Positions 1 to 64,000 of a DNA stretch of 64,000 nt are shown here, in pieces (the stretch's first letter is position 1; the number at the start of each line of letters is the position of its first letter). The stretch is taken from contig JAGSHB010000001.1 of assembly GCA_023954815.1 (NCBI GenBank), forward strand, positions 62,001-126,000. The letters are read 5' to 3'. This DNA comes from Myxococcales bacterium. GTDB lineage: Bacteria; Myxococcota_A; UBA9042. The notes under the pieces are model-generated. The model saw nothing but the letters and a program-made list of their open reading frames with translations. It had not been told where the DNA came from and ran no database searches. A program made the position numbers and the translations under genes.

Positions 1-1022
1 TGCTGCGGGCTGCACTGCCAAGCGGAGCAATCGACGTCCGACTTGCAGGTATCGCCATTGGCGCACTTGCCGGCCTTGCATGCACCAACGTCGGTCACGC
101 AGTCGGCGTCAGTCTTGCAGAATGCCGAGCAGCCGAGGCTGAAGCAGAGGTCGTTTTCACAGGTAGCGACGTCACCCTCGACCGGGTTGTCGTTGCAGGA
201 CTTGGCCAAGGTGGCGCCGGTCTTGCTCTTCGGGGTGTGCGACTTGGGGCCGCAGCGCTGGATGATCTCGCCGTAGATGAAGTACAGACGGCAGCGCTCG
301 GTGGCGCCATCGCAGTCCGAATCAGCGCTGCACTCTTTCCACGAGGTGGCGGGCACGCACGTCGTGTAGCTCTGGCCCTGCTGCAGCTGCTGCTTCGAAG
401 CCAACTCAACGCAGGCCCACTTGTCGCCGTGGGGCGAGTTGTCGCCGCCGACCGCGTCGGTGCACTCGCTGTTGGTGGTGCTGTCTTCGATGCCATCAGC
501 GCCGTCAGCGCCGGTCGCATTGTTCTTCTCGTCTTTCTGGATGGTGCAGGACTTGCTGCAGGCACCCGATGAGCAACGGTTGGTCTCGCACTGCGCGTCG
601 AGGCAGGCACGGTAGGCGGTGGCCTTGGGGTCCTGGCTCGGCGTTCCACTCGGAGGTGGCTGGCAGTCCGTGGTCGGGCCACACGCTTCGCCAAACTTCT
701 TCAAGTTGACAGGCGTGGTAGTTTTGCAGGCGTTGTTCTGACAAACCTGGCCAGCGCCGCACGACCCACAAGGCTTCGCGCATCCGGGGATAAAGCCGCA
801 CTGCTTACCGGCGCAATCACATGTGCCACCACCGCCCGTGTCTGTTCCGGCAGCGTCGGTGGTTGCGTCTGCGGTGCCACCAGTGGTGTCTCCGGCGCTG
901 GCGTCGGAGCCAGCGACGTTAGTGTCGGTAGGGGTGGTGCCGGTGTTGGTGTTGTCGTTGCTTCCACAACCAGCCACCAGCGCCGCACAGACCATCAAGG
1001 CCAAAATGCTATGCCGCTTCAT
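1..1022 (-). CDS. Cys-rich surface lipoprotein, N-terminal part (runs off the left edge)
   Basis: The frame is open from ATG at 1022 to the window edge, giving about 340 residues with no stop. The start follows a GGAG box about 10 nt upstream. The first 20 residues are a lipoprotein signal ending in the lipobox LVAGC, so the mature protein should be lipid-anchored after cleavage before Cys20. Next comes a Thr/Asp/Gly/Ala linker of about 45 residues. The rest has many Cys pairs (CDCAGKQC, CGSCGAG, CKSDVDCSAWQC) and no enzyme motif. The style matches the Cys-rich lipoproteins later in the window, though it lacks the CDDGNxCT repeat so far. Function is unknown; surface location is inferred from the signal. 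The C-terminus is outside the window. Confidence 0.8.
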   Translation of the reverse strand, partial: MKRHSILALMVCAALVAGCGSNDNTNTGTTPTDTNVAGSDASAGDTTGGTADATTDAAGTDTGGGGTCDCAGKQCGFIPGCAKPCGSCGAGQVCQNNACKTTTPVNLKKFGEACGPTTDCQPPPSGTPSQDPKATAYRACLDAQCETNRCSSGACSKSCTIQKDEKNNATGADGADGIEDSTTNSECTDAVGGDNSPHGDKWACVELASKQQLQQGQSYTTCVPATSWKECSADSDCDGATERCRLYFIYGEIIQRCGPKSHTPKSKTGATLAKSCNDNPVEGDVATCENDLCFSLGCSAFCKTDADCVTDVGACKAGKCANGDTCKSDVDCSAWQCSPQ

Positions 1023-1236
1023 GCGTATTATCTCCAAATCAGGCCAGGGGAGCGAGGCCAGTATGTTGTGCCTGCCGCCTTCCCCTGGCGGCTGCTTGCA
1101 ATGGTCGTTCGTCAGGGAGGGCCTGTGAACGCGCTTGTCCAGCCCAAAGGTGGAGTCGCTAACCGATAAGAACTGCCGGAAAATCCAGCGAGAAATGCCA
1201 CTGGGGCTGCGGGCGCAGAGATCCCAGAATCGCGGC

Positions 1237-1266
1237 ATAGTAGGGACTCGGCACAAATCGCGTCAA
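1237..1266 (-). promoter_or_regulatory. Sigma70-type promoter for the Cys-rich lipoprotein gene
   Basis: Read on the minus strand, TTGACG (1261-1266) is followed after 18 nt by TACTAT (1237-1242). This is a good match to -35/-10 consensus. Transcription would begin near 1229 and give a leader of about 205 nt before the ATG at 1022. No other gene lies between. Confidence 0.5.
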
Positions 1267-1277
1267 GGTGTGGATCG

Positions 1278-1291
1278 TTGCACTTGTGCAA
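1278..1291. promoter_or_regulatory. Inverted repeat, candidate operator
   Basis: TTGCAC-TT-GTGCAA is a perfect 6-bp inverted repeat with a 2-bp centre. It lies about 12 bp upstream of the proposed -35 box at 1261-1266 and downstream of the panC stop. The position suits an activator or repressor site. No regulator is assigned. Confidence 0.3.
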
Positions 1292-1310
1292 TCTCTGGAA
1301 CAAACGAGAA

Positions 1311-2222
1311 TTAAACGTGTATGGGTCCAACGTTGTCGATTAGTCGCGTTGTCCCGAGCCAAACGGCCGCCACAACGCGGAAGGAGCCGCCTAGTGGGGA
1401 CGGGCGATCTGTGAGAACCGCTAAGGTCTGGGCGTCGACGGCGTGGAGGTAGTCGACGCGCATTCCCGCACTCGTGACGCGCTGGCGGGCGGCGTGCACC
1501 GCTTGAGCTGGCTCCGCGTCGCCGCATGCGAGTTGGCGGGAAACCTGAGTCAGCGCGCTGAACAACTCCGGCGCGACCTGGCGTTGTTCTGGGGTGAGAT
1601 AGCGATTGCGAGAGCTCATGGCGAGCCCGTCAGACTCTCGAACGGTTGGTGCACCTACGATGCGAGTTGGATGATGAAGATCTTCCGCCAGCCGGCGAAT
1701 CACTTGCAGCTGTTGGTAGTCTTTCTCGCCGAACACCGCGAAATCAGCTCCCGCGATGTTGAGCAGTTTGAGGACGACGCGAGCGACGCCTCCGAAAAAA
1801 TGTGGTCGGCTTGTACCGCACAGTCCTTCTGCCAGCGTTGGCACGGTGACCTCAGTCTGATCCCCTGGCGGGTACATCTCTTTGGCGGACGGGGCGAAGA
1901 CCCAGCGAACGCCACGCGTGCCGCACGCGTGGACATCTTCACCCAGCGTCCGCGGGTAGTCGCCGAAGTCTTCGTTGGCCGCGAACTGGGTTGGATTGAC
2001 AAAGATGGAGACGATAACCGCACCTGCAACCGCATGAGCGCGGTCTACTAGGGCCAGGTGGCCCTCATGGAGGGCGCCCATGGTTGGCACCAATGCGATC
2101 TCGTCCCCGGGATGGGCAGCCCGCCAAGCGGCTACCGCACGTCGGAGCCCCGCGGCGGTGTGAATCACAGATGGTACATCGTTCCGCGCGATTTCGCGTT
2201 GGTGTACTGCGCCGCTCGTCAC
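1311..2222 (-). CDS. panC: Pantothenate synthetase
   Basis: PanC joins pantoate and beta-alanine using ATP, the last step of pantothenate (coenzyme A precursor) synthesis in the cytoplasm. The 303-residue product is close to the usual 280-290. Family signatures are [12 protein letters not shown] near residue 46 (nucleotide-binding HIGH-like motif), [15 protein letters not shown] and the KMSKS-equivalent stretch MSSRNRYL. The start ATG overlaps the panB stop by 4 nt (ATGA), so translation is probably coupled and the two form one operon. The first 15 or so residues extend beyond most family members. The assignment is secure. Confidence 0.96.
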
Positions 2223-3253
2223 GGAACAGCCTTCAGCGGTAGCGAATCAAGATCGGTCTTCGGGTCGTGATACTCGTGCTCTTGCCCCGGAAAGTCTCCT
2301 GAGCGGACTTCGGTTCGATACGCGCTGAGAGCAGCCCGCGTGAGCGCTCCTAATTCCGCGAAACGTTTTAGAAACTTTGGAGTGAACTCGGGGTTGAGGC
2401 CCAACATGTCATACAGCACCAGAATTTGCCCGTCACAGCCAACGCCTGCGCCGATACCAATCGTTGGAATGGTAAGTGCGTCGGTCACTTCGGCTGCCAA
2501 ACGGGCAGGAATGCCCTCGAGTACAACGGCATACGCCCCGGCGGCTTCCACGGCGCGCGCATCGGCAAGAAGACTGGCGCGGGCCGCGAAGCCGCGCCCC
2601 TGGATCTTGTGCCCGCCCATCGCGTGGACGGACTGCGGCGTGAGCCCAATGTGAGCCATCACTGGAATTCCGCAACCCACGAGTCGAGCGATTGTGGGAG
2701 CGACGTCAGCGCCGCCCTCGAGCTTCACGGCGTGCGCGCCCCCCTCGGCCATCAGGCGTGCAGCGTTCGGGAGGGCCACGTCAACGCTGTGGTACGTCAT
2801 GAACGGCATGTCGGCGACCAAGTGGGCGCGACGCAGACCGCGACGAACCGACCGGCAGTGGTACAAAATGTCGTCCAGCGTGACAGGCAGCGTCGATTCT
2901 TGACCTTGAATGACGTTGCCCAGTGAGTCGCCAACTAGCACGACGTCGATGTGCGCATCGTCGACAAGCCGCGCAAAAGTGGCGTCGTAGCAGGTCACCG
3001 CGGTGATCCGGGTGCCCTTGCGCTTCATCCGGGCAAGCGTCGGCAGACGAACTGGCTTTCGCGGCTTGGAGCCACCGCCAGGAGAGACGGCTGAGTAGAC
3101 GGCAACGGGCCCGTCTGTCGGCGTGGTCGGCGCGGGCTCAGCCGGTGCTTTACCAGCGGCAGGTCGGCGGGACGAGGAAATCAACGGCGGATCGGCGAGC
3201 GAAGACAACTGTCCAGCCACACCAGCCGTCGGGCGGTGTTTGTAGTCGGTCAT
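2219..3253 (-). CDS. panB: 3-methyl-2-oxobutanoate hydroxymethyltransferase
   Basis: PanB transfers a hydroxymethyl group from methylene-tetrahydrofolate to ketoisovalerate, the first committed step to pantoate. Family motifs seen are [25 protein letters not shown] (metal-binding Asp), [20 protein letters not shown] and the Glu-containing VLEGIP. The start at 3253 follows GGAGG at 9 nt; a longer frame reaches 3466 but has no such site. The product has 344 residues against about 265 typical, because a Pro/Ala/Ser-rich segment of about 65 residues precedes the catalytic barrel. It overlaps panC by 4 nt. Function is secure; the role of the extension is unknown. Confidence 0.95.
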
Positions 3254-3565
3254 GGTGGGTGGCCTCCGGCGACGTATCGCCTCGTGGTGGTAGACCCCGT
3301 ACTCCCCCCTTTTAGGCGATGCCGCGCCACGGCGCAACGATCGATCGGTGCAATCAGCCAGCAATGGGTCCCCGGGCACGGTGACGCCAGGTACGCCGAT
3401 GTCCGAGGAGCATTCATATAATGGTCGTTGCTCACCGATGGCTGTCGCTGCTATGGTCCCGCGCACCCAGGGCCCGCCACCATAGGTTTATTGCCCTGGG
3501 AACTGTCGTGAGAGACGTCGATGGGCCCGATTCCATCGCCGTCGCCTATTTGCTTAGAGGTACGT
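3254..3565. other. Divergent intergenic region between panB and the subtilase gene
   Basis: This stretch of 312 bp separates two divergently read genes, so it should hold both promoters. TATAAT occurs at 3417-3422 on the plus strand but has no good -35 partner. A better plus-strand pair is listed separately. No clear panB promoter was found. No convincing additional gene was seen. Confidence 0.5.
3428..3457 (+). promoter_or_regulatory. Candidate promoter for the subtilase gene
   Basis: TTGCTC (3428-3433) and TATGGT (3452-3457) are separated by 18 nt on the plus strand. Initiation near 3464 would give a leader of about 100 nt to the ATG at 3566. The match is moderate and rests on sequence alone. 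Confidence 0.3.
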
Positions 3566-6500
3566 ATGCTTGTCCGTTTTCGCGCACTTGCGCTGGTCAC
3601 CATTCTTTGTCTATCCGCAACCGCGATGGCGAAAGTGGCCAAGTCGACGTGGCCACCCAAAGTCGGCGCCAACTTCTCTGATCCGGCCACTTGGCCCAAC
3701 GACCCTGGGTACGCCCAGTGCAAGAAGGACAAAGACGGCAAGTGCGAGATGATGGACGGAAAGGCTGTCATCTCTGGCGGCGATTGGAATCTCTGGTCGT
3801 TTACGCCACCCAACTACGCGAAGTACCCGGGCTTTCGTCAGGCCGAGGTCCCGATGGGTGTCGGCATGCACGCCGATACTGCATGGACAAAGACCGTCGG
3901 CGATCGTCGCGTCATGATCGCGGTGCTCGACTCGGGAATTAAGTGGAATCACGACGATCTCGTCAACAAGCACTACCTCAATCGCGGCGAGCTGCCGGCT
4001 CCTGAGAAGGCGTGCCGCACCAAGGAGTACAAGGACGACCCCTACGACACCAATGGCGACGGCATCTTCAATATGCTCGATTGGACGACGGAAAACGGCA
4101 ACGACCGCCCCAAGACGCCGTGCGATACGCGTGTCAAAGATCTGAACAAGAACGGCCTCATCGATCCCCAAGATCTCATCAAGACGTTCTCCGACGGCAA
4201 AGACGGCGATAGCAATGGCTACCTCGACGACATCTCGGGCTGGGACTTCTTCCGGGACGACAACGACCCCTACGACGACACCCAATTTGGCCACGGTACT
4301 GGCGAGGCCAGGGATTCGGCCGCTGAGGGCAACAATGGTCGTGGCTCGCTGGGCGTGTGCCCTGAGTGCACCATCTTGAATGTTCGCGTGGCAGACAGCT
4401 TCGTTTGCGACTCCAACGACTTCGCCGGCGCGGTCATCTTCGCCGTCGATTCTGGCGCGCAGGTGGTCCAGGAAGCGCTGGGCTCCATCAACATGACGCC
4501 CTATGCCCGCGACGCCATTGAGTACGCCTACGACAACAACACGGTCATCATCGCTTCGGCGGCGGACGAGCTGTCGTTTCACCACAACATGCCTGGCACC
4601 AACAATCACATGACGTACGTGCACGCCATCGTCTTTGATGGTTCCTCGCAGAAGTCATCGACCACGTTCCTGAACTTCAACAACTGCACCAACTACGGCG
4701 GCCAGCTGCTGCTGTCGACACCCGGCACGGGCTGCTCGTCTGAGGCTGTGGGTATGACCTCGGGTCACGCCGGCATGATCTACTCGGCTGGTCTCCAGGC
4801 GAAGACGGACCCGCCGCTGAGCGCGGAAGAGCTGCGCGGTATCCTGATCATGAGCAGCGACGACATCGATGTTCCGGAGAGCAAGACCGACCCGACGAAG
4901 TTCCCCTCCGGCAAGGGCTGGGATCTGCACTTCGGCTACGGACGCAACAACGTGTTCAAGTCCGTCAACATGGTTCTTGACGACATGATCCCGCCGGATA
5001 TCGACATCATCGAGCCGCTCTGGTTTGAGCCGATCGAGATTACCCAGACCCCGAAAATCAAGATCAAAGCGCGGATCGGAACGCGCGCCGACGGTAAGAA
5101 AGCGCGCTACGCCAAGTACAAATGGACCCTGGAAATCGCCAAGGGTGTCGATCCGAAAAGTGGCTGGAAGGAGGTTGCTAAGGGCGACACGACCGGCATC
5201 AACGGTGACATCTGGGAGTGGGACGCGGCGGCTACCGCGAAGGAAATGTTCGACTTCGACGCGCCGCTGATTCACCACGATCAGTACACGGTGACCCTGC
5301 GTATCAAAGTCACCGCCGACAACGGCAAGGGCAAGACGGTCGCCAACGAGTTCCGCAAGACGGTCGGTCTGTACCAAGATCCCGACCTGCTCCCCGGCTT
5401 CCCCAAGCGCATGACCACTTCTGTCGAAGCGAGTCCGAAACTCTTCGATCTCGATGGCGAGCCTGGCGACGAGATCATCGTGCCCACCGCTGACGGCGTC
5501 ATCCACGCATGGAAGGGCGACGGCACCGAGGCGAAAGGCTGGCCGCAGTACACACCGATTCGCCGGGAGTTCACCGACGAGTGGAAGGCCAACGTCAAGA
5601 AGGCCTGCGCGTACCGCAAGGACAAGAAGGGCTGCAAGGCTCAGGTGGGCAAGGGACTCGACCCAGCGTACCGCGAGACGGCCATCGTCAACTCGCCCGC
5701 AATTGGCGATCTCGACGGTGACAAGGAAGTGGAGGTCATCATCTCCACATTCGACGGCTCGCTGCTCGCGTTCCACAAAGACGGCAAGCCGGTGAAGGGA
5801 TTCCCAGTGCGGATCGACGCCAAAGATGTCGCTGAGACGAACCCCAGCCGTACGCTGGATGACGGCATCGCTGGCAGCCCCGTGCTCGCCGACCTCGATA
5901 AGGACGGCAAGCTCGAGATCATCATCGGTGGTATGGACCAGTGGCTCTACGTCTACCGTCACGATGGTACGCAGCAGCCTGGTTTCCCAGTGTTGGTCAG
6001 CGATCCGGCACTCAAGGGCAGCATCCGCGCTCGTATTTTCGCGTCGCCGTCGGTCGGTGACGTCAATGGCGACGGCCTGCTCGACATCGCAGTCGGCACC
6101 AACGAGGTGCTCGGCGCCGCGGCGGTGAAGAACGAAGGTCGCGGGTACATCATCCACGGCGACGGCAACAACCATGAGGGCGGCGCCATTCACAAGGGCT
6201 GGCCGGTCAAGGTCTATGGTCTGATGGCTGACGTGCTGCCGCTCGTCGGTCGTGGCGTGCCGGGCAATCCCGCCTTGGTCGACATCGATTTCGACGGCAA
6301 GCTTGAGATCAACTTCGACTCGATCGGTTCCGCTGGGCTCATGTTCCGCCATGATGGCAAGCCTTACACGTGGCCCATCCCCGGCTCGAAGAAGAAGCTC
6401 AAGACCTTCGACAACAAGAACTTCGGCGCCAAGAGCGACACCAAAGACAGCCCGGCGTACATCCTCATCGCCAACGCCGCTTTGGGCAAGATTGACCCCA

Positions 6501-7210
6501 AGGGTGGTGTGGACTTGGTCAAAGCGACTGCGGGATTCAACTTTGCGCTGACTTTTGCTTCGGGCGGCAAGCGCGCTGACTTCGATCACCACCTGTCGGC
6601 CTGGGATCTGCAGACGGCGACCATGCTGGAGGGCTGGCCGCGGGTCATGGACGATTGGCAGTTCTTCCTCAACCCGGCCATCGTCGATATCGACGGCGAC
6701 AACAAGCCTGAGGTGGTCGCTGGTTCAGCTGGCTACTTGGTGCACGCTTGGAACTACCTCGGCGAGGAGCCCAAGGGCTGGCCGAAGTACACCAACGGCT
6801 GGGTTCTCACCTCGCCAGCGGTCGGCGACATCGACGGCGACGGCAAGTACGACGTCACCGCTGGTACGCGCAACGGCTGGATGTTCGCCTGGAAGGGCAC
6901 CGGCAAAATGGCCAACAGCATCCGCGAGTGGTCGTTTTACGGTCACGATCTCCACAACACCAACAACTACCACAACCCCATCGATCCCTACCGTGACCAA
7001 GTCGGCGGCGGCGCTGATGCGGGTGGTACGGACGCCGGCGGAACTGCCGACGCTGGTGGCACGGCTGACGCTGGTGGAACCACCACGCCCCCGAAAGACA
7101 AGGACGATGGCGGCTGCACGGCTCAGCCTTCGTCGAGCGGCCCGTTTGGCGTGTTAAGCGTCATTTTGATGCTCATGGCCGTGGTCCTGCTGCGTCGCCG
7201 GGAGGTCTAG
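3566..7210 (+). CDS. Secreted subtilisin-like (S8) protease with FG-GAP/VCBS-like repeats and MYXO-CTERM-like tail
   Basis: This 1214-residue protein begins at ATG 3566 (AGAGG 5 nt upstream), which places a signal peptide (RALALVTILCLSATAMA) at the N-terminus. The S8 triad is readable as Asp122 in AVLDSGI, His243 in FGHGTG and Ser391 or Ser392 in GTGCSSEA. Two deviations stand out. The usual GTSMAxP box is degenerate, and the oxyanion Asn of AAGN is Asp334 (ASAADE). Asp-rich loops into the catalytic domain look Ca2+-binding. From about residue 615 there are repeated DLDGDxxxE/DIDGDGKYD units typical of FG-GAP/VCBS propellers. A DAGGT-rich linker leads to GGC, a hydrophobic helix and LRRRE, as in MYXO-CTERM proteins. 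It is probably surface-anchored. The substrate is unknown. Confidence 0.9.
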   Translation: MLVRFRALALVTILCLSATAMAKVAKSTWPPKVGANFSDPATWPNDPGYAQCKKDKDGKCEMMDGKAVISGGDWNLWSFTPPNYAKYPGFRQAEVPMGVGMHADTAWTKTVGDRRVMIAVLDSGIKWNHDDLVNKHYLNRGELPAPEKACRTKEYKDDPYDTNGDGIFNMLDWTTENGNDRPKTPCDTRVKDLNKNGLIDPQDLIKTFSDGKDGDSNGYLDDISGWDFFRDDNDPYDDTQFGHGTGEARDSAAEGNNGRGSLGVCPECTILNVRVADSFVCDSNDFAGAVIFAVDSGAQVVQEALGSINMTPYARDAIEYAYDNNTVIIASAADELSFHHNMPGTNNHMTYVHAIVFDGSSQKSSTTFLNFNNCTNYGGQLLLSTPGTGCSSEAVGMTSGHAGMIYSAGLQAKTDPPLSAEELRGILIMSSDDIDVPESKTDPTKFPSGKGWDLHFGYGRNNVFKSVNMVLDDMIPPDIDIIEPLWFEPIEITQTPKIKIKARIGTRADGKKARYAKYKWTLEIAKGVDPKSGWKEVAKGDTTGINGDIWEWDAAATAKEMFDFDAPLIHHDQYTVTLRIKVTADNGKGKTVANEFRKTVGLYQDPDLLPGFPKRMTTSVEASPKLFDLDGEPGDEIIVPTADGVIHAWKGDGTEAKGWPQYTPIRREFTDEWKANVKKACAYRKDKKGCKAQVGKGLDPAYRETAIVNSPAIGDLDGDKEVEVIISTFDGSLLAFHKDGKPVKGFPVRIDAKDVAETNPSRTLDDGIAGSPVLADLDKDGKLEIIIGGMDQWLYVYRHDGTQQPGFPVLVSDPALKGSIRARIFASPSVGDVNGDGLLDIAVGTNEVLGAAAVKNEGRGYIIHGDGNNHEGGAIHKGWPVKVYGLMADVLPLVGRGVPGNPALVDIDFDGKLEINFDSIGSAGLMFRHDGKPYTWPIPGSKKKLKTFDNKNFGAKSDTKDSPAYILIANAALGKIDPKGGVDLVKATAGFNFALTFASGGKRADFDHHLSAWDLQTATMLEGWPRVMDDWQFFLNPAIVDIDGDNKPEVVAGSAGYLVHAWNYLGEEPKGWPKYTNGWVLTSPAVGDIDGDGKYDVTAGTRNGWMFAWKGTGKMANSIREWSFYGHDLHNTNNYHNPIDPYRDQVGGGADAGGTDAGGTADAGGTADAGGTTTPPKDKDDGGCTAQPSSSGPFGVLSVILMLMAVVLLRRREV

Positions 7211-7213
7211 TCG

Positions 7214-7615
7214 ATGTTTCGCACCCGCGTCGAAGAGGAGCGCTTCGCTTGCTACAAGTGTGAGGAAGAGCTCGTATTTGAGGTGAAAGTCGCGCGTCTG
7301 GATACGTGCCCCAACTGTGGGTCGTATCTGCACTCGTGCCGCAACTGCAGGTTCTGGAGTCCGTCGGCGCACAACCAGTGCATCGAGAACCAGGGCGAGT
7401 TCATTCGTGATCGTGAGGCGGGCAACTTCTGTGGCCACTTCTCGTTTCGCGTCATTGGTGACGACAGCGCGGCCGAGGAACTCGACAGTGCCAAAGCCCG
7501 CCTCGACGCGCTCTTTGGTGGTGGTGCTCCGGCATCTGGGGCGTCTGCCTCATCAGCACCTCAGTCGCCCGAGGACGCGGCACGCGCGCGTCTCGACGCC
7601 TTGTTCAAGAAGTAG
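7214..7615 (+). CDS. Small zinc-ribbon protein
   Basis: The start lies 3 nt after the subtilase stop, so it is probably translated from the same mRNA. The 133-residue product carries three CxxC knuckles (CYKC, CPNC, CRNC) plus further Cys residues, enough for one or two zinc sites in the first 85 residues. The C-terminal third is low complexity and carries the same motif twice, [11 protein letters not shown] and [11 protein letters not shown]. There is no signal peptide, so it is cytoplasmic. I do not recognise a named family. A role in nucleic-acid or protein binding is an inference from the ribbons alone. Confidence 0.8.
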
Positions 7616-7638
7616 GTCGACAAAGCTGCTGGCGGGGA

Positions 7639-7667
7639 TTGACACCGCCCGCTGCATTGCGCATAAC
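7639..7667 (+). promoter_or_regulatory. Promoter of tRNA-Pro
   Basis: TTGACA (7639-7644) and CATAAC (7662-7667) are separated by 17 nt. Transcription would start near 7674, about 34 nt before the mature tRNA. This leader can fold through CGCTCC (7677-7682) and GGAGCG (7693-7698). Confidence 0.6.
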
Positions 7668-7707
7668 CGGCGCCCGCGCTCCGCTTTCCCGAGGAGCGTG
7701 GCATGTT

Positions 7708-7781
7708 CGGGGTGTAGCGCAGCCTGGTAGCGCACTTGCTTCGGGAGCAAGGGGTCGCTGGTTCGAATCCAGTCACCCCGA
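7708..7781 (+). tRNA. tRNA-Pro(CGG)
   Basis: The 74-nt cloverleaf has acceptor arms CGGGGTG (7708-7714) and CACCCCG (7774-7780) with discriminator A at 7781. The D arm carries AGCGCAGCCTGGTAGCGC. The anticodon stem CTTGC/GCAAG encloses the loop TTCGGGA with anticodon CGG at 7742-7744. The T arm has GTTCGAATCC. The 3' CCA is not encoded. It reads CCG codons for proline. Confidence 0.96.
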
Positions 7782-7786
7782 CTCGA

Positions 7787-7829
7787 GAGGGGCATCGGGC
7801 CATCGGTCTGGTGCCCCTCCCGCATTTTT
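7787..7829 (+). terminator. Rho-independent terminator after tRNA-Pro
   Basis: GAGGGGCA (7787-7794) pairs perfectly with TGCCCCTC (7812-7819). A run of five T follows at 7825-7829. It sits 6 nt after the tRNA and before the pseudouridine synthase start. Confidence 0.65.
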
Positions 7830-7876
7830 GCCCCAAGTTCGTTATTGTTTCGCCGAACCGCCACACGGAGGCGACC

Positions 7877-8641
7877 ATGGCCCAATCCCACGACAAACCT
7901 CGCGTGCTCCACGAAGACGACGCCATCCTGGTCGTCAACAAACCGCCGGGTTGGTTGGTTGCGGAGGACGGCCGCGATCGCACGGTGTTGGCTTGGGCTC
8001 AATCCCGCGCCGATGGCACCGATGGGGCGACGCTGCACCTCGTTCACCGGCTCGATCGTGATACGTCCGGCGTGATGATTTTGGCCAAGGGCAAGGCGAT
8101 CGCCGCCGCGCTGACAACGGCCTTCAGTGAACGCAAAGTCTACAAGCTCTACCTCGCCCTGACGTTTCCGGTGCCTGCCGTGCGCTGGGCCAAGGTGGTG
8201 CATCGCCTGCGCGCCCGGCGCATCGACGGTGGTGAGCGGATGGAAGTCGTCGAAGAGGGCGGCCAGCTCGCCGAAAGTGAGGTCGAGGTCTTGTCCCGTG
8301 GGCGTCGCTACGGTCTCGTTCGCGTATTGCCGCAACAAGGTCGCAAGCACCATGTGCGCGTCGCGCTGGCCGACCTAGGCGCGCCTATTGTGGGCGATTT
8401 CCTCTATGGCGGCAGGCGCGCATCTCGGCTGTCCAAGCGGGTTATGTTGCACGCACGCTCCCTGGAATTGGCCCATCCGACCACGGGTGAGCATCTCCGT
8501 CTGCGCGCTCCTCTCGCACCTGATATGCGAGCGTTTTTTGAAGAGGACGCTGGTCAAGTGCCGTCGGACACGGACCGTCGGCATCGCCGTGCCAAACCGA
8601 AGCGCCGAGGCCCCCAGGGCAAAGACAAGCGTCGCGGCTAG
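7877..8641 (+). CDS. RluA-family RNA pseudouridine synthase
   Basis: The enzyme isomerises uridine to pseudouridine in rRNA or tRNA. The family signature HRLDRDTSGVMILAKG near residue 60 contains the catalytic Asp. Other RluA features are VVNKPPGWLV and RKHHVRVALADLG. The 254-residue product starts at ATG 7877, 6 nt after GGAGG; a longer frame begins inside the tRNA and is rejected. There is no S4 domain, unlike the second family member at 34816. The last 30 residues are strongly basic (RRHRRAKPKRRG), which would help RNA binding. The target position in RNA cannot be read from sequence. Confidence 0.93.
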   Translation: MAQSHDKPRVLHEDDAILVVNKPPGWLVAEDGRDRTVLAWAQSRADGTDGATLHLVHRLDRDTSGVMILAKGKAIAAALTTAFSERKVYKLYLALTFPVPAVRWAKVVHRLRARRIDGGERMEVVEEGGQLAESEVEVLSRGRRYGLVRVLPQQGRKHHVRVALADLGAPIVGDFLYGGRRASRLSKRVMLHARSLELAHPTTGEHLRLRAPLAPDMRAFFEEDAGQVPSDTDRRHRRAKPKRRGPQGKDKRRG

Positions 8642-8647
8642 CTACCC

Positions 8648-8707
8648 GTCACTCTGGCCGCAGTCACTCTGGCCGCAGTCACTCTGGCCGCAGTCACTCT
8701 GGCCGCA
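8648..8707. repeat. Four exact tandem copies of a 15-bp unit
   Basis: GTCACTCTGGCCGCA is repeated four times without change, starting 6 bp after the stop of the pseudouridine synthase gene. It ends just before the convergent lipoprotein stop at 8713. It is non-coding and fills the gap between two convergent genes. Confidence 0.95.
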
Positions 8708-8712
8708 GTGGC

Positions 8713-9816
8713 TCATGGCGAGGGCAGGGCGGGCAATGCAGCGCCTCGCATCAGCAGGCATCCAATGATCGGCTGTGTCGGATTGTCGAATGAACCGCCT
8801 ACGACCACCTGCGTGTGTTTGTCGGCCCAGGAACCGTGCAGCGTCAGGTCCGTGAGCGGCGGGGTAACCGCGGGCAGGTCAGTCGGATCTGTGGTGGCAT
8901 CTTGCTTGCCCAAAAAACCATAGTTCCCGCCGACCAATGCCGTGCCGTCTGCCAGCCGAACCACCGCTGAAAGCCCTGAGATCCAAGCTCCGTCGCCGCC
9001 AGCGACTTGCTTCCAGCCGTCGGCATCCCGGCGAATCACAACGCCCGCGCCGCGGCCGCCTACCGTCACCAACTCTGTCGGTTTGGTGCCCGAGATTCCG
9101 ATCAGCACGTCCGTTTTGGCGGTGTGCTCAATGGCCCACTTGTCGCCGGTGCCGTGCCAAATCTTGCCGCCATCACCCACCGCCCAGCGCTCCCCGCCCG
9201 CGCCGATGACCTTGAAGAGGATACCCTGATCTGCGCCGACATCGACGCGCTTCGCCTTGGCTCCGGGATCACCACTTAGATCTGCACGTGCAATGGACCA
9301 CAGCACGCCCGAACCTGGGCCCGCCTTCGGGTTGCCGCCAACGACCCAGAGCGTCTCGGCGCCCTCAGCGAACCAGACGCCGTACAGCGCGACATTGGAT
9401 TTTTCGAGTTCAGCGATTTGGATGATCTTGGGCGCCGCATCTCCACTGGTCCAGGACACGATCGTGCCGCGATCGCCAACCGCGATGCGATGACCCGCTG
9501 CGTCGCCGTGCACCCACCAGAGCAAGCCCGCCCCTGGGACCTTGTGTTGTGTCCAGGCGCCCTTGTTCAGCTCGAGGATGATCCCGTCTTTGCCATCACC
9601 GCCAACGAGGACCCAGCTCCGCGCTGTGCCGCCGGCGCCAGAGCTCCACGCTGCTGTCAGGCCGCCGCCAGCGTACTTGCCAGCCAGCACCGACCAGCCC
9701 TTGAGCGGGTCTTTGGCGACGGGCGTTGGCGCGACAGTCTCGGACGGGCATCCCGCCATGAACAACAAGGCAACCAAGACGGACACACGGCCGATGACTT
9801 CGCGCAACTCGCTCAT
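8713..9816 (-). CDS. Beta-propeller-like lipoprotein of unknown function
   Basis: The ATG at 9816 (GGAGAGG upstream) opens a lipoprotein signal with lipobox LFMAGC near residue 22. A longer frame starts at 9933 but would bury the signal. The mature 345 residues contain repeated blocks of the form VGxxGxI/V plus a bulky residue (AVGDRGTIVSW, AVGDGGKIWHG, TVGGRGAGVVI), typical of BNR/Ycf48-like beta propellers. No catalytic motif is seen. The start overlaps the upstream lipoprotein stop by 4 nt (ATGA), so the two are translationally coupled and probably act together at the envelope. Fold assignment is inference from the repeat pattern. Confidence 0.8.
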   Translation of the reverse strand: MSELREVIGRVSVLVALLFMAGCPSETVAPTPVAKDPLKGWSVLAGKYAGGGLTAAWSSGAGGTARSWVLVGGDGKDGIILELNKGAWTQHKVPGAGLLWWVHGDAAGHRIAVGDRGTIVSWTSGDAAPKIIQIAELEKSNVALYGVWFAEGAETLWVVGGNPKAGPGSGVLWSIARADLSGDPGAKAKRVDVGADQGILFKVIGAGGERWAVGDGGKIWHGTGDKWAIEHTAKTDVLIGISGTKPTELVTVGGRGAGVVIRRDADGWKQVAGGDGAWISGLSAVVRLADGTALVGGNYGFLGKQDATTDPTDLPAVTPPLTDLTLHGSWADKHTQVVVGGSFDNPTQPIIGCLLMRGAALPALPSP

Positions 9817-10628
9817 AGGTGGCCTCTCCTCACACTCCCCAGTGGTGGGGTTCCAAGCGGGCGTTTGCTCGGTGCCGTATCGATTCGGCTGATGAGCCAC
9901 TCGTAGCCGCGCAGGGTCCACAAGATGCGCCATTCCGGCTCGCCGCCGCCTTTGTTCAACGGCGGGTGCCGCCAGCGCATTTCGACGACGTCCGTACGCC
10001 CAGCGATGGCCTTGAGCTGTACGCCGCTGGAACGGGAACGGAGCAGGTCCGCAGCTGAGACGTCAGCGAACTGCGCAATCCAGCCGCCCAGCCAAATGCT
10101 GATCTCGCGTTCGCGGATCGGATGCTGCTTGGGCTCGACCCACAGGTCGCTCCACCGCTCTCCCCGCTGGTTGCCGTCCTCATCCAGGAGCGACCAGTCG
10201 ATTAATCTCTTGATGACCGCACGCGGCTTTGCACCGGAAAGCCCATCAAATAAGGCCGCAGCAGCCTTTTGTGGCGTGCCGCAAGATTCCTCACACCCGC
10301 CAACGACCGTCGGCTTGGGCTTGCGCCGCTGCCGGTAGACCGCGGCTTCCTTTTTTGCGGCTTCCTTGCCGGTCACAGCTGCCGGGGACGTTGCCGCTGT
10401 TCGGGCTGGCTTGCCCGCAGCCTTCACTGGCGACGCTTTCACAGGAGATGTAGCCGGTGTGGGCTTGGTGCAGCCAGCGACCGAGACGAGTGCGACAAGC
10501 CACACGACAATCGCGCCGAAGGAATCAGGCGCGGACGTGACCCTTTGGCCGAATCGCCCGACAGATGGCCCGCTGTACGTACCTAGCGGTCGGGCGATTG
10601 CTTCAGATGCACGACGCCCGGGGCTCAT
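9813..10628 (-). CDS. Lipoprotein of unknown function
   Basis: The 271-residue frame has ATGA overlaps at both ends, with the HD-GYP gene upstream and the propeller lipoprotein downstream. A hydrophobic stretch (IVVWLVALVSVAGC) ends in a lipobox at about residue 53, so the signal has an unusually long N-region unless an untested start is used. A Pro/Lys/Ala-rich linker follows. The C-terminal 150 residues include CEESCGTPQKAAAALFDGLSG and WIAQFADVSAADLL and seem to form one globular domain. I do not recognise it. Location in the envelope is inferred from the lipobox. Confidence 0.75.
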   Translation of the reverse strand: MSPGRRASEAIARPLGTYSGPSVGRFGQRVTSAPDSFGAIVVWLVALVSVAGCTKPTPATSPVKASPVKAAGKPARTAATSPAAVTGKEAAKKEAAVYRQRRKPKPTVVGGCEESCGTPQKAAAALFDGLSGAKPRAVIKRLIDWSLLDEDGNQRGERWSDLWVEPKQHPIREREISIWLGGWIAQFADVSAADLLRSRSSGVQLKAIAGRTDVVEMRWRHPPLNKGGGEPEWRILWTLRGYEWLISRIDTAPSKRPLGTPPLGSVRRGHL

Positions 10629-12220
10629 TGCACCTCGCTGCGAGGCACTTCGATGGGCGGCACGCTATGGCCATGCCGCGCCATGTGCTCCGCGCGTACG
10701 GCAAGCAGGCGATCGAGACACTGATTGAACGCCTCGACGACGTGCGGGTCGAAGTGCCCGCCGCTGAGCCCGTGCACGTAGCTCACCGCCTCGTCGATAC
10801 TCCAGGCGTCCTTGTAGACCCGGGGCGAGGTCAGCGCATCGAAGACGTCTGCGAGGGCCACAACCCGGCCCACCAGCGGAATTTCATTGCCCGTCAGCCC
10901 GCGTGGATACCCGCTGCCGTCCCACTTTTCGTGGTGGGTCGCAGCGATGTCTTCAGCCATCTGCAGCAGCTTGCTGTGGGAGCCGGCCAAGATTCGCGCG
11001 CCGATCGCCGGATGCTCTTTCATCACCGCGTACTCGTCCGGCGTGAGCTTGCCCTTTTTCAGGAGAATGCTGTCGGGGATACCGATCTTGCCGATATCGT
11101 GCATCGGCGCCGCCAACTTGATCAGCGCCTGCTCCTCAGACCCCATCCCCATCTGCCGCGCGATGATCTGCGAGTAGCTGCTCATGCGCTCGACGTGTTC
11201 GCCAGTGTCACCGTCGCGGTATTCAGCGGCGCGAGCGAGCCGCATGATGGTCTCTCGGCTGGCCTCAAGCAGTTGGTTATTCACCCCACGCAATCGGGCC
11301 AACAGGGCCGTCAGATCAGCGGTTCTCGCCTCGACCATCTCCTCGAGACGGCGATGGCTGTCACCGAGCTGAATCTCCGCGCCAATGCGCTCGGCTGCCG
11401 CTCGCAACACACGGAGGTGCGTATCGTCGGGCAGCTGCTCGCCGCCCCAGGCATGCAGCGCGCCGAGAACTTTGCCTTGCTGGCCTTTTAGCGGCAGCCC
11501 CACATACGGCAGGCTGCTCGGGTCTTCACCGGAGAGCACGCCATCGGATTCATCGATGCACAGCTCGTGAGCGCCCTGAACTAGCTCGTGATGGCGCCGC
11601 TCTACAAGGGTTCGTCCGCGTCCGCCCGTCCCATTTGAGGCATGATGACCAGCCGCAATCCGCGGGTGTTGGGCCGAGCCCAAGGTCACCACCACATGCG
11701 GCATGCGCATCCACTCGGCGAGGCGCCCGGCCAAGCTCGCTAGCACAGCGTCCACGGTGTCGTAGTTCTCGGTGAAGGTAGATAGCTCAAACAGCTGGTT
11801 GAGCAGGTCTCTGTCCCGGAGCGCATCCGCGGCCATGATCCGCACACGAACGAGGGTTCGCACCTCGATGGCCATCTCTAGGGGATCGAGCGGCAACTCG
11901 ACCATGGCGTCGACGGGAATCGCGGCGGCGACACTACGGCGATGGGGGTCTTGGCCACTGCCCACCAGCAAAAACTGGGGCCGCATGGCGTCACCCGCGG
12001 TCACATCAAGAGCGCTCGATAGCGTTCCGACCGCGGCGCAGGCCGGGTGACTGGCGTCGAGCACCACCAACTCTGGCGATAGGTCGTCCAGTCGCAGCTT
12101 GATCTCACTGAGACTGTCGGCTTGAAAGAGAAGGTAGCCCTTTGGCTGTGCAGCCTGACCGACGCACTTGAGCACCGAGGGGTTCTGACTGACAACAAGG
12201 ATGCGTGTCGTACCGCTCAC
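10625..12220 (-). CDS. HD-GYP domain regulator with degenerate receiver and GAF-like region
   Basis: HD-GYP proteins usually hydrolyse cyclic di-GMP. The C-terminal domain shows HDIGKIGIPD, the upstream GDTGEHVERM, EHPxIGAxIL, HHEKWDGSGYP and ALADVFDALTS, so the metal ligands and the GYP loop look intact. The N-terminus (ILVVSQNPSVLK) has the fold pattern of a receiver but lacks the acidic pair. It keeps a possible phospho-Asp in VVLDASHP. A GAF-like segment lies between about residues 150 and 310. The start is GTG at 12220, 6 nt after AGGAG; it gives 531 residues. The gene heads a coupled set with two lipoproteins. Catalysis is likely but not proven. Confidence 0.88.
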   Translation of the reverse strand: MSGTTRILVVSQNPSVLKCVGQAAQPKGYLLFQADSLSEIKLRLDDLSPELVVLDASHPACAAVGTLSSALDVTAGDAMRPQFLLVGSGQDPHRRSVAAAIPVDAMVELPLDPLEMAIEVRTLVRVRIMAADALRDRDLLNQLFELSTFTENYDTVDAVLASLAGRLAEWMRMPHVVVTLGSAQHPRIAAGHHASNGTGGRGRTLVERRHHELVQGAHELCIDESDGVLSGEDPSSLPYVGLPLKGQQGKVLGALHAWGGEQLPDDTHLRVLRAAAERIGAEIQLGDSHRRLEEMVEARTADLTALLARLRGVNNQLLEASRETIMRLARAAEYRDGDTGEHVERMSSYSQIIARQMGMGSEEQALIKLAAPMHDIGKIGIPDSILLKKGKLTPDEYAVMKEHPAIGARILAGSHSKLLQMAEDIAATHHEKWDGSGYPRGLTGNEIPLVGRVVALADVFDALTSPRVYKDAWSIDEAVSYVHGLSGGHFDPHVVEAFNQCLDRLLAVRAEHMARHGHSVPPIEVPRSEVQ

Positions 12221-12339
12221 GGCCGCTCCTGGGCTTAGGGCGCGGGACCATAACCGACCCCGCTCAAAAGGGGAAACGCGCCCGCTCCCTTCCCATCCGC
12301 ACTCAGATTGCGTACCACGGGCGCGCACCTGGAGGGATT

Positions 12340-15048
12340 ATGCCAGCTAGTTCTCGTGGCCGCTTGTTGAATTTGCGGGCAATGCGCGCCGCAGCAGCTT
12401 TGCTGTCGATCAGCCTGTGCTCCGTGTCGAGCCTGGCTGCACCACCGGCCAAGGGGCCCAACGGCGCCAAGCGCTACCTCAGTGGCCGCCTGCCCGTTCA
12501 TGAGCCTCGGGACCAAACGACCGACATCACGAACATGCTGCTCAAGGTGACCATCGATCCAGCCAAGCGCAGCGCCCAGGGTGACGTGACGTACAAGGGC
12601 GTGACGCTCATCGATCAGCCAGCGGTTATCCTCCATGCAGTCGACCTCGATATCGCAGAGGCCACGCTGCTCATGTTGGGAAAGACCACCAAGCTGCCGA
12701 CGAAGACCCCGGATCATCAGCTGCACATCGCCCTGCCGAAGGCGCCGGTGGGGACGCCATTCGAGGTGCACGTGCGCTGGAAAGTCATCCGCCCGGCGAT
12801 GGGCCTGTTTTTCATTCACCCGAACAAAGACGCACCCAAGCGGCCCATGCATGTCTGGACCCAAGGCGAGACCCACGGCATCCGGCATTGGGTACCCTCA
12901 CCGGACCATCCAGATGAGCGCATGACGTGGCAATTGCAGATCACCGCGCCGCGGACCATGCGTGTGCTCAGTAACGGCGCGCCGGGCAAAGTCACCCCCA
13001 GGGGCAAGCTGCATACGGCCCACTTCCGCATCGACAAGCCCTATCCGCTCTACCTCCTCAACGTCGCCATTGGCCCGTTTCAGGCCCATCGCCATCCCCA
13101 CAAGCGCGTGCAGATCACAAGCTGGGCCACAGCTGAGCACGCGCCTCGTGTTGGCCCCATCGGCAAGCGCACCGGCGAGATGCTGGACGTGTTCGAAAAG
13201 CTGACAGGCACGCGCTACCCCCACAAGCGCTACGGCCACGTCTACGTCGATGAGTTCACAGCTGGCGGCATGGAGAACATCACACTGACGACGTTGACCA
13301 CCCGGGCGATTGGTACACCGGCGACCGATCATGGCCGCACCATCGACGGCCTGCTCGCTCACGAGTTGGCCCATCAGTGGTTCGGCGACTTGGTGACGTG
13401 TCGGACGTGGGCCGACCTCTGGCTCAACGAAGGTTTCGCCACGTACTACCAGAAGCTGTGGACCTGGAAGGCCTATGGTCTTGAGCGGTTCGCCGAGCAG
13501 ATGGCTGGAGCCCGGCGCAGTGCCATGGGCGCCGACGCGGCCATTCCCCGGCCGGTGGTCTCCGATAGGTACCGCGACCCGAGCGATCTATTCGACGGTC
13601 ACGCTTATCCCAAAGGCGCGTGGGTGCTGCACATGCTGCGTGAGCGCTTGGGGCATGCTGTTTTTGACGCTGGGATCGCCGCCTACCTCAAGGCGCATCG
13701 GCATCAAAGCGTGGAAACGGCTGATCTGCGGCGGGCCCTGGAGCGGGTGAGCCATCGCAGTCTGCGTGGGTTCTTCAAGCGATGGCTGCGGCAGCCCGGT
13801 GGTCCACGGCTCACCGCCAAGTTGCAGTGGCGCAGCAAGACCAAGCAGCTGCAAGTACGGCTCAAGCAGCGCCAGGCGATCGATGGTCAGCGCCCGGCCT
13901 TCAACTTGCCCGTGGAGGTCGCCATCGCGACGGACAAGGGCATCGTTCGTCGCGTCATCGCCCTATCCGGCAAGACCGCGTCGCTGACGTTGCCGCTAGG
14001 CAGCGCACCGAGCTGGGTGATGGTCGATCCGGATATGCGGCTGCTCGCGAGTTGGAAGATCAAAGCGTCCGCAGACCTCGTACTACCCGCAGCCAAGCTC
14101 GCCCCCCACCCCGACGCACGCCTGCGCGCGGTTCATGCCCTGCGCGGGCATCTCGATCGGCGCAAGGTGGTTGTTGGCCTGACGGCTGTGATGCGGCACG
14201 ACAAGGCGCGGCATGTCCGGGCGGCGGCGGCCAAAATCTTGGGCGCGGCGCGGCGCGATGCGGTCGCCAAGGCGCTCCGCCGGGCGCTGCGCAAAGACAA
14301 GAGCGCGCACGTTCGGCGGGCGGCAGCGGCAGCGCTGGGGCAACTCCACGACACAGAGAGCCTGAAGTTGCTCAAGAATAAAGCCCGCGCAGACAAGAGT
14401 GATTCGGTCCGCAAGTCGTGTTTGCGGGCGGTCTTTGCCATCGACAGAATCCGCGCACGGGCCCTGCTGCTCGCTGCACTGCGGTGGCCGAGTTGGCGCA
14501 ATCACATCGAAGGTACCGCCCTGATGCTCTTGGCCAAGCTCGCTGACGGGCGCGACTTCGACCGCATTTGGAAGGCGACCACAGCGGGGCACCCCAAATC
14601 CTTGCGCGCCGTGGCAAGTCTGGCTTTGGCTGCCTATGCGGTGCGGGTCAGGGCCACGCGCGATCACGTGCGCGGACAGCTGGAGTCTCTCTTGCAGGAA
14701 GACAGCGTTAAACTCCGCTATCAGGCCGTCGCCGCACTGAAGATCCTGAGCTTGCCCGCCTCAGCCCGGCCGCTGCAGGCTGCGGCGGCGCGCGAGCCCC
14801 ACTTCCGGCTCGCCGATCGCATGCGGCGTGCAGCGGGGAGTCTCGGCCAGAAGTTGCCGGTGGAAGAGCGCATTCGTAGCTTGGAGTCAGCCCTACGGCG
14901 ACTCGAGCGGCGCAGTCACGAGGGCAAACGTCATCGCAAGGGCGAGGCTGCCCGCAAGCACGACAAACGCCACAAGCGCCCGGGCCCTGACAAGACCGCC
15001 CCCAAGGGCGGCGCCAAGCCCAAACAGGGCGCGACTGCCTCACACTAA
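12340..15048 (+). CDS. M1-family aminopeptidase with C-terminal HEAT repeats
   Basis: This zinc metallopeptidase removes N-terminal residues from peptides. The substrate motif GGMEN (variant of GAMEN) lies near residue 309. The zinc site is HELAHQ at 341-346 with the third ligand Glu364 in WLNEGF, exactly the HExxH-18-E spacing. ATG 12340 follows GGAGG and gives a signal peptide (RAAAALLSISLCSVSSLA), so it is exported. Residues from about 590 carry HEAT-like repeats (HVRAAAAKILG, HVRRAAAAALGQL). The last 50 residues are Lys/Arg/His-rich. It stands divergent to the HD-GYP gene with 119 bp between, and the thioredoxin gene follows after 21 bp. The total is 902 residues. Confidence 0.93.
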   Translation: MPASSRGRLLNLRAMRAAAALLSISLCSVSSLAAPPAKGPNGAKRYLSGRLPVHEPRDQTTDITNMLLKVTIDPAKRSAQGDVTYKGVTLIDQPAVILHAVDLDIAEATLLMLGKTTKLPTKTPDHQLHIALPKAPVGTPFEVHVRWKVIRPAMGLFFIHPNKDAPKRPMHVWTQGETHGIRHWVPSPDHPDERMTWQLQITAPRTMRVLSNGAPGKVTPRGKLHTAHFRIDKPYPLYLLNVAIGPFQAHRHPHKRVQITSWATAEHAPRVGPIGKRTGEMLDVFEKLTGTRYPHKRYGHVYVDEFTAGGMENITLTTLTTRAIGTPATDHGRTIDGLLAHELAHQWFGDLVTCRTWADLWLNEGFATYYQKLWTWKAYGLERFAEQMAGARRSAMGADAAIPRPVVSDRYRDPSDLFDGHAYPKGAWVLHMLRERLGHAVFDAGIAAYLKAHRHQSVETADLRRALERVSHRSLRGFFKRWLRQPGGPRLTAKLQWRSKTKQLQVRLKQRQAIDGQRPAFNLPVEVAIATDKGIVRRVIALSGKTASLTLPLGSAPSWVMVDPDMRLLASWKIKASADLVLPAAKLAPHPDARLRAVHALRGHLDRRKVVVGLTAVMRHDKARHVRAAAAKILGAARRDAVAKALRRALRKDKSAHVRRAAAAALGQLHDTESLKLLKNKARADKSDSVRKSCLRAVFAIDRIRARALLLAALRWPSWRNHIEGTALMLLAKLADGRDFDRIWKATTAGHPKSLRAVASLALAAYAVRVRATRDHVRGQLESLLQEDSVKLRYQAVAALKILSLPASARPLQAAAAREPHFRLADRMRRAAGSLGQKLPVEERIRSLESALRRLERRSHEGKRHRKGEAARKHDKRHKRPGPDKTAPKGGAKPKQGATASH

Positions 15049-15069
15049 CCCCTCGGTACGAGCCCCACC

Positions 15070-15645
15070 ATGACCGCAGATTCTTCACCGACCTCAGCCC
15101 CAAACGCCGAGCCGTCCGGGCGCAAACCCGCCGCGATCATCGCGGTTGGCGTCGCATTTGCGCTGGTTTTTGCGGCCATCGGCCTACGCCAAACGACGCC
15201 GCCGCCCAGTGGGCTCGAGGGCAAGATGGCACCCACGTTTGCGTTGCCGCTGCTGACCGCCACGCCCCAGCCCGAGCCCGAGCGCGTGACAGTGCCCAGC
15301 AAGTCGCGACCGACGCTGCTGCATTTTTGGGGCCCGTCGTGTGCGCCCTGCGTTGAGCACGCGCCCGTGGTGGCCAAGCTCCACGCCGAGGGGGTGAAAT
15401 CCGGCGCCTATGACGTGGTGACGGTGACGGCGGAGGACGTGCCTGATGTGCGCGCCTTCATGCGGGAAAAGAAACACACCTACCCCGTGCTGTACGACGC
15501 CGATGGGCGCGCTCACGGCAAGTACTTCGTCTCGGCCATTCCGGTGGACTTCATCATCGACAAGTCCGGCGCGGTGTTGCGCGAGCTGCGAGGGCCGCGC
15601 GACATCGATGAGCTCAAGGAGTTGCTGGTCCAGGCGGCGAAGTAG
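15070..15645 (+). CDS. TlpA/ResA-like membrane-anchored thioredoxin
   Basis: One N-terminal helix (residues 20-41, AAIIAVGVAFALVFAAIGL) anchors a periplasmic thioredoxin fold. The redox site is CAPC in LLHFWGPSCAPC, close to the WCxxC of the family but with Ser before the first Cys. A cis-Pro is present in SAIPVDFIID. The product has 191 residues, normal for TlpA/ResA. It follows the aminopeptidase gene by 21 bp on the same strand. Such proteins reduce disulfides or cytochrome c apoprotein thiols; the partner here is unknown. Cys-rich exported proteins elsewhere in the window are possible clients, which is inference only. Confidence 0.88.
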   Translation: MTADSSPTSAPNAEPSGRKPAAIIAVGVAFALVFAAIGLRQTTPPPSGLEGKMAPTFALPLLTATPQPEPERVTVPSKSRPTLLHFWGPSCAPCVEHAPVVAKLHAEGVKSGAYDVVTVTAEDVPDVRAFMREKKHTYPVLYDADGRAHGKYFVSAIPVDFIIDKSGAVLRELRGPRDIDELKELLVQAAK

Positions 15646-15669
15646 TCTCTGGCCCGGTCTTCGCGACAA

Positions 15670-18600
15670 TCAGAACGAGTACAGCAGTCCAGCCTGTAGC
15701 TGGCCGAATTCTTCGAGCGACGGGCAGTTGCCGAGGGCTGTTTGGGAAAAGTGGATCGTACAGCGTCGGTCGAGCGCGATGCCGTAGTCGATCCGCAGTG
15801 GGATTTGGCCTGAGACCAAGAAGCGTAAACCGACTCCAATGCTATGGCGGTAAGCTTGGCTGTAGCTGAGGCCGTCGAAGTCGTCGGCAATGGCACCCCA
15901 ATCCCAGAATACAGCGCCCCACAGACCGGCACGTCGGATGAGCGGAAACCGCCCTTCCACCGTGCCAGCCAAGATCATTCGGCCGTTGTCGATCGTTTCT
16001 GCGCCATTGGGGCAGGAAGATGGGTCTGAATCAACCAAGCACACCGGCGTCTCAGTCCCTCCCGGGACATGTTCCTCTGGGTTCTGTACCGGCTTCATCA
16101 ATGGTTTCGGCTCGCCGTTGCGTTGGTACTGCAGCACACCGTTGTCCTTCACGCCGCGCAGTCCGAGCTGACCGCCGAGGCGAAACGTCTCGTTGGCCGG
16201 CAGCCCCTCATTGGCGACACCGCCGCGGACCATCAGCCCCAACGTAAAGGTGTTCCGCAGGGTGCGATAGAACTTGAACTGCCCTTCAGCCTTCAGAAAG
16301 TTGCCCGGCTCCGCGTTGCGCACGAACAGGGGGGTGCCGTCCGCACCCAGTTCGGGATCGCCGTTGGCATCTACTTTCGCGACGACGGTTTCGACCACCG
16401 CGTTGATGTAGGCGAGGGATGCCGTCGCCGAAAACCCGCGCGTCGGGTTGAGTGGGCTATCGAGCCTGTCCCAACTTGCTCGCGGGATGAGTTTGTACTG
16501 CTGCAGCCAAGGCGTCAGATTGGCTGAATCCTCGGCTTTTCGGTAGCGCACAAGCCCTCCCTCGCCGCCGATGGAGACCGCGAGATGTTTGAGGAAGCGC
16601 TTCGACACGTCGGCGGCAACCATGAGCTTGTCGATGTCGACGGTGGTCGTCACAAAGTCCCGTGATGCGAAGGGCACAACGCGCAGGGACACATCTCGCC
16701 AGATTCGTGGGATCGTCCAAGACACAGCCACCAAGCCGAGAGAAATCCAACGTTTCTTATAGTCGTCCGGGTTGGACGAAACGCCCCCACGCGTGACAAA
16801 TCGCAGCTCTTGGCCCAATCCGCGGAAATTACGTAACCGTGCGTCTGCGCTGGCTGTGAGGACCAAGTTTGGCAACTTCGCCCCCACACGCTGGCCGCTA
16901 CCCGACGTCAGTCGGGCACCCGCACTAACGAAATGGTCCAGGATGTCCACGAACAGCGCGGGAGGTTCCCCAGTGGACTGCGCTGCCGATCGATCGAGGT
17001 TGGCCGTTTGAAAGCCAGCGTCAAAGTCGACGGTGTTGTGGTCGTTTTCTACGACCCGCACCAGCATCGCCACGTGCTTGCGCGGCGGGCACTCATCGGC
17101 GCCGATGCGGTCGAACGAGACCGACCGAAAAAGCCCGAGATTACGGATTTTTCGCAGCGCAACGAACAGCGCTTGCCCCGAGTACAACGAGCCGTATTTT
17201 GGCATGTCGCGCATGAGCAGACTTGCGTGGGTGGTGAAGTTGCCCGAGACAAAGATCTCGCCAATACGCACGCGAGGCCCCTCAACAATCTCCAGTCGGA
17301 GGTCCACCGATTCGCTCAAGATTCGTGTTTTGGTACACGCACACCAATCGTCCGGTCGGCACTCCCGCAACTTAGTGGGCGCCTTCTTGACTCCCTTTGC
17401 TGGCTCCTGCTCGGCGCTGCACCGCTGGCGGCTCGCCTTCTTGGGTGGGCACTTGGCACCCACCGGCGGGACCCGCCTTTCGCAGGGGTCCACCGGCGTC
17501 ATCACGCGTGCGGTGAGGCTCTCGGCCGCTGCGCCTTTGACGCGACAGAGCACCTCCACCTTTGCCTGGAAATAACCGTGCTCCTGGTACCAGTCCTCGA
17601 CCTTCCGCAGCCCCTTCACCATGCGAGAAAAGGACAGTACGTCGCCGCGATTGAGGCCCATGAGTTTGCGCGCGCGCTGCTGGCCACGGTCGCTCGACCC
17701 TCCAACTTGCAAATCACCGAGCCGTGTCCGTCGCCCCTCTGTCAGGGGGACGTCGATGTAGATGAAGTGTTCTCCGATCGGCCGTCGGACGCGAAACCCG
17801 CGATCATACATCAAGATATCGATGGACTGCTGCCCACCCACACGCTTGCGCCGGCGAACGATGCCACCGCGGCGGCCACGCTCGCTGGCATTCATGGCGT
17901 AGCGAAACTCGAAGAAACCGGCGTCGCGATACAGTTGCCGCAGGCGCGCCAAGTCTCCGAGTAGCTGGGCCGTTTGCAGGTAGCCACCATCGTCGAAGAA
18001 GTCATACGGCCGCGTGACGACCGCCTCGTAGATCTGCTCCGACGTGAAGTGCTTCACCCCCGAAAAACGCATGCCGCGAATCTGGGCTTGATAGCCTGTG
18101 CTGATGCGATAGGTGATGGCGCGCTGGACCCGGCTCTTCCACGCGCGCGGCACATCCCGCACCTCCAACTCGACCTCGCTGAACAAGTAGCCGCGATTTT
18201 CCAAGAGTGCACGGAGCGCGCGGCGGCCGCGGTCGGCCTCATCGATGTCGAACACCCCACTTTGCGCAAAGGGCAACACAGCGTGGTAGTCGTCATCATC
18301 GGTGAGCCGCCAAGTCGCGTTGGCGTGGGCTTGACCAATACTCTCACGCTCCATCAGGCGCACGATGTTGCAGCGTCCAAGTTGGATCCGAACGTGCACT
18401 TTTTGGCTTGCTTCGACGTGATTGACCGCCACCTTTGGGTTGTTGTAGCCCAAACCGCGCAATCGCTCACGGATGCGACCTTTCGCCCGTACGCCCGCGC
18501 GGCGGGTGAACACGTCGACCTCGTTGAGACCGCTCTGTCGCAGCAGCGCGCGTTCGCTCACCGTCCGGCATATCAGACCAGCATCTCGCTCTTGGGCGGT

Positions 18601-19458
18601 GGGGACATGCCTGTCGGCGATGGTCACCGTGCGATTGACCACGCGCTTACGGTCGCCCTCATCGATCGTCACCCACAGCTCCACGTGACTCACATTGGAC
18701 TTGCGTGATTGGACAGACGGGGCGCGCTTTTCCTCTTCGGGAATCCTCACCTCAACCTTGATCTTGACGTCGTCAAAGCCCTCGCGTGCGTACACGTTCT
18801 CCAGCGATTGTTGCTGTTGGGTCAGGGCGCGCTTGGTCTCGTCCGTACCCGGGTTGAGCACGTCGCCTGGTTGAAGCTGCACTTTGTTGCGCAGCTCGTC
18901 GGTGAACAGGGCGTGGTTGCCAACGAACTTCACTCTCCGAATGAACTGGTTGCCCGCCACAGCAATTCGAATGCCGGCTTTGCCCTCAAGGGTGCGGCAG
19001 CGAATCGACTGAACTCGAAAAAAGCGTGTTTTTTCCAAACGCAAACGCCCCTTGTCGAGCAGCCCCTTTGTCACGACAACGCCGGGTTCAAGCCCAGAGA
19101 GTCGGATAAATCGCGGCCGATCAGCTTCATTTTCACATCGCGTGCCAAGGCAGCCGACAAATGCGGTCCGCTCGATCGTCTGACCCAGGCAACGGCGCTC
19201 CGCCGCTGCGATACTCCGCTGCAATTCCGAGTCTTGACCGGCTGCCGTAGTTCCTTGGGTCGTCTTTATCCCGCCGCTCACGGTCCCGCGTGCCTTGATT
19301 TTTGTCGCCGCGTTGGGTCTGGGGGGCGGCCGTTGTCCGAGCGCGGGCAGGGCGAGCAGCAGCACCAGCGGGATCGCCAGCAGCGGGCGCAACACGACCG
19401 TCGCAACGGGCAGCTGTTGACGCCATCGCGCTGTTGCCGGAGGCAGATCCCTCGTCAT
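15670..19458 (-). CDS. TamA-like OMP85-family outer-membrane protein, unusually long
   Basis: OMP85 proteins insert beta-barrel proteins or form the outer-membrane half of the TAM machine. A signal peptide (LRPLLAIPLVLLLALPALG) is followed by several POTRA-like modules (for example VKFVGNHALF, MRFSGVKHF, IFVSGNF). A C-terminal 16-strand-type barrel shows NPTRGFSATASL, GQLGLRGV and GVGLRFLVSGQIPLRIDYG, and ends in Phe. At 1262 residues it is about twice the E. coli TamA length. A Cys-rich insert (about residues 645-715, nine or so Cys) interrupts the POTRA region. The gene starts 6 nt after tamB, with GGAGG 11 nt before ATG. TamA identity rests on this pairing; a BamA-like role is the alternative. 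Confidence 0.87.
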   Translation of the reverse strand: MTRDLPPATARWRQQLPVATVVLRPLLAIPLVLLLALPALGQRPPPRPNAATKIKARGTVSGGIKTTQGTTAAGQDSELQRSIAAAERRCLGQTIERTAFVGCLGTRCENEADRPRFIRLSGLEPGVVVTKGLLDKGRLRLEKTRFFRVQSIRCRTLEGKAGIRIAVAGNQFIRRVKFVGNHALFTDELRNKVQLQPGDVLNPGTDETKRALTQQQQSLENVYAREGFDDVKIKVEVRIPEEEKRAPSVQSRKSNVSHVELWVTIDEGDRKRVVNRTVTIADRHVPTAQERDAGLICRTVSERALLRQSGLNEVDVFTRRAGVRAKGRIRERLRGLGYNNPKVAVNHVEASQKVHVRIQLGRCNIVRLMERESIGQAHANATWRLTDDDDYHAVLPFAQSGVFDIDEADRGRRALRALLENRGYLFSEVELEVRDVPRAWKSRVQRAITYRISTGYQAQIRGMRFSGVKHFTSEQIYEAVVTRPYDFFDDGGYLQTAQLLGDLARLRQLYRDAGFFEFRYAMNASERGRRGGIVRRRKRVGGQQSIDILMYDRGFRVRRPIGEHFIYIDVPLTEGRRTRLGDLQVGGSSDRGQQRARKLMGLNRGDVLSFSRMVKGLRKVEDWYQEHGYFQAKVEVLCRVKGAAAESLTARVMTPVDPCERRVPPVGAKCPPKKASRQRCSAEQEPAKGVKKAPTKLRECRPDDWCACTKTRILSESVDLRLEIVEGPRVRIGEIFVSGNFTTHASLLMRDMPKYGSLYSGQALFVALRKIRNLGLFRSVSFDRIGADECPPRKHVAMLVRVVENDHNTVDFDAGFQTANLDRSAAQSTGEPPALFVDILDHFVSAGARLTSGSGQRVGAKLPNLVLTASADARLRNFRGLGQELRFVTRGGVSSNPDDYKKRWISLGLVAVSWTIPRIWRDVSLRVVPFASRDFVTTTVDIDKLMVAADVSKRFLKHLAVSIGGEGGLVRYRKAEDSANLTPWLQQYKLIPRASWDRLDSPLNPTRGFSATASLAYINAVVETVVAKVDANGDPELGADGTPLFVRNAEPGNFLKAEGQFKFYRTLRNTFTLGLMVRGGVANEGLPANETFRLGGQLGLRGVKDNGVLQYQRNGEPKPLMKPVQNPEEHVPGGTETPVCLVDSDPSSCPNGAETIDNGRMILAGTVEGRFPLIRRAGLWGAVFWDWGAIADDFDGLSYSQAYRHSIGVGLRFLVSGQIPLRIDYGIALDRRCTIHFSQTALGNCPSLEEFGQLQAGLLYSF

Positions 19459-19464
19459 CGTGAC

Positions 19465-22400
19465 TCAGTCCTCCAACGTCAGGCGGTAACGAACGCGCCC
19501 CTCAAAAATGTTCGACTCGGTCTTGCCGTCTACAATGCTCGAGATGAGCAGGGACTCGAGATACAGCCCTTCCATCGGCAGCAAGAACGTAAAGCGGCCC
19601 GTCATTTGCTGCTGGGTCGTATTTTGGAAATAGTCGCCGCTCAGCGTGAGGAATTTTCCAAGTCGGGTGGTAACTCTGGCAGAGATCCCGCCCGTCAGCG
19701 GAATCCCGATGCTGATTTTGTCCACGAACGCCGACAGTAGCATCTTGCTGAAGGCTTCAGCGAGGTCGTCCGTCAACAGTCCGATACTCGCTCTGGAGCC
19801 AAACTCACCGGCGCCATTCGATTGGCCATTCTGAGTTGGCAGGGCACCCGTGAGGATCAGAGATTGGATGTCGCCCTGCGGATAGGAAGGGATGGAACTG
19901 AGCTCGATATTGAGCTTGCTAGGATCATTTAGCGGACCAGAGACACGAATAATCACGGTGACTTTTTGTGCCTGTCCGGACCCGCCCGTACCCGCTAGAT
20001 TTGGACCCACACTCAAGTTGTTGTTGAAATTCGTGGCGCTGGTGTCGTCCTGAACGATCTCTGTCTTCGCCTCCAAATCGACCACGCCCTTGGCAGGATC
20101 ACCCTTAAAATCGATGGTCCCGCGCGTCACCTCAAAATCTCGCTTCACCACCGAATACGTCAGGATACTCCCCGGCTCGATCTCCACTCGGTCGTAGATG
20201 CGCGGCTGCGCTAGCGTCCCCTGCACCTTGAGGTCGAGCCCCAGCTCCAGGTCCGTTTTTCCAAAGGGAAAGCGCGACAGCACCAAGAAGTCCCTGCCGT
20301 CGACATCGAGATCCATCTCCATCTTTCCCAGCCAAGGCATCCGTTCAAAAAGCGGCTCGTTGTACGTCTCCAGCTCGCGCCCACGGGCGCCGCTGATTAC
20401 CTTGCCGAGCCGGTCGAAGCTCTTGGAGTAGTTGCCTTCCGTGACGTTGACCTTGCCGGTCACCTTCATCTTTCGGCGTGCATCATCGGCCAGGTTGCGG
20501 CCAGTGATGTGGGTCTGCGTTGAGACGACGACCGAGTATTCCTTGGGCACGGTGTGGGCCAAGTCCGTACCGTCGAAGTACCAGTTCAACTTCTGGGGCG
20601 TGTAGCCGGTGACCTCCATCTGCCCCCAGGTCGAAAAACGACCCTCCTCGATCTGTCCCTCCAACCGGGCATCCACAGGGATTCGAATCCGCAGCTTACG
20701 TTTGCCTAGGCCAGTCAACTCCATCTTGGCGCCGCCGGCGAGCACGACCTCCTTGCCATACCCACGCGGCGTCATCCGACTCTTGAGCAGCTCCAACCGC
20801 CCCTGTGCCGCCATAGCGTCAAGTGGTCCCGCCATGCGCATGATGCCGCGCGTCGCCGCCGCCGTTTTCAGACAACGAGACCGCTTATCCAAGTCGACCA
20901 GTGGGTCCTTCGCGATTCGCAGCCGCATATCGAGGGCCGCCATGCTCTCAGCCAAGGCGCCAAAGCGCGGAACATCCAGCGTACCGGCCAAAAACAACCG
21001 CAGAATACTGGGCCGCTTCTTGGCTTCGTTGGGGTAGACAAACTCGCCGCACATCTCGATGACCTCACGGCCAATGGGCAGGCTCATGCTGCCGATCTTC
21101 ACCCGATCGGGCAGCACATCGATGGTCGCTGGAAAGAGGTTGGAGATGGGCTCCAGACCGTTGCCGAGCTCGATCTCGCCGCCGCCTTTGGGAAGCTCAA
21201 AACGCACACTGTACAGCGGCTGGCCGGGCCGAAAGTCCAGACGGAACTCGGCGCGCCCTGTCCCTAACATCCGCATGCCGACCATGGGCGGCAGCCCCAA
21301 GAAGGCCATGGGGTCCATGCGCTCGGTCTGCATGAACGCCTGCATCCACATCGGCACCAGACGCTTGAAATGCACCCGCGAGCCTCCGAGCAGCCCGAAT
21401 TTCTCGAAGAACCGCTCGCTGGTCACGACAGCCGGCTCGCCCAGCGCCTTACGCATCTCGAGTTTGGCGTCGCCCATGTAGATCTTGTCCCAAGCAAGCC
21501 CCGTCATTTCGATCTTGGCGCCGAACGCGATGTCCTTGAGGTTGCCCTTGGCGTGGGGTACCTCCGCGGCCAGGGTGCCGTGCAGCGGCATCTTCAGCAC
21601 GCCCAGCTCACCGATGCGGTTCATCTCCATCTTCGGCCACTTGAGATCGGTGACCTCAAAGCGCTTGGATGCCAGCGCGTAAGTGATCCTCGCAGCGGTG
21701 ACGGTTGGCCCGTGCACCCAGGGCGCCAAGCCGGCAATGGCCACCGGCATGTACTCCATCTCAAGGTCCTTCACCCGAACCAAACCAGCCCCAAAGTGCA
21801 CATCTGCATCCAACCGGCGCAGGCGCTCGTGGCGCAAGATGGGGCGCGTGATACGGACATGGGCGCGGGTCTCAAACGATCGCGACGGCGCACTCAGATC
21901 CATCGAAAAATGGACCCGGTTGAGCGACAGCTGCCCCTTGATGCCGCTGATGTTGTAGGGCGCCAGCAGCTCCCCCAGCTTCAACCCTGACACGCGCAGG
22001 TTGGTGCCGCGCAGGCGCATGTCCTTGCGCAGATGCGTGAGATCTTTGTGGTACAGGTCGAGTTCGATCTCGCCCGCCACCTTGCCCAGCGCCACGACAG
22101 CCTGCACCTCGCGCAGCTTCAGGGTTCCCGCGCCCAGCTCCAGCTTTGTGTCGAGCCGTTGCACCTTTTGCCCACCAGCGACGATGTTGCGGGCCTTCAG
22201 ATCGCCATTGACCATCGGTGCAAGCCACGGACCCACAACGCCAACATCATCCATCCGCACCGCGCCCGAGACCCCCTTGACTCCAAAAGGCGACAGCAGC
22301 TTGGCCAGTTTGGGCAGATTCGCGTCGACTCGCAGCTCAACCCGCTGTTTGTGCACGTCCACTTCGCCATCGGCGAAGAGCCAAGTCGCCCCCTGCGCGC

Positions 22401-23991
22401 GCCGAGGCGCACCGTCCGTCCTGGCTCTGTCGGACACCAGCACCTGGCCCAAGACCACCGTCAGCGGCTTCGGCGGATCGGAGTGGGGCGTCATGATGGT
22501 GTCGATTGCACCGTGCATATGCAGCGTCGGCAGCGCCTTGGTGAGCATCGTCGCGTTGGCGTCCCGTCGCAGCGTCAACGTGCCATTCACCTTCGAGGTC
22601 AGACTCAAGGCCGGCTCTTTCGTCTGGTCGATGGACAGGGTCACCTTGGTATCGAGCGTACCGTCCATCACCCCCACCATGGAGGCGACCGCGGCTGTGC
22701 TCATCCCGACGCCTTCACTGGTCAGGGCCTCGGCGATGCGCAGATCCCGCACCACCACCTTGCCGCTGCTGACTTGAACGCCGTCGGTACCGAGGCGATA
22801 GCGAAACGCCTCCGACGTCAGCTGCCCGCCAAAGGCCGCGACCTTGAGGTCACGACTCACCAGCCGCACGATCTCTCCCGGCTTGTCGCCCACATGTAGT
22901 TCAAGCTGCCCAGACACCGAGCGGGTTGGAAATCCGGCCATTTTTCCCGCACCCGACACCCGCCCTTTCACATGGGTAGCGCCGGTGCTGGTCACGTGTA
23001 CGTCGCCCGTCATCACCGACGTAGCCGCGAATTTCTCCCCCAACATCTTCCCGACAAAAGGCTCTTCCGTCGACGACGCGAGCTCTGAGCCGGTGACCTG
23101 CACATCCACAACGGGCGCGAGCTGCACCCGCACATCTCCACGTTTGATCTGGGTATGCTTCGACTTGAATCGAACGCCGCTGGCCACGACTTCCCGCTCA
23201 TTGCCGCGCAACGAGCGCACGGCCAGCCGCCCACCGGGGAGCTGCTCCAGCTTCGCGTCTTTGAACGACTGCAGGATCATCGCGCCCCGCTGCGCCTTCA
23301 GATCCACGGCATTGTAGCTGTAGCGAACCGACGTCTCGCCGCCAATATCCAGCCGGAAGTCCCCGGTCATCTGTAAGCCGGCCAGGTTGATCTGCGTGCC
23401 GTTCAGATCCATTCGAAAGCGGCCGTCTTGGAGACTCAATCGTTCAATGATCAGCGCAAACTGCGCCTTTGACTCGGCGCTGGGAGCCGCTGGCTTTGGC
23501 GGCGCAAAGGCTTCGGCGAGCCGCAATTTGCCGGCGCTGTCGTTTTCGACCGCAACCTTGGGCCCGGCGAGCCGAATATCGCGAACGCGCAGCTCCTTGA
23601 TTGCCGCGCCTCGTGTCACTTGCTGCAGCAATGTCAGCCAGCTGACCTCGACGCTCAGCCACTCGGCGGAGACCACCCGGCGCCCCTCTGCATCCCGCAC
23701 ATCGGGGCGGATGAGGCGAACCCGGCCGGGATCTGGCCCCCACTGCACCTGGGCGATGGTGATTTCGCCGGCTACCTGCTCGCTGGCAAAGGCGCTCACT
23801 CGCGACGAGACAGCGGCCGAGTTGATCGCGAAATAGACGAAGAGCAGCGCAGTTGCCAGATTGATGGCGAGCCGAATGGTCAACTGGTAGACGCCAGCAC
23901 CAACGATGCGCAGCGCACGCCGCCGGCGCACACCGCGCTTCCTTTCCGGTTGCTGCTGGCTCTGTTGCAACCTTCGCTCCCGTCGTCCCAC
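19465..23991 (-). CDS. tamB: TamB-like translocation and assembly module protein
   Basis: TamB spans the periplasm and works with an OMP85 partner in envelope biogenesis or lipid transport. The 1508-residue product starts with a basic segment and one signal-anchor helix (LAINLATALLFVYFAINSAAV), then an AsmA-like region and long beta-rich repeats. The C-terminal DUF490 domain shows GSILTYSVVKRDFEVTRGTI, VIIRVSGPLNDP, IELSSIPSYPQGDIQSLIL and a final FTFLLPMEGLYLE. The start is GTG at 23991 with only a weak ribosome site, so the exact start is uncertain. The TamA-like gene follows at once, which supports a shared operon. The order tamB-tamA is the reverse of E. coli. Confidence 0.92.
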   Translation of the reverse strand: MGRRERRLQQSQQQPERKRGVRRRRALRIVGAGVYQLTIRLAINLATALLFVYFAINSAAVSSRVSAFASEQVAGEITIAQVQWGPDPGRVRLIRPDVRDAEGRRVVSAEWLSVEVSWLTLLQQVTRGAAIKELRVRDIRLAGPKVAVENDSAGKLRLAEAFAPPKPAAPSAESKAQFALIIERLSLQDGRFRMDLNGTQINLAGLQMTGDFRLDIGGETSVRYSYNAVDLKAQRGAMILQSFKDAKLEQLPGGRLAVRSLRGNEREVVASGVRFKSKHTQIKRGDVRVQLAPVVDVQVTGSELASSTEEPFVGKMLGEKFAATSVMTGDVHVTSTGATHVKGRVSGAGKMAGFPTRSVSGQLELHVGDKPGEIVRLVSRDLKVAAFGGQLTSEAFRYRLGTDGVQVSSGKVVVRDLRIAEALTSEGVGMSTAAVASMVGVMDGTLDTKVTLSIDQTKEPALSLTSKVNGTLTLRRDANATMLTKALPTLHMHGAIDTIMTPHSDPPKPLTVVLGQVLVSDRARTDGAPRRAQGATWLFADGEVDVHKQRVELRVDANLPKLAKLLSPFGVKGVSGAVRMDDVGVVGPWLAPMVNGDLKARNIVAGGQKVQRLDTKLELGAGTLKLREVQAVVALGKVAGEIELDLYHKDLTHLRKDMRLRGTNLRVSGLKLGELLAPYNISGIKGQLSLNRVHFSMDLSAPSRSFETRAHVRITRPILRHERLRRLDADVHFGAGLVRVKDLEMEYMPVAIAGLAPWVHGPTVTAARITYALASKRFEVTDLKWPKMEMNRIGELGVLKMPLHGTLAAEVPHAKGNLKDIAFGAKIEMTGLAWDKIYMGDAKLEMRKALGEPAVVTSERFFEKFGLLGGSRVHFKRLVPMWMQAFMQTERMDPMAFLGLPPMVGMRMLGTGRAEFRLDFRPGQPLYSVRFELPKGGGEIELGNGLEPISNLFPATIDVLPDRVKIGSMSLPIGREVIEMCGEFVYPNEAKKRPSILRLFLAGTLDVPRFGALAESMAALDMRLRIAKDPLVDLDKRSRCLKTAAATRGIMRMAGPLDAMAAQGRLELLKSRMTPRGYGKEVVLAGGAKMELTGLGKRKLRIRIPVDARLEGQIEEGRFSTWGQMEVTGYTPQKLNWYFDGTDLAHTVPKEYSVVVSTQTHITGRNLADDARRKMKVTGKVNVTEGNYSKSFDRLGKVISGARGRELETYNEPLFERMPWLGKMEMDLDVDGRDFLVLSRFPFGKTDLELGLDLKVQGTLAQPRIYDRVEIEPGSILTYSVVKRDFEVTRGTIDFKGDPAKGVVDLEAKTEIVQDDTSATNFNNNLSVGPNLAGTGGSGQAQKVTVIIRVSGPLNDPSKLNIELSSIPSYPQGDIQSLILTGALPTQNGQSNGAGEFGSRASIGLLTDDLAEAFSKMLLSAFVDKISIGIPLTGGISARVTTRLGKFLTLSGDYFQNTTQQQMTGRFTFLLPMEGLYLESLLISSIVDGKTESNIFEGRVRYRLTLED

Positions 23992-24312
23992 ACTCGCACC
24001 GGCAAAAAAGCGTCCCGCGCGCGCGTAGATATAACGTCATCGACGCGACAGTGTTCACCATACCTGCCAGATCACTGTCCCGAAAGTTTAGCGCGACCCT
24101 GTCCCCACAGGACATCGCAGTCGTGGGATTACGTGAGCGCGTCGTCAGCGACAAACGAGATATAATACTGAATTTATAGGGTTGTTGTCTCAAATTAGCT
24201 TTGGATCAAGGCCCAGCAGCGCGCGAAAAGTACCGCGCTGAATCTCAGCGACGACGGAGCTACCGGCTTGATCGTGATGTTTGTGAGCGACTTCAACAAG
24301 CCGGGCGCTGAA
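23992..24312. other. Intergenic region upstream of tamB
   Basis: This 321-bp stretch includes an AT-rich patch (about 24155-24200). On the minus strand a TTGAGA and a TATTAT lie 20 nt apart there, a weak promoter candidate for tamB. CCGGCTTG (24263-24270) and CAAGCCGG (24297-24304) form an 8-bp inverted repeat just after the Cys-rich gene. CAGCGCG and CGCGCTG form another near 24214-24237 on the minus strand. Either may end that transcript. No gene was seen. Confidence 0.4.
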
Positions 24313-26094
24313 CTACGGTGAGCTCGAAATCAAGAAGTCGAGGCAGACAGGGATGCCAAAGCACTTGATGCACACAGATTTACAGCCTGGGCAGGAGTAG
24401 CCCTGCGGGACCTTCTTGGCCACGCACTTGCCCGATGACGCACAGGTTCCCAGCGCATCGACCTTGCCGCACAGATCGACCTTCACCTTGGTGCTGCAGG
24501 GCTCGTTCGGCTTGCTAAAGCACTTGCCACCGCTGCACGTGCCGACAGGGCAGTCTGCAGACGGCGCTTTGCAGAGCGTGTAGTCGCTGTTGGTGTGCTG
24601 ACAGCCGACCTTCGGGTTGCACAGATCCTTGGTGCACGGATTCTTGTCGTCACACTGATTGATCGGGCCCGGCAAGCATTTACCCGCGTTGCACAGGTCA
24701 TTTTGTGTGCACGGATTTCCGTCTTCGCATTTGGTACCGGAGGACGGTTTGTGACCGCATGAGCCAGCCGTGCAGGTATCCGTGGTGCACACCTGGCCAT
24801 CATCGGCGCACTTGGAGCCATCCTTCTTCTGCGGATGGGTGCACTTGCCATTTTTACACAAGTCCTGCGTGCAGACCTTGCCATCGTCGGGGCACACCGC
24901 ATCGGACGACGCCTTGTTGACGCAGCCGGTAAACGGGTCGCAGCTGTCCTTCGTGCACGGGTCGTTGTCGTCACACGCCAAGGCGTTGCCGCCGATGCAC
25001 TTGCCTGCGATGCACTTGTCGGTCTGGGTGCAGAGCGAGCCGTCATCGCAGGCGAGGCCAGCGAGCTCCTTGTGCTTGCACGACCCATCGGTATTGCAGG
25101 TGTCCTTGGTGCACGGGTCGCCATCATCGCAGAGTCCTTCGTCGGTCTCGCCGTCGCAGTCATCATCGATGCCGTTGCACTTTTCGGGCTTGGCCGCTGG
25201 CGCGTCGCACGAGGTCTTGCCGTCCACGCAGGCGATGACCACGCCCGTACAAGAGCCGAACTGGTTCGTCTTTTTGCAGGGTGCGGTCGCATCGAAGTTG
25301 TCGGTGTCGCCGTCGCAGTCATCATCGACCCCGTTGCACTCCTCGGCCTTGGGAACGGTCGCCTTGCATTGGCTCAACCCGCCCGCTTCACAAGACCGGT
25401 CCCCGGTGCAGGAGCCATAGAGGTTCTTGTTGGTGCACGACGTCTTCAGCCCCAACTCAATGGCCCGCTGGCTGCATTGGCAGATGCCGGCCTCGCGCAC
25501 GCACTGGTTGGACGACAGCCCCGTTTTGGGGTCGACCACCTGCTGGCAGCTGTAGTTTCCTGGGCAGTCCGGCTTGACCTCGTCGCAGGCGATTCCGCAA
25601 TAAGAGCCTGAATTTCCGAAGCTCACACACACGTTTCCGCTCTTATCACCGTCGTTACAGTCCTTATTTTCCGTGCACGGATCGCATAGGTACAAGAACT
25701 TCGGCAGGCACAAGTAGATGATGTCGCCACCGGAAGTCTTCTTCTCGGCACACGAAAATCCGTTCGGGCAGTTCTCTTCGCAGATCTGAGTGCACACTTT
25801 TCCGTTGGAATTTTGGACGCATAGGCTGGTGTCGCAATCTTCGTTGCTCTTGCAGGGCGCACCGAACGTCCCCTCTTCCGGCGGCCCAGCGTCCGGTGGG
25901 CCGGCATCTTCCGTGGCCGCCACGTCCACTTCGCCCGCGTCACTCGAGCCGACAGAAAAATCGATTGCGCTCCCGTCGCCACTGGCTGCGGCACCATTGT
26001 TCTTGGGGCCGCTATCTTCCTCGCCGCACGCTGTGAGCCCAGCAGCGCCGATGAAGGCGACCAGGACAAGCAGGTTCAAGCGATCGAAATACAT
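24313..26094 (-). CDS. Cys-rich repeat lipoprotein with MopE-like motifs
   Basis: The 593-residue product starts at ATG 26094 (TGGAG 8 nt upstream). A signal with lipobox GLTAC ends near residue 23. A DAG/PPDAG linker follows, then a fully Cys-rich body. Its middle carries ECNGVDDDCDGDTD and KCNGIDDDCDGETDEG, the motif of MopE-like and other myxobacterial metal-binding surface proteins. From about residue 325 there are repeats of the type CDDGxxCTxxDxCxxGxC, also found in the giant protein read divergently at 26375. Acidic residues between Cys pairs suggest Ca2+ or other metal binding. No catalytic motif is seen. Surface location is inferred; the function is unknown. Confidence 0.85.
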   Translation of the reverse strand: MYFDRLNLLVLVAFIGAAGLTACGEEDSGPKNNGAAASGDGSAIDFSVGSSDAGEVDVAATEDAGPPDAGPPEEGTFGAPCKSNEDCDTSLCVQNSNGKVCTQICEENCPNGFSCAEKKTSGGDIIYLCLPKFLYLCDPCTENKDCNDGDKSGNVCVSFGNSGSYCGIACDEVKPDCPGNYSCQQVVDPKTGLSSNQCVREAGICQCSQRAIELGLKTSCTNKNLYGSCTGDRSCEAGGLSQCKATVPKAEECNGVDDDCDGDTDNFDATAPCKKTNQFGSCTGVVIACVDGKTSCDAPAAKPEKCNGIDDDCDGETDEGLCDDGDPCTKDTCNTDGSCKHKELAGLACDDGSLCTQTDKCIAGKCIGGNALACDDNDPCTKDSCDPFTGCVNKASSDAVCPDDGKVCTQDLCKNGKCTHPQKKDGSKCADDGQVCTTDTCTAGSCGHKPSSGTKCEDGNPCTQNDLCNAGKCLPGPINQCDDKNPCTKDLCNPKVGCQHTNSDYTLCKAPSADCPVGTCSGGKCFSKPNEPCSTKVKVDLCGKVDALGTCASSGKCVAKKVPQGYSCPGCKSVCIKCFGIPVCLDFLISSSP

Positions 26095-26144
26095 AGATTA
26101 CTCCAGAAAACACCAGGGCGCTGCGGCGCCGCGACGGTCAAGAG

Positions 26145-26171
26145 GGTATAGGCGCCGCTGTAGCCGATCAA
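26145..26171 (-). promoter_or_regulatory. Weak promoter candidate for the Cys-rich lipoprotein gene
   Basis: On the minus strand TTGATC (26166-26171) and TATACC (26145-26150) are separated by 15 nt, shorter than the usual 17. Transcription would start about 40 nt before the ATG at 26094. The spacing makes this doubtful. Confidence 0.2.
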
Positions 26172-26271
26172 CGCTGATGATCCTGTCCAGCCCCCTTAGC
26201 TGGGGTCCACCCGCACCTTTCTTGCGGCGTTCTGACTGCATCTGTTAGCCTGACCCCCTGCAACCCCGAGT

Positions 26272-26294
26272 CACCGCCGATTATTTCGGTGGTG
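26272..26294. repeat. Inverted repeat in the leader of the giant Cys-rich gene
   Basis: CACCGCCGA (26272-26280) pairs with TCGGTGGTG (26286-26294) across a TTATT loop, with one G-T pair. It lies about 80 bp upstream of the giant lipoprotein start and between two divergent genes. It could be an operator or an mRNA hairpin. Confidence 0.35.
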
Positions 26295-26374
26295 ACGAAA
26301 ACCACCGCTCTCCCCCCGATTTCTGCGGTTGCACTTCTCGGTCCGCCGGACCCACTCTAGGCAGGGAACCCGAC

Positions 26375-29300
26375 ATGCTCTCACCCCAATGTCGCATCGG
26401 CTCGATGGCCATGTTCTCCAACGCGCTCTGTTGTATTGCGCTCCTCAGCGCGCTCGGCTGCAGTCCTGAGCCCGAGGTCAAGCCCGACGCAGGCACCACA
26501 GGCGCGGACGCTGTGGACACCAACGGTGGGGTTGAGGTCGTGCAGGGCGATACCGACGAACAGACCGACACCGACGAGGGGGATACGGGCGGAGCGGACG
26601 AGTGCAAGGTCGACAAGGATTGCGACGGCAAAATCAAGTACGACGAGACCGACGAGAGCAATCTCTGCAAGGCGCCCGCCTGCGTGGCCGGCAAGTGCGA
26701 GTTGAAGGCCAAGGCCACCGGCGCTGATTGCGACGACGGCAAGGGCTGCACCGACACAGACAAGTGCAACGGTCAGGGCGAATGCAAGGGCGTCATCAAC
26801 TGCAAGGCCGAGGTCTGCAACGAGCCCATTTGCCTCAATGACGGCACGTGCAGCTCCAAAGCCATCCCGGTCGCTTTGAAAGAGAAGTGCGACGACGGCA
26901 ACGCCTGTACCGAAAACGATCTATGCGGATTTGGCTCCTGTGGCGGCACAGCGTTCGACGTGCAGACCAAGTGCGATGACGATGAAAGCTGCACCACCGA
27001 GTCTTGCGACAAGGACAAGGGGTGCTTGAGCACGCCGAAGGACAAGGGAGTGGCGTGTACGGATGAAAATGCGTGCACTGACTCAGACAAATGCGACGAC
27101 AAGGGCAAGTGCCAGGCGGGAACACCGGTCAAGTGCACCGCATCGAGTGCCTGCTCGAACGCGAAGTGCGACAAAGTAAAGGGCTGCTACGAGGAGCCCT
27201 ATCAGAACGGTGTCACCTGCAACGACGGTGATAAGTGCACCGAAAAAGACGAATGCCAAGGCGGCAAGTGCAAGGGCGACCTGATCGCGGCCGCCATCCC
27301 CCCCAACAGCTGCATCCTGCTCAGTTGCAACAAGACCACCGGCAAGGTCACCAGCACCAACGCCGCCAACGGCAAGGTGTGCTCTGACGAAGACCCCTGT
27401 ACGGACACCGACAAATGCGCCAACGGCATCTGCAAGGGCAAAGTGCGCGTCTGTAACGACAGCAAGCCGTGCACCATCGACGCCTGCAACAAGAAGACAG
27501 GTATCTGCGAGGCGCCAGCGGTCAAAGACGGCACCAAGTGCGACGACGGCAACAAGTGCACCGAGAAAGACGGCTGTCTCAAGGGCGTGTGCACCGGCGA
27601 CAACTACACCACCTCAGGTGCTTGCGACGATAAGAACCCTTGTACCAACGACGGTTGCTCGCCGCAGAGTGGCTGCTTCCACGTGCCCAAGGCGGGCGTC
27701 TTCTGTGACGATGGCAACAAGTGCACTGAACTCGACAAGTGCGTGACCGGCAAATGCAAAGGCGTCGCAGCCAAGTGCAGCGACAACCAGCCCTGCACCA
27801 ACGATTCCTGTGACGACAAGACCGGCAAGTGCGTGCACACCACGTTCGATGGCCCATGCGATGACGGCAACAAGTGCACCACGGATGACGTCTGTACTAA
27901 GGGCAAGTGTGGCGGTAAGACGGTCACCTGCAATGACGACAACACCTGCACCACGGACGTCTGCGACACGGTGACGGGCTGCAAGTTCATCCCGCTCAAG
28001 GGTGGCTCGCCCTGCAACGACGGCGTCAGCTGCACACTCAACGACCAATGCGACCTGGGCAAATGCAAGGGCACCGACACCTGCGTGACTTGTGACAACG
28101 ATCTCAAGTGTATTCAGTTCGACGATGGCAACCCTTGCAACGGCGTCGCACGCTGCGCGGACTCTCCGAAAGGCAAGGTTTGTCAGGTGGACCCGAAGTC
28201 CATCGTGACCTGCGATCCAGCCGACGATCCGGCTTGCGGCGCCAATATCTGCGACCCGAAGACTGGTAAATGCCAGCTCAACAAGAAGCAGGAGGGCGTG
28301 GTCTGCACGAGCAACAACAAGTGCTTGTCTCTGACGACATGCTCGGAGTCCGGCACCTGCGAGGGCACCACGAAAGACTGCGACGATGATGAGGTCTGCA
28401 CCGTCGACAGCTGCGATCCGAAAGTTGGCTGCAAGAATGTGGCGAAAAAGGACGGCACGAGCTGCGATGATGGCAGCGTCTGCACCGCGGGCGAGGCTTG
28501 CAAGTCCGGCGCCTGCTACAGCGAGCCCTCGCAGAACAAGTGCAAGTGCGATAGCGATGGCGACTGCACCAAGTTCGAGGACGGCGATCTCTGCAACGGC
28601 GTCCAGAAATGCATCGGCAAGCTCTGCATCGTCGGACCCGCGACCAAGGTGACGTGCGACCCGTCCAAGGCCACGTGCACCGAGAACCTGTGCGTGAAGA
28701 AGACGGGTAAGTGCGTGCTGACGCCTAAGAAAGACGGAACGATTTGCGACGACGGCAGCAAGTGCACGATTCAGGACGCTTGTAAGGGCGGAAAGTGCTT
28801 CACCGCTGCCAAATTGAGCTGCGATGACAACAACGCCTGCACCGTCGACGCCTGCGGTCCCATCGCGGGCTGCGTGCACGGCAACATCAGCGAGGGCGGC
28901 CAGTGTGATGACGGCAACGTCTGCACCGAGAGCGACAAGTGCAAGAGCGGCAAATGCGCCGGCGCCAAGAAAGACTGCGGCGACGACAATCCGTGCACCG
29001 TTGACCTATGCGACACCAAGAGCGGCAAGTGCACTGCAGTGCTCGACAACAACCAGTCTTGCAGCGACGGGGACCCGTGCACCATCGGCGACAAATGCCT
29101 CGACGGTGTGTGCAAAGCGGCGGATCTGAAGTGCGACGACGGCAACCCCTGCACGGTCGATGGCTGTGACGGCAAGGGTGGCTGCCTCAATAAGTTGGAG
29201 CTCGGCAAGGACTGCGACGACGGCAATGACTGCACCGCGCTCGACCGCTGCTCCATCGAAGCCAAGTGCGTCGGCAAGAAGAAGGACTGCGACGATGGCA

Positions 29301-32300
29301 GCGCTTGTACGACCGATAGCTGCGTCAAGGGCGCGTGCGTGGTCCAGGCTGCGGTCGGCAAGGCTTGCGACGACGGCAACAAGTGCACTGAGAAAGACGC
29401 CTGTGACAACAAAGGCCAATGCAGCGCGACGCTGGTCAAGTGCGATGACGGCAACGTCTGCACGAAGGTTGCGGGCCCCTGCTCACCGGTCAACGGCTGC
29501 ACCGTGGTTCCCGACGACGGCAAGAACTGCGCTGACGGCAACGCCTGCACCTACTTGGACAAGTGCAAGAACGGCTCCTGCGAAGGCACGGCGGTTAACT
29601 GCAACGACAACAACGTCTGCACGACCGACAACTGCGACGCCAAGACGGGCTGCGTCAACAAGCAGAACACCTGCGACGACGAAAACGACTGCACGTTTGA
29701 TAAATGCGACAACAAGAAGGGCTGTTTGCACAGCGACCTTGACGGCTTCCAGCCCTGTAAAGACGGCAACCCCTGCACCGAGAAGGGCGTCTGCAACAAG
29801 GGCAAGTGCGAGTCCAAGATCAAGAGCTGCGACGACGAGAACGTCTGCACGACGGACAAGTGCAACCCCAAGACCAAGGACGACGATGGCGGCTGCGTGA
29901 ACTTGCCGGTCGAGGATACCGCGACCAAGTGTGATGACGACAAGGCCTGCACCAAAGACAACTGCGACGGCAAGGGTAAGTGCAAGAGCGTCCCACTCGA
30001 CTGCGACGACAGCAACGCTTGCACGACCGACGCTTGCGTGACGGGGAAAGGCTGTCAGTACACGGACCTGAAGGATAATAAGGAGTGCGATGACGGCAAC
30101 GTCTGCTCGAAGGCATCCGTTTGTCATGGCGGCACCTGTATCGCCAAAGACAATGACGCATGCATCAAGTGCAAGACCACGAAAGACTGCAGCGGCGAGG
30201 GCAACAACAACGCTTGTGATGGTCAGCATCTGTGTGTGAAGAAGAAGCCGTCCGATACCTTTGGCGACTGCATCTTCGACAAGACCGTGGTGGAGTGCGA
30301 TTCGACCACCGATACCGCGTGTGCCAAGAACACCTGCAACACCCTGACCGGTACCTGCGCAGTGACGCAGCTGGTCAACGGCAGCAAATGCGACGATGAC
30401 CAGCCCTGCACGGTCGGAGACTCCTGCACCAATGGCGAGTGCAAGCCTGTGGGGCAGGTGGACTGCTCGTCGGTCGCCAATGATTGCAACTCGTCGGCCT
30501 GCCTCATCGATGCCAAATCCGAGAGCGGCTACACCTGCGTGGCGTTGCCCAAGGCGGGTACCATCGTGTGTGACGCCGACGGTGACCCGTGCACCGCTGG
30601 TGACACCTGCGACAACGGCAAGTGCAACGCCGGCAAGGACATCGACTGCAGCGCAGTGGCTGGAGAGTGCGAACTCGCCGCCTGCGTCAAGGGCGACAAA
30701 GGCGGCTTCACCTGCAAGATCAAGCCTGCGCCGGATGGCGCCAAGTGCGATGACGGTCAGCTGTGTACCGCTGGTGATGCCTGCAAGACGGGTAAATGCC
30801 AGGCGGGCACCGGCACGTATGACTGTAGCGGTGACATCAACGAGACGTGCGCGACCGGCGTGTGCGACAAGACGAACAACGGCGGCAAGGGTGGCTGTAC
30901 GGCCAAGCCGAAGAACAACGGCGGCGAGTGCAACTCGGACGACAATGGCTGTACCACGGGCGACAAATGCGCCGCCGGCGTGTGCGTGCCCGGCGTGCCG
31001 CCGGACTGCAACGCCAAGACGAGCGCCTGTACCCAGGGCGCCTGCAAGAGCACCGGTAAGACCACGTACTCGTGCATCGCAGCGCCGGTGAAGGAGAGCA
31101 AGCCCTGTGAGGCCGACAAGAACGGCTGCACCTTGGACGACAAGTGCCTCTCCGGTAAGTGCGTGCCTGGCAAGATGAAGGACTGCAGCTCCCTCGACGG
31201 CAGCGGCGGGTGCCAAATTGGTGCCTGCGAGCCGATCTCGTCGAGCCAGGGCAAGTGCGTGTCCAAGCCCGCCAAGACCGGCGTGCCATGCGACGCGGAT
31301 GGGAATGGGTGTACGCAAAATGACGCATGCAACGGCAAGGGCGCGTGCCAGCCGGGTACGGCCGTTAACTGTCTCAAGCAGACCAGCGGTTGCGGTCAGG
31401 GCACCTGCAAGTCGGTGTCGAAGGACAAATTCGAGTGTTCGACGGACGCCAAGCCTAAGGGCACCAAATGCGATGCTGATGCGGACGGTTGTACGATAGA
31501 TGACACGTGCGACGGGGCCGGCAAGTGTGTGGCCGGTAAGGCGCCAGACTGCTCCAAGGAAGACAAAGGTGCCTGCATCGTGGGCGGTTGCACCAACAAG
31601 GGCAGCACGTTGTACATCTGTGAGGCCTACCCGAAGAAGAATGGCGAGACCTGTGACGCAGACAAGAATGGCTGCACGGTGAAGGACTCGTGCCAGTTCG
31701 GATTCTGCAATCCGGGTGTGCTTGAGACCTGCAAGAACCTGCAGTCTGAGTGCGCGTCCGCCAAATGCGAGACAGACGGCGCCACGGCGTTCAAGTGCAA
31801 AGTCACACCTGTCGTGAGCTACCCGCCGCTGACGAAGACGCAGATCTGCGATCCCAAGGCGAAGCCCGGTGACAAGGGGGCCTGCAGCGCTGGCTACAAG
31901 TGCGACCTGCCAGCGGGTAGCACGGCCGATCCGACCTGCATCCCGACCGTGACGGTCAGCTGCAACGACGGCGACAAGTGCGTGCAGACAGCTATCTGTG
32001 AAGGTGGCCTCTGCAAGCCGGCGGAGCAGAAGGACTGTGACGACAAAGACCCGTGCACCCTCGACGCGTGCAAGGACGGCACATGTTCCAACGTGAAGAT
32101 TCAGGGCTGCGGTACCTGTCTGGCGCAGGGCTTCGAGGCTGACCTCCTGACCGGCGTTGCCTTACAGGCCTACGACAAGGCCATGGTGCTTGAGCGTGTG
32201 GCTGGCGGCGCCCCCGAGGGTACGAGCTCGATGGGGTGGAAGTGGGACGGCACCAAGGACGCTAAGGCCACCGATACGGCGGTCGACATCAGTGCGCGTA

Positions 32301-33652
32301 TCGTCTTGCGCCGGCTCTACCTGGAAGCCAATGCGGCGCAATCGCTGACGTTCTCCTATAAGGCCACGGCTACTAACGAAGGCTGCGCGGATGTCATGGT
32401 CAACGGCAAGTCTGTCTGGCAGAAGTGCGGCGCCGTGGCTGGCTCCGAGAAGAGCGGCTATCAGGCCCAGACCGTCAGCCTCGCGGCCTACGCTGGTCAG
32501 TCAGTCGACATCGCCTTCAGTGTCGCCGAGCGCTACACGAAGAAGACCAAGGGTGAGATTCGCGTCGACGACATCAAGGTTCGTGGCAAGTGCGCGGCGA
32601 GCTGTATGGGCACCGATCTCGAGGTGCCGAGCCGCGGTGGTTCGAAGCTGGCGAAAGCGCGTGCCGTTCCACAGCCGTGGAGGCTCAAGGCCGACGCGGT
32701 GAACTTCCTCAGTTGGAAGGTCAATGACAAGGACGGTCACAGTGGATCGGCCTCCTTGCGCGCGGCTTGGTCCGGAGGCTCTCCCGATGGCAAGTCCTAC
32801 GGGGCGTCGATCACCGTTCCCGGCATCACCGTGCTCACCGACACCAAGCTGTACTTCGCGCTGCGGGCCAAGACGCTCGGAGAGGCGGGCTGTGGTGGCG
32901 ACACGCTCACGGTGACGGTCAATGGCTCGAAGCTCTACCAGGCCTGCGACAAGTCGGCGAATTGGAAGGCCGTGGCTGTCGATCTCAAGTCATTCGCTGG
33001 CAAGACCGTCGATGTGGTGATTACCGCTGCAGCCGGCAAGACGAAGTCAGCCGCTGGGGTCTTCGAGATCGACGACGTGGCTGTCACCGGCAAATGTACG
33101 TACCTCTGTTACCACGAGACGTTCAACGGTAGCCTCGGCAGCCTGAAGTCGGGCGCACTGCCCGCGAACTCCACGACATGGGCATACGTCACCGACAATG
33201 TAGTGTCGAAACCGGGAGCGGCTCGCGTGGTTCACACCAAGTCCACGAATGTTGGTGTGACGTCGATGTTGGATACGGCGGCTGACTACCCAGCGACAAT
33301 GACCGTGCCGGTGATGGGCGCGAGCATGGAGATGCAGGTCAATCTGTTCATCAAGGGCAAGCCCGAGGGCTGCCTCGAGCCGTTCAGCAAAGGCTACGAC
33401 CCGACAAAGGCCCCTGCGTTCATCGGCGTGCTGACGTCGCAGGTGGTCGACGCGACCTTGCCGAAGCAGTGGCAGACCGCAGTACCGCTTTCGTCGCGCT
33501 GTCAGTCCAGCTCGGGCTATAGCAAGCACACAATGCCGTTCTCAGACACGCTCAATGGCACCGAGATCACACCGATGATCGTTGGTAATCGGGTCAAGGG
33601 TGTCGACGAGCTGAAGTTCTACGTCGACGACATCAAGATGCTGTGTAAGTAA
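26375..33652 (+). CDS. Giant Cys-rich repeat lipoprotein (2425 residues)
   Basis: ATG 26375 follows AGGG about 8 nt upstream. The N-terminal signal ends in the lipobox LSALGC near residue 29, followed by a Thr/Asp-rich linker. Residues from about 70 to 1910 hold about 45 tandem units of the form CDDGNxCTxxDxC/GKC, each roughly 40 residues with six or more Cys. I counted the CxDxxxCT cores by eye. The last 500 residues change character: three beta-rich modules (two contain VMVNGKSVWQKC and VTVNGSKLYQAC and end in IRVDDIKV or FEIDDVAV) that look like jelly-roll adhesion domains. No protease or hydrolase motif is seen. A role as a long surface fibre or adhesin is inference. A GC-rich hairpin follows the stop at about 33670-33701. 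Confidence 0.9.
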   Translation: MLSPQCRIGSMAMFSNALCCIALLSALGCSPEPEVKPDAGTTGADAVDTNGGVEVVQGDTDEQTDTDEGDTGGADECKVDKDCDGKIKYDETDESNLCKAPACVAGKCELKAKATGADCDDGKGCTDTDKCNGQGECKGVINCKAEVCNEPICLNDGTCSSKAIPVALKEKCDDGNACTENDLCGFGSCGGTAFDVQTKCDDDESCTTESCDKDKGCLSTPKDKGVACTDENACTDSDKCDDKGKCQAGTPVKCTASSACSNAKCDKVKGCYEEPYQNGVTCNDGDKCTEKDECQGGKCKGDLIAAAIPPNSCILLSCNKTTGKVTSTNAANGKVCSDEDPCTDTDKCANGICKGKVRVCNDSKPCTIDACNKKTGICEAPAVKDGTKCDDGNKCTEKDGCLKGVCTGDNYTTSGACDDKNPCTNDGCSPQSGCFHVPKAGVFCDDGNKCTELDKCVTGKCKGVAAKCSDNQPCTNDSCDDKTGKCVHTTFDGPCDDGNKCTTDDVCTKGKCGGKTVTCNDDNTCTTDVCDTVTGCKFIPLKGGSPCNDGVSCTLNDQCDLGKCKGTDTCVTCDNDLKCIQFDDGNPCNGVARCADSPKGKVCQVDPKSIVTCDPADDPACGANICDPKTGKCQLNKKQEGVVCTSNNKCLSLTTCSESGTCEGTTKDCDDDEVCTVDSCDPKVGCKNVAKKDGTSCDDGSVCTAGEACKSGACYSEPSQNKCKCDSDGDCTKFEDGDLCNGVQKCIGKLCIVGPATKVTCDPSKATCTENLCVKKTGKCVLTPKKDGTICDDGSKCTIQDACKGGKCFTAAKLSCDDNNACTVDACGPIAGCVHGNISEGGQCDDGNVCTESDKCKSGKCAGAKKDCGDDNPCTVDLCDTKSGKCTAVLDNNQSCSDGDPCTIGDKCLDGVCKAADLKCDDGNPCTVDGCDGKGGCLNKLELGKDCDDGNDCTALDRCSIEAKCVGKKKDCDDGSACTTDSCVKGACVVQAAVGKACDDGNKCTEKDACDNKGQCSATLVKCDDGNVCTKVAGPCSPVNGCTVVPDDGKNCADGNACTYLDKCKNGSCEGTAVNCNDNNVCTTDNCDAKTGCVNKQNTCDDENDCTFDKCDNKKGCLHSDLDGFQPCKDGNPCTEKGVCNKGKCESKIKSCDDENVCTTDKCNPKTKDDDGGCVNLPVEDTATKCDDDKACTKDNCDGKGKCKSVPLDCDDSNACTTDACVTGKGCQYTDLKDNKECDDGNVCSKASVCHGGTCIAKDNDACIKCKTTKDCSGEGNNNACDGQHLCVKKKPSDTFGDCIFDKTVVECDSTTDTACAKNTCNTLTGTCAVTQLVNGSKCDDDQPCTVGDSCTNGECKPVGQVDCSSVANDCNSSACLIDAKSESGYTCVALPKAGTIVCDADGDPCTAGDTCDNGKCNAGKDIDCSAVAGECELAACVKGDKGGFTCKIKPAPDGAKCDDGQLCTAGDACKTGKCQAGTGTYDCSGDINETCATGVCDKTNNGGKGGCTAKPKNNGGECNSDDNGCTTGDKCAAGVCVPGVPPDCNAKTSACTQGACKSTGKTTYSCIAAPVKESKPCEADKNGCTLDDKCLSGKCVPGKMKDCSSLDGSGGCQIGACEPISSSQGKCVSKPAKTGVPCDADGNGCTQNDACNGKGACQPGTAVNCLKQTSGCGQGTCKSVSKDKFECSTDAKPKGTKCDADADGCTIDDTCDGAGKCVAGKAPDCSKEDKGACIVGGCTNKGSTLYICEAYPKKNGETCDADKNGCTVKDSCQFGFCNPGVLETCKNLQSECASAKCETDGATAFKCKVTPVVSYPPLTKTQICDPKAKPGDKGACSAGYKCDLPAGSTADPTCIPTVTVSCNDGDKCVQTAICEGGLCKPAEQKDCDDKDPCTLDACKDGTCSNVKIQGCGTCLAQGFEADLLTGVALQAYDKAMVLERVAGGAPEGTSSMGWKWDGTKDAKATDTAVDISARIVLRRLYLEANAAQSLTFSYKATATNEGCADVMVNGKSVWQKCGAVAGSEKSGYQAQTVSLAAYAGQSVDIAFSVAERYTKKTKGEIRVDDIKVRGKCAASCMGTDLEVPSRGGSKLAKARAVPQPWRLKADAVNFLSWKVNDKDGHSGSASLRAAWSGGSPDGKSYGASITVPGITVLTDTKLYFALRAKTLGEAGCGGDTLTVTVNGSKLYQACDKSANWKAVAVDLKSFAGKTVDVVITAAAGKTKSAAGVFEIDDVAVTGKCTYLCYHETFNGSLGSLKSGALPANSTTWAYVTDNVVSKPGAARVVHTKSTNVGVTSMLDTAADYPATMTVPVMGASMEMQVNLFIKGKPEGCLEPFSKGYDPTKAPAFIGVLTSQVVDATLPKQWQTAVPLSSRCQSSSGYSKHTMPFSDTLNGTEITPMIVGNRVKGVDELKFYVDDIKMLCK

Positions 33653-33669
33653 GGGCGAACTATCACGTC

Positions 33670-33701
33670 GCGCATCCCGGGGCGGGCTCGCCTCGGGGTG
33701 C
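33670..33701. terminator. Hairpin between convergent genes
   Basis: CGCATCCCGGGG and CCTCGGGGTGCG can pair over 12 bp with a few G-T or mismatched positions around an 8-nt loop. It lies just after the giant gene stop. There is no T run, so intrinsic termination is uncertain. Confidence 0.3.
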
Positions 33702-33796
33702 GTGTACGTTCGGTCTACGGCACACGCCACTGAGTCGGGCAGCTGATACTAACCGTGCAATGAAGTACGTGTGGATCGTCGTGGGCGGCTAGGCGC

Positions 33797-34543
33797 TCAG
33801 CTGTCGGAGACGTCGACTGCGTTCGCTCGGACGAGCTGGCTGATCACAGAGCAGGCCTCGATCGTCCGCAGCCCGGAAGCATCAATGAGCTGTTGCACGG
33901 ACATCATGCCATCGATGAGCGACCAGATCGTCTGTACTTTTTCGATGGCAAAGTAGCCAGGCGGCATATTCGGTCCGTCGTCGGGCAGTGAAATGACACG
34001 GTCAAAGGGGCCGAATACGTTGTGGTAGTAGTCCAGCAGTCGGCTCTCATTGTGCGCGAGGAACGACTCGATCTGCGGGGCGATGGGCGCGACGACGATG
34101 AGCCGCTCCAAGGAGACAAGCGCGCCCTCACGGTCGCCAATCTCAAATAGCGCGCGGACGTCGTTGTACAGGTGGCCCGCCATGTGGCTCGGCATGATCG
34201 ATTGCTTGAGCCTGATCTTGCGACGAACCTCTGGGCCTGAGAGGACAATGGTCTCGGCGCGCGCGAATTGATCGGGCGCTTGAGTCTCGGCTTCGAGGAA
34301 CGCTTCTGCTTCCGCTTCGGAGTCGTCCTCCAAGATTTCCAGGTCCGCCTCGTCGATCAACTCGTCAGTCAGCGCTTCTGGGCTGAGTTCGGCGAGAATT
34401 TCGTCCAGCTCATCGAGCGCTGACAACAACGCGGCGACGCGGTCATCAATCGATAGACTCTCGACACTTGCACGACGAGCCACGGCCCATTCAGCGTCAC
34501 CCGCTGGGGCTTGTGGATCCAGCGGCAATCCAGGCTCGACCAT
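33797..34543 (-). CDS. Cytoplasmic protein of unknown function with C-terminal winged-helix-like module
   Basis: The 248-residue product starts best at ATG 34543; a TTG at 34561 is the other option. No signal or membrane helix is present. Residues 35-100 are very acidic (DELDEILAELSPEAL, EILEDDSEAEAEAFLEAE). The C-terminal 60 residues (YFAIEKVQTIWSLIDGMMSVQQLIDASGL, given in two parts) match the general pattern of small helix-turn-helix modules found at the end of many myxobacterial signalling proteins, where the first part IEKVQTIWSLIDGMMS precedes VQQLIDASGL and VISQLVRANAV. A TPR-like stretch lies between. A signalling or scaffold role is inference. Confidence 0.7.
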   Translation of the reverse strand: MVEPGLPLDPQAPAGDAEWAVARRASVESLSIDDRVAALLSALDELDEILAELSPEALTDELIDEADLEILEDDSEAEAEAFLEAETQAPDQFARAETIVLSGPEVRRKIRLKQSIMPSHMAGHLYNDVRALFEIGDREGALVSLERLIVVAPIAPQIESFLAHNESRLLDYYHNVFGPFDRVISLPDDGPNMPPGYFAIEKVQTIWSLIDGMMSVQQLIDASGLRTIEACSVISQLVRANAVDVSDS

Positions 34544-34567
34544 GCTCAAAACGCGCTCCAATCCATG

Positions 34568-34598
34568 CTGACCGATGCCAACTTCCGGAGAGTATAAT
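34568..34598 (+). promoter_or_regulatory. Candidate promoter upstream of the S4-type pseudouridine synthase
   Basis: A perfect TATAAT (34593-34598) lies 19 nt after CTGACC (34568-34573). The spacing is long by two. It would give a leader of about 210 nt to the ATG at 34816. Confidence 0.3.
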
Positions 34599-34815
34599 GC
34601 AGGCCACCGTCCCTGCCCAGATACCTACCCAAAGTCCGTGAAGACATCTTCAATTTGCAGGTGACACATTCCCAGCTGAGACCGACAAACGGCCGCCTTT
34701 ACGGTCTGCAACGCCCATGGCGACCGAACTGGATGCTTCCCAAAACCCCACCGATCCACGCTTTTTGCGCTCGCACAATCGGCAGCGCAGGGGTACACAG
34801 GGGGTTGGAGGACTC

Positions 34816-35745
34816 ATGGAAGCGCAATCGGGACAACAGGGACGCTGCCTTACCGGCACTGTCGTAGCAGCTGGCCGGCTCGATCGTGCGGTCGGTGCGA
34901 TTAGCGGTTTGTCTCGCCGGCATGCGGGGAAGGCTATCGTTGCGGGCGGCGTCTATGTCGATGGCAGGCGCTGTCGGCTGGCGGGAGCGCCGGTGCGGAC
35001 CGGTCAGCAGCTTGAGGTTTGGCCGGATGCCGAACCCGTTCCGCACGACGCAGACCTCGAGATCTTGCAGGACACGGGAGGGCTCTGGATCGTCGACAAA
35101 CCAGCAGGGCTATCGACCTCTCCGCCTAGGCAGGGCGGCGACTCGCTGACCGATCGCCTCTCCCATCGTTTTGATCAGCCGGTGCACGCGTCTCACCGCA
35201 TCGATCGCGACGTGTCAGGGCTGCTGGCTGTGGCGAAGGACGCAGAGACACGCACGGCTCTGGACCGGGCCCTGCGCGAGCGCACCGTCGCACGCGGTTA
35301 TCTCGCGCTTGTACGTACGTGGGTGGCGCCCGCTGCCATGACGATCAGTGAGCCCTTGCACACGCAGCGCGGCCGCACGCAGATCGCGCCATGGGGACTG
35401 CCCGCCACCACGCATATCGTGCCGCTTGGCTTTGAACCTGGGCTCGCCCTCGTCGGCGTTCGGTTGGAGTCGGGGCGCACCCATCAGGCGCGTGCTCATC
35501 TCGCTCATGCGATCGGCGCCATCGCGGGCGACAAGTGGTATGGCGACGTCGGACCGAAGTTCGCACGTGTCGCTCTGCACGCGGCGTGGCTCCGGATTCC
35601 ATCGCTCGCCGGCGCGCCTGGTGTGACGCTATCTCGTGAGCCAGGCCCTGATTTTTGGGCCGCTGGTGACGTCAGCTTGCCTGCGGACTGGGAAGCGCAT
35701 TTGACTGCGCTTGGTTCAACTGGCGGAGCATCTTCCGTAGCTTGA
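34816..35745 (+). CDS. RluA-family pseudouridine synthase with N-terminal S4-like domain
   Basis: The catalytic signature HRIDRDVSGLLAVAKD contains the active-site Asp. WIVDKPAGLSTSP and the substrate-side ESGRTHQARAHLAHA complete the RluA pattern. The first 80 residues (LDRAVGAISGLSRRHAGKAIVAGGVYVDG, as an S4 RNA-binding fold) distinguish it from the shorter enzyme at 7877; the S4 stretch reads SRRHAGKAIVAGGVYVDG. ATG 34816 follows GGAGG by 5 nt and gives 309 residues. A longer frame from 34717 lacks such a site. The 3' end overlaps the convergent hydrolase gene by 74 bp. The RNA target is unknown. Confidence 0.92.
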   Translation: MEAQSGQQGRCLTGTVVAAGRLDRAVGAISGLSRRHAGKAIVAGGVYVDGRRCRLAGAPVRTGQQLEVWPDAEPVPHDADLEILQDTGGLWIVDKPAGLSTSPPRQGGDSLTDRLSHRFDQPVHASHRIDRDVSGLLAVAKDAETRTALDRALRERTVARGYLALVRTWVAPAAMTISEPLHTQRGRTQIAPWGLPATTHIVPLGFEPGLALVGVRLESGRTHQARAHLAHAIGAIAGDKWYGDVGPKFARVALHAAWLRIPSLAGAPGVTLSREPGPDFWAAGDVSLPADWEAHLTALGSTGGASSVA

Positions 35746-36559
35746 GCGAAATCAGCTCAGGCTGATCGAGACAGAGAAAGTGGGTGCCACCGGGCACGGC
35801 GACGAAGGTTGCGTCAATGCCGGTCGCGGCCTCTCGCGCTTCATCGACCCGCGTCAGCACGTCGTGATCGCCCGCAAACCACAGGGTTGGTCGCGGCAGA
35901 TCGTCACTAAATTTCGTTCGACTGCGCCGAGAGACGCCCCGCCAAGTGGCGAGCAGCGTATGCAGATCATTGTCGAGCGAGGCTGCGAGCAGCTCGCCGA
36001 ACCTCCGTCGTTCGGTCGTGTCCGCCGTCACTCGGAACAACCTCAGAACCTCTCTCGTCAGCGTGGAGCGCGCCATCTCGAGCAAGAAGCTAGGAATGCG
36101 TGTTCCGCGGGGCACATCCAGCTGCGACATCATCGCAAAAACCCCTGATCTTGGGTCCACAACCGTCTGAAGTAGCTCATCGAATGGGCGTCCCCAGGTA
36201 CCGGCGATCGACACCGCCGCGGCGACTTGTTCCGGCCATCGCGCAGACGCCTCGATCGCCACGCGACCGCCGACGGACCACCCAACCAGCAGCGCGTCGT
36301 CGATGGCGAAGTGGTTCATCAGGTGTTGAAGATCGTCGAGCCAGCCGTCAAAACTGTAGTTGTCGTCAACGTGGGCGTCCGAGCCGAACAATCCCCGGGG
36401 CGCCCACGATAGTAGCTGGTGATCGGTCGCGAGATCTGTGCTGATCGCCGACAGGGCGTCCACATCGCCCACGAGACCTGGGATGAGGATGGCCCAGCGG
36501 CCTTGTGCCTGACCGCCGCGCAGCACTTTGAGTCCTGCGACGCGTTCGTGTGTCCACAT
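35672..36559 (-). CDS. Alpha/beta hydrolase
   Basis: The 295-residue protein has the fold signature GWSVGG (nucleophile Ser in the elbow), an acid in AGDHDVLTRVDEA and a late His in VPGGTHFLCLDQPE. The oxyanion stretch LIPGLVGDVDAL lies near residue 27. There is no signal peptide. The start ATG overlaps the dtd stop by one base (TAATG), so the two genes are probably co-expressed. The last 25 codons overlap the convergent pseudouridine synthase gene. Substrate is not predictable; esterase or lactonase activity are generic possibilities for the family. Confidence 0.88.
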   Translation of the reverse strand: MWTHERVAGLKVLRGGQAQGRWAILIPGLVGDVDALSAISTDLATDHQLLSWAPRGLFGSDAHVDDNYSFDGWLDDLQHLMNHFAIDDALLVGWSVGGRVAIEASARWPEQVAAAVSIAGTWGRPFDELLQTVVDPRSGVFAMMSQLDVPRGTRIPSFLLEMARSTLTREVLRLFRVTADTTERRRFGELLAASLDNDLHTLLATWRGVSRRSRTKFSDDLPRPTLWFAGDHDVLTRVDEAREAATGIDATFVAVPGGTHFLCLDQPELISLKLRKMLRQLNQAQSNALPSPQAS

Positions 36560-37008
36560 TAGAAATTCCTCTTGGTGTCGATGAGAATGGTGACCGGCCC
36601 ATCATTGACCAATTCGACCTGCATGTCCGCGCCGAAGACGCCTTCTTCGACCACAATACCCTCGGCCCGCAGCGCCGTCGCCACCCGCTCCACTGCCGCA
36701 CGGGCCGGTTCGGGCGCCATCGCTGCCATGAACGACGGACGCTTACCTTTCCGGACGTCGCCGTGCAGCGTAAATTGGCTGATGAGCAGCACGCTGCCGC
36801 CGACTTGCTGGACATTGAGGTTCATCTTGCCAGCGCTGTCAGTGAAGACGCGAAGACCGCTAATTTTACTCACCATCACGGGCAGATCAGCATCCGTATC
36901 GTCTTTGCCCACGGAAAGCAGCACAACTAGGCCGCGACCGATCGCTCCAGTACACTCGTTTGCGACCGAAACCTGCCCCCGGGACACCCTCTGCACAACC
37001 GCTCGCAT
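36559..37008 (-). CDS. dtd: D-aminoacyl-tRNA deacylase
   Basis: Dtd removes D-amino acids (and glycine from tRNA-Ala) from mischarged tRNA in the cytoplasm. The start MRAVVQRV at 37008 follows AGAGG and matches the family N-terminus; an upstream ATG at 37077 is rejected. The active-site motif SQFTLHGDVRKGKRPSF and the C-terminal NDGPVTILIDT (the cross-subunit GP motif) are intact. The 149-residue length is typical. The next gene downstream, the alpha/beta hydrolase, starts on the stop codon. Confidence 0.96.
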   Translation of the reverse strand: MRAVVQRVSRGQVSVANECTGAIGRGLVVLLSVGKDDTDADLPVMVSKISGLRVFTDSAGKMNLNVQQVGGSVLLISQFTLHGDVRKGKRPSFMAAMAPEPARAAVERVATALRAEGIVVEEGVFGADMQVELVNDGPVTILIDTKRNF

Positions 37009-37124
37009 CGCGCTGCCTCTCATTTGTCCACTCGCGCACAGCCCACTTGCTTGCGTCTGCTGGATTCGGCACTCCATAATCCATCGGCGTCAACTTTGCC
37101 AGGAAGCACGTCACCCGGAGGACC

Positions 37125-38303
37125 ATGCCATTTGACCTGATGCCAGCCGCGCAGCGCCTACGAAGTCGCTACGCGGATAAGCAAGCATTTCGACTCTGTA
37201 TGTTCGATCTGCTGTTCGCAATCGGAACGCCAGTACGCGAGCAGGCCCTCGCATTGGAATTTGGCGACGTTCTCAGCATGGAGGTAGTCGGACCTGCCGC
37301 CCCAAATCTTGAGCCGCCCCTCGTGCTCGTCGTGGTCGATGTCGAACCGCCGCACCTGAGCACTGTCACCCGTGCGGTCGGCAAGCCGGCAGCGTGGGCG
37401 CCTGGACTGTCCTCTCTTGGTGGAAGCGCCTCCGCTGTGGCTTGGGCCGCGTGCCTGCATCAACTCGCCGGTAGCAAGAGTCAGCGTCCGTGGCGAGCGC
37501 ACTATCTGCGTGGCCCGGCCGCAGGTATCAGTGGTTCACTACCCTTTCTACTCGGAGAGTTGGAGGCCGAGGCTGAGGTGGTGCACGTTGTGCCATCGGT
37601 CTCGACCGAACCGCTGTCTGGCCCTGTCGATTTGATGCGAGTAGACCTGTCTCGCTCCCGCAATGTTTGGCGCTTCCCTGCCTGCGATCACACCTATGCG
37701 CTGTCAGGTGACGTCTCCTGGGCGGATGCGGCGACAGCCCTGCCCGAGCTCGTCGATAGCCTCGGCAAGGGCGTCAACTGGACGCTCCATGATCTGCATG
37801 TTTACCAGTGCGAGCAAATTCATCTGTCAGCCGTGCTGCGTACATCTGCTCCCATTGCAGAGCGTCTCGGCAGCTTCACCGCGGCTGAAGTCGACAGCGC
37901 TGAGCGTCTGATGTTTCCCGTCAACGATGCGTTGGGTGGCCTGCGATCCCTCGCAAGTCGCATGGCGCCGCAGTGGGGCGATGCACTTCATCAATCGCTG
38001 CATCTTCATGTGCTACCCGACGGCCTGCGCGCCTTTTCTCTCGTGCCAGGCGAGGCGGAGCCCGATCTCCCAGAGCGTCTCGGTAGTCTTGCGCTGTCGT
38101 GGCAGCGCGATGCCCTCAGTCGCCCAGCCAAAGCGCGCGTCGTCCCGCTCGCAGTCGGGGAGACAGAGTTCCTAGGACCCATTCCCGCTGGCCTAGCCGA
38201 GCGGACCAACGCGATTTGGCAGGTGCCGCCGCTGCGTCAGGACGATGAATTGCCCGGTCTGATGAGGGCCCTCAGTTCGGCCTTGGCGTCCTCCGATGCA
38301 TGA
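37125..38303 (+). CDS. Protein of unknown function, possibly a decayed M20-like fold
   Basis: ATG 37125 has a strong GGAGG 3 nt upstream region and opens 392 residues without signal or membrane helix. The middle (about residues 190-250: YALSGDVSWADAATALPELV, then YQCEQIHLSAVLRTSAPI) looks like the dimerisation domain of M20 aminopeptidase-type proteins. The N-terminal third (LVLVVVDVEPP, GISGSLPFLL) could be the catalytic half, but I cannot find the metal ligands His, Asp, Glu in the usual order. The gene overlaps the FAD oxidoreductase start by 8 nt, so it is the first of a three-gene operon. Family assignment is tentative. Confidence 0.65.
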   Translation: MPFDLMPAAQRLRSRYADKQAFRLCMFDLLFAIGTPVREQALALEFGDVLSMEVVGPAAPNLEPPLVLVVVDVEPPHLSTVTRAVGKPAAWAPGLSSLGGSASAVAWAACLHQLAGSKSQRPWRAHYLRGPAAGISGSLPFLLGELEAEAEVVHVVPSVSTEPLSGPVDLMRVDLSRSRNVWRFPACDHTYALSGDVSWADAATALPELVDSLGKGVNWTLHDLHVYQCEQIHLSAVLRTSAPIAERLGSFTAAEVDSAERLMFPVNDALGGLRSLASRMAPQWGDALHQSLHLHVLPDGLRAFSLVPGEAEPDLPERLGSLALSWQRDALSRPAKARVVPLAVGETEFLGPIPAGLAERTNAIWQVPPLRQDDELPGLMRALSSALASSDA

Positions 38304-39966
38304 ACTCACATTGCAGCTGCCGGTTTCCCCCGATGCAGCTCCTGTCGATGATGACGCCGTTGTCATCGCCGCCGCCGCAGATGCGCTCGACGTGCCCACA
38401 GACGCCATCGAAACGGTGGTGCTGCACCGCCGCAGCCTCGACGCTAGAAAGCGGCGCGCAGGTCGTTGGGTCTTGCGCTGCCGCGCCTATCTCGTAGGCG
38501 AACCTGGGCCCGAGGGACCGGATTTACGGGCGATTCGTCCCAAACGGGCTGCAAAACCACGCGGGGCGCTACGCCCGATCATTGTCGGGATGGGGCCAGC
38601 CGGCCTCTTCGCAGCGCTGCAGTTCGCAGATTACGGCGTGCAATGCACCATCTTGGAGCGGGGCCCACCCGTCGAGCGGCGCAACTACGACGTGCGCGAC
38701 CTGCGAACCAAGGGCCAGCTGCAGCCGGAATCAAACCTCTGCTTTGGCGAAGGCGGCGCAGGCACCTACTCAGACGGCAAGCTCTATTCCCGCAGCAAGA
38801 GCCCGCGTGTACGCGAGGTGTATGAGCGCTTGGTCGCCCTTGGCCTCACCGAGCGCATTTTGACCGACGCCCATCCCCATGTGGGCACCAACCGACTCAT
38901 CCCCATGGCCAAAGTGCTGCGGCAAGCCCTCGTAGAGGCGGGCCACACGCTGCGCTTTGACGCCCGGGTGACCGACTTGCTGGTGAAGACAGACGGCGCC
39001 CAACCTCAGGTGATCGGCGTTGAGTTGGCGGACGGCGAGCAGCTCGTCGGGGAGCCGGTACTCCTGGCAACGGGTCACTCTGCCCGCGGGGTCTACGCCA
39101 TGTTGGCCAGACACGGCGTCGCCATGGAGCGAAAGTCCTTCGCCATCGGCGCACGCGTGGAGCATCCCCAGGCGCTCATCGACGAGGTTCAGTTGGGCGA
39201 TATGGCCGGCTGGAAGTCCGTCGGCGCGGCTGAGTATTTCCTCAAGCAGAAGGTGCCCGAGGCGGGCGGGAGTCGCGGTGTCTACTCTTTTTGCATGTGC
39301 CCGGGCGGCTTTGTCCTGCCGACGCCCACGGCCCTGGACCATCTCAACGTCAACGGCATGAGTAACTCTGGGCGCAACTCCAAGTTCGCCAATGCAGCGC
39401 TGGTCGCACAGATCGGCGCTGACGAGATGTACCTAGAGTCGCCGGGTGATCTCGACGACGACCCCGACTTTGGCGCCCATGTGGCCGGCGGGGCACTGCT
39501 CGGTCTAGCGCTTCAGGGCAAGCTGGAGCGTCGGGCCTTTGCCCTCGGCGGTGGCGCCTATCACGCGCCGGCCCAGCGGCTTGCAGACTTTGTTCACGGT
39601 GACAACACGGGCATGCTTCCGCAGCGCTCATCGTATCGCCCTGGCCTCCGCGCTGCTGATTGTCGTGAGGTCTTACCGTCGCGCATCGTGGCCGCACTGG
39701 TTCGCGGCGCCTCGCAAGTCGATCGCGGTCAGCTCCGCGGCTACCTCACCAACGACGCGGTCATCATTCCGGTAGAAACCACCACATCATCGCCCGTCCG
39801 CATCATCCGCGGCCCAGACAGGGAGAGCATTTCCCACCGGGGACTCTATCCCGTCGCTGAGGGCGCAGGTTATGCCGGCGGTATCGTGTCGAGCGCGATC
39901 GATGGCATGAACGCCGCCGAATCCTTGCTCATCCGCCACGGATTATTGGCCGAGGAGGGTCGATGA
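38296..39966 (+). CDS. FAD-dependent oxidoreductase (COG2509-type)
   Basis: The Rossmann dinucleotide motif GMGPAGLFAA lies at residues 98-107, followed by the ribose-binding Glu in ILERG. Family-typical stretches are LCFGEGGAGTYSDGKLYSR, HVGTNRLIPMAKVLR, LLATGHSARGVY, FCMCPGGFVLPT and the C-terminal GAGYAGGIVSSAIDGMNAA. The first 90 residues form the small N-terminal domain usual in this group. Length is 556 residues, normal. The group is conserved in bacteria with no agreed substrate. The gene overlaps both neighbours (8 nt and 4 nt), indicating coupled translation. No transmembrane segment is present. Confidence 0.92.
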   Translation: MHELTLQLPVSPDAAPVDDDAVVIAAAADALDVPTDAIETVVLHRRSLDARKRRAGRWVLRCRAYLVGEPGPEGPDLRAIRPKRAAKPRGALRPIIVGMGPAGLFAALQFADYGVQCTILERGPPVERRNYDVRDLRTKGQLQPESNLCFGEGGAGTYSDGKLYSRSKSPRVREVYERLVALGLTERILTDAHPHVGTNRLIPMAKVLRQALVEAGHTLRFDARVTDLLVKTDGAQPQVIGVELADGEQLVGEPVLLATGHSARGVYAMLARHGVAMERKSFAIGARVEHPQALIDEVQLGDMAGWKSVGAAEYFLKQKVPEAGGSRGVYSFCMCPGGFVLPTPTALDHLNVNGMSNSGRNSKFANAALVAQIGADEMYLESPGDLDDDPDFGAHVAGGALLGLALQGKLERRAFALGGGAYHAPAQRLADFVHGDNTGMLPQRSSYRPGLRAADCREVLPSRIVAALVRGASQVDRGQLRGYLTNDAVIIPVETTTSSPVRIIRGPDRESISHRGLYPVAEGAGYAGGIVSSAIDGMNAAESLLIRHGLLAEEGR

Positions 39967-40478
39967 GTGACGGGGACGCCCATTTGGCCAAACTCGCTGA
40001 GCTACACGAGCAGACCGATCGCCGATTTTCAGCTACAACCGCGGCGCTTCCGACCAAGATCGGCTGTGGCAGCGGTTGTTTTTCCTGCTGCGTCGACGAG
40101 CTAACCGTGTGGGAGATCGAGGCCGAACGCATCCGCCAGGCGGGGCTAACGATCCAGACCCATCAGCCGGGCATGTGCGCTTTTCTCGATAGGGATGGCC
40201 GCTGTCAGGCCTACGAGGTGCGGCCCTATGTCTGTCGAAGTCAGGGCGCGGTGTTGCGTTGGTACGATGACGTCGGTGAGCGCCGCGCGTCCTGTGATGC
40301 GCACCTAGCTGGACTCGCGTTTGAGACCCTGCCCGAATCGGCAACATTTGAACTCGGCCCCGCAGAACATCAGCTCCTGGGACTCGCTACGGCTTGGCAT
40401 GGCGCCACTGGCCGCCGTGGGTTGCCGCTTCGGATCGCCTTGCGCGACCTCGCTGAGGCGCTCGCTACCGAATCGTAG
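39963..40478 (+). CDS. YkgJ-family cysteine-cluster protein
   Basis: The 171-residue protein has the family cluster CGSGCFSCC near residue 37 and the second set CAFLDRDGRCQAYEVRPYVCR, which together bind zinc or an iron-sulfur centre. There is no signal peptide. The start overlaps the FAD oxidoreductase stop by 4 nt (ATGA). Members of this family are found near oxidoreductases and flagellar genes. Function in this operon is unknown; metal supply or redox partnership with the oxidoreductase is inference. Confidence 0.88.
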   Translation: MSDGDAHLAKLAELHEQTDRRFSATTAALPTKIGCGSGCFSCCVDELTVWEIEAERIRQAGLTIQTHQPGMCAFLDRDGRCQAYEVRPYVCRSQGAVLRWYDDVGERRASCDAHLAGLAFETLPESATFELGPAEHQLLGLATAWHGATGRRGLPLRIALRDLAEALATES

Positions 40479-40491
40479 GTATGAAACCGGT

Positions 40492-40534
40492 GCGATCGAG
40501 CGTCAGCCGGTCGATGGTTGAGCGATCGAGCGTC
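40492..40534. repeat. 13-bp direct repeat between convergent genes
   Basis: GCGATCGAGCGTC occurs at 40492-40504 and again at 40522-40534, exactly 30 bp apart. It lies in the 76-bp gap between the YkgJ-like gene and the convergent HD gene. No function is evident. Confidence 0.7.
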
Positions 40535-40552
40535 GCGCCTGCGCGCAGACGC
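40530..40552. terminator. GC-rich hairpin between convergent genes
   Basis: GCGTC (40530-40534) pairs with GACGC (40548-40552), and the inner GCGC arms pair too, around a short loop. It sits immediately before the stop of the convergent HD gene at 40555 and could serve both strands. No T run follows. Confidence 0.35.
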
Positions 40553-40554
40553 GG

Positions 40555-41859
40555 CTAGCGCCGACCGGACTCGAGCAGTTCCGGTCCTTGAGCGAGCACG
40601 TACGCGAGATAGACTTCCGCGTCTAAACCAGCGTCGACGCGGCCTGCATCGACTTCGGCCTCCAGCCAGCGCTGCATCTGCCCAAGCCACGGGCCACCCG
40701 GCCGCCCGGTGCGCGCCATCACTACATTGCCGAAGCCCTTGGGCAGGGGCGGTACACGTGCATCGGCCTCGCGGACTTCCGTGATGCGCTTGACCAGCTC
40801 AACGCCCAGGGAGCGCACTTCTTTGATCCGCCAAGCGCGCTTGGTGGTGTAGTCACTGCGCGAAAAGGCGATCACATCGTCGAGATGCTCTCCCATATCG
40901 CGAATCAGCCTGCGCACGGCGCTGTCGGTCCAATCCGTCGCATAGACATTGGCCCGGGCGTGGTTGCTGATCACGTACACGATCCGATCACGCAACGCTT
41001 CATCCATGTGAAAACGGCCAGCGACGCCTTCCATCAGCGACCCACCGAGCTCTTCGTGACGGAAGAAATGTACCTTACCCTTGCCGGTCACCGACCGCGT
41101 CCACACTTTGCCGGTGTCATGCATCAGCGCAGTCCACCGAACGGTCAGCGTAGGCGGGCACTTGTCGACGACCTGCAGCGTGTGATCCCAGATGTCCTTG
41201 TGGTGCACGCGGCAGCTTTTATGAAAATCCACCATCGCGCAGACTTCGGGCACCATGAGCGGCAAAATCCGAGCATCATTGAGAAATTGCAGCCCCACAC
41301 TCGCGCGCCATGCAACCAGTAACGTGCCAAAGCGCTCGCACCACACCTGACGATCGAGCCCCAAGACGTGCCCCGAATCTCGCCTCGCTTGTCGGGTTAA
41401 TTCTGAAGTCGGCACGAGCCCCGTCTTTGCCGCCCAAACGCCCAGATCCAGCAGGCGCGTCGCATCGCCCCACAAGGAACGGCGGGCATCGTGGCGCAGG
41501 TTCAGCTTTCCCTTTGCGACTTCGTCCTGGACGCCAGGCAATGTCTCAGTGACACCCTCAGCCGTTCCGATCAGCGTCCATGCGCGCACGACATGTGTAT
41601 CCGCAGCGAGGCGCGCTGTCGCGACCGGATTATCAGAGGATTGCAGGGTCAGCCCCATCTCTGTTGACGACGCGACCGCGTCAGCTGGCACCTGATCACC
41701 GCGGATCCAGATCGGCGTCCGAAGCGCTCCGGGAAGCGGTATGTCGCTCGCCATCGACAACGCGACAGGGCCTGTCGTTGCAGGTTCACAACCAGCCTCA
41801 GCCAACTGAGAAAGTAGCTGAGATAGACGTTGAGAGTCGGTGGAAGGGCTTGGCGTCAT
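40555..41859 (-). CDS. HD-domain protein related to CCA-adding enzymes, lacking nucleotidyltransferase motifs
   Basis: The C-terminal half has an HD phosphohydrolase site: HHKDIWDHTLQVVD, then LMHDTGKVWT and VISNHAR. The preceding region (RHDARRSLWGDATRLLDLG, then LPLMVPEVCAM) matches the neck and body of class II tRNA nucleotidyltransferases. The expected head motifs GGxVRD and DxD are absent, and the N-terminal 110 residues are unlike the transferase domain. The start ATG 41859 (GGAG 9 nt upstream) gives 434 residues; an upstream ATG at 41985 is less likely. It may be a phosphohydrolase only. The gene is convergent to the YkgJ-like gene and divergent to the repeat locus. Confidence 0.82.
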   Translation of the reverse strand: MTPSPSTDSQRLSQLLSQLAEAGCEPATTGPVALSMASDIPLPGALRTPIWIRGDQVPADAVASSTEMGLTLQSSDNPVATARLAADTHVVRAWTLIGTAEGVTETLPGVQDEVAKGKLNLRHDARRSLWGDATRLLDLGVWAAKTGLVPTSELTRQARRDSGHVLGLDRQVWCERFGTLLVAWRASVGLQFLNDARILPLMVPEVCAMVDFHKSCRVHHKDIWDHTLQVVDKCPPTLTVRWTALMHDTGKVWTRSVTGKGKVHFFRHEELGGSLMEGVAGRFHMDEALRDRIVYVISNHARANVYATDWTDSAVRRLIRDMGEHLDDVIAFSRSDYTTKRAWRIKEVRSLGVELVKRITEVREADARVPPLPKGFGNVVMARTGRPGGPWLGQMQRWLEAEVDAGRVDAGLDAEVYLAYVLAQGPELLESGRR

Positions 41860-42010
41860 CTTCTGCACTCCGTGACCCGGGCGGGCGACGCAGGCGGTGT
41901 AGCCATCCGGACTCCGCCACGTCAAGCGCACAATGTCCAATTGCGAGCGATGATACGAAATGTGAGGGGCCCGAAGGGGCGTCAAGGCAGCCCGGTAGGG
42001 CAGAGTTGTG

Positions 42011-42043
42011 TTGACAGAGCGGCATGTCGTTGGTAGCTATAAG
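42011..42043 (+). promoter_or_regulatory. Promoter candidate of the Ser-His-Gly repeat locus
   Basis: A perfect TTGACA lies at 42011-42016. The -10 box is ambiguous: TAGCTA at 42034-42039 has ideal 17-nt spacing, TATAAG at 42038-42043 is a better match but is 21 nt away. The leader from here to the repeat-protein ATG at 42185 is about 140 nt. Confidence 0.4.
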
Positions 42044-42051
42044 GAGGCAAC

Positions 42052-42264
42052 GTGACTCCGCCATCTCTCCCCCACGAGTGCGGACGATACTGCTATTCGA
42101 CGACGCGCGGGAGGGTTCCCGACGCAATCAGTCATTTGCACTCAGGGAGAGCAGCCCCCCGCTGCTCGTCGGTCGGGGAAACCCATGACGAAGAAGAAAA
42201 CCCTTCCGTCCGTGAAGAAAAACGTCGCCGACTTCCTGTCGAGCGAAGAAGTGGCCATCAGTGA
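42052..42264 (+). CDS. Possible 70-residue leader ORF overlapping the repeat-protein gene
   Basis: GTG 42052 follows a perfect AAGGAGG (42041-42047) by 4 nt, one of the strongest ribosome sites in the window. The frame runs 70 codons and overlaps the first 80 bases of the repeat-protein gene in another frame. The product has no recognisable domain; it contains four Cys and ends in a basic stretch (REEKRRRLPVERRSG). It may be a regulatory leader peptide whose translation affects the downstream start at 42185, or the ribosome site may be a false lead. Codon use gives no strong support for protein function. Confidence 0.35.
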   Translation: MTPPSLPHECGRYCYSTTRGRVPDAISHLHSGRAAPRCSSVGETHDEEENPSVREEKRRRLPVERRSGHQ

Positions 42265-42499
42265 CAAGCAGGAGGAGCGCGTTTCGAGCTACCTCATGTT
42301 GTCGAGTGATGCGCCGTTGAATGCTGGTGAGGCTGCCCTTGGCGCTGAGCACTGCAGTCACGGTTCACACGGTAGCCACGGATCTCACGGCAGCCACGGC
42401 TCACACGGTAGCCACGGTTCACACGGTAGCCACGGTTCACACGGTAGCCACGGTTCACACGGTAGCCACGGTTCACACGGTAGCCACGGCTCCTGGTAG
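42185..42499 (+). CDS. Precursor-like protein with 15 C-terminal Ser-His-Gly repeats
   Basis: The start ATG 42185 follows GGGGAAA. Residues 1-56 look like a RiPP leader: charged and helical (VADFLSSEEVAISDKQEER), without signal or membrane helix, ending in GEAALGAEH. After Cys57 come 15 uninterrupted SHG units (residues 58-102), then Ser-Trp and stop. This fits the pattern of His-Xaa-Ser repeat (HxsA-type) peptide precursors, whose known systems use radical SAM enzymes HxsB/HxsC. No such enzyme is in the window. A metal-binding His-rich protein is the main alternative. At DNA level the 18-bp unit TCACACGGTAGCCACGGT occurs four times exactly. A 2-nt change in the last copy sets the stop. Confidence 0.75.
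   Translation: MTKKKTLPSVKKNVADFLSSEEVAISDKQEERVSSYLMLSSDAPLNAGEAALGAEHCSHGSHGSHGSHGSHGSHGSHGSHGSHGSHGSHGSHGSHGSHGSHGSW
42401..42490 (+). repeat. 18-bp tandem repeat coding for SHGSHG
   Basis: TCACACGGTAGCCACGGT is present as four exact copies (42401-42472) and one copy with a single change (42473-42490). Diverged copies precede it back to 42365. A shortened 16-bp copy follows at 42491-42506 and shifts the frame. The exact copies suggest recent expansion by slippage. Confidence 0.95.
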
Positions 42500-42625
42500 C
42501 CACGGTTCTCCGCCGCTCGCTGTAGCCACCTCTTGCTGGGACCAACGGTGCCGGCAACCGTGAGGCGTTTCGGCGTCCGTAGGTCTACTAGCGCGCAGCG
42601 CACGACGAGAATCACACAGTCACTT

Positions 42626-42656
42626 GCGCATCGATACCAGCACGGAATCGATGCGC
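42626..42656. terminator. Strong hairpin after the repeat gene, between convergent genes
   Basis: GCGCATCGAT (42626-42635) and ATCGATGCGC (42647-42656) form a perfect 10-bp stem with an 11-nt loop. TTGCTGCTTTT follows on the plus strand. It lies after the Ser-His-Gly gene and after the convergent sigma-factor gene, so it may end transcription in both directions. Confidence 0.6.
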
Positions 42657-42707
42657 TTGCTGCTTTTAGTGCAATCAGACCCTGCGGCTGCGCAAGCGGC
42701 TGAATGT

Positions 42708-43295
42708 TCACACAGCAGTCGGGACGCAAGCGTCTACGGAACGGGGCGCGCCATCGACCGAATCGGAGAGCATCTCGCCCCAGGGTCGCGTCGCGTCGCT
42801 TGGGACGTTGCGGTGTGGCTGCTGTTCCATGGCCTGACGCAGTCTTGAAATCAACCGGAGATGCCCTCTCCGAGCTGCCGGATCGGACCAACCTTCCTGT
42901 CGGGCCACCGTCGCCAGCGAATGACCGCGCACATAGGTTCCGTTGAGCACTGCGCGATCTCGCTGCCCCAACTTGGCGCGCTCAAGGACACGTCTGGCAT
43001 CGACGCGATTGCGGATTGGCCCGCTGTCATACATGCCCTCTGGCTGCGAGTTCAGGTAGTGCATCTTGCCGCGCACATTTCGGAGGTCGCGTCGTTTTTG
43101 ATCGATGGCCCGGCACTTCAACACCTTCCACTGCGGCGTATGCAACATCTCCTCAACCTGAAGATTGCGGCTGTGCGCGTATTCCACCAGCCCCAACAAG
43201 GCAGTCGCGACGAGGTCTTCGCGTTCAAAGGGATCTTGGGTGAGACGTTGCGCGATGATTTGGGCGGCGGTGAAAGCTGCGGGCTGACGTGACAT
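42708..43295 (-). CDS. Small sigma70-family (ECF-like) sigma factor
   Basis: The start ATG 43295 follows AGGAG by 5 nt; a longer frame to 43541 is rejected. Residues 15-75 match sigma region 2 from 2.2 onward (EREDLVATALLGLVEYA and VLKCRAIDQKRRDLR), though region 2.1 is short. Residues 105-155 match region 4.2 (LGQRDRAVLNGTYVRGHSL, then VARQEGWSDPAARRGHLRL). About 40 disordered residues follow. It may direct transcription of specific genes; the convergent repeat gene is one possible target by location only. No anti-sigma factor is next to it. Length is 195 residues. Confidence 0.72.
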   Translation of the reverse strand: MSRQPAAFTAAQIIAQRLTQDPFEREDLVATALLGLVEYAHSRNLQVEEMLHTPQWKVLKCRAIDQKRRDLRNVRGKMHYLNSQPEGMYDSGPIRNRVDARRVLERAKLGQRDRAVLNGTYVRGHSLATVARQEGWSDPAARRGHLRLISRLRQAMEQQPHRNVPSDATRPWGEMLSDSVDGAPRSVDACVPTAV

Positions 43296-43585
43296 CGGGA
43301 CTCCTGGGCTCAGAGGGTAGACGACCTCTCTCAAAGCACAGTCGATGCCAGCTGCCTCATACTTTATGGAATATGCCGCAGAGTTCGATAGTTGTCCGAT
43401 GGTCGGCGTTGCGGTGAGCGCTCGACCATGGGTCTGGCCGCCCCACCCCCTATGAGGCATCTGGGCCCCACGCTCGTCGCGCTTTGGAGGGGCCGACAAT
43501 GTTGACGATCGCCACGGGGGACCTATGGTCGACGCGTGCACCTCTTGCGATGCGCAGCGCTGGGGCTATCCCCCGAGGAGGCGCA

Positions 43586-45541
43586 ATGAGTCGGCGACTA
43601 GCTAGCGGATGGACCCTTTTCTTCATGGTCGCATCGCTGAGCGCCTGCGATACGGAGGACAAGACCCCGGCGACGCAGCCCGCGGCGGAAGTGCCGGTCG
43701 AGGCCGTCAAGAAGCCGCCGCCGCCGCCCGTGAAGGGGCCACCGCTCTCCGCGATCGCTGCCCGAGCGGCCAAGCGGGCAGCCGGGCTGAAAGCGCGTGA
43801 CAAGGCGACGCTCAAGGGCCTACTCAAGAAAGTACGGCATGACGGACCGGTGCTGAAACATCTGTATAAGTCTTCAAAACTGCAACACTACACCGCCGAC
43901 GGCACGTTGTCGGAGTCCGGAGATGCCCTGTTGGCGTTGCTCGCTGACTTGGAGCGCCACGGGGTCGATCGCCGGCCCTATCGCCTCGCAGATATTGACG
44001 CCGCGACCGCAGCCGTGGTCGCCGCTTTTCGCGCTGAGCGGACCGCAGCCGCAAACCTGGGCTCAGACGTAGGTGCGGCCAAGGTCGCCATGGCAGCGGC
44101 AGCGTGGACGCGCGGCGGTCCCGGCGGCGAGATCGTCCTGGTGAAAGCCAGCGGTGGAAAGCTCAGTGGCGCTGCTCGCAAAGGCCTCGGCGATGGACTC
44201 GATAAGGTGATGGACGCGTCCATCAAGGTTCGCCAGGCCATGTGGCGGGCCGACGTGGCCATGAGCGCTGCAGCGGTTCGGTATGTCATCGACTTTACCA
44301 TGGCAAAGCCCGCGCATCCCCACGAGTACATCAGCCCTGGGACGTTGCGGAAAAATGCGGATGCCGAGGCCGAGGCGCTGATCGCGCGGTTTGATGCCCA
44401 CAAGGGTGCCCAAGCCAAGACGATGAAGGCCGCGTGGCCCACTCACCCGCAGTACAAGCGGCTGCTCAAGGCTGTCGATGCGTACAAGCGCTTGGCCGAC
44501 AAAGGAGGGTGGGAGTTGCTCCCGCCACTCGGGCGCAAGAAGATCGAAAAGGGCGGTAAGGGGCCGTTCGTGCTTGCGTTGCGCAAGCGGTTGTTGGCCG
44601 AGGGCTACGAGCTGCCAGCCGACGGCGAGCGCTTCGACAAGCCGGTGCACCACGCGGTGGTCGAGTTTCAGCGTCGCCACCAACTCAAGGAAGATGGCGG
44701 CGTCGGCAAAGGGACCATCGCTGCACTCGACGTGACGGCAGAGCAGCGGGTTCGGCAGTTGAAGCTCGCGCTGACCCGGTGGCGGAGCGCATTGGCGCGT
44801 GATGCGGAAGGGTTCTACGCCCACGTCAACGTCGCCGCCCAGCGGGTGAAGCTGTACGACAAGAACAAGCGTATTCGGGAACATCGGGTGATCGTTGGCA
44901 AGGACAACGACGACATCGACTACGACAAGCGCATCAAGGGCAAGATCAATCGCACCAAGCTGTTTAGCGCCAAAATGAAGCGCATCACCCTCGCGCCCAG
45001 GTGGTACCCGACGCCCCGCGTGATCGATCTGGAGTTGGGGCCAGCGCTCGCCAAAGATCCCGACTACTTCGAAAAGCACGGCTACGTCTCTGAGATGCAG
45101 GCCGACGGCTCAGAGAAGGTCTACCAACGCGCTGGCAAATCCAACCTGCTCGGCGTGGTGAAGTTCCAATTCCCCAATAAACACGCGATCTACATGCACG
45201 ACACCCCCGGCCGTGCGCTGTTTAAGCGGGCGCGCCGGGCTTACTCCCACGGTTGCGTCCGTCTGCACAAACCGAAGCAGCTCGCCTACTACCTGCTCAA
45301 GCGGGATCGCGGTTGGAAGCGTAAGAAGATCGACGAGATCATCAAAAAGCGCGAAGAGAAGATCGTCGGGCTGCGCAAGCACTTCTGGGTCTACATCGAC
45401 TACATCAGCGCAACGGTCGACGATGACGGTACGACCCGGTTTTGGAGCGACATCTACGCCTACGACTTGGCCTATTTTACCGGCCAGCTTCCTGTTCAAG
45501 AGACGGAAGAGTACAAGGCAGCTTCGACCCGTGGTCTGTAG
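43586..45541 (+). CDS. L,D-transpeptidase lipoprotein with peptidoglycan-binding domain
   Basis: L,D-transpeptidases form 3-3 cross-links in peptidoglycan or attach lipoproteins to it. The catalytic motif SHGCVRL holds Cys557 and His555, preceded by the family's IYMHDTPG. A PG_binding_1 domain lies at about residues 325-385 (FVLALRKRLLAEGYELP, then VVEFQRRHQLKEDGGVG). ATG 43586 follows GAGGAGG by 5 nt and opens a lipoprotein signal with lipobox SLSAC, so it is envelope-anchored. The length (651) and layout match the YcbB/LdtD class with a long N-terminal region. The next gene begins 35 bp downstream on the same strand. Confidence 0.93.
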   Translation: MSRRLASGWTLFFMVASLSACDTEDKTPATQPAAEVPVEAVKKPPPPPVKGPPLSAIAARAAKRAAGLKARDKATLKGLLKKVRHDGPVLKHLYKSSKLQHYTADGTLSESGDALLALLADLERHGVDRRPYRLADIDAATAAVVAAFRAERTAAANLGSDVGAAKVAMAAAAWTRGGPGGEIVLVKASGGKLSGAARKGLGDGLDKVMDASIKVRQAMWRADVAMSAAAVRYVIDFTMAKPAHPHEYISPGTLRKNADAEAEALIARFDAHKGAQAKTMKAAWPTHPQYKRLLKAVDAYKRLADKGGWELLPPLGRKKIEKGGKGPFVLALRKRLLAEGYELPADGERFDKPVHHAVVEFQRRHQLKEDGGVGKGTIAALDVTAEQRVRQLKLALTRWRSALARDAEGFYAHVNVAAQRVKLYDKNKRIREHRVIVGKDNDDIDYDKRIKGKINRTKLFSAKMKRITLAPRWYPTPRVIDLELGPALAKDPDYFEKHGYVSEMQADGSEKVYQRAGKSNLLGVVKFQFPNKHAIYMHDTPGRALFKRARRAYSHGCVRLHKPKQLAYYLLKRDRGWKRKKIDEIIKKREEKIVGLRKHFWVYIDYISATVDDDGTTRFWSDIYAYDLAYFTGQLPVQETEEYKAASTRGL

Positions 45542-45576
45542 TGTTGGCGGGCGTGAGCGCGAAGAGAGGGACCCGG

Positions 45577-45816
45577 ATGGGCGGCGATGAGCAGCGCGAT
45601 GAACCCAACACCGCAAGCGGCGACGCCGACGTGACGCGGGAAGCTGATTTGGGCACGGAGACCCTGGCAAATCAGTACGAGATTCGAATTCTGGCGGATG
45701 GACGCGTCGTCTTTGGCGACCTCCCTCAGGGGCTTTTGGAAGTGGCGCGAGTTGTGGCAGGGTCCGAACCCGGGCCGCAGACTGTGGTGCCGGAGAGCGA
45801 GAACCACGACGAATGA
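45577..45816 (+). CDS. Small protein of unknown function coupled to the kinase gene
   Basis: The 79-residue product begins at ATG 45577, 7 nt after GAGAGGG. Its acidic N-terminus is followed by the compact block YEIRILADGRVVFGDLPQGL, which looks like a small beta fold. There is no signal or Cys. The stop overlaps the kinase ATG by 4 nt (ATGA), which is the main support for it being real. It is 35 bp downstream of the transpeptidase gene. Function is unknown; a kinase partner or substrate is possible by context. Confidence 0.7.
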   Translation: MGGDEQRDEPNTASGDADVTREADLGTETLANQYEIRILADGRVVFGDLPQGLLEVARVVAGSEPGPQTVVPESENHDE

Positions 45817-47621
45817 ATCGCCTCTGTCCCATGTGTGGCAACAAGACGGAACAAGCGCGTTGCCCGAAAGACGGCACCGCGACGCTGGTCTTAGCCCAAA
45901 ACCCAGACAGCCGACTCTCTGAAGGTACTGAGATCAATGGCCGATATCGCATCGGGCAGGCGATCGGGCAGGGCGGTTTTGGTGCCGTCTATCGGGCGAC
46001 CAGCTTGGCGACCGGCCAGACGATGGCGGTCAAAGTCCTGGGGATTTCGCTCGACAGCGACGAGTCTGAGCTGATTCAGCGCTTTTTTGCTGAAGCTCAG
46101 ATCACCGCCAGCTTGAAGCATCCCAATACGATTCGCGTGTTTGACTTCGGCCAGACCGAGGGCGGCGCGCTCTACATCGCCATGGAGCTGCTCAGCGGCC
46201 AGGACCTCAACGAACTGCTGCGCGAGCGCCGGCACGCAGGTACCGCGTTGACCCAGGCGGAGACGTCTCGCATCGCCGCCCAGTCCCTGCGCAGCCTCAC
46301 CGAAGCCCATATGAGTGGTCTGGTGCACCGGGATCTCAAACCGCACAACATCTTTCTCAACGATGTGCCGGGCGACGATCCGATCGTGAAAGTCCTGGAT
46401 TTCGGCATCGCCAAGCGCTTGGGATCCAATCTGACGGGCACGGGGCAGGCCTTTGGCACGCCCAACTACATGAGCCCGGAACAGGCGCAGAATCGACCGA
46501 TCGACGCCCGCAGCGATCTCTACTCTCTCGGTGTGGTGCTGTATCAATGCGTGGCCGGCGCTTGCCCCTTCGAAGGGGACAATCCGTTGGCGGTGCTGTT
46601 GTCGCACGTCACCGACAAGCCAGAAGATCTGTACGCGCGCGCCAAACATCCCGTGAGCCGGGAATTTGCTGCCGTGATCGAGCGGTCGCTGGCCAAAGAC
46701 CCGAACGATCGTTTTGCAGACGCCATCGAGATGCGCCGCGCCCTGGAGGGCTGTCCACCGGCGCCGTCCGAAGCGCAGTGGAAAAGCGGTGAGGCTGAAC
46801 CGCAGCCCGCCGATCCGAGCGGTACGCCCGATGCGCCCGTCGATGACCGCACTGCCGCATACGCGCCGATTGCGGTGGGCGATGGGCCTGTCCATGTCGT
46901 GCCGCCGAAGAACGCCACGCCCGCGGCTGAGCCCGAGGGTGGCTCGGGCTATACACAGGCCTTTCTCGACCGTGGATTAGCCGACGAGGTCGCTGCCGTC
47001 CTCTCAGCAAAATCGGCAGGCGAGTCCACCGGAGAACAAGACGAACCGCTGCCAAAACCCCGGTCTGCCGCCTGGATGGCGCTGCCGCTGCTGTTGTTGG
47101 CCGCTGGCGCTGGGCTCTGGTTCTTTCTCGGTGGTACGTCATCGCAGGCCAATGTAGCCGTGGCTTCCGACGCTGGATTGTCCACCGACGCAAGCGCTGC
47201 TGTGACGGGAGTTGACGCGGGTCAGCCCCCAGACGCGGGGGCTTCCCTTGCTGCCGATTCAGTTGGGCAGGACGCGGCACAGGCATTGGACGCATCCGGC
47301 GACACGCAGGTAGCGTCGCTGACGACCATCGCCTTGAAGACGCAGCCACCTGGGGCCCAGGTGCGTATCGACGGAAAGGTCGTCGGCAAGACGCCGCTGC
47401 CACTGCAGCTGGCGAACGACGGGACGCTGCGCGCGACCCTCAGCCGCGCTGGTTACCGCGACAAAGAGGTGGTGCTGGTCAAATCAGATGCGCCGGCGCG
47501 TACGGTGAGCTTGACGAAAGTTCCGAGAGTACGGAAGCCGCGACCTGTGAAGCGCCCCAAGCCTCCACCACGCAAGGTCAGGCCCCCCAAGGTCAAGAGC
47601 GCCCTCGAGGAGCGCCTGTAG
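45813..47621 (+). CDS. Membrane Ser/Thr protein kinase with zinc ribbon and PEGA domain
   Basis: A zinc ribbon (CPMCGNK, CPKDG) opens the protein. The Hanks-type kinase domain follows, with IGQGGFGAVYRA (ATP loop, about residues 50-61), MAVKVL (Lys), HRDLKPHN (catalytic loop, near 172), LDFGIAK and GTPNYMSPEQ. A disordered linker leads to one membrane helix (about 419-440, LPLLLLAAGAGLWFFL), then a DAG-rich extracytoplasmic linker and a PEGA domain (PPGAQVRIDGKVVGKTPLPL). The tail is Pro/Lys/Arg-rich. This layout is common in myxobacteria. Sensing through PEGA at the cell wall is inference, supported by the upstream L,D-transpeptidase gene. Length is 602 residues. Confidence 0.95.
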   Translation: MNRLCPMCGNKTEQARCPKDGTATLVLAQNPDSRLSEGTEINGRYRIGQAIGQGGFGAVYRATSLATGQTMAVKVLGISLDSDESELIQRFFAEAQITASLKHPNTIRVFDFGQTEGGALYIAMELLSGQDLNELLRERRHAGTALTQAETSRIAAQSLRSLTEAHMSGLVHRDLKPHNIFLNDVPGDDPIVKVLDFGIAKRLGSNLTGTGQAFGTPNYMSPEQAQNRPIDARSDLYSLGVVLYQCVAGACPFEGDNPLAVLLSHVTDKPEDLYARAKHPVSREFAAVIERSLAKDPNDRFADAIEMRRALEGCPPAPSEAQWKSGEAEPQPADPSGTPDAPVDDRTAAYAPIAVGDGPVHVVPPKNATPAAEPEGGSGYTQAFLDRGLADEVAAVLSAKSAGESTGEQDEPLPKPRSAAWMALPLLLLAAGAGLWFFLGGTSSQANVAVASDAGLSTDASAAVTGVDAGQPPDAGASLAADSVGQDAAQALDASGDTQVASLTTIALKTQPPGAQVRIDGKVVGKTPLPLQLANDGTLRATLSRAGYRDKEVVLVKSDAPARTVSLTKVPRVRKPRPVKRPKPPPRKVRPPKVKSALEERL

Positions 47622-47667
47622 TCTCATCGCCACGATTGTCCGTTCCACAACCCCGCTGGAGTCCAGC

Positions 47668-48417
47668 TTGTCCCCACGCAGCCCGGTTCTCAATTCGCTC
47701 TCGCTCGTGATCCCGGCCTACAACGAGGCCGATCGCTTGCCGCAAAGCTTGCGGCACATCCTCGCCTGGATGGATGACACAGAGGTGAAGGGTGAAGTGA
47801 TCGTCGTCGATGACGGCTCCACAGACGCCACAGCGGACCTCGCTGAAGAGATCGCCGCTTCCGATCCGCGGGTCAGCGTGATTCGGCAGCCGGGCAACCG
47901 TGGAAAAGGCGCCGCGGTCAGACGTGGAGTCGAAGTCTCACGAGAGGCTTGGATCTTGTTTTCAGACGCTGACCTGTCGACGCCGATTGAAGACGTAGTG
48001 CGGTTAGCTAAAGTCTCCGACACTGGCATCGAAGTGGTCATTGGCTCACGGGACGTCAGCGACAGCCAGATCGAGGAACACCAACCCTGGTACCGAGAGG
48101 CCATGGGGCGGACGTTTAACCGGATTGTTCAGACGTTCGCCGTGCCGGGCATCAAGGACACGCAGTGCGGCTTCAAGTTGTTCTCGCGCGAGGCTGCTCG
48201 GCGGTGCTTTGGCCACATGACCATCGAGCGGTTTGCTTTTGACGTGGAAGTGCTGTTTTTGGCGCGCCGCTTCGGTTACGAGATCGCTGAGGTCGGTGTG
48301 CGCTGGCGCAACGACGATCGTTCGACAGTGGACCCGCTGCGCGATGCGACGCGAATGTTCTCCGACGTGATGCGTATTCGGCTGCGCCATCGCGGGCTGT
48401 CGCCCGACGCTCCCTGA
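47668..48417 (+). CDS. Family 2 glycosyltransferase (polyprenyl-phosphate sugar transferase type)
   Basis: The 249-residue protein has the GT-A signature LSLVIPAYNEADRLP, VIVVDDGSTDAT and the metal-binding FSDADLSTP. The later GIKDTQCGFKLF and FDVEVLFLARRFGYEIAEV match dolichyl- or polyprenyl-phosphate glucosyl/mannosyltransferases of the ALG5/DPM1 group. No membrane helix is present. The likely start is TTG 47668 with TGGAG 8 nt upstream; no ATG fits better. It probably makes a lipid-linked sugar donor for glycan or protein glycosylation. It lies 46 bp after the kinase gene on the same strand. Confidence 0.92.
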   Translation: MSPRSPVLNSLSLVIPAYNEADRLPQSLRHILAWMDDTEVKGEVIVVDDGSTDATADLAEEIAASDPRVSVIRQPGNRGKGAAVRRGVEVSREAWILFSDADLSTPIEDVVRLAKVSDTGIEVVIGSRDVSDSQIEEHQPWYREAMGRTFNRIVQTFAVPGIKDTQCGFKLFSREAARRCFGHMTIERFAFDVEVLFLARRFGYEIAEVGVRWRNDDRSTVDPLRDATRMFSDVMRIRLRHRGLSPDAP

Positions 48418-48492
48418 GGTGGCGCCTAGCCTGACTCCAGCGCTCGTGTTCATGGGGTTTTATACGGATCGCCGAATCAAGTGCGATTCGTA

Positions 48493-49941
48493 CTAGCGCG
48501 AAGTTTCCGTTACAGGATGGGCAGGGGCCAACGCTCGCGGGCGACTCGGCGAGCGTCTACTGTTTTTCGTCTTTTTTGCGTCGCGCTTGGCAGCGGAAGG
48601 CGCCTTCCCATCGGCCATGTGCAGTACGCAGGACGTCTCGTTGCAGCGTGCGACAGGTAGCGCCAGATGCCAGCCAGATGCCACAGGGCCCAGCGGCGGT
48701 TGCCGGACGACGACGAAGTCTGCGGCGAACGCATCCCAGTCCGCGCTCTTGCCGGAGACCACGCCGAGGCGCTTGAGGGCCTTGATGAGGGGTCGCGCTC
48801 CGAACCGGTCTGGAAACAGGTTCGCGGGGGCGCCTAGGGCGGCCATCAGCTCGACATCGTCTGACCGAAGGACCAGTGGGGTGACAGCTGTACTATCTCC
48901 CACCGAGGAGAGCGCCGCGCCCAGTGTACTGCGCGGGTCTGGCCGGTGTGTGCGGTCCACCCAGCCGCAGAGTAGGAGCACCGCAGCAAGCGCCGCAGCG
49001 GTCGCTCGGTTGGGTCCATTGAGCCAGCGAACAGCTTCGCCGAGGCCGCCGGCGATGAGAAGTGGCGCAATGAGGGTGCTAGTGGAAATCGGGAAGGTGC
49101 CCAGCGTCAGCCCACATACAAGCCACCACACCGCGCCCGCGGCGATTGGACCACGAGCGGGGGCCCAGCGCACCGCCAACAATGCGGGTACGACGGGAAT
49201 CGTCAGCAGGACGGAGAGCAGGCCGCCGATGGCCTTGGTGTCTTGCATACCGCCCAGCACGACGATCGGCGCGGGCTTCCGCAACGCGCCGATCGTGGCG
49301 TTCCACCAGTTCAGGAGATTGTCGCCGGGAAATGCGACCACGATGGCAGCACCGGCCAGGGCGACGCCCGCAAACCAACTGAGCGCAATCGGTCGGGAAG
49401 CGACGCCAGGCGCAGGCGAGGGCCGGGGAAACAAGGCGCCGACAACAGCCAGCCCCATAGCGCCGGGCAGGCCTAACGGAGACACCAGTGCAGCGAGCAG
49501 CAACCCGAACCCGAGCAATAGGGATCCACCGATGGCGTGGCGCTCGGCCAGGTGGCCCGACAAAAGGACGGTGAGAGTCGCCAGGAGCAGGGCGACTTCG
49601 ATACCGACGGTGCAGAGGCTGTCTGGCGCGATGAGCAACACCAGCAGTGCAGCAAGCCACGACAGCCGTTTCGCCCCGCAAAAGTAGGCTACAAGCACCA
49701 ATCCAGCTGCGTTGAGTACGCCCATTGTCGCCCAGACCACTTGGATCTTGAGTGCCGCGCCGTCGCCCTTGAGCACCCGGCCGACGGTCCGCAGTGCGCC
49801 GCCGCCACCACCTGCGCCGTCGAGCAAGGTCGCCGCGGACGCGCTCCAGGACGGAGAGAGCAGCCAGAGTGCGAGCACCGCTAGGCCGGAGCCTATAGCC
49901 GCGAATAGGACCGACCGAGGGCGTGGCTGTTCACCGACCAC
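48493..49941 (-). CDS. Polytopic membrane protein of unknown function
   Basis: The 482-residue product has about 10 to 12 membrane helices over the first 340 residues (for example VLFAAIGSGLAVLALWLL, LAALLVLLIAP, LSWFAGVALAGAAIVVAF). A soluble C-terminal part with ADFVVVRQPPLGPV follows. The last 40 residues are basic. The helix layout resembles GT-C-type glycosyltransferases but no catalytic Asp motif could be named. GTG 49941 follows GGAGG by 6 nt and overlaps the upstream gene by 11 nt. It may work with the lipid-linked sugar transferase that lies convergent at 47668; this is inference. Confidence 0.72.
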   Translation of the reverse strand: MVGEQPRPRSVLFAAIGSGLAVLALWLLSPSWSASAATLLDGAGGGGGALRTVGRVLKGDGAALKIQVVWATMGVLNAAGLVLVAYFCGAKRLSWLAALLVLLIAPDSLCTVGIEVALLLATLTVLLSGHLAERHAIGGSLLLGFGLLLAALVSPLGLPGAMGLAVVGALFPRPSPAPGVASRPIALSWFAGVALAGAAIVVAFPGDNLLNWWNATIGALRKPAPIVVLGGMQDTKAIGGLLSVLLTIPVVPALLAVRWAPARGPIAAGAVWWLVCGLTLGTFPISTSTLIAPLLIAGGLGEAVRWLNGPNRATAAALAAVLLLCGWVDRTHRPDPRSTLGAALSSVGDSTAVTPLVLRSDDVELMAALGAPANLFPDRFGARPLIKALKRLGVVSGKSADWDAFAADFVVVRQPPLGPVASGWHLALPVARCNETSCVLHMADGKAPSAAKRDAKKTKNSRRSPSRPRALAPAHPVTETSR

Positions 49942-50632
49942 GGGCTGCCTCCGGTGCGCGCTTCATCTTGCGCTCTGTGGCCGATCCACCACGCGTCTTG
50001 CCTCGCGCCCCTCTCCGCGACGTAACTTGTCGCTTTCCGGTCATCCAAACCTGCGCGCAGGCCATGCGCCAACGGTTGTTGGACGCGGCGAATTCGACCG
50101 TCAGCGACGCGGTACGGGGGCCGGGTTTGATGTCGGCGCTGTCCTCACCAGGGCGCCATTCGTCATTGACCGACGTGCTCAACAGCAGCTCATCGTTCAA
50201 GTTCACTCGCAGGCTGACCGCCTTGCCGCCGCCCGAACCGGTCAGCAGCGCGATCTTCGCGTGCGCCTTCGCTCCGACCGGCACCCTGTCCCACCGCAGC
50301 ACCGTCGGTTTGTTATCGGCCTGCGGATGAACCCAGAGACAGCGCATGCCCTCGCCAGATCCGCGCCCAGCGTAGGGCCCAACGAAAGCCCACGCAGCCT
50401 TGCCACAGCGGAAACGCCCGGGATTCGGGAGCCATTGGCACGGGGCTGCGGCCTTGCCCCGCCCGACGACAGCCATGGCTTTGGGGAGGGCGTCAAGCAC
50501 GTCGAACGTGGTGTCTGGCTGCGGCGTTGGCGGGGCAGCGCTCAGGGTGTTCGTGGCGCCCACGGCCCCGTAGATCGCGAGGCCTGCCAAGACGATCCAC
50601 ACATAGATCCGATGCTGGCGACCCGCGTCCAT
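49931..50632 (-). CDS. Signal-anchored protein of unknown function
   Basis: One N-terminal helix (YVWIVLAGLAIYGAVGA) leads an extracytoplasmic domain of about 170 residues. It includes FRCGKAAWAFVGPYAGRG, MRCLWVHP, KIALLTGSGGGKAVSLRVNL and RWRMACAQVWMTG, a beta-rich pattern with four Cys that could be a carbohydrate-binding jelly roll. The last 30 residues are Arg/Lys-rich. It begins the two-gene operon with the polytopic membrane protein. No family is recognised. Confidence 0.7.
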   Translation of the reverse strand: MDAGRQHRIYVWIVLAGLAIYGAVGATNTLSAAPPTPQPDTTFDVLDALPKAMAVVGRGKAAAPCQWLPNPGRFRCGKAAWAFVGPYAGRGSGEGMRCLWVHPQADNKPTVLRWDRVPVGAKAHAKIALLTGSGGGKAVSLRVNLNDELLLSTSVNDEWRPGEDSADIKPGPRTASLTVEFAASNNRWRMACAQVWMTGKRQVTSRRGARGKTRGGSATERKMKRAPEAARGR

Positions 50633-51297
50633 TCCCTAGTGCCCCTCCCACCCACCCTGGCGGTACGAAGGTCCTGTGGTAGCCCACCCCCCTGGCAGTG
50701 GCAAGGTTCGACTGACGGGCCCCGGGCTATTGTCACGACAAACATTGACCAATCTGAGTGGATTCGGTATAGCCCCCGCGCGTTTCCGAGTCGGAGGTAC
50801 ATCGCAGATTCACAGCGGCGACCAGCAAGTTCGCTCACCTGATCTGCTCCCTCCCTACTAGCCCCAGTTTGGATCGCGGGTCGCGCCCAGGGGGCAAACG
50901 CAGTCGACACAAGTCGACATTTACCCCGGAATTTCAAGCTCCGGGGACCGGACAAACGGTGAAGCAACCGATCGAACAGCCCCGGCAGGAATCAGCGCTA
51001 AATAGCGCCGGCCGGGCTGTGTTCACGACGATGCACGATAGGGTTCATAGCCCACGGCGACCAGTGTCTGTAGTCAGGCCCTCGCCCAGTCAGCATCCGA
51101 TCAGTCAGCAATTGATCACAATGAACAGCACCCTGCAGCCCATTGGGCTCCTATCATCAGCGTCGGCACATCGCCGGCTTGCGAGCTGTGGTGCGTTGCG
51201 ATCCCGTTCTGGTTCCCGCCAACTCTTACTGGGCAACAGCCCATAACGAGCCTGTAATTTCGGCATCGGGTCGCGCAGTTGCGACCAGGAGTCGGAC
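50633..51297. other. Long intergenic region and RNase E leader
   Basis: This 665-bp stretch has no convincing gene; a 125-codon plus-strand frame at 50869-51246 looks non-coding (low complexity, no ribosome site). From the promoter at 50745-50773 it would form a leader of about 520 nt before the RNase E/G start at 51298. Long leaders are known for E. coli rne, where they mediate autoregulation, so a similar role here is plausible. No specific fold was identified. Confidence 0.55.
50745..50773 (+). promoter_or_regulatory. Promoter of the RNase E/G gene
   Basis: TTGACC (50745-50750) and TATAGC (50768-50773) are separated by exactly 17 nt. Initiation near 50780 would give a leader of about 520 nt. 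The minus-strand gene at 50632 is read away from it. Confidence 0.5.
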
Positions 51298-54200
51298 ATG
51301 AAGCGGATGCTAATCAGCGCTGATCTCGAAGAATCACGCGCAGCGGTAGTTGAAGACAATCGGTTGGTCCATCTGGAGATCGAGCCGGTCAACCGCGATT
51401 CAGTGAAAGGCAACATCTATCGCGGCGTGGTCGCTAGGGTGGAGCCGTCCCTGCAGTCAGCGTTTGTCGACTTTGGTCGGCCGAAGCAGGGCTTCCTGCC
51501 AGTTGGCGAGATCCACCCGAAAATTCGCGGTGAAAGCAAAGACAAGCGCACGCCGATTCAAGAGATTTTGAAGGCCGGTCAGGTCATCCTGGTTCAGGTG
51601 ACCAAAGACGAGATCGGCAACAAGGGCGCGACGCTGACGACGTTCATCTCGTTGCCCGGTCGCTACCTCGTGCTCATGCCCGAGAGCGACAAGACCGGTG
51701 TGAGCCGCAAGTTGAGTGATGCGGCCCGTGCCAGGGTCAAAGAGCTCACCGATAAGATGAAGGTCCCGGACGGGTTTGGCCTCATCGTGCGCACCGCCGG
51801 TGAGCGGGCAACCAAGCTCGAACTCACCAAAGATCTCGTCTATCTCAACCGGCTGTGGAGTCACATCGACGACGGTTTCAACTCCGGTAAGGGCGCCGCT
51901 GCGCTGTACCACGAGCGCAGCCTCGCAATTCGCTTCGTACGGGACTACTTCAAGCGGGACATCAAAGAGATCGTCATCGACGACGAGCAGACGCTGGCCG
52001 AAGTGATGGCCTACGTGAAGGTGCTCATGCCGCGCAATCTCAGCGCAATTGAGCGCTATTCGGGCGTGATTCCGCTGTTTGCGCGCTATGGCATCGCCGG
52101 GCAGGTCGAGAGCGTATTTGCGCGTCAGGTGCCGTTGCAGGGTGGCGGGTCGATCGTCATCGATCAGACCGAGGCCTTGGTCGCGGTTGACGTCAACAGT
52201 GGTCGTGTCAAAGGCAAGGACATCGAAGAGACTGCACGCCAGACCAATATCGAGGCGGCTCAAGAGGTTGCGCGCCAGCTGGTGCTCCGCGATCTCGGTG
52301 GCTTGGTGGTCATCGACTTCATCGACATGCGCGATCGCAAGTATGTGCGTGAGGTGGAGAGTGCGCTGAAGTCGGCGATGAAAAACGACAAGGCGCGGCA
52401 CAAGCTGGGTCGCATCAGCGAGTTTGGGCTGATGGAGCTGTCTCGCCAGCGTCTGAAGAGCTCGGTTAACAAGGGTGTATTTGAGAGTTGCGTGCACTGC
52501 AGCGGCACCGGATTTTACCGGACGACACCCAGCTTGGCCGCTTCCGTGATGCGCCGCATCCACGAGCTCGTCGCCAAGGGCAACATCGCCTACTTGGTTG
52601 TGACTCTGCCGCCTGAGGCAGCCAACTACCTGCTCAACGCCAAGCGCAGTGAGCTGGCCAACGTGGAGCGCGAGTATCACGTATCCATTGAGATCATTGG
52701 TGTCGAAGGCATGACCGCGGCGCAGGTGACGATCGAGCACATGCAGCGGCAGCCCAACAAGTCTGGGTCCGAGCAGATTCGAGAAGCCCGTTTCAAGCGC
52801 GTGACCCGTCGTTTGGACCTGGTGCGCAACAAGCTGCTCAAGCAGGAAGAGGCGCGTATCGAACGGCGTCTCTCCGCTGCACTGTCGGGTTCTTCGGTCG
52901 ATTATGCCGACGTGTACGACGGCGTGATTGCAGACACCGCCGATGTGGCCGCAGAAGCGCGTGAAGCCGATGTTCGCCGTGAACAGCGTCGGCGGCGCGA
53001 CCGGGAGCGCAAGCAGGGCAATCAGCAGGCAGATCTTGCGGCCGTCAGCGCGCCACCCGCTGCAATTGAGGTTCCGCTCCAGCCCCAGGGATTCACCGGC
53101 TGGCTGAAGGGCTTGTTTGGCATGGGGCCCAAGGCGGTGGAGACCGTGGTCGTTGAGGCGGCCGTTGTGCCTTCGCCGGCGCTGCAAGCGCCTGAGCCCG
53201 CGCCAGAACCCAAAGAAGCGCGTGACGAGCAGCCTGAGCGCGGTCGTCATCGCTCGCAAAACGACGAGTCTGAGGACGGGGACGGGCGTCGAGGTCGCCG
53301 TGGTGGTCGCCGCCGTCGTCGTCGCGATGATGACCGTCGTGGCCCCCGTGAAGGACGCGAAGGACGCGAAGGACGCGAAGGACGTGAAGGACGCGAAGGA
53401 CGCGAAGCCCGTGGGCAGGAAGATTCGTCTCAGAAGAAGGCGAAATCCACCAAGGAAGCGCCCGAAAAGTCGGGCAAGAAAGCCGCCGAAGGCCAAGACG
53501 CCGCCGTTGACTCGAAGGACGGCGATGAGGAGCGCGCAGCCAAGCGCCGTCGTCGTCGTCGGGGCGGTCGCCGCCGGGGTGGACGTCGCCGTGACGGAGA
53601 GGACAACGGCTCGCCTGAGAGCAACGGCCCGACAAACGATGAGGCACCGGCAGCTGCTGCGGGCGCTGACAAGCCTGCGGACGAGCAAACGCTGCAGGGG
53701 GCATCTGAGCCGGCTGTAGAGGCGAAACCCAAGGCGGAAGAGTCTGCGGCTTCGACCACCGAGGCTGCCAAGGCGCCCTTGGTTGATGCGCGTGCGCTCG
53801 CTGAGGCCAGACTTGCCGAACTTCGCGCTGCGCGCGGCGTCACGGCTCCACCTGCCGAAACCGATGCCGCACCAACAGAGGCGGTCCAGGCAGAAGGAGC
53901 CGAGGAATCGGCCGGTACAGAAGAGGCTGCCGAAGCCACGGAAGCTGTCGCGGCTTCGGAAGCTGTGGAAGTTGCTACTCCGGCGGCTGATGGGCCGTCA
54001 TCTGACACCGTCGCGGCTGGCGCGGAGCAATCAGCTGCCGAGGCTTCGGATGCCGACGCGCCGCCAGCTCTTCCCGGAGCCGACGCTGAGGAGCTCGCTG
54101 CTGACGCGGACAACGAAACCGACGCCGATACGGCTTCTGCGGATCAGGCAGCTGCCCCGCTCGCTTCCGTAGAAGAAGCGGTCGTTGCAGCGGAGCCAGA

Positions 54201-54384
54201 AGCAGCTGGAGCGGTCGAGGATTCCGGGGTGGAAGCTGCAGAAGAGCTCGCTGCCGACGCCGAACCGGACGCAGAGGTTGAGTCAGACGGGGACGCATCT
54301 GACGCCGCCGCGGGCGCAGCAAATCCGTTTGTGATCGACCTGCGTTCCGGCGGAGGGAACAACTCTAGCTCCTCTGGGCGTTAG
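51298..54384 (+). CDS. Ribonuclease E/G with long disordered tail
   Basis: This endonuclease processes and decays RNA. The N-terminal catalytic half has an S1 domain (GNIYRGVVARVEPSLQSAF), catalytic Asp near 298 in VDVNSGR and near 343 in FIDMRDRK, and the zinc-link Cys398 and Cys401 in CVHCSGTG. These spacings match E. coli RNase E (Asp303, Asp346, Cys404/407). From about residue 500 the tail is disordered. It has Arg-rich stretches (GRRGGRRRRRRDD, six EGR units encoded by a 9-bp repeat at about 53350-53408) and a long Ala/Glu/Asp acidic end. The tail probably scaffolds a degradosome. The product has 1028 residues. A membrane-anchor helix was not seen. Confidence 0.95.
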   Translation: MKRMLISADLEESRAAVVEDNRLVHLEIEPVNRDSVKGNIYRGVVARVEPSLQSAFVDFGRPKQGFLPVGEIHPKIRGESKDKRTPIQEILKAGQVILVQVTKDEIGNKGATLTTFISLPGRYLVLMPESDKTGVSRKLSDAARARVKELTDKMKVPDGFGLIVRTAGERATKLELTKDLVYLNRLWSHIDDGFNSGKGAAALYHERSLAIRFVRDYFKRDIKEIVIDDEQTLAEVMAYVKVLMPRNLSAIERYSGVIPLFARYGIAGQVESVFARQVPLQGGGSIVIDQTEALVAVDVNSGRVKGKDIEETARQTNIEAAQEVARQLVLRDLGGLVVIDFIDMRDRKYVREVESALKSAMKNDKARHKLGRISEFGLMELSRQRLKSSVNKGVFESCVHCSGTGFYRTTPSLAASVMRRIHELVAKGNIAYLVVTLPPEAANYLLNAKRSELANVEREYHVSIEIIGVEGMTAAQVTIEHMQRQPNKSGSEQIREARFKRVTRRLDLVRNKLLKQEEARIERRLSAALSGSSVDYADVYDGVIADTADVAAEAREADVRREQRRRRDRERKQGNQQADLAAVSAPPAAIEVPLQPQGFTGWLKGLFGMGPKAVETVVVEAAVVPSPALQAPEPAPEPKEARDEQPERGRHRSQNDESEDGDGRRGRRGGRRRRRRDDDRRGPREGREGREGREGREGREGREARGQEDSSQKKAKSTKEAPEKSGKKAAEGQDAAVDSKDGDEERAAKRRRRRRGGRRRGGRRRDGEDNGSPESNGPTNDEAPAAAAGADKPADEQTLQGASEPAVEAKPKAEESAASTTEAAKAPLVDARALAEARLAELRAARGVTAPPAETDAAPTEAVQAEGAEESAGTEEAAEATEAVAASEAVEVATPAADGPSSDTVAAGAEQSAAEASDADAPPALPGADAEELAADADNETDADTASADQAAAPLASVEEAVVAAEPEAAGAVEDSGVEAAEELAADAEPDAEVESDGDASDAAAGAANPFVIDLRSGGGNNSSSSGR
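53350..53408 (+). repeat. 9-bp tandem repeat in the RNase E tail
   Basis: GAAGGACGC is repeated about six times (one copy has GAAGGACGT), coding for Glu-Gly-Arg. It stays in frame within the Arg-rich RNA-binding stretch and is likely prone to copy-number change. Confidence 0.9.
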
Positions 54385-54404
54385 CACTGTCAGGAGCACT
54401 CGCC

Positions 54405-55781
54405 ATGACGGACAACCAGCCGGTCGTATTGGTGGTCGATGACGACGCGGCCAACCTGCGCAGCCTCGAGAAGATCTTATCCCGCGAGGGGATGACGGTC
54501 AGCGCTGTCGCCGACGGGCAAGAGGCAGCCCGCATGCTTCGTACGCGTCGCATCGGCGTGTTGTTGACCGATCTGATGATGCCGGGCGTCGATGGCATGG
54601 AGCTACTGCGCACGGTCAGTGCCCACAGCAGTCACACCGCGGTCGTGGTGATGACGGCATATGGCACGGTTGAGACCGCTGTCGCGGCAATGAAGGAAGG
54701 CGCCTACGACTTCATCACCAAACCCCTACGGCGGGCGGAAGTGGTGCGCTCGGTGACCCGCGGTATGGAGCGATCGCGTCTAAGGGCTGAAAATGAGTCC
54801 CTGCTGCAGGAACTTGAGCGCGCGGGCCGCAGCCGCGAGATCATTGGCAGCAGCCCCATGATGCGGCGATGCCTCGATTTGGTTGAACGGGTCGCGCCCG
54901 CCCGCACCACGGTGATGCTGCTCGGCGAAAGCGGGACCGGCAAAGAGGTCTTCGCACGGGCGCTACATCGGATGAGTGGTCGAAGCGGCCCCTTCATCGC
55001 GGTGAACTGCGCGGCGATTCCGGATAACTTGCTAGAGTCTGAGCTGTTTGGGCACGAAAAGGGCGCATTTACGGGGGCGGTGAGCCGCCGCGATGGTCGG
55101 TTTCAGCTCGCGCACGGCGGCACGTTGCTCCTCGATGAGATCGGTGATTTGCCGCTGCCGCTCCAAGGCAAACTGCTTCGCGTACTGCAAGAAGGGGAGG
55201 TCGAGCGTGTCGGCGGCAGCCGGCCATCGCCCGTGGACGTTCGGGTGCTCGCTGCGACTAATCGTGTCCTGGAAGACGAGATCGCTGCCGGCCGGTTTCG
55301 GCAAGATCTGTATTATCGTCTCAACGTCATCAGCATCGAACTACCTCCCTTGCGTGAACGCGGCGGCGACGTGCCCCGGTTGGCGCACCACTTTCTGCGC
55401 CGCTATGCCTCCGTCAATGGCAAAGATGTCTCGGTCATCAGCTCTGATGCCATGGAAGCACTGGTTGCGTATCGCTGGCCCGGCAACGTACGAGAGCTCG
55501 AAAACGTGATCGAGCGTGCCGTCGTCCTAGCGCGCGGCACAGATGTGACGCTCGCTGACCTGCCGACGAAGGTGGCGCAGGCCGAGGGCGGCAGTCGTAT
55601 CCTCCATATTCCGGTGGGCACCCCATTCGAGGAGATCGAGCGACTCGCCCTGGTTGAAACATTGAAGATGACCGGCGGCGACAAGCGTCGCGCCGCTGTG
55701 TTGCTCGGAATTGCGGTGCGCACCATCTATCGCAAGCTTGAGGGAATGGAACGCGACGGCGAGCAGGGGGCCGAGGGATGA
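54405..55781 (+). CDS. NtrC-type sigma54-dependent response regulator
   Basis: The receiver (residues 1-120) has acidic residues at 12-14, phospho-Asp56 in LLTDLMMPG and Lys106 in FITKPL. The AAA+ domain has Walker A GESGTGKE (174-181), the sigma54-contact GAFTGA (220-225) and Walker [10 protein letters not shown] Fis-type helix-turn-helix ends the protein ([19 protein letters not shown]). The 458-residue length is standard. The gene starts 20 nt after RNase E/G and overlaps the next gene by 4 nt. No sensor kinase is in the window, so it is an orphan here. No clear sigma54 promoter was recognised nearby. Confidence 0.96.
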
Positions 55782-57253
55782 CGATGACGCTGCGGCGCGA
55801 TCTTCTGGGTCGCTCTACGAACCAACCCTCGTCCTTTGCCGCTGAGACGGCGGCGTTGCCAACAGACCCCGGTGCGATCGCCCGGGCTGCCATCACCGCT
55901 GCTAGTGGCGCGGAGGCGGCGCTGCTCGACATCATCTCCAGGCTTGTCTGCCATGATGAAGGCGGTCTGGACGGTAATTTCGTGGCTGTTGTGGCGTGCT
56001 TGCGCTTGCTGCCGGACCACGCTGGGCCGCGCGCGGCTTTGCCCTTGGCCCGCGCCCTCGACATCGCAGCCGCCGCCACGCAGGGGCTGACGCGGCGACA
56101 ACGATCCGCTGCCACAACCACATTGGACGCCGATGGCCTGAAGGCCGCGCTCAACCACGTCGCCGATCCCGCGAAGGCGGAGGCTGCTATCGCTGCGGCG
56201 GCCGCCGGTGAGGTCGAAACCCCGCGACTGGCTGCGGCCGTGACTGATCTGCTGTATCAGGCGCCCGATCGCAGGGCGCATTTGGCCCCGCTGGTCGTCG
56301 CTGCACTGGAGGTCGCACGTGTGGCAGGTCGCGATGTGTCCGTGGAAACCTTGGCGCGTCTGGCTCGTACCTTGGTGCTGAAGCAGTTGCCTGAACGCGA
56401 GGCCGATCGCGCGCTGATCGCGCCAATTTCCACAGCATTTGAGCGTTTGTACGCTGCGCAAGACGCGGCCAAGTCCGCCGCATTTCAGGAGGCGAGATTT
56501 CGCCCCCACCTTCTCCGTGCTCGGCCAGAGTCCTTGATTCGCGCATTGGGCAAGGCTGTCGCTTTTGGCGTGCCGCGAACCCATATCGCGTCCTCTCTGT
56601 GTCTCGCTGCCGCTGAGCGCCTGCTTCAGTTCGATCCTGGGGTCGACCGGAGCGCCCGACGCCCAGAGACCTGGCTCGACGCTGCCTGGTTGCTCCAGGT
56701 GTGCGAGGCCATTCGCGCATTGGGCGTGCTCCAGGCCCGGCCCGCATGGCTCGGTCTGTTGCTCCATGGTGCGCTGTGGGTCCGGCACGCGGACGGGATC
56801 TGCCACGACGAGCCTCAGCCCCTCCCTGAGCCAGCGACACTGGCGCGCACCTGGGACCATGGTCCGGAGATCGCTCGCGTCACCGGCGCCATGTTGGCAG
56901 GGGACGGGGATCGAGCGACGCGCGTGCTGCGGGGCTACCTCCTGATGGTGCTACCCGAACAGCCGCTCAGTGCCGCCATCGTTGCTAGTGCGCTCGAAGA
57001 TGGGGCGGCCACTGCGGCCGAGCAAGGGGTGCTCCTGGCCACTGTCTCCAGTGCGATGGCTGGTTTTTCGGCAACACCGGACCTCGCCCACCGCGAGCTC
57101 CTGCCTGCCGCCGCGCTTCATCTTTGGACGGCACCGCGCCGGGCTCGCCCCGTCTTTGCCCTGGTCCATCGAGAGGTCGACCAGGCGGAGGGAGGCACGG
57201 CGCCCACCGCCCCCGCCGTTCTGCCATGGTGCGGCGTTTCGCATGGGCTTTGA
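55778..57253 (+). CDS. Helical Ala-rich protein of unknown function
   Basis: The 491-residue product starts on the ATGA overlap with the response-regulator gene, so co-translation is likely. It is rich in Ala, Leu and Arg and appears all-helical with repeat-like blocks (for example LLDIISRLVCHDEGG, LARTLVLKQLPEREADRALIA in two parts). No signal or membrane helix is present. I recognise no family. A HEAT/TPR-like scaffold is a loose possibility. The close coupling suggests a role with the regulator, either as a partner or as a target. Confidence 0.68.
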   Translation: MTMTLRRDLLGRSTNQPSSFAAETAALPTDPGAIARAAITAASGAEAALLDIISRLVCHDEGGLDGNFVAVVACLRLLPDHAGPRAALPLARALDIAAAATQGLTRRQRSAATTTLDADGLKAALNHVADPAKAEAAIAAAAAGEVETPRLAAAVTDLLYQAPDRRAHLAPLVVAALEVARVAGRDVSVETLARLARTLVLKQLPEREADRALIAPISTAFERLYAAQDAAKSAAFQEARFRPHLLRARPESLIRALGKAVAFGVPRTHIASSLCLAAAERLLQFDPGVDRSARRPETWLDAAWLLQVCEAIRALGVLQARPAWLGLLLHGALWVRHADGICHDEPQPLPEPATLARTWDHGPEIARVTGAMLAGDGDRATRVLRGYLLMVLPEQPLSAAIVASALEDGAATAAEQGVLLATVSSAMAGFSATPDLAHRELLPAAALHLWTAPRRARPVFALVHREVDQAEGGTAPTAPAVLPWCGVSHGL

Positions 57254-57292
57254 GCCTGAGAAATGGGGCCGATCGCCCCCTACAGACGGCGA

Positions 57293-57321
57293 TTGACCGG
57301 CCTGGATAGGGGCCCCATACT
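57293..57321 (+). promoter_or_regulatory. Promoter of the 57348 lipoprotein gene
   Basis: TTGACC (57293-57298) and CATACT (57316-57321) are 17 nt apart. Initiation near 57328 leaves a leader of about 20 nt, just enough for the CGGAGG ribosome site before ATG 57348. Confidence 0.55.
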
Positions 57322-57347
57322 GCCGCGACCCCAACGGAGGAATTCGA

Positions 57348-59261
57348 ATGAACGGTGCCAAGATTTCAGCGCTCGCTTTGTGCCTTGCAGTCGCCCTTTC
57401 GGGATGTAGCAAGGACAAGAAAGCAGCCAAGGCTCCAGCAGCAGCCAAAGGCGCCAAGGCGAAAGCAGGTGCCGCCGCTGCCGCGCTGGTCGCCAAACCG
57501 GCAGCCAAGAAGGCTCCGGCCAAAGTCGTCAAGCCAGCCCCGAAGGATGTCGAGTTGGCCACGGACAAGGCGGTTGTCGCCTGGCTCTCCATCCGTTCCG
57601 TTGGAGCAGCGTTCGACGCAGCAGAGACCATTGGCGGCAAGATGGGCGCTGTGCCGCCCGGCGCGTCGCTCCGTGAGGCGGCCTACCGCGACCTGACCAA
57701 GATGCTCGCTGGTAGCGGCGTCACCGGCCACGAATGGCTCGACAAATCCAAGCCGGTACACGTCGCCATGCAAGATGACGACAAGGCCAATCCCCAAGGC
57801 GGCGTCGTTATCCTGCTGCCTGTGACCTCCCGCGCGAAGGCGCTCGACTCTCTGGCTGCTGCCAAGAAAGGTGCCGATGCGAAAGGCCATTCAGCGGTTC
57901 TTGCGGTCGGTCATCAGACGCTCTTCATCGACTTTATCGACGGGTACATGGTGCTGACGGGTGTCGAAGGTCGCTTCAAGAAGGCTCAAGGATTCGCCAA
58001 GCGTCTCAGCAAGCTGACGCCTCCCTCTCTCCTCTACATTGGTCTGTCGATGACCGAGGCCAGCAAGACCCGCAAGGCCGAGATCGATGGCCTGCTCGCC
58101 AAGCTACAAAACATGAAGGGCCCCGGCACCGCGGCGATGCCGTCGACCAGCACCTACTACAACAAGATGCTGCGTGAGTGGATCACCGACGTGCAGCGCA
58201 TCGAGGTCCTCCTCAACGCATCGGGGGACAATGTGGAGCTCGGCTGGCGTATGCATGCCAAGCCGGGTACGGCCATCGCCCGCCAGATGCTCGCAGGCAA
58301 GGGGCGCGACGCCAGCAGCCTCGCCACGACGTTGCCCGGCAACAGCTACATCGCGTTTGTCGGCAACATGGATCCGGGTGCCGCAACCGAGCGGATGGAG
58401 GATTCGGTCAAGGTGCTGCAGGAGGCCTTCAAGCTCGACGACGCGACCATGGCCAAGCTAAAGGCCGACATCCGCAGCACGACGAAACTGCAGGACGGTA
58501 CGAGCTTCGCCGCTGCCTATCCCGATGGCGACGCCGCGATCGGGTTCGTCGGAGGAGCCGGGGCCAGCGATCCGGCGGCGATGATCAAGGTCACCCGCAA
58601 GTTGATCAGCGTAATCTTGATGCGTCTCATCGAGATGGAGGAAGAGAAGGCGAAAAAGCGTAACCCGAAAAAGCCAGCTGACCCGATGATGGCCATCGTC
58701 AAGAAGTCCGTGAAGGAGATGCGCGTCACACCGTTGATCGAAGCCTTTGGGCCTATGGCCAAAGAGGCAGGCGTCACCGTGACAGCCAATACCAGCAAGG
58801 ACGGCGGCGTGTCGTGCGATGTCATCGACCTGACGATGGACTGGGCGAAGATCGCCAAGACCGGCGCCGGAAAAGATGCTGCGCAGGCCGCCAAAATCCT
58901 CGGTCCTCGCACGGCGTTGGCGCTGTGCGGTGGCGCGAAACGGGTGGTTGTGTCGATGGGGCCCAGCGCGCTTGAGCAGGGCCGTCGCGCCGCTGCAGCA
59001 AAGCCGGGTGGGTTGGCGACAGCGCCGGTCTTCAAAGGTGCACTGAAGCGCTCTGCGCCATCGCCAGCTTGGTACATGTACGTCAACGCGGGCGCCACAT
59101 TGAAGGCCTTCGAGAAAGTCATGCCAGCGCCTGTCGCTATGCCTGCCGACCGCGCAGTGAGTGTCGGCTGTGGCAATCGCGAGCGCTCGTTTGGCTGTGA
59201 AGTCGACGTGCCGGTCGAGGTCATCAAGGCCGCCGTCGCATTGTCCAAAAGAGGCCGTTGA
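57348..59261 (+). CDS. Lipoprotein of unknown function
   Basis: ATG 57348 follows GGAGG by 6 nt. The signal ends in the lipobox ALSGC at residue 20. A Lys/Ala/Pro linker (about 21-66) precedes a globular part of about 570 residues with alternating alpha/beta segments such as AVVAWLSIRSVGAAFDAAE and NSYIAFVGNMDPGAATERM. The linker KKAAKAPAAAKGAKAK is long and basic and may reach the cell wall. No catalytic motif or Cys pairing of note is present apart from two Cys near the end (GCGNRERSFGC). Function is unknown. The next gene begins at its stop codon. Confidence 0.8.
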   Translation: MNGAKISALALCLAVALSGCSKDKKAAKAPAAAKGAKAKAGAAAAALVAKPAAKKAPAKVVKPAPKDVELATDKAVVAWLSIRSVGAAFDAAETIGGKMGAVPPGASLREAAYRDLTKMLAGSGVTGHEWLDKSKPVHVAMQDDDKANPQGGVVILLPVTSRAKALDSLAAAKKGADAKGHSAVLAVGHQTLFIDFIDGYMVLTGVEGRFKKAQGFAKRLSKLTPPSLLYIGLSMTEASKTRKAEIDGLLAKLQNMKGPGTAAMPSTSTYYNKMLREWITDVQRIEVLLNASGDNVELGWRMHAKPGTAIARQMLAGKGRDASSLATTLPGNSYIAFVGNMDPGAATERMEDSVKVLQEAFKLDDATMAKLKADIRSTTKLQDGTSFAAAYPDGDAAIGFVGGAGASDPAAMIKVTRKLISVILMRLIEMEEEKAKKRNPKKPADPMMAIVKKSVKEMRVTPLIEAFGPMAKEAGVTVTANTSKDGGVSCDVIDLTMDWAKIAKTGAGKDAAQAAKILGPRTALALCGGAKRVVVSMGPSALEQGRRAAAAKPGGLATAPVFKGALKRSAPSPAWYMYVNAGATLKAFEKVMPAPVAMPADRAVSVGCGNRERSFGCEVDVPVEVIKAAVALSKRGR

Positions 59262-60865
59262 GCCGCGTGGCACGATGTCGTCTCCTTTGCGCCCTCTTGT
59301 GGCTGACAGCTTGCACGAGGCCGGCCCCGCCGACCGCGGTGGAAGATGCGCTCCCAGGGTTCACCCCGGATGGCACGACCGTCAGCGTGGATGTTGTGGC
59401 CAGCGGCGACGTGTCAGGCGATAGCGCTTCCGCTCCAGATACCTCGCATGTGCAGCCTGATACGAGCCCGTGGCTCGCGGATGGCGGCTGTACGCCGGGT
59501 GAGCAACTTTGTCTTGGCGCACAGCTGGCAACTTGTGGCTCTGCCGGTGATGGATGGCTATTAAGCCCTTGTTTTCCTGGGCAATACTGTGAGGTCGACT
59601 CTTGCGTCCCGCTCGAGAACAACCTGATCATTGCGTTTGATACGTCGGGTTCAATGAATGCGCCAGTGCCTGGAAAGGCCTGCAAACAGCCCGGATTTCC
59701 GGCTTGTTCGCCGGAATTGGGCTGCACGCGAATGGACGTCTCAAAGGCGGTCTTTCTCCAAGCGCTGAAGAAAGTGGACACCAAGAAGACCCGTTTGGCG
59801 CTGTTTCGGTTTCCACAGCGGCTGGCGCGCACCTCAAAAGCGACCTGTTCCGCAGGCTACGTGAGTGGATTCCCGACGTTGAGCGGCGATACCGCCAGCG
59901 AACAAACCACGACCGCAAAGAGCAGCTGGTATTGGAGCCACCTGCACGAGATCATGTGCGTGCCATTTCCCATCAATGAGACGCAGGCCGGGCTCGCCCA
60001 TTTACAGGTCGACCAGTGGATGGACGGACAGGAGACGCTGAAGGCCCCCGGAAACGCCTGTGCTGGTGGCGGATCCGTCTGTGCACCCGACCCGTCCTGT
60101 GGATCTGGTGCCTGCTGTAGCGGGCAATGTCGCGCGCACGAGAAACCCGAATTGCGCGCTCACGGTGGAACGCCGATCGGCAAGACACTGTTTTACATTG
60201 GAGAGTACCTGCGGCACCGGGTCGTTATTGATGGTCAGCCATGCACATCAGATTCGGCATGTAACAACCCCAACTACCGCTGCGAGGAGGGGAAGTGCGC
60301 CGATGCCGCGCGCAATTGCCGCGAGACCGTGGTCGTGCTGTTCACGGATGGCGGCCAGCCCAACGACCCAACGCGCTTTTTTGCGCCGCGCGTCGCTGCA
60401 AAACGGCTGGCATTTGGTCTGGGATGCCAAAGCGATCCGGATTGTGTTGGTGGGGCAACCTGCCAGAAAGGCCGCTGTCTGCCGGCATCGCAGACCGGCT
60501 ACCACTGCGTCGCCACCGGCAGTGCGTGCAAGCCCAGCGTCAGCGATCCGAAGGACGCGCTGCATTGCCAGACGGCCAAGGGAAAGCCGAGCTCATGTTT
60601 GCCCGACGTTCTCAGTCTGACGTCGGCGACGGCGAAGTCAGCCTCCGACAACGTGCTGAGATCCCCAGACGGCCGGCCTTTCGGCGTCCGGGTGCATGTT
60701 GTCGACATCAGTGACTCGGCCAATGTGGCGCCATCGTATTACCTCGCATCGGCGGGTCGGGGCAGGCTCTTTACCGCTTCGAGCACTGACCCGTTAGCCT
60801 TTGTTCATGCCCTTGAGAGCGCATTCGATATGAAGAACCAGAAGGTTTGTGGTACCTACCTCTAG
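59258..60865 (+). CDS. von Willebrand A-domain lipoprotein, first of a tandem pair
   Basis: TTG 59258 overlaps the upstream stop, with AGAGG 4 nt before it. The signal ends in WLTAC near residue 19. After a short linker with Cys pairs, the vWA domain opens with IIAFDTSGSM (MIDAS DxSxS) and later has VVVLFTDGGQPN. A Cys-rich insert with CSSGQCRAHEK-like pairs lies between. The stretch GGTPIGKTLFYIGEYL is shared with the next gene. The C-terminal segment is beta-rich. It is a 535-residue surface or periplasmic adhesive protein by family; the ligand is unknown. An alternative GTG start lies 9 nt downstream. Confidence 0.85.
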   Translation: MSRVARCRLLCALLWLTACTRPAPPTAVEDALPGFTPDGTTVSVDVVASGDVSGDSASAPDTSHVQPDTSPWLADGGCTPGEQLCLGAQLATCGSAGDGWLLSPCFPGQYCEVDSCVPLENNLIIAFDTSGSMNAPVPGKACKQPGFPACSPELGCTRMDVSKAVFLQALKKVDTKKTRLALFRFPQRLARTSKATCSAGYVSGFPTLSGDTASEQTTTAKSSWYWSHLHEIMCVPFPINETQAGLAHLQVDQWMDGQETLKAPGNACAGGGSVCAPDPSCGSGACCSGQCRAHEKPELRAHGGTPIGKTLFYIGEYLRHRVVIDGQPCTSDSACNNPNYRCEEGKCADAARNCRETVVVLFTDGGQPNDPTRFFAPRVAAKRLAFGLGCQSDPDCVGGATCQKGRCLPASQTGYHCVATGSACKPSVSDPKDALHCQTAKGKPSSCLPDVLSLTSATAKSASDNVLRSPDGRPFGVRVHVVDISDSANVAPSYYLASAGRGRLFTASSTDPLAFVHALESAFDMKNQKVCGTYL

Positions 60866-60917
60866 AAGGCGCGGGAATCTCCACCTCCCCGCGGACGCTC
60901 CAGACCGAGGTTTGACC

Positions 60918-62654
60918 ATGCGCATTGCTGCTAGGACCCTGATTATTTCGCTAGCGCTGCTCACCGTGAGCGCTTGCTCTTCCGACGATGGCGATCCCCA
61001 AACCGGCGCCGGAAAGGACGCTGCGGTGCTGCAAGATGGCGGGGAAGAGGCGGACGGAACGACCGCGAACGACGCCAGCACCAACGATACGAGTGAGGCG
61101 GATGCAGCCAGTTCAACCGATGCGATCACGGATGCTGGTTCGACAACAGAAGACGCAGGGTCGTCCAACACCGATGCAGGCGAGGCCGATACAACCACGT
61201 CGGATGCCGGCACCGCAGATGCGGGCACCGACGTCGAGCAAGACACGGCGCCCATCAAAGTCTGCAATCTCGGCGAGACCAAGTGCATTGGCGCTAAGCT
61301 CGGTACGTGCGGCGTGTTCGAGGATGGCTGGATCGAGTCCAACTGCTTCGCTGGCACAACGTGCAGCCAGGGCAAGTGCGTACCGGTCAGCAACAATCTG
61401 ATCATCGCCTTCGACACGTCCGGCTCCATGGGCGCTTCCGTCTCTGGCTGCACAGCCTCAGGCCAATCGTGGCCCAGCTGCGATCCGACCAAGAAGTGCA
61501 CCCGCATGGATGTCTCCAAGGTCGTGTTCACGTCCGCGCTGAAGAAGATCGACGCGTCGGCGACGCGCATGGCGCTGTTTCGCTTCCCGCAGAAGACCTA
61601 CAAGAAGTCGACCGGCAATTGCAGCCAGGGATTCTATCAGGGAGCGAGCACCATCAGCGGTGAGCAGAGCCCTGGTCCGTCCAATCAGCAGGCGGTCACA
61701 GCGAGTTCTGCCTGGTATTGGGACACCGTGTTTCAGACCTTGTCGGTGCGTTTCCCGCCCAATGGGACGTTTCAATCCAAGCCCAAAATCCTCAAGTGGA
61801 TGGACGGAACCGAGGCCATTGCTGGCAGCGGCACCTGCAGCAACTCGTCGTCTCTATGCAAAATCGTCAAGGGCTGCCCTGGCTCCTGCTGCTCGAACAC
61901 CTGCTGGAAGCACACCGACCCCGAGCTCCGTCAGACCGGTGGTACGCCCATCGGCAAAACCCTGTTTTACATCGGCGAGTACCTGAAGAACGTCGTGGTC
62001 ATCGATGGCAAGTCCTGCAAGACCACCGCGGACTGTGACAACGTCAACTACACCTGCAAGATGGACAAGCCGACCGACACAACAGGCAAGTGCAAGGACG
62101 TCGCGCGTACGTGCCGCGACACTGTTGTTGTGCTGTTCACGGATGGCGGGCAGGGCAATTCCAACACCTTCTTCGCGCCATGGGTTCAGGCCAAGCGCTT
62201 GGGACACGGCTTGTGCTGCCAGAGTGATAAGGATTGCGTCGGCGGCACAGTCGACAATCCGACGGTCTGCAAGAGCGGAAAGTGCCTGCCCAAATCGGTC
62301 ATCACCGGCTACTACTGCACCGCCGACATGAAGCCTTGCCTGACGACGTCCCAGAAGGGGGACTCGACCTACTGCAGCAAACAGTGCGTCAAAGACCCCA
62401 TGCCAGCGCTCACTGCCTGTGCGACCAACATGCAAAACAACGTGTTGCGTTCGCCTGACGGAAAACCCTTTGGCGTAAAGCTCAACGTGGTCGACATCAG
62501 CGGCGCGACCAACCTCAGTGGCTCGATGAGCATCTCGCTGGCAGGCAATGGTCAGCTGTTGGGCATCGACGCGTCTGATCCAGATGTGTTCCTCAAGACA
62601 CTGACGGCTGTGTTCGACATCAAGAACAAGAAGATCTGCAACGAGAGCTTCTAG
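60918..62654 (+). CDS. von Willebrand A-domain lipoprotein, second of a tandem pair
   Basis: This 578-residue paralogue starts at ATG 60918 (GAGG 8 nt upstream); the longer frame from 60849 overlaps the previous gene and is rejected. The signal ends in LLTVSAC. A 90-residue linker rich in Asp, Thr and DAG repeats follows. The vWA domain has IIAFDTSGSMGAS (MIDAS) and VVVLFTDGGQGN. The same GGTPIGKTLFYIGEYL stretch, the Cys insert (SCCSNTCWKH) and the ending FDIKNKKIC match its neighbour throughout. Tandem duplication is the simplest explanation. Metal-dependent adhesion is the known role of such domains; the ligand is not known. Confidence 0.88.
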   Translation: MRIAARTLIISLALLTVSACSSDDGDPQTGAGKDAAVLQDGGEEADGTTANDASTNDTSEADAASSTDAITDAGSTTEDAGSSNTDAGEADTTTSDAGTADAGTDVEQDTAPIKVCNLGETKCIGAKLGTCGVFEDGWIESNCFAGTTCSQGKCVPVSNNLIIAFDTSGSMGASVSGCTASGQSWPSCDPTKKCTRMDVSKVVFTSALKKIDASATRMALFRFPQKTYKKSTGNCSQGFYQGASTISGEQSPGPSNQQAVTASSAWYWDTVFQTLSVRFPPNGTFQSKPKILKWMDGTEAIAGSGTCSNSSSLCKIVKGCPGSCCSNTCWKHTDPELRQTGGTPIGKTLFYIGEYLKNVVVIDGKSCKTTADCDNVNYTCKMDKPTDTTGKCKDVARTCRDTVVVLFTDGGQGNSNTFFAPWVQAKRLGHGLCCQSDKDCVGGTVDNPTVCKSGKCLPKSVITGYYCTADMKPCLTTSQKGDSTYCSKQCVKDPMPALTACATNMQNNVLRSPDGKPFGVKLNVVDISGATNLSGSMSISLAGNGQLLGIDASDPDVFLKTLTAVFDIKNKKICNESF

Positions 62655-62696
62655 CAGCCCAGGTCCGCGCGCCAACAAGAGAGGACGCTGTCGGAG

Positions 62697-63587
62697 CTAC
62701 ACCAGCAGCGCTGCACCGATGACGCCTGCGTCCGTACCTAGGTGTCCGGCGAGCAGCTGCAGGTCGTCAGGCTGGCCGTGTGCGCGCAGCGTTTGACGGA
62801 TGCCCGGCGTGAGTTGCGGCAAGGCAGCAGAGATGCCCCCACCGAAGATATAACTGCCAATGGACGTTATGCCGTGGAGTGTGGCGATCGCGCGCCCCAG
62901 TGCCGCGCTCGCGGTCGCGACGATATGGACAGCTCTCCTGTCGCCGTGGGCCGCCAGCTGAAATAGCGTCACGACGGCGCTGGGTTCGTCACTCGGCAGC
63001 CCCACTTCACCCATGAGCCGCAAGAGACCAGTCTGCGATGCGTACTGTTCCAGACAGCCACGCCCGCCGCATCCACACGGGTGACCGCCGGGCGCCACGC
63101 AGATGTGGCCGAGTTCGGTTCCGCGACCGCGGCTGCCCCGCTCTAGTTGGCCGTCCAGCACCAACGCCCCTCCCACGCCGGTACCCAAGGTAAAGCACGC
63201 TTGGTTGGCGAGACCCGCGCCAGCACCGGCGGTCGCCTCTCCCCAGCCGATACAGTTGGCGTCGTTGTCGCAGCGGACCGGCATTCGCAGCGCAACCTGC
63301 AGGCGCGATTGCAGGTCCGTGTTGTCGAGCCACGGCAAGTTCGGGCTGTGCAGCACCGGCGAGCCGCCAACGCCCAAAACCGCCGGGATTCCAACCCCTG
63401 CACGCTCAGGCCGCTGGTCATTTATCCCTCGAAGCGCCGCTGCGGACTCCACGATTAGCCCGACAAGTTCAGTGGGCGAGCACGCGGAATTGTTCACCAC
63501 GGCCCGCGCCGTGACCTCCCCATCTGCAACCAAGCCTAGCTTGATGCGGGTGCCGCCGATGTCGATGCCGAGTCGTACTCCACTCAT
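62697..63587 (-). CDS. ROK-family sugar kinase
   Basis: ROK kinases phosphorylate glucose or related sugars. The ATP loop LGIDIGGTRIKLG lies at residues 6-18. The catalytic Asp sits in RCDNDANCIGWGE, and TLGTGVGGALV follows. The zinc site is intact in GHICVAPGGHPCGCGGRGCLEQ. The 296-residue length is normal for glucokinase-type members; no DNA-binding domain is present, so it is a kinase not a repressor. The start overlaps the stop of the methyltransferase gene by 4 nt. The exact sugar cannot be set from sequence; glucose is most likely. Confidence 0.93.
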   Translation of the reverse strand: MSGVRLGIDIGGTRIKLGLVADGEVTARAVVNNSACSPTELVGLIVESAAALRGINDQRPERAGVGIPAVLGVGGSPVLHSPNLPWLDNTDLQSRLQVALRMPVRCDNDANCIGWGEATAGAGAGLANQACFTLGTGVGGALVLDGQLERGSRGRGTELGHICVAPGGHPCGCGGRGCLEQYASQTGLLRLMGEVGLPSDEPSAVVTLFQLAAHGDRRAVHIVATASAALGRAIATLHGITSIGSYIFGGGISAALPQLTPGIRQTLRAHGQPDDLQLLAGHLGTDAGVIGAALLV

Positions 63588-64000
63588 TGGCTGGCTCGCT
63601 CAAGGACAATGAAGCGCTCGCGGTTGCCGCTCGGGCCTGCGACCTTGGAGTCGGCCTGCCCCGTGCACTGCCACCCCAGCCGCTCTGCTTCAGCAATGAC
63701 CGCGTCGGTGGCCCGCAATCTCGCACTATCGTCTTTGACGACGCCGCCTTCGGGCACCTGATCTCGTGGTAGCTCGAATTGGGGTTTCACCATGGCTACG
63801 ATGCGGCTCTGCGATCCAGCGACGTCAGTCATGGCGGGCAGCAGGGTGCGCAGCGAGATGAAGCTGGCGTCGACCACCTGAAGCGCGGGCCGGAACGGAA
63901 GCTGCTCGGCCGTCATGGTTCGCGCGTTGGTGCGCTCCATGACCACCACGCGGGCGTCCCGCCGTAGCCCATCGGCCAGTAGGCCATACCCGACATCCAG
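63584..64000 (-). CDS. TlyA-type rRNA 2'-O-methyltransferase, C-terminal part (runs off the right edge)
   Basis: The frame is open to the window end, so only about the last 138 residues are seen. They show LDVGYGLLADGLR, VVVMERTNARTM, the catalytic region VVDASFISLRTLLPAM, VAMVKPQFELPRDQVPEGGVV and a final WQCTGQADSKVAGPSGN. These match the FtsJ-like domain of TlyA proteins, which methylate 16S and 23S rRNA and were once called hemolysins. The N-terminal S4 domain would lie beyond the edge. The stop overlaps the ROK kinase start by 4 nt, so the two are co-translated. Confidence 0.93.
   Translation of the reverse strand: MDVGYGLLADGLRRDARVVVMERTNARTMTAEQLPFRPALQVVDASFISLRTLLPAMTDVAGSQSRIVAMVKPQFELPRDQVPEGGVVKDDSARLRATDAVIAEAERLGWQCTGQADSKVAGPSGNRERFIVLERASQ

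Follow-up and report, generated by a model that had tools for sequence, protein, structure and literature searches.

A His-Xaa-Ser repeat precursor of the HxsA4 family encoded apart from its probable maturation enzymes in an uncultured Myxococcales-type bacterium

The canonical HxsABCD system is that of Haft and Basu, as cited in PMC9062424, and its components are represented by the models TIGR03979 (HxsA), TIGR03978 (HxsB), TIGR03977 (HxsC) and TIGR03976 (HxsD). The peptide family treated here is also already known, being listed in NCBIfam as HxsA4, though it is uncharacterised; the initial annotation had put it forward as the strongest candidate for an undescribed peptide system, a view that has to be given up. 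Our search of the open literature found no experimental work on the chemistry of HxsB. Among ProcA peptides, dispersed precursors are served by one lanthipeptide synthetase.

The window analysed here is a 64-kb stretch of one contig (64,000 nucleotides). As judged from its sequence, the ORF at 42185..42499 (+), which encodes 104 residues between an ATG start and a TAG stop, belongs to subfamily HxsA4 of the His-Xaa-Ser (Hxs) class and specifies a ribosomally made precursor peptide of an uncultured Myxococcales-type bacterium. A GGGGA ribosome-binding site at 42175..42179 (+) is kept before the same ATG in the precursors of family f1 and is common to most of 17 relatives compared; upstream of the f1 precursors, conservation is limited to this site and there is no shared promoter motif. 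The translation bears out the architecture reported initially, namely a charged leader of about 56 residues, one Cys, 15 perfect SHG units and a terminal Ser-Trp. The leader (residues 1-56, 42185..42352, +) has no Cys, and an alignment of 18 homologues reveals the conserved motif LPxxKK...DFLSxEE..IS.KQ. It is followed by H56-C57-S58 (42350..42358, +), invariant in the 18 aligned homologues; a further homologue, from G041, has HGS in its place. The core consists of 15 exact Ser-His-Gly units, S58-G102 (42356..42490, +), and ends in S103-W104 (42491..42496, +). Homologue comparison shows the terminal Trp to be invariant, as SW and in family f9 as QW. Since H56-C57-S58 stands ahead of the array, the repeats are one HCS and 15 HGS, giving 16 His-Xaa-Ser units in the register HCS-(HGS)15-W.

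The array is preserved as protein. Over 47 codons, comparison with 11 relatives gives 21-57 synonymous and 0 non-synonymous differences, and both AGY and TCN codons are used for Ser. Divergence that is synonymous only, together with mixed Ser codons, indicates that the array is a genuine coding feature and no mere repetition of DNA; the core is under purifying selection and the ORF is strongly selected. Other short tandem arrays occur in the window at 8648-8709 (four perfect 15-base copies) and 53350-53407 (six 9-base copies).

Family membership is clear from profile scores, as the early reading of an HxsA-type RiPP precursor anticipated. NF038313 (HxsA4) matches at 92.9 bits against a curated cut-off of 55, aligning residues 7-104 with profile positions 2-93 of 93, and the C-terminal His-Xaa-Ser repeats are present with 16 units. 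The precursor falls below the curated cut-off of TIGR03979 (31.7 bits vs 121.65) and also scores under those of the HxsA2 and HxsA3 models. It is the one HxsA4 over cut-off in its genome. At E < 1e-10, homologues are present in 46 of the 53 genomes searched. Homologues lacking repeats were looked for and not found: all those read carry repeats and end in W, and nearly all begin with HCS. The array reaches 31 SHG units in G030 (L090, C51), and the precursor is in tandem duplicate in G005 (L019, C103). Leaders in families f2, f5, f8 and f12 contain a run of hydrophobic residues that often closes on an AxA-like sequence (e.g. TFLLIAGTGSGQALA) and is mostly weaker in f1.

The surroundings of the precursor offer no maturase. 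A radical SAM profile search of the genome places none of its matches within the 64-kb window, in agreement with the initial annotation, and the single match on the precursor contig lies 4.1 kb beyond the right end of the window and resembles QueE; a maturase in the window was therefore rejected. The precursor is flanked by a CCA-transferase/HD-like gene (40558-41859, -), a sigma-factor-like gene (42711-43295, -; profile scores under cut-offs), an L,D-transpeptidase (43484-45541, +) and a gene that is protein kinase-like by its sequence motifs (45813-47621, +). This order recurs around the precursor across family f1 and is complete in G008 (L085), which argues that the f1 precursor has a stable home apart from the Hxs genes. 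We note that the sigma-factor-like gene is convergent to the precursor and kept beside it in many f1 genomes; its product could be a regulator.

The candidate enzymes are encoded by six genes running in one direction on another contig of the same genome, C48 (locus L073). These are p289, a radical SAM-like protein without Cx3Cx2C (10174-11043), two HxsC-like radical SAM proteins of about 720 aa (rSAM723, 10946-13117) and 381 aa (rSAM381, 13134-14279), HxsD (14558-15022, between the HxsB and HxsC-like genes), an HxsD-like protein (15060-15293) and HxsB (15336-16844, profile match 15396-16796). HxsB scores 511.7 bits with TIGR03978 (cut-off 370) and is the only one over cut-off in a genome with 51 radical SAM matches. 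The genome's single HxsD match reaches 45.4 to 46.7 bits with TIGR03976, just below the cut-off of 50, and the HxsD-like protein is over the NF038315 cut-off (58.1 bits vs 41). The best HxsC match in the genome is far below cut-off (TIGR03977, 96.2 vs 267.9), and none of the 53 genomes has an HxsC over it. For the protein of about 720 aa the best model is NF038332 (HxsC4), but at 103 bits against a cut-off of 500 it is not a member of that family. The maturase had been expected to be either distant or of a new type. The first expectation holds; the second falls away, since HxsB over its curated cut-off occurs on C48 with HxsD, HxsD-like and HxsC-like proteins, so that no new maturase type is needed. 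A separate precursor inside the cluster was considered and rejected, as it contains neither a His-rich ORF nor a conserved small precursor-like ORF.

After its own model, HxsB is matched next best by those of the CcpM, PapB and QhpD types, each of which matures a peptide or a protein; among solved structures, the radical SAM protein 5wgg and anaerobic sulfatase maturases are closest to it in sequence. A search of genome contigs with HxsB yielded four close relatives only, from Myxococcales MAGs and one bacterium MAG. The Cx3Cx2C motif is likewise missing from the f1 orthologues of p289 in L078, L079, L084 and L096 and present in the relative from G026 (L081:13864-14781); with the predicted starts, p289 of family f1 is probably a catalytically dead partner. 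The cluster copy of HxsB in G005 (C126, L079:9274-10773) also lacks Cx3Cx2C and scores 340.9 bits, below cut-off, and this genome has a second HxsB, over cut-off, on C777. Second HxsB proteins over cut-off are found as well on C7 of G008, on C131 of G012 (L088) and in about nine other f1 genomes. The one in L088 adjoins a radical SAM gene resembling HxsC4 (164 bits, under the cut-off), and no recognisable His-Xaa-Ser precursor lies near it. Directly upstream of the Hxs cluster, Lgt-like and LspA-like genes (L073:8107-10033, -) are kept in f1.

HxsD and the HxsD-like protein form a homologous pair (hhalign 95.6%) and share a predicted beta-alpha-beta-beta-alpha topology, with pLDDT of 94 for the HxsD-like protein and about 90 over the folded part of HxsD. 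The Foldseek matches of these models are all weak, being ferredoxin-like or RPB11-like, and none has E < 0.001. A role for HxsD as a RiPP recognition element was rejected on the basis of the models, as the predicted topology is unlike the PqqD-type layout. In aligned HxsD proteins, the C-terminus bears a highly conserved acidic motif, DFLDDPLGIAVPWEEKF, in a tail predicted to be disordered; it is possible that this motif serves as a docking peptide.

In this genome, the precursor and HxsB are on different contigs and at least about 70 kb apart, a minimum composed of 55 kb from the precursor to the nearer contig end and 15 kb on C48. The same separation holds in f1 and f5: wherever a genome has both genes over cut-off, they occupy different contigs; as read from these assemblies, the split arrangement is kept across the whole myxobacterial family f1. 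With the f1 genes on different contigs, linkage lends no support to the pairing inside f1. The support comes from relatives and from co-occurrence. The precursor directly adjoins HxsB in families f8 (G028, G035, G038, G041) and f9 (G029, G036). G036 (L082) has the precursor together with the full set of p289, rSAM723, rSAM381, HxsD, HxsD-like and HxsB, and in G026 (L081) the precursor stands beside p289-rSAM723-rSAM381-HxsD-HxsD-like. A Tat-signal-like protein is also encoded in these two clusters (L081:10266-10790 and L082:4795-5421; 32% identical), and none was seen in that of f1. Of 53 genomes, 43 have both precursor and HxsB and 7 have neither, with 3 having the precursor only and 0 HxsB only (Fisher P 8e-7, a value inflated by phylogeny). 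Counted by genus, the figures are 26 both, 2 precursor only, 0 HxsB only and 7 neither (P 5e-6, again inflated by relatedness). The joint absences are spread over several families and hence do not reflect one event. As for the precursor-only genomes, G014 is 58% complete, G051 is 68% complete and in G050 HxsB is cut at contig ends. The proposed check of the rest of the genome thus led to HxsB, HxsD and HxsC-like proteins on C48, and a restriction of the gene to genomes without radical SAM enzymes was looked for and not found.

Taken together, sequence, selection, family membership, enzyme presence, co-occurrence and adjacency in relatives make it very probable that the ORF encodes an HxsA4 RiPP precursor matured in trans by the C48 Hxs enzymes, trans action being implied by the separate loci. 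The leader would dock the peptide on these enzymes, HxsB, helped by HxsD, the HxsD-like protein and the two HxsC-like enzymes, would modify the His-Gly-Ser units successively, and the leader would be removed after modification, the order of steps being our inference.

An unlikely alternative is that the product is an unmodified His-rich peptide for metal binding or storage, with a superficial Hxs resemblance. Its 16 regularly placed His and one Cys could serve as ligands for Ni, Cu or Zn, and in f1 its gene is unlinked to the enzymes, but the leader fits HxsA4 and is kept independently of the repeats, homologues directly adjoin HxsB and HxsC-like genes, and precursor and HxsB are present or missing together across genomes. 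Moreover, Ser varies no more than His does, a constancy that metal binding alone would not call for. We give even less credence to a RiPP precursor matured by some radical SAM enzyme outside the C48 cluster: that cluster is unlinked to the precursor here and another of the 51 matches could act, yet the single HxsB over cut-off and the single HxsD of the genome are both on C48, and in G036 and G026 the precursor is accompanied by the same gene set. A collagen-like Gly-X-Y structural peptide, suggested by a Pfam Collagen match of 34.2 bits (cut-off 27.2) to residues 60-102, was rejected as highly improbable, because periodicity alone lies behind the match, the array has no proline and a fixed His and Ser at every unit, and the HxsA4 leader is conserved.

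Returning to maturation by the C48 enzymes, the presence of one Cys per precursor means that Cys thioethers cannot explain a repeat-wise modification, so that chemistry on His/Ser has to be of a different type. A bond between His and Ser inside each unit would fit the three-residue spacing, though this is a guess. A bolder proposal, which we regard as tentative and rather doubtful, is a dispersed Hxs line working in trans on one precursor and made up of HxsB, a non-RRE HxsD/HxsD-like pair, two HxsC-like enzymes of non-canonical type and a radical SAM relative that lacks the cysteines; it would place a new His/Ser modification on each of the 16 units. If true, it would yield a repetitive product of a new type. 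With one precursor, perfect repeats, one HxsB and one HxsD, the enzyme can be matched to its substrate despite the lack of linkage, and the HxsA4 family here is a good substrate for HxsB chemistry. RiPP mining by neighbourhood only would miss or orphan this conserved Myxococcota class.

Compared with canonical HxsABCD, the system shares an HxS repeat precursor, an HxsB over cut-off and an HxsD homologue. It differs in that the precursor is under the TIGR03979 cut-off; moreover, no HxsC is over its own, which sets the system apart from a textbook HxsABCD one. It adds two HxsC-like proteins, an HxsD-like protein and a radical SAM-like protein in which Cx3Cx2C is missing. The precursor is elsewhere in the genome, its adjacency to maturase genes being absent in f1 and present in f8 and f9. 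The kind itself is known, and the variant features are the split loci, the lack of a canonical HxsC and the third radical SAM relative with its missing cysteines. The match to HxsA4 (NF038313) is full length, comprising leader, HGS array and terminal Trp; the gene is unlinked from HxsB here, but no tested feature separates the protein from the family. Like the ProcA systems, as generally known, this one has a precursor gene away from the enzyme and would rely on maturation in trans, but it uses another enzyme class, and the many precursors there correspond to one here.
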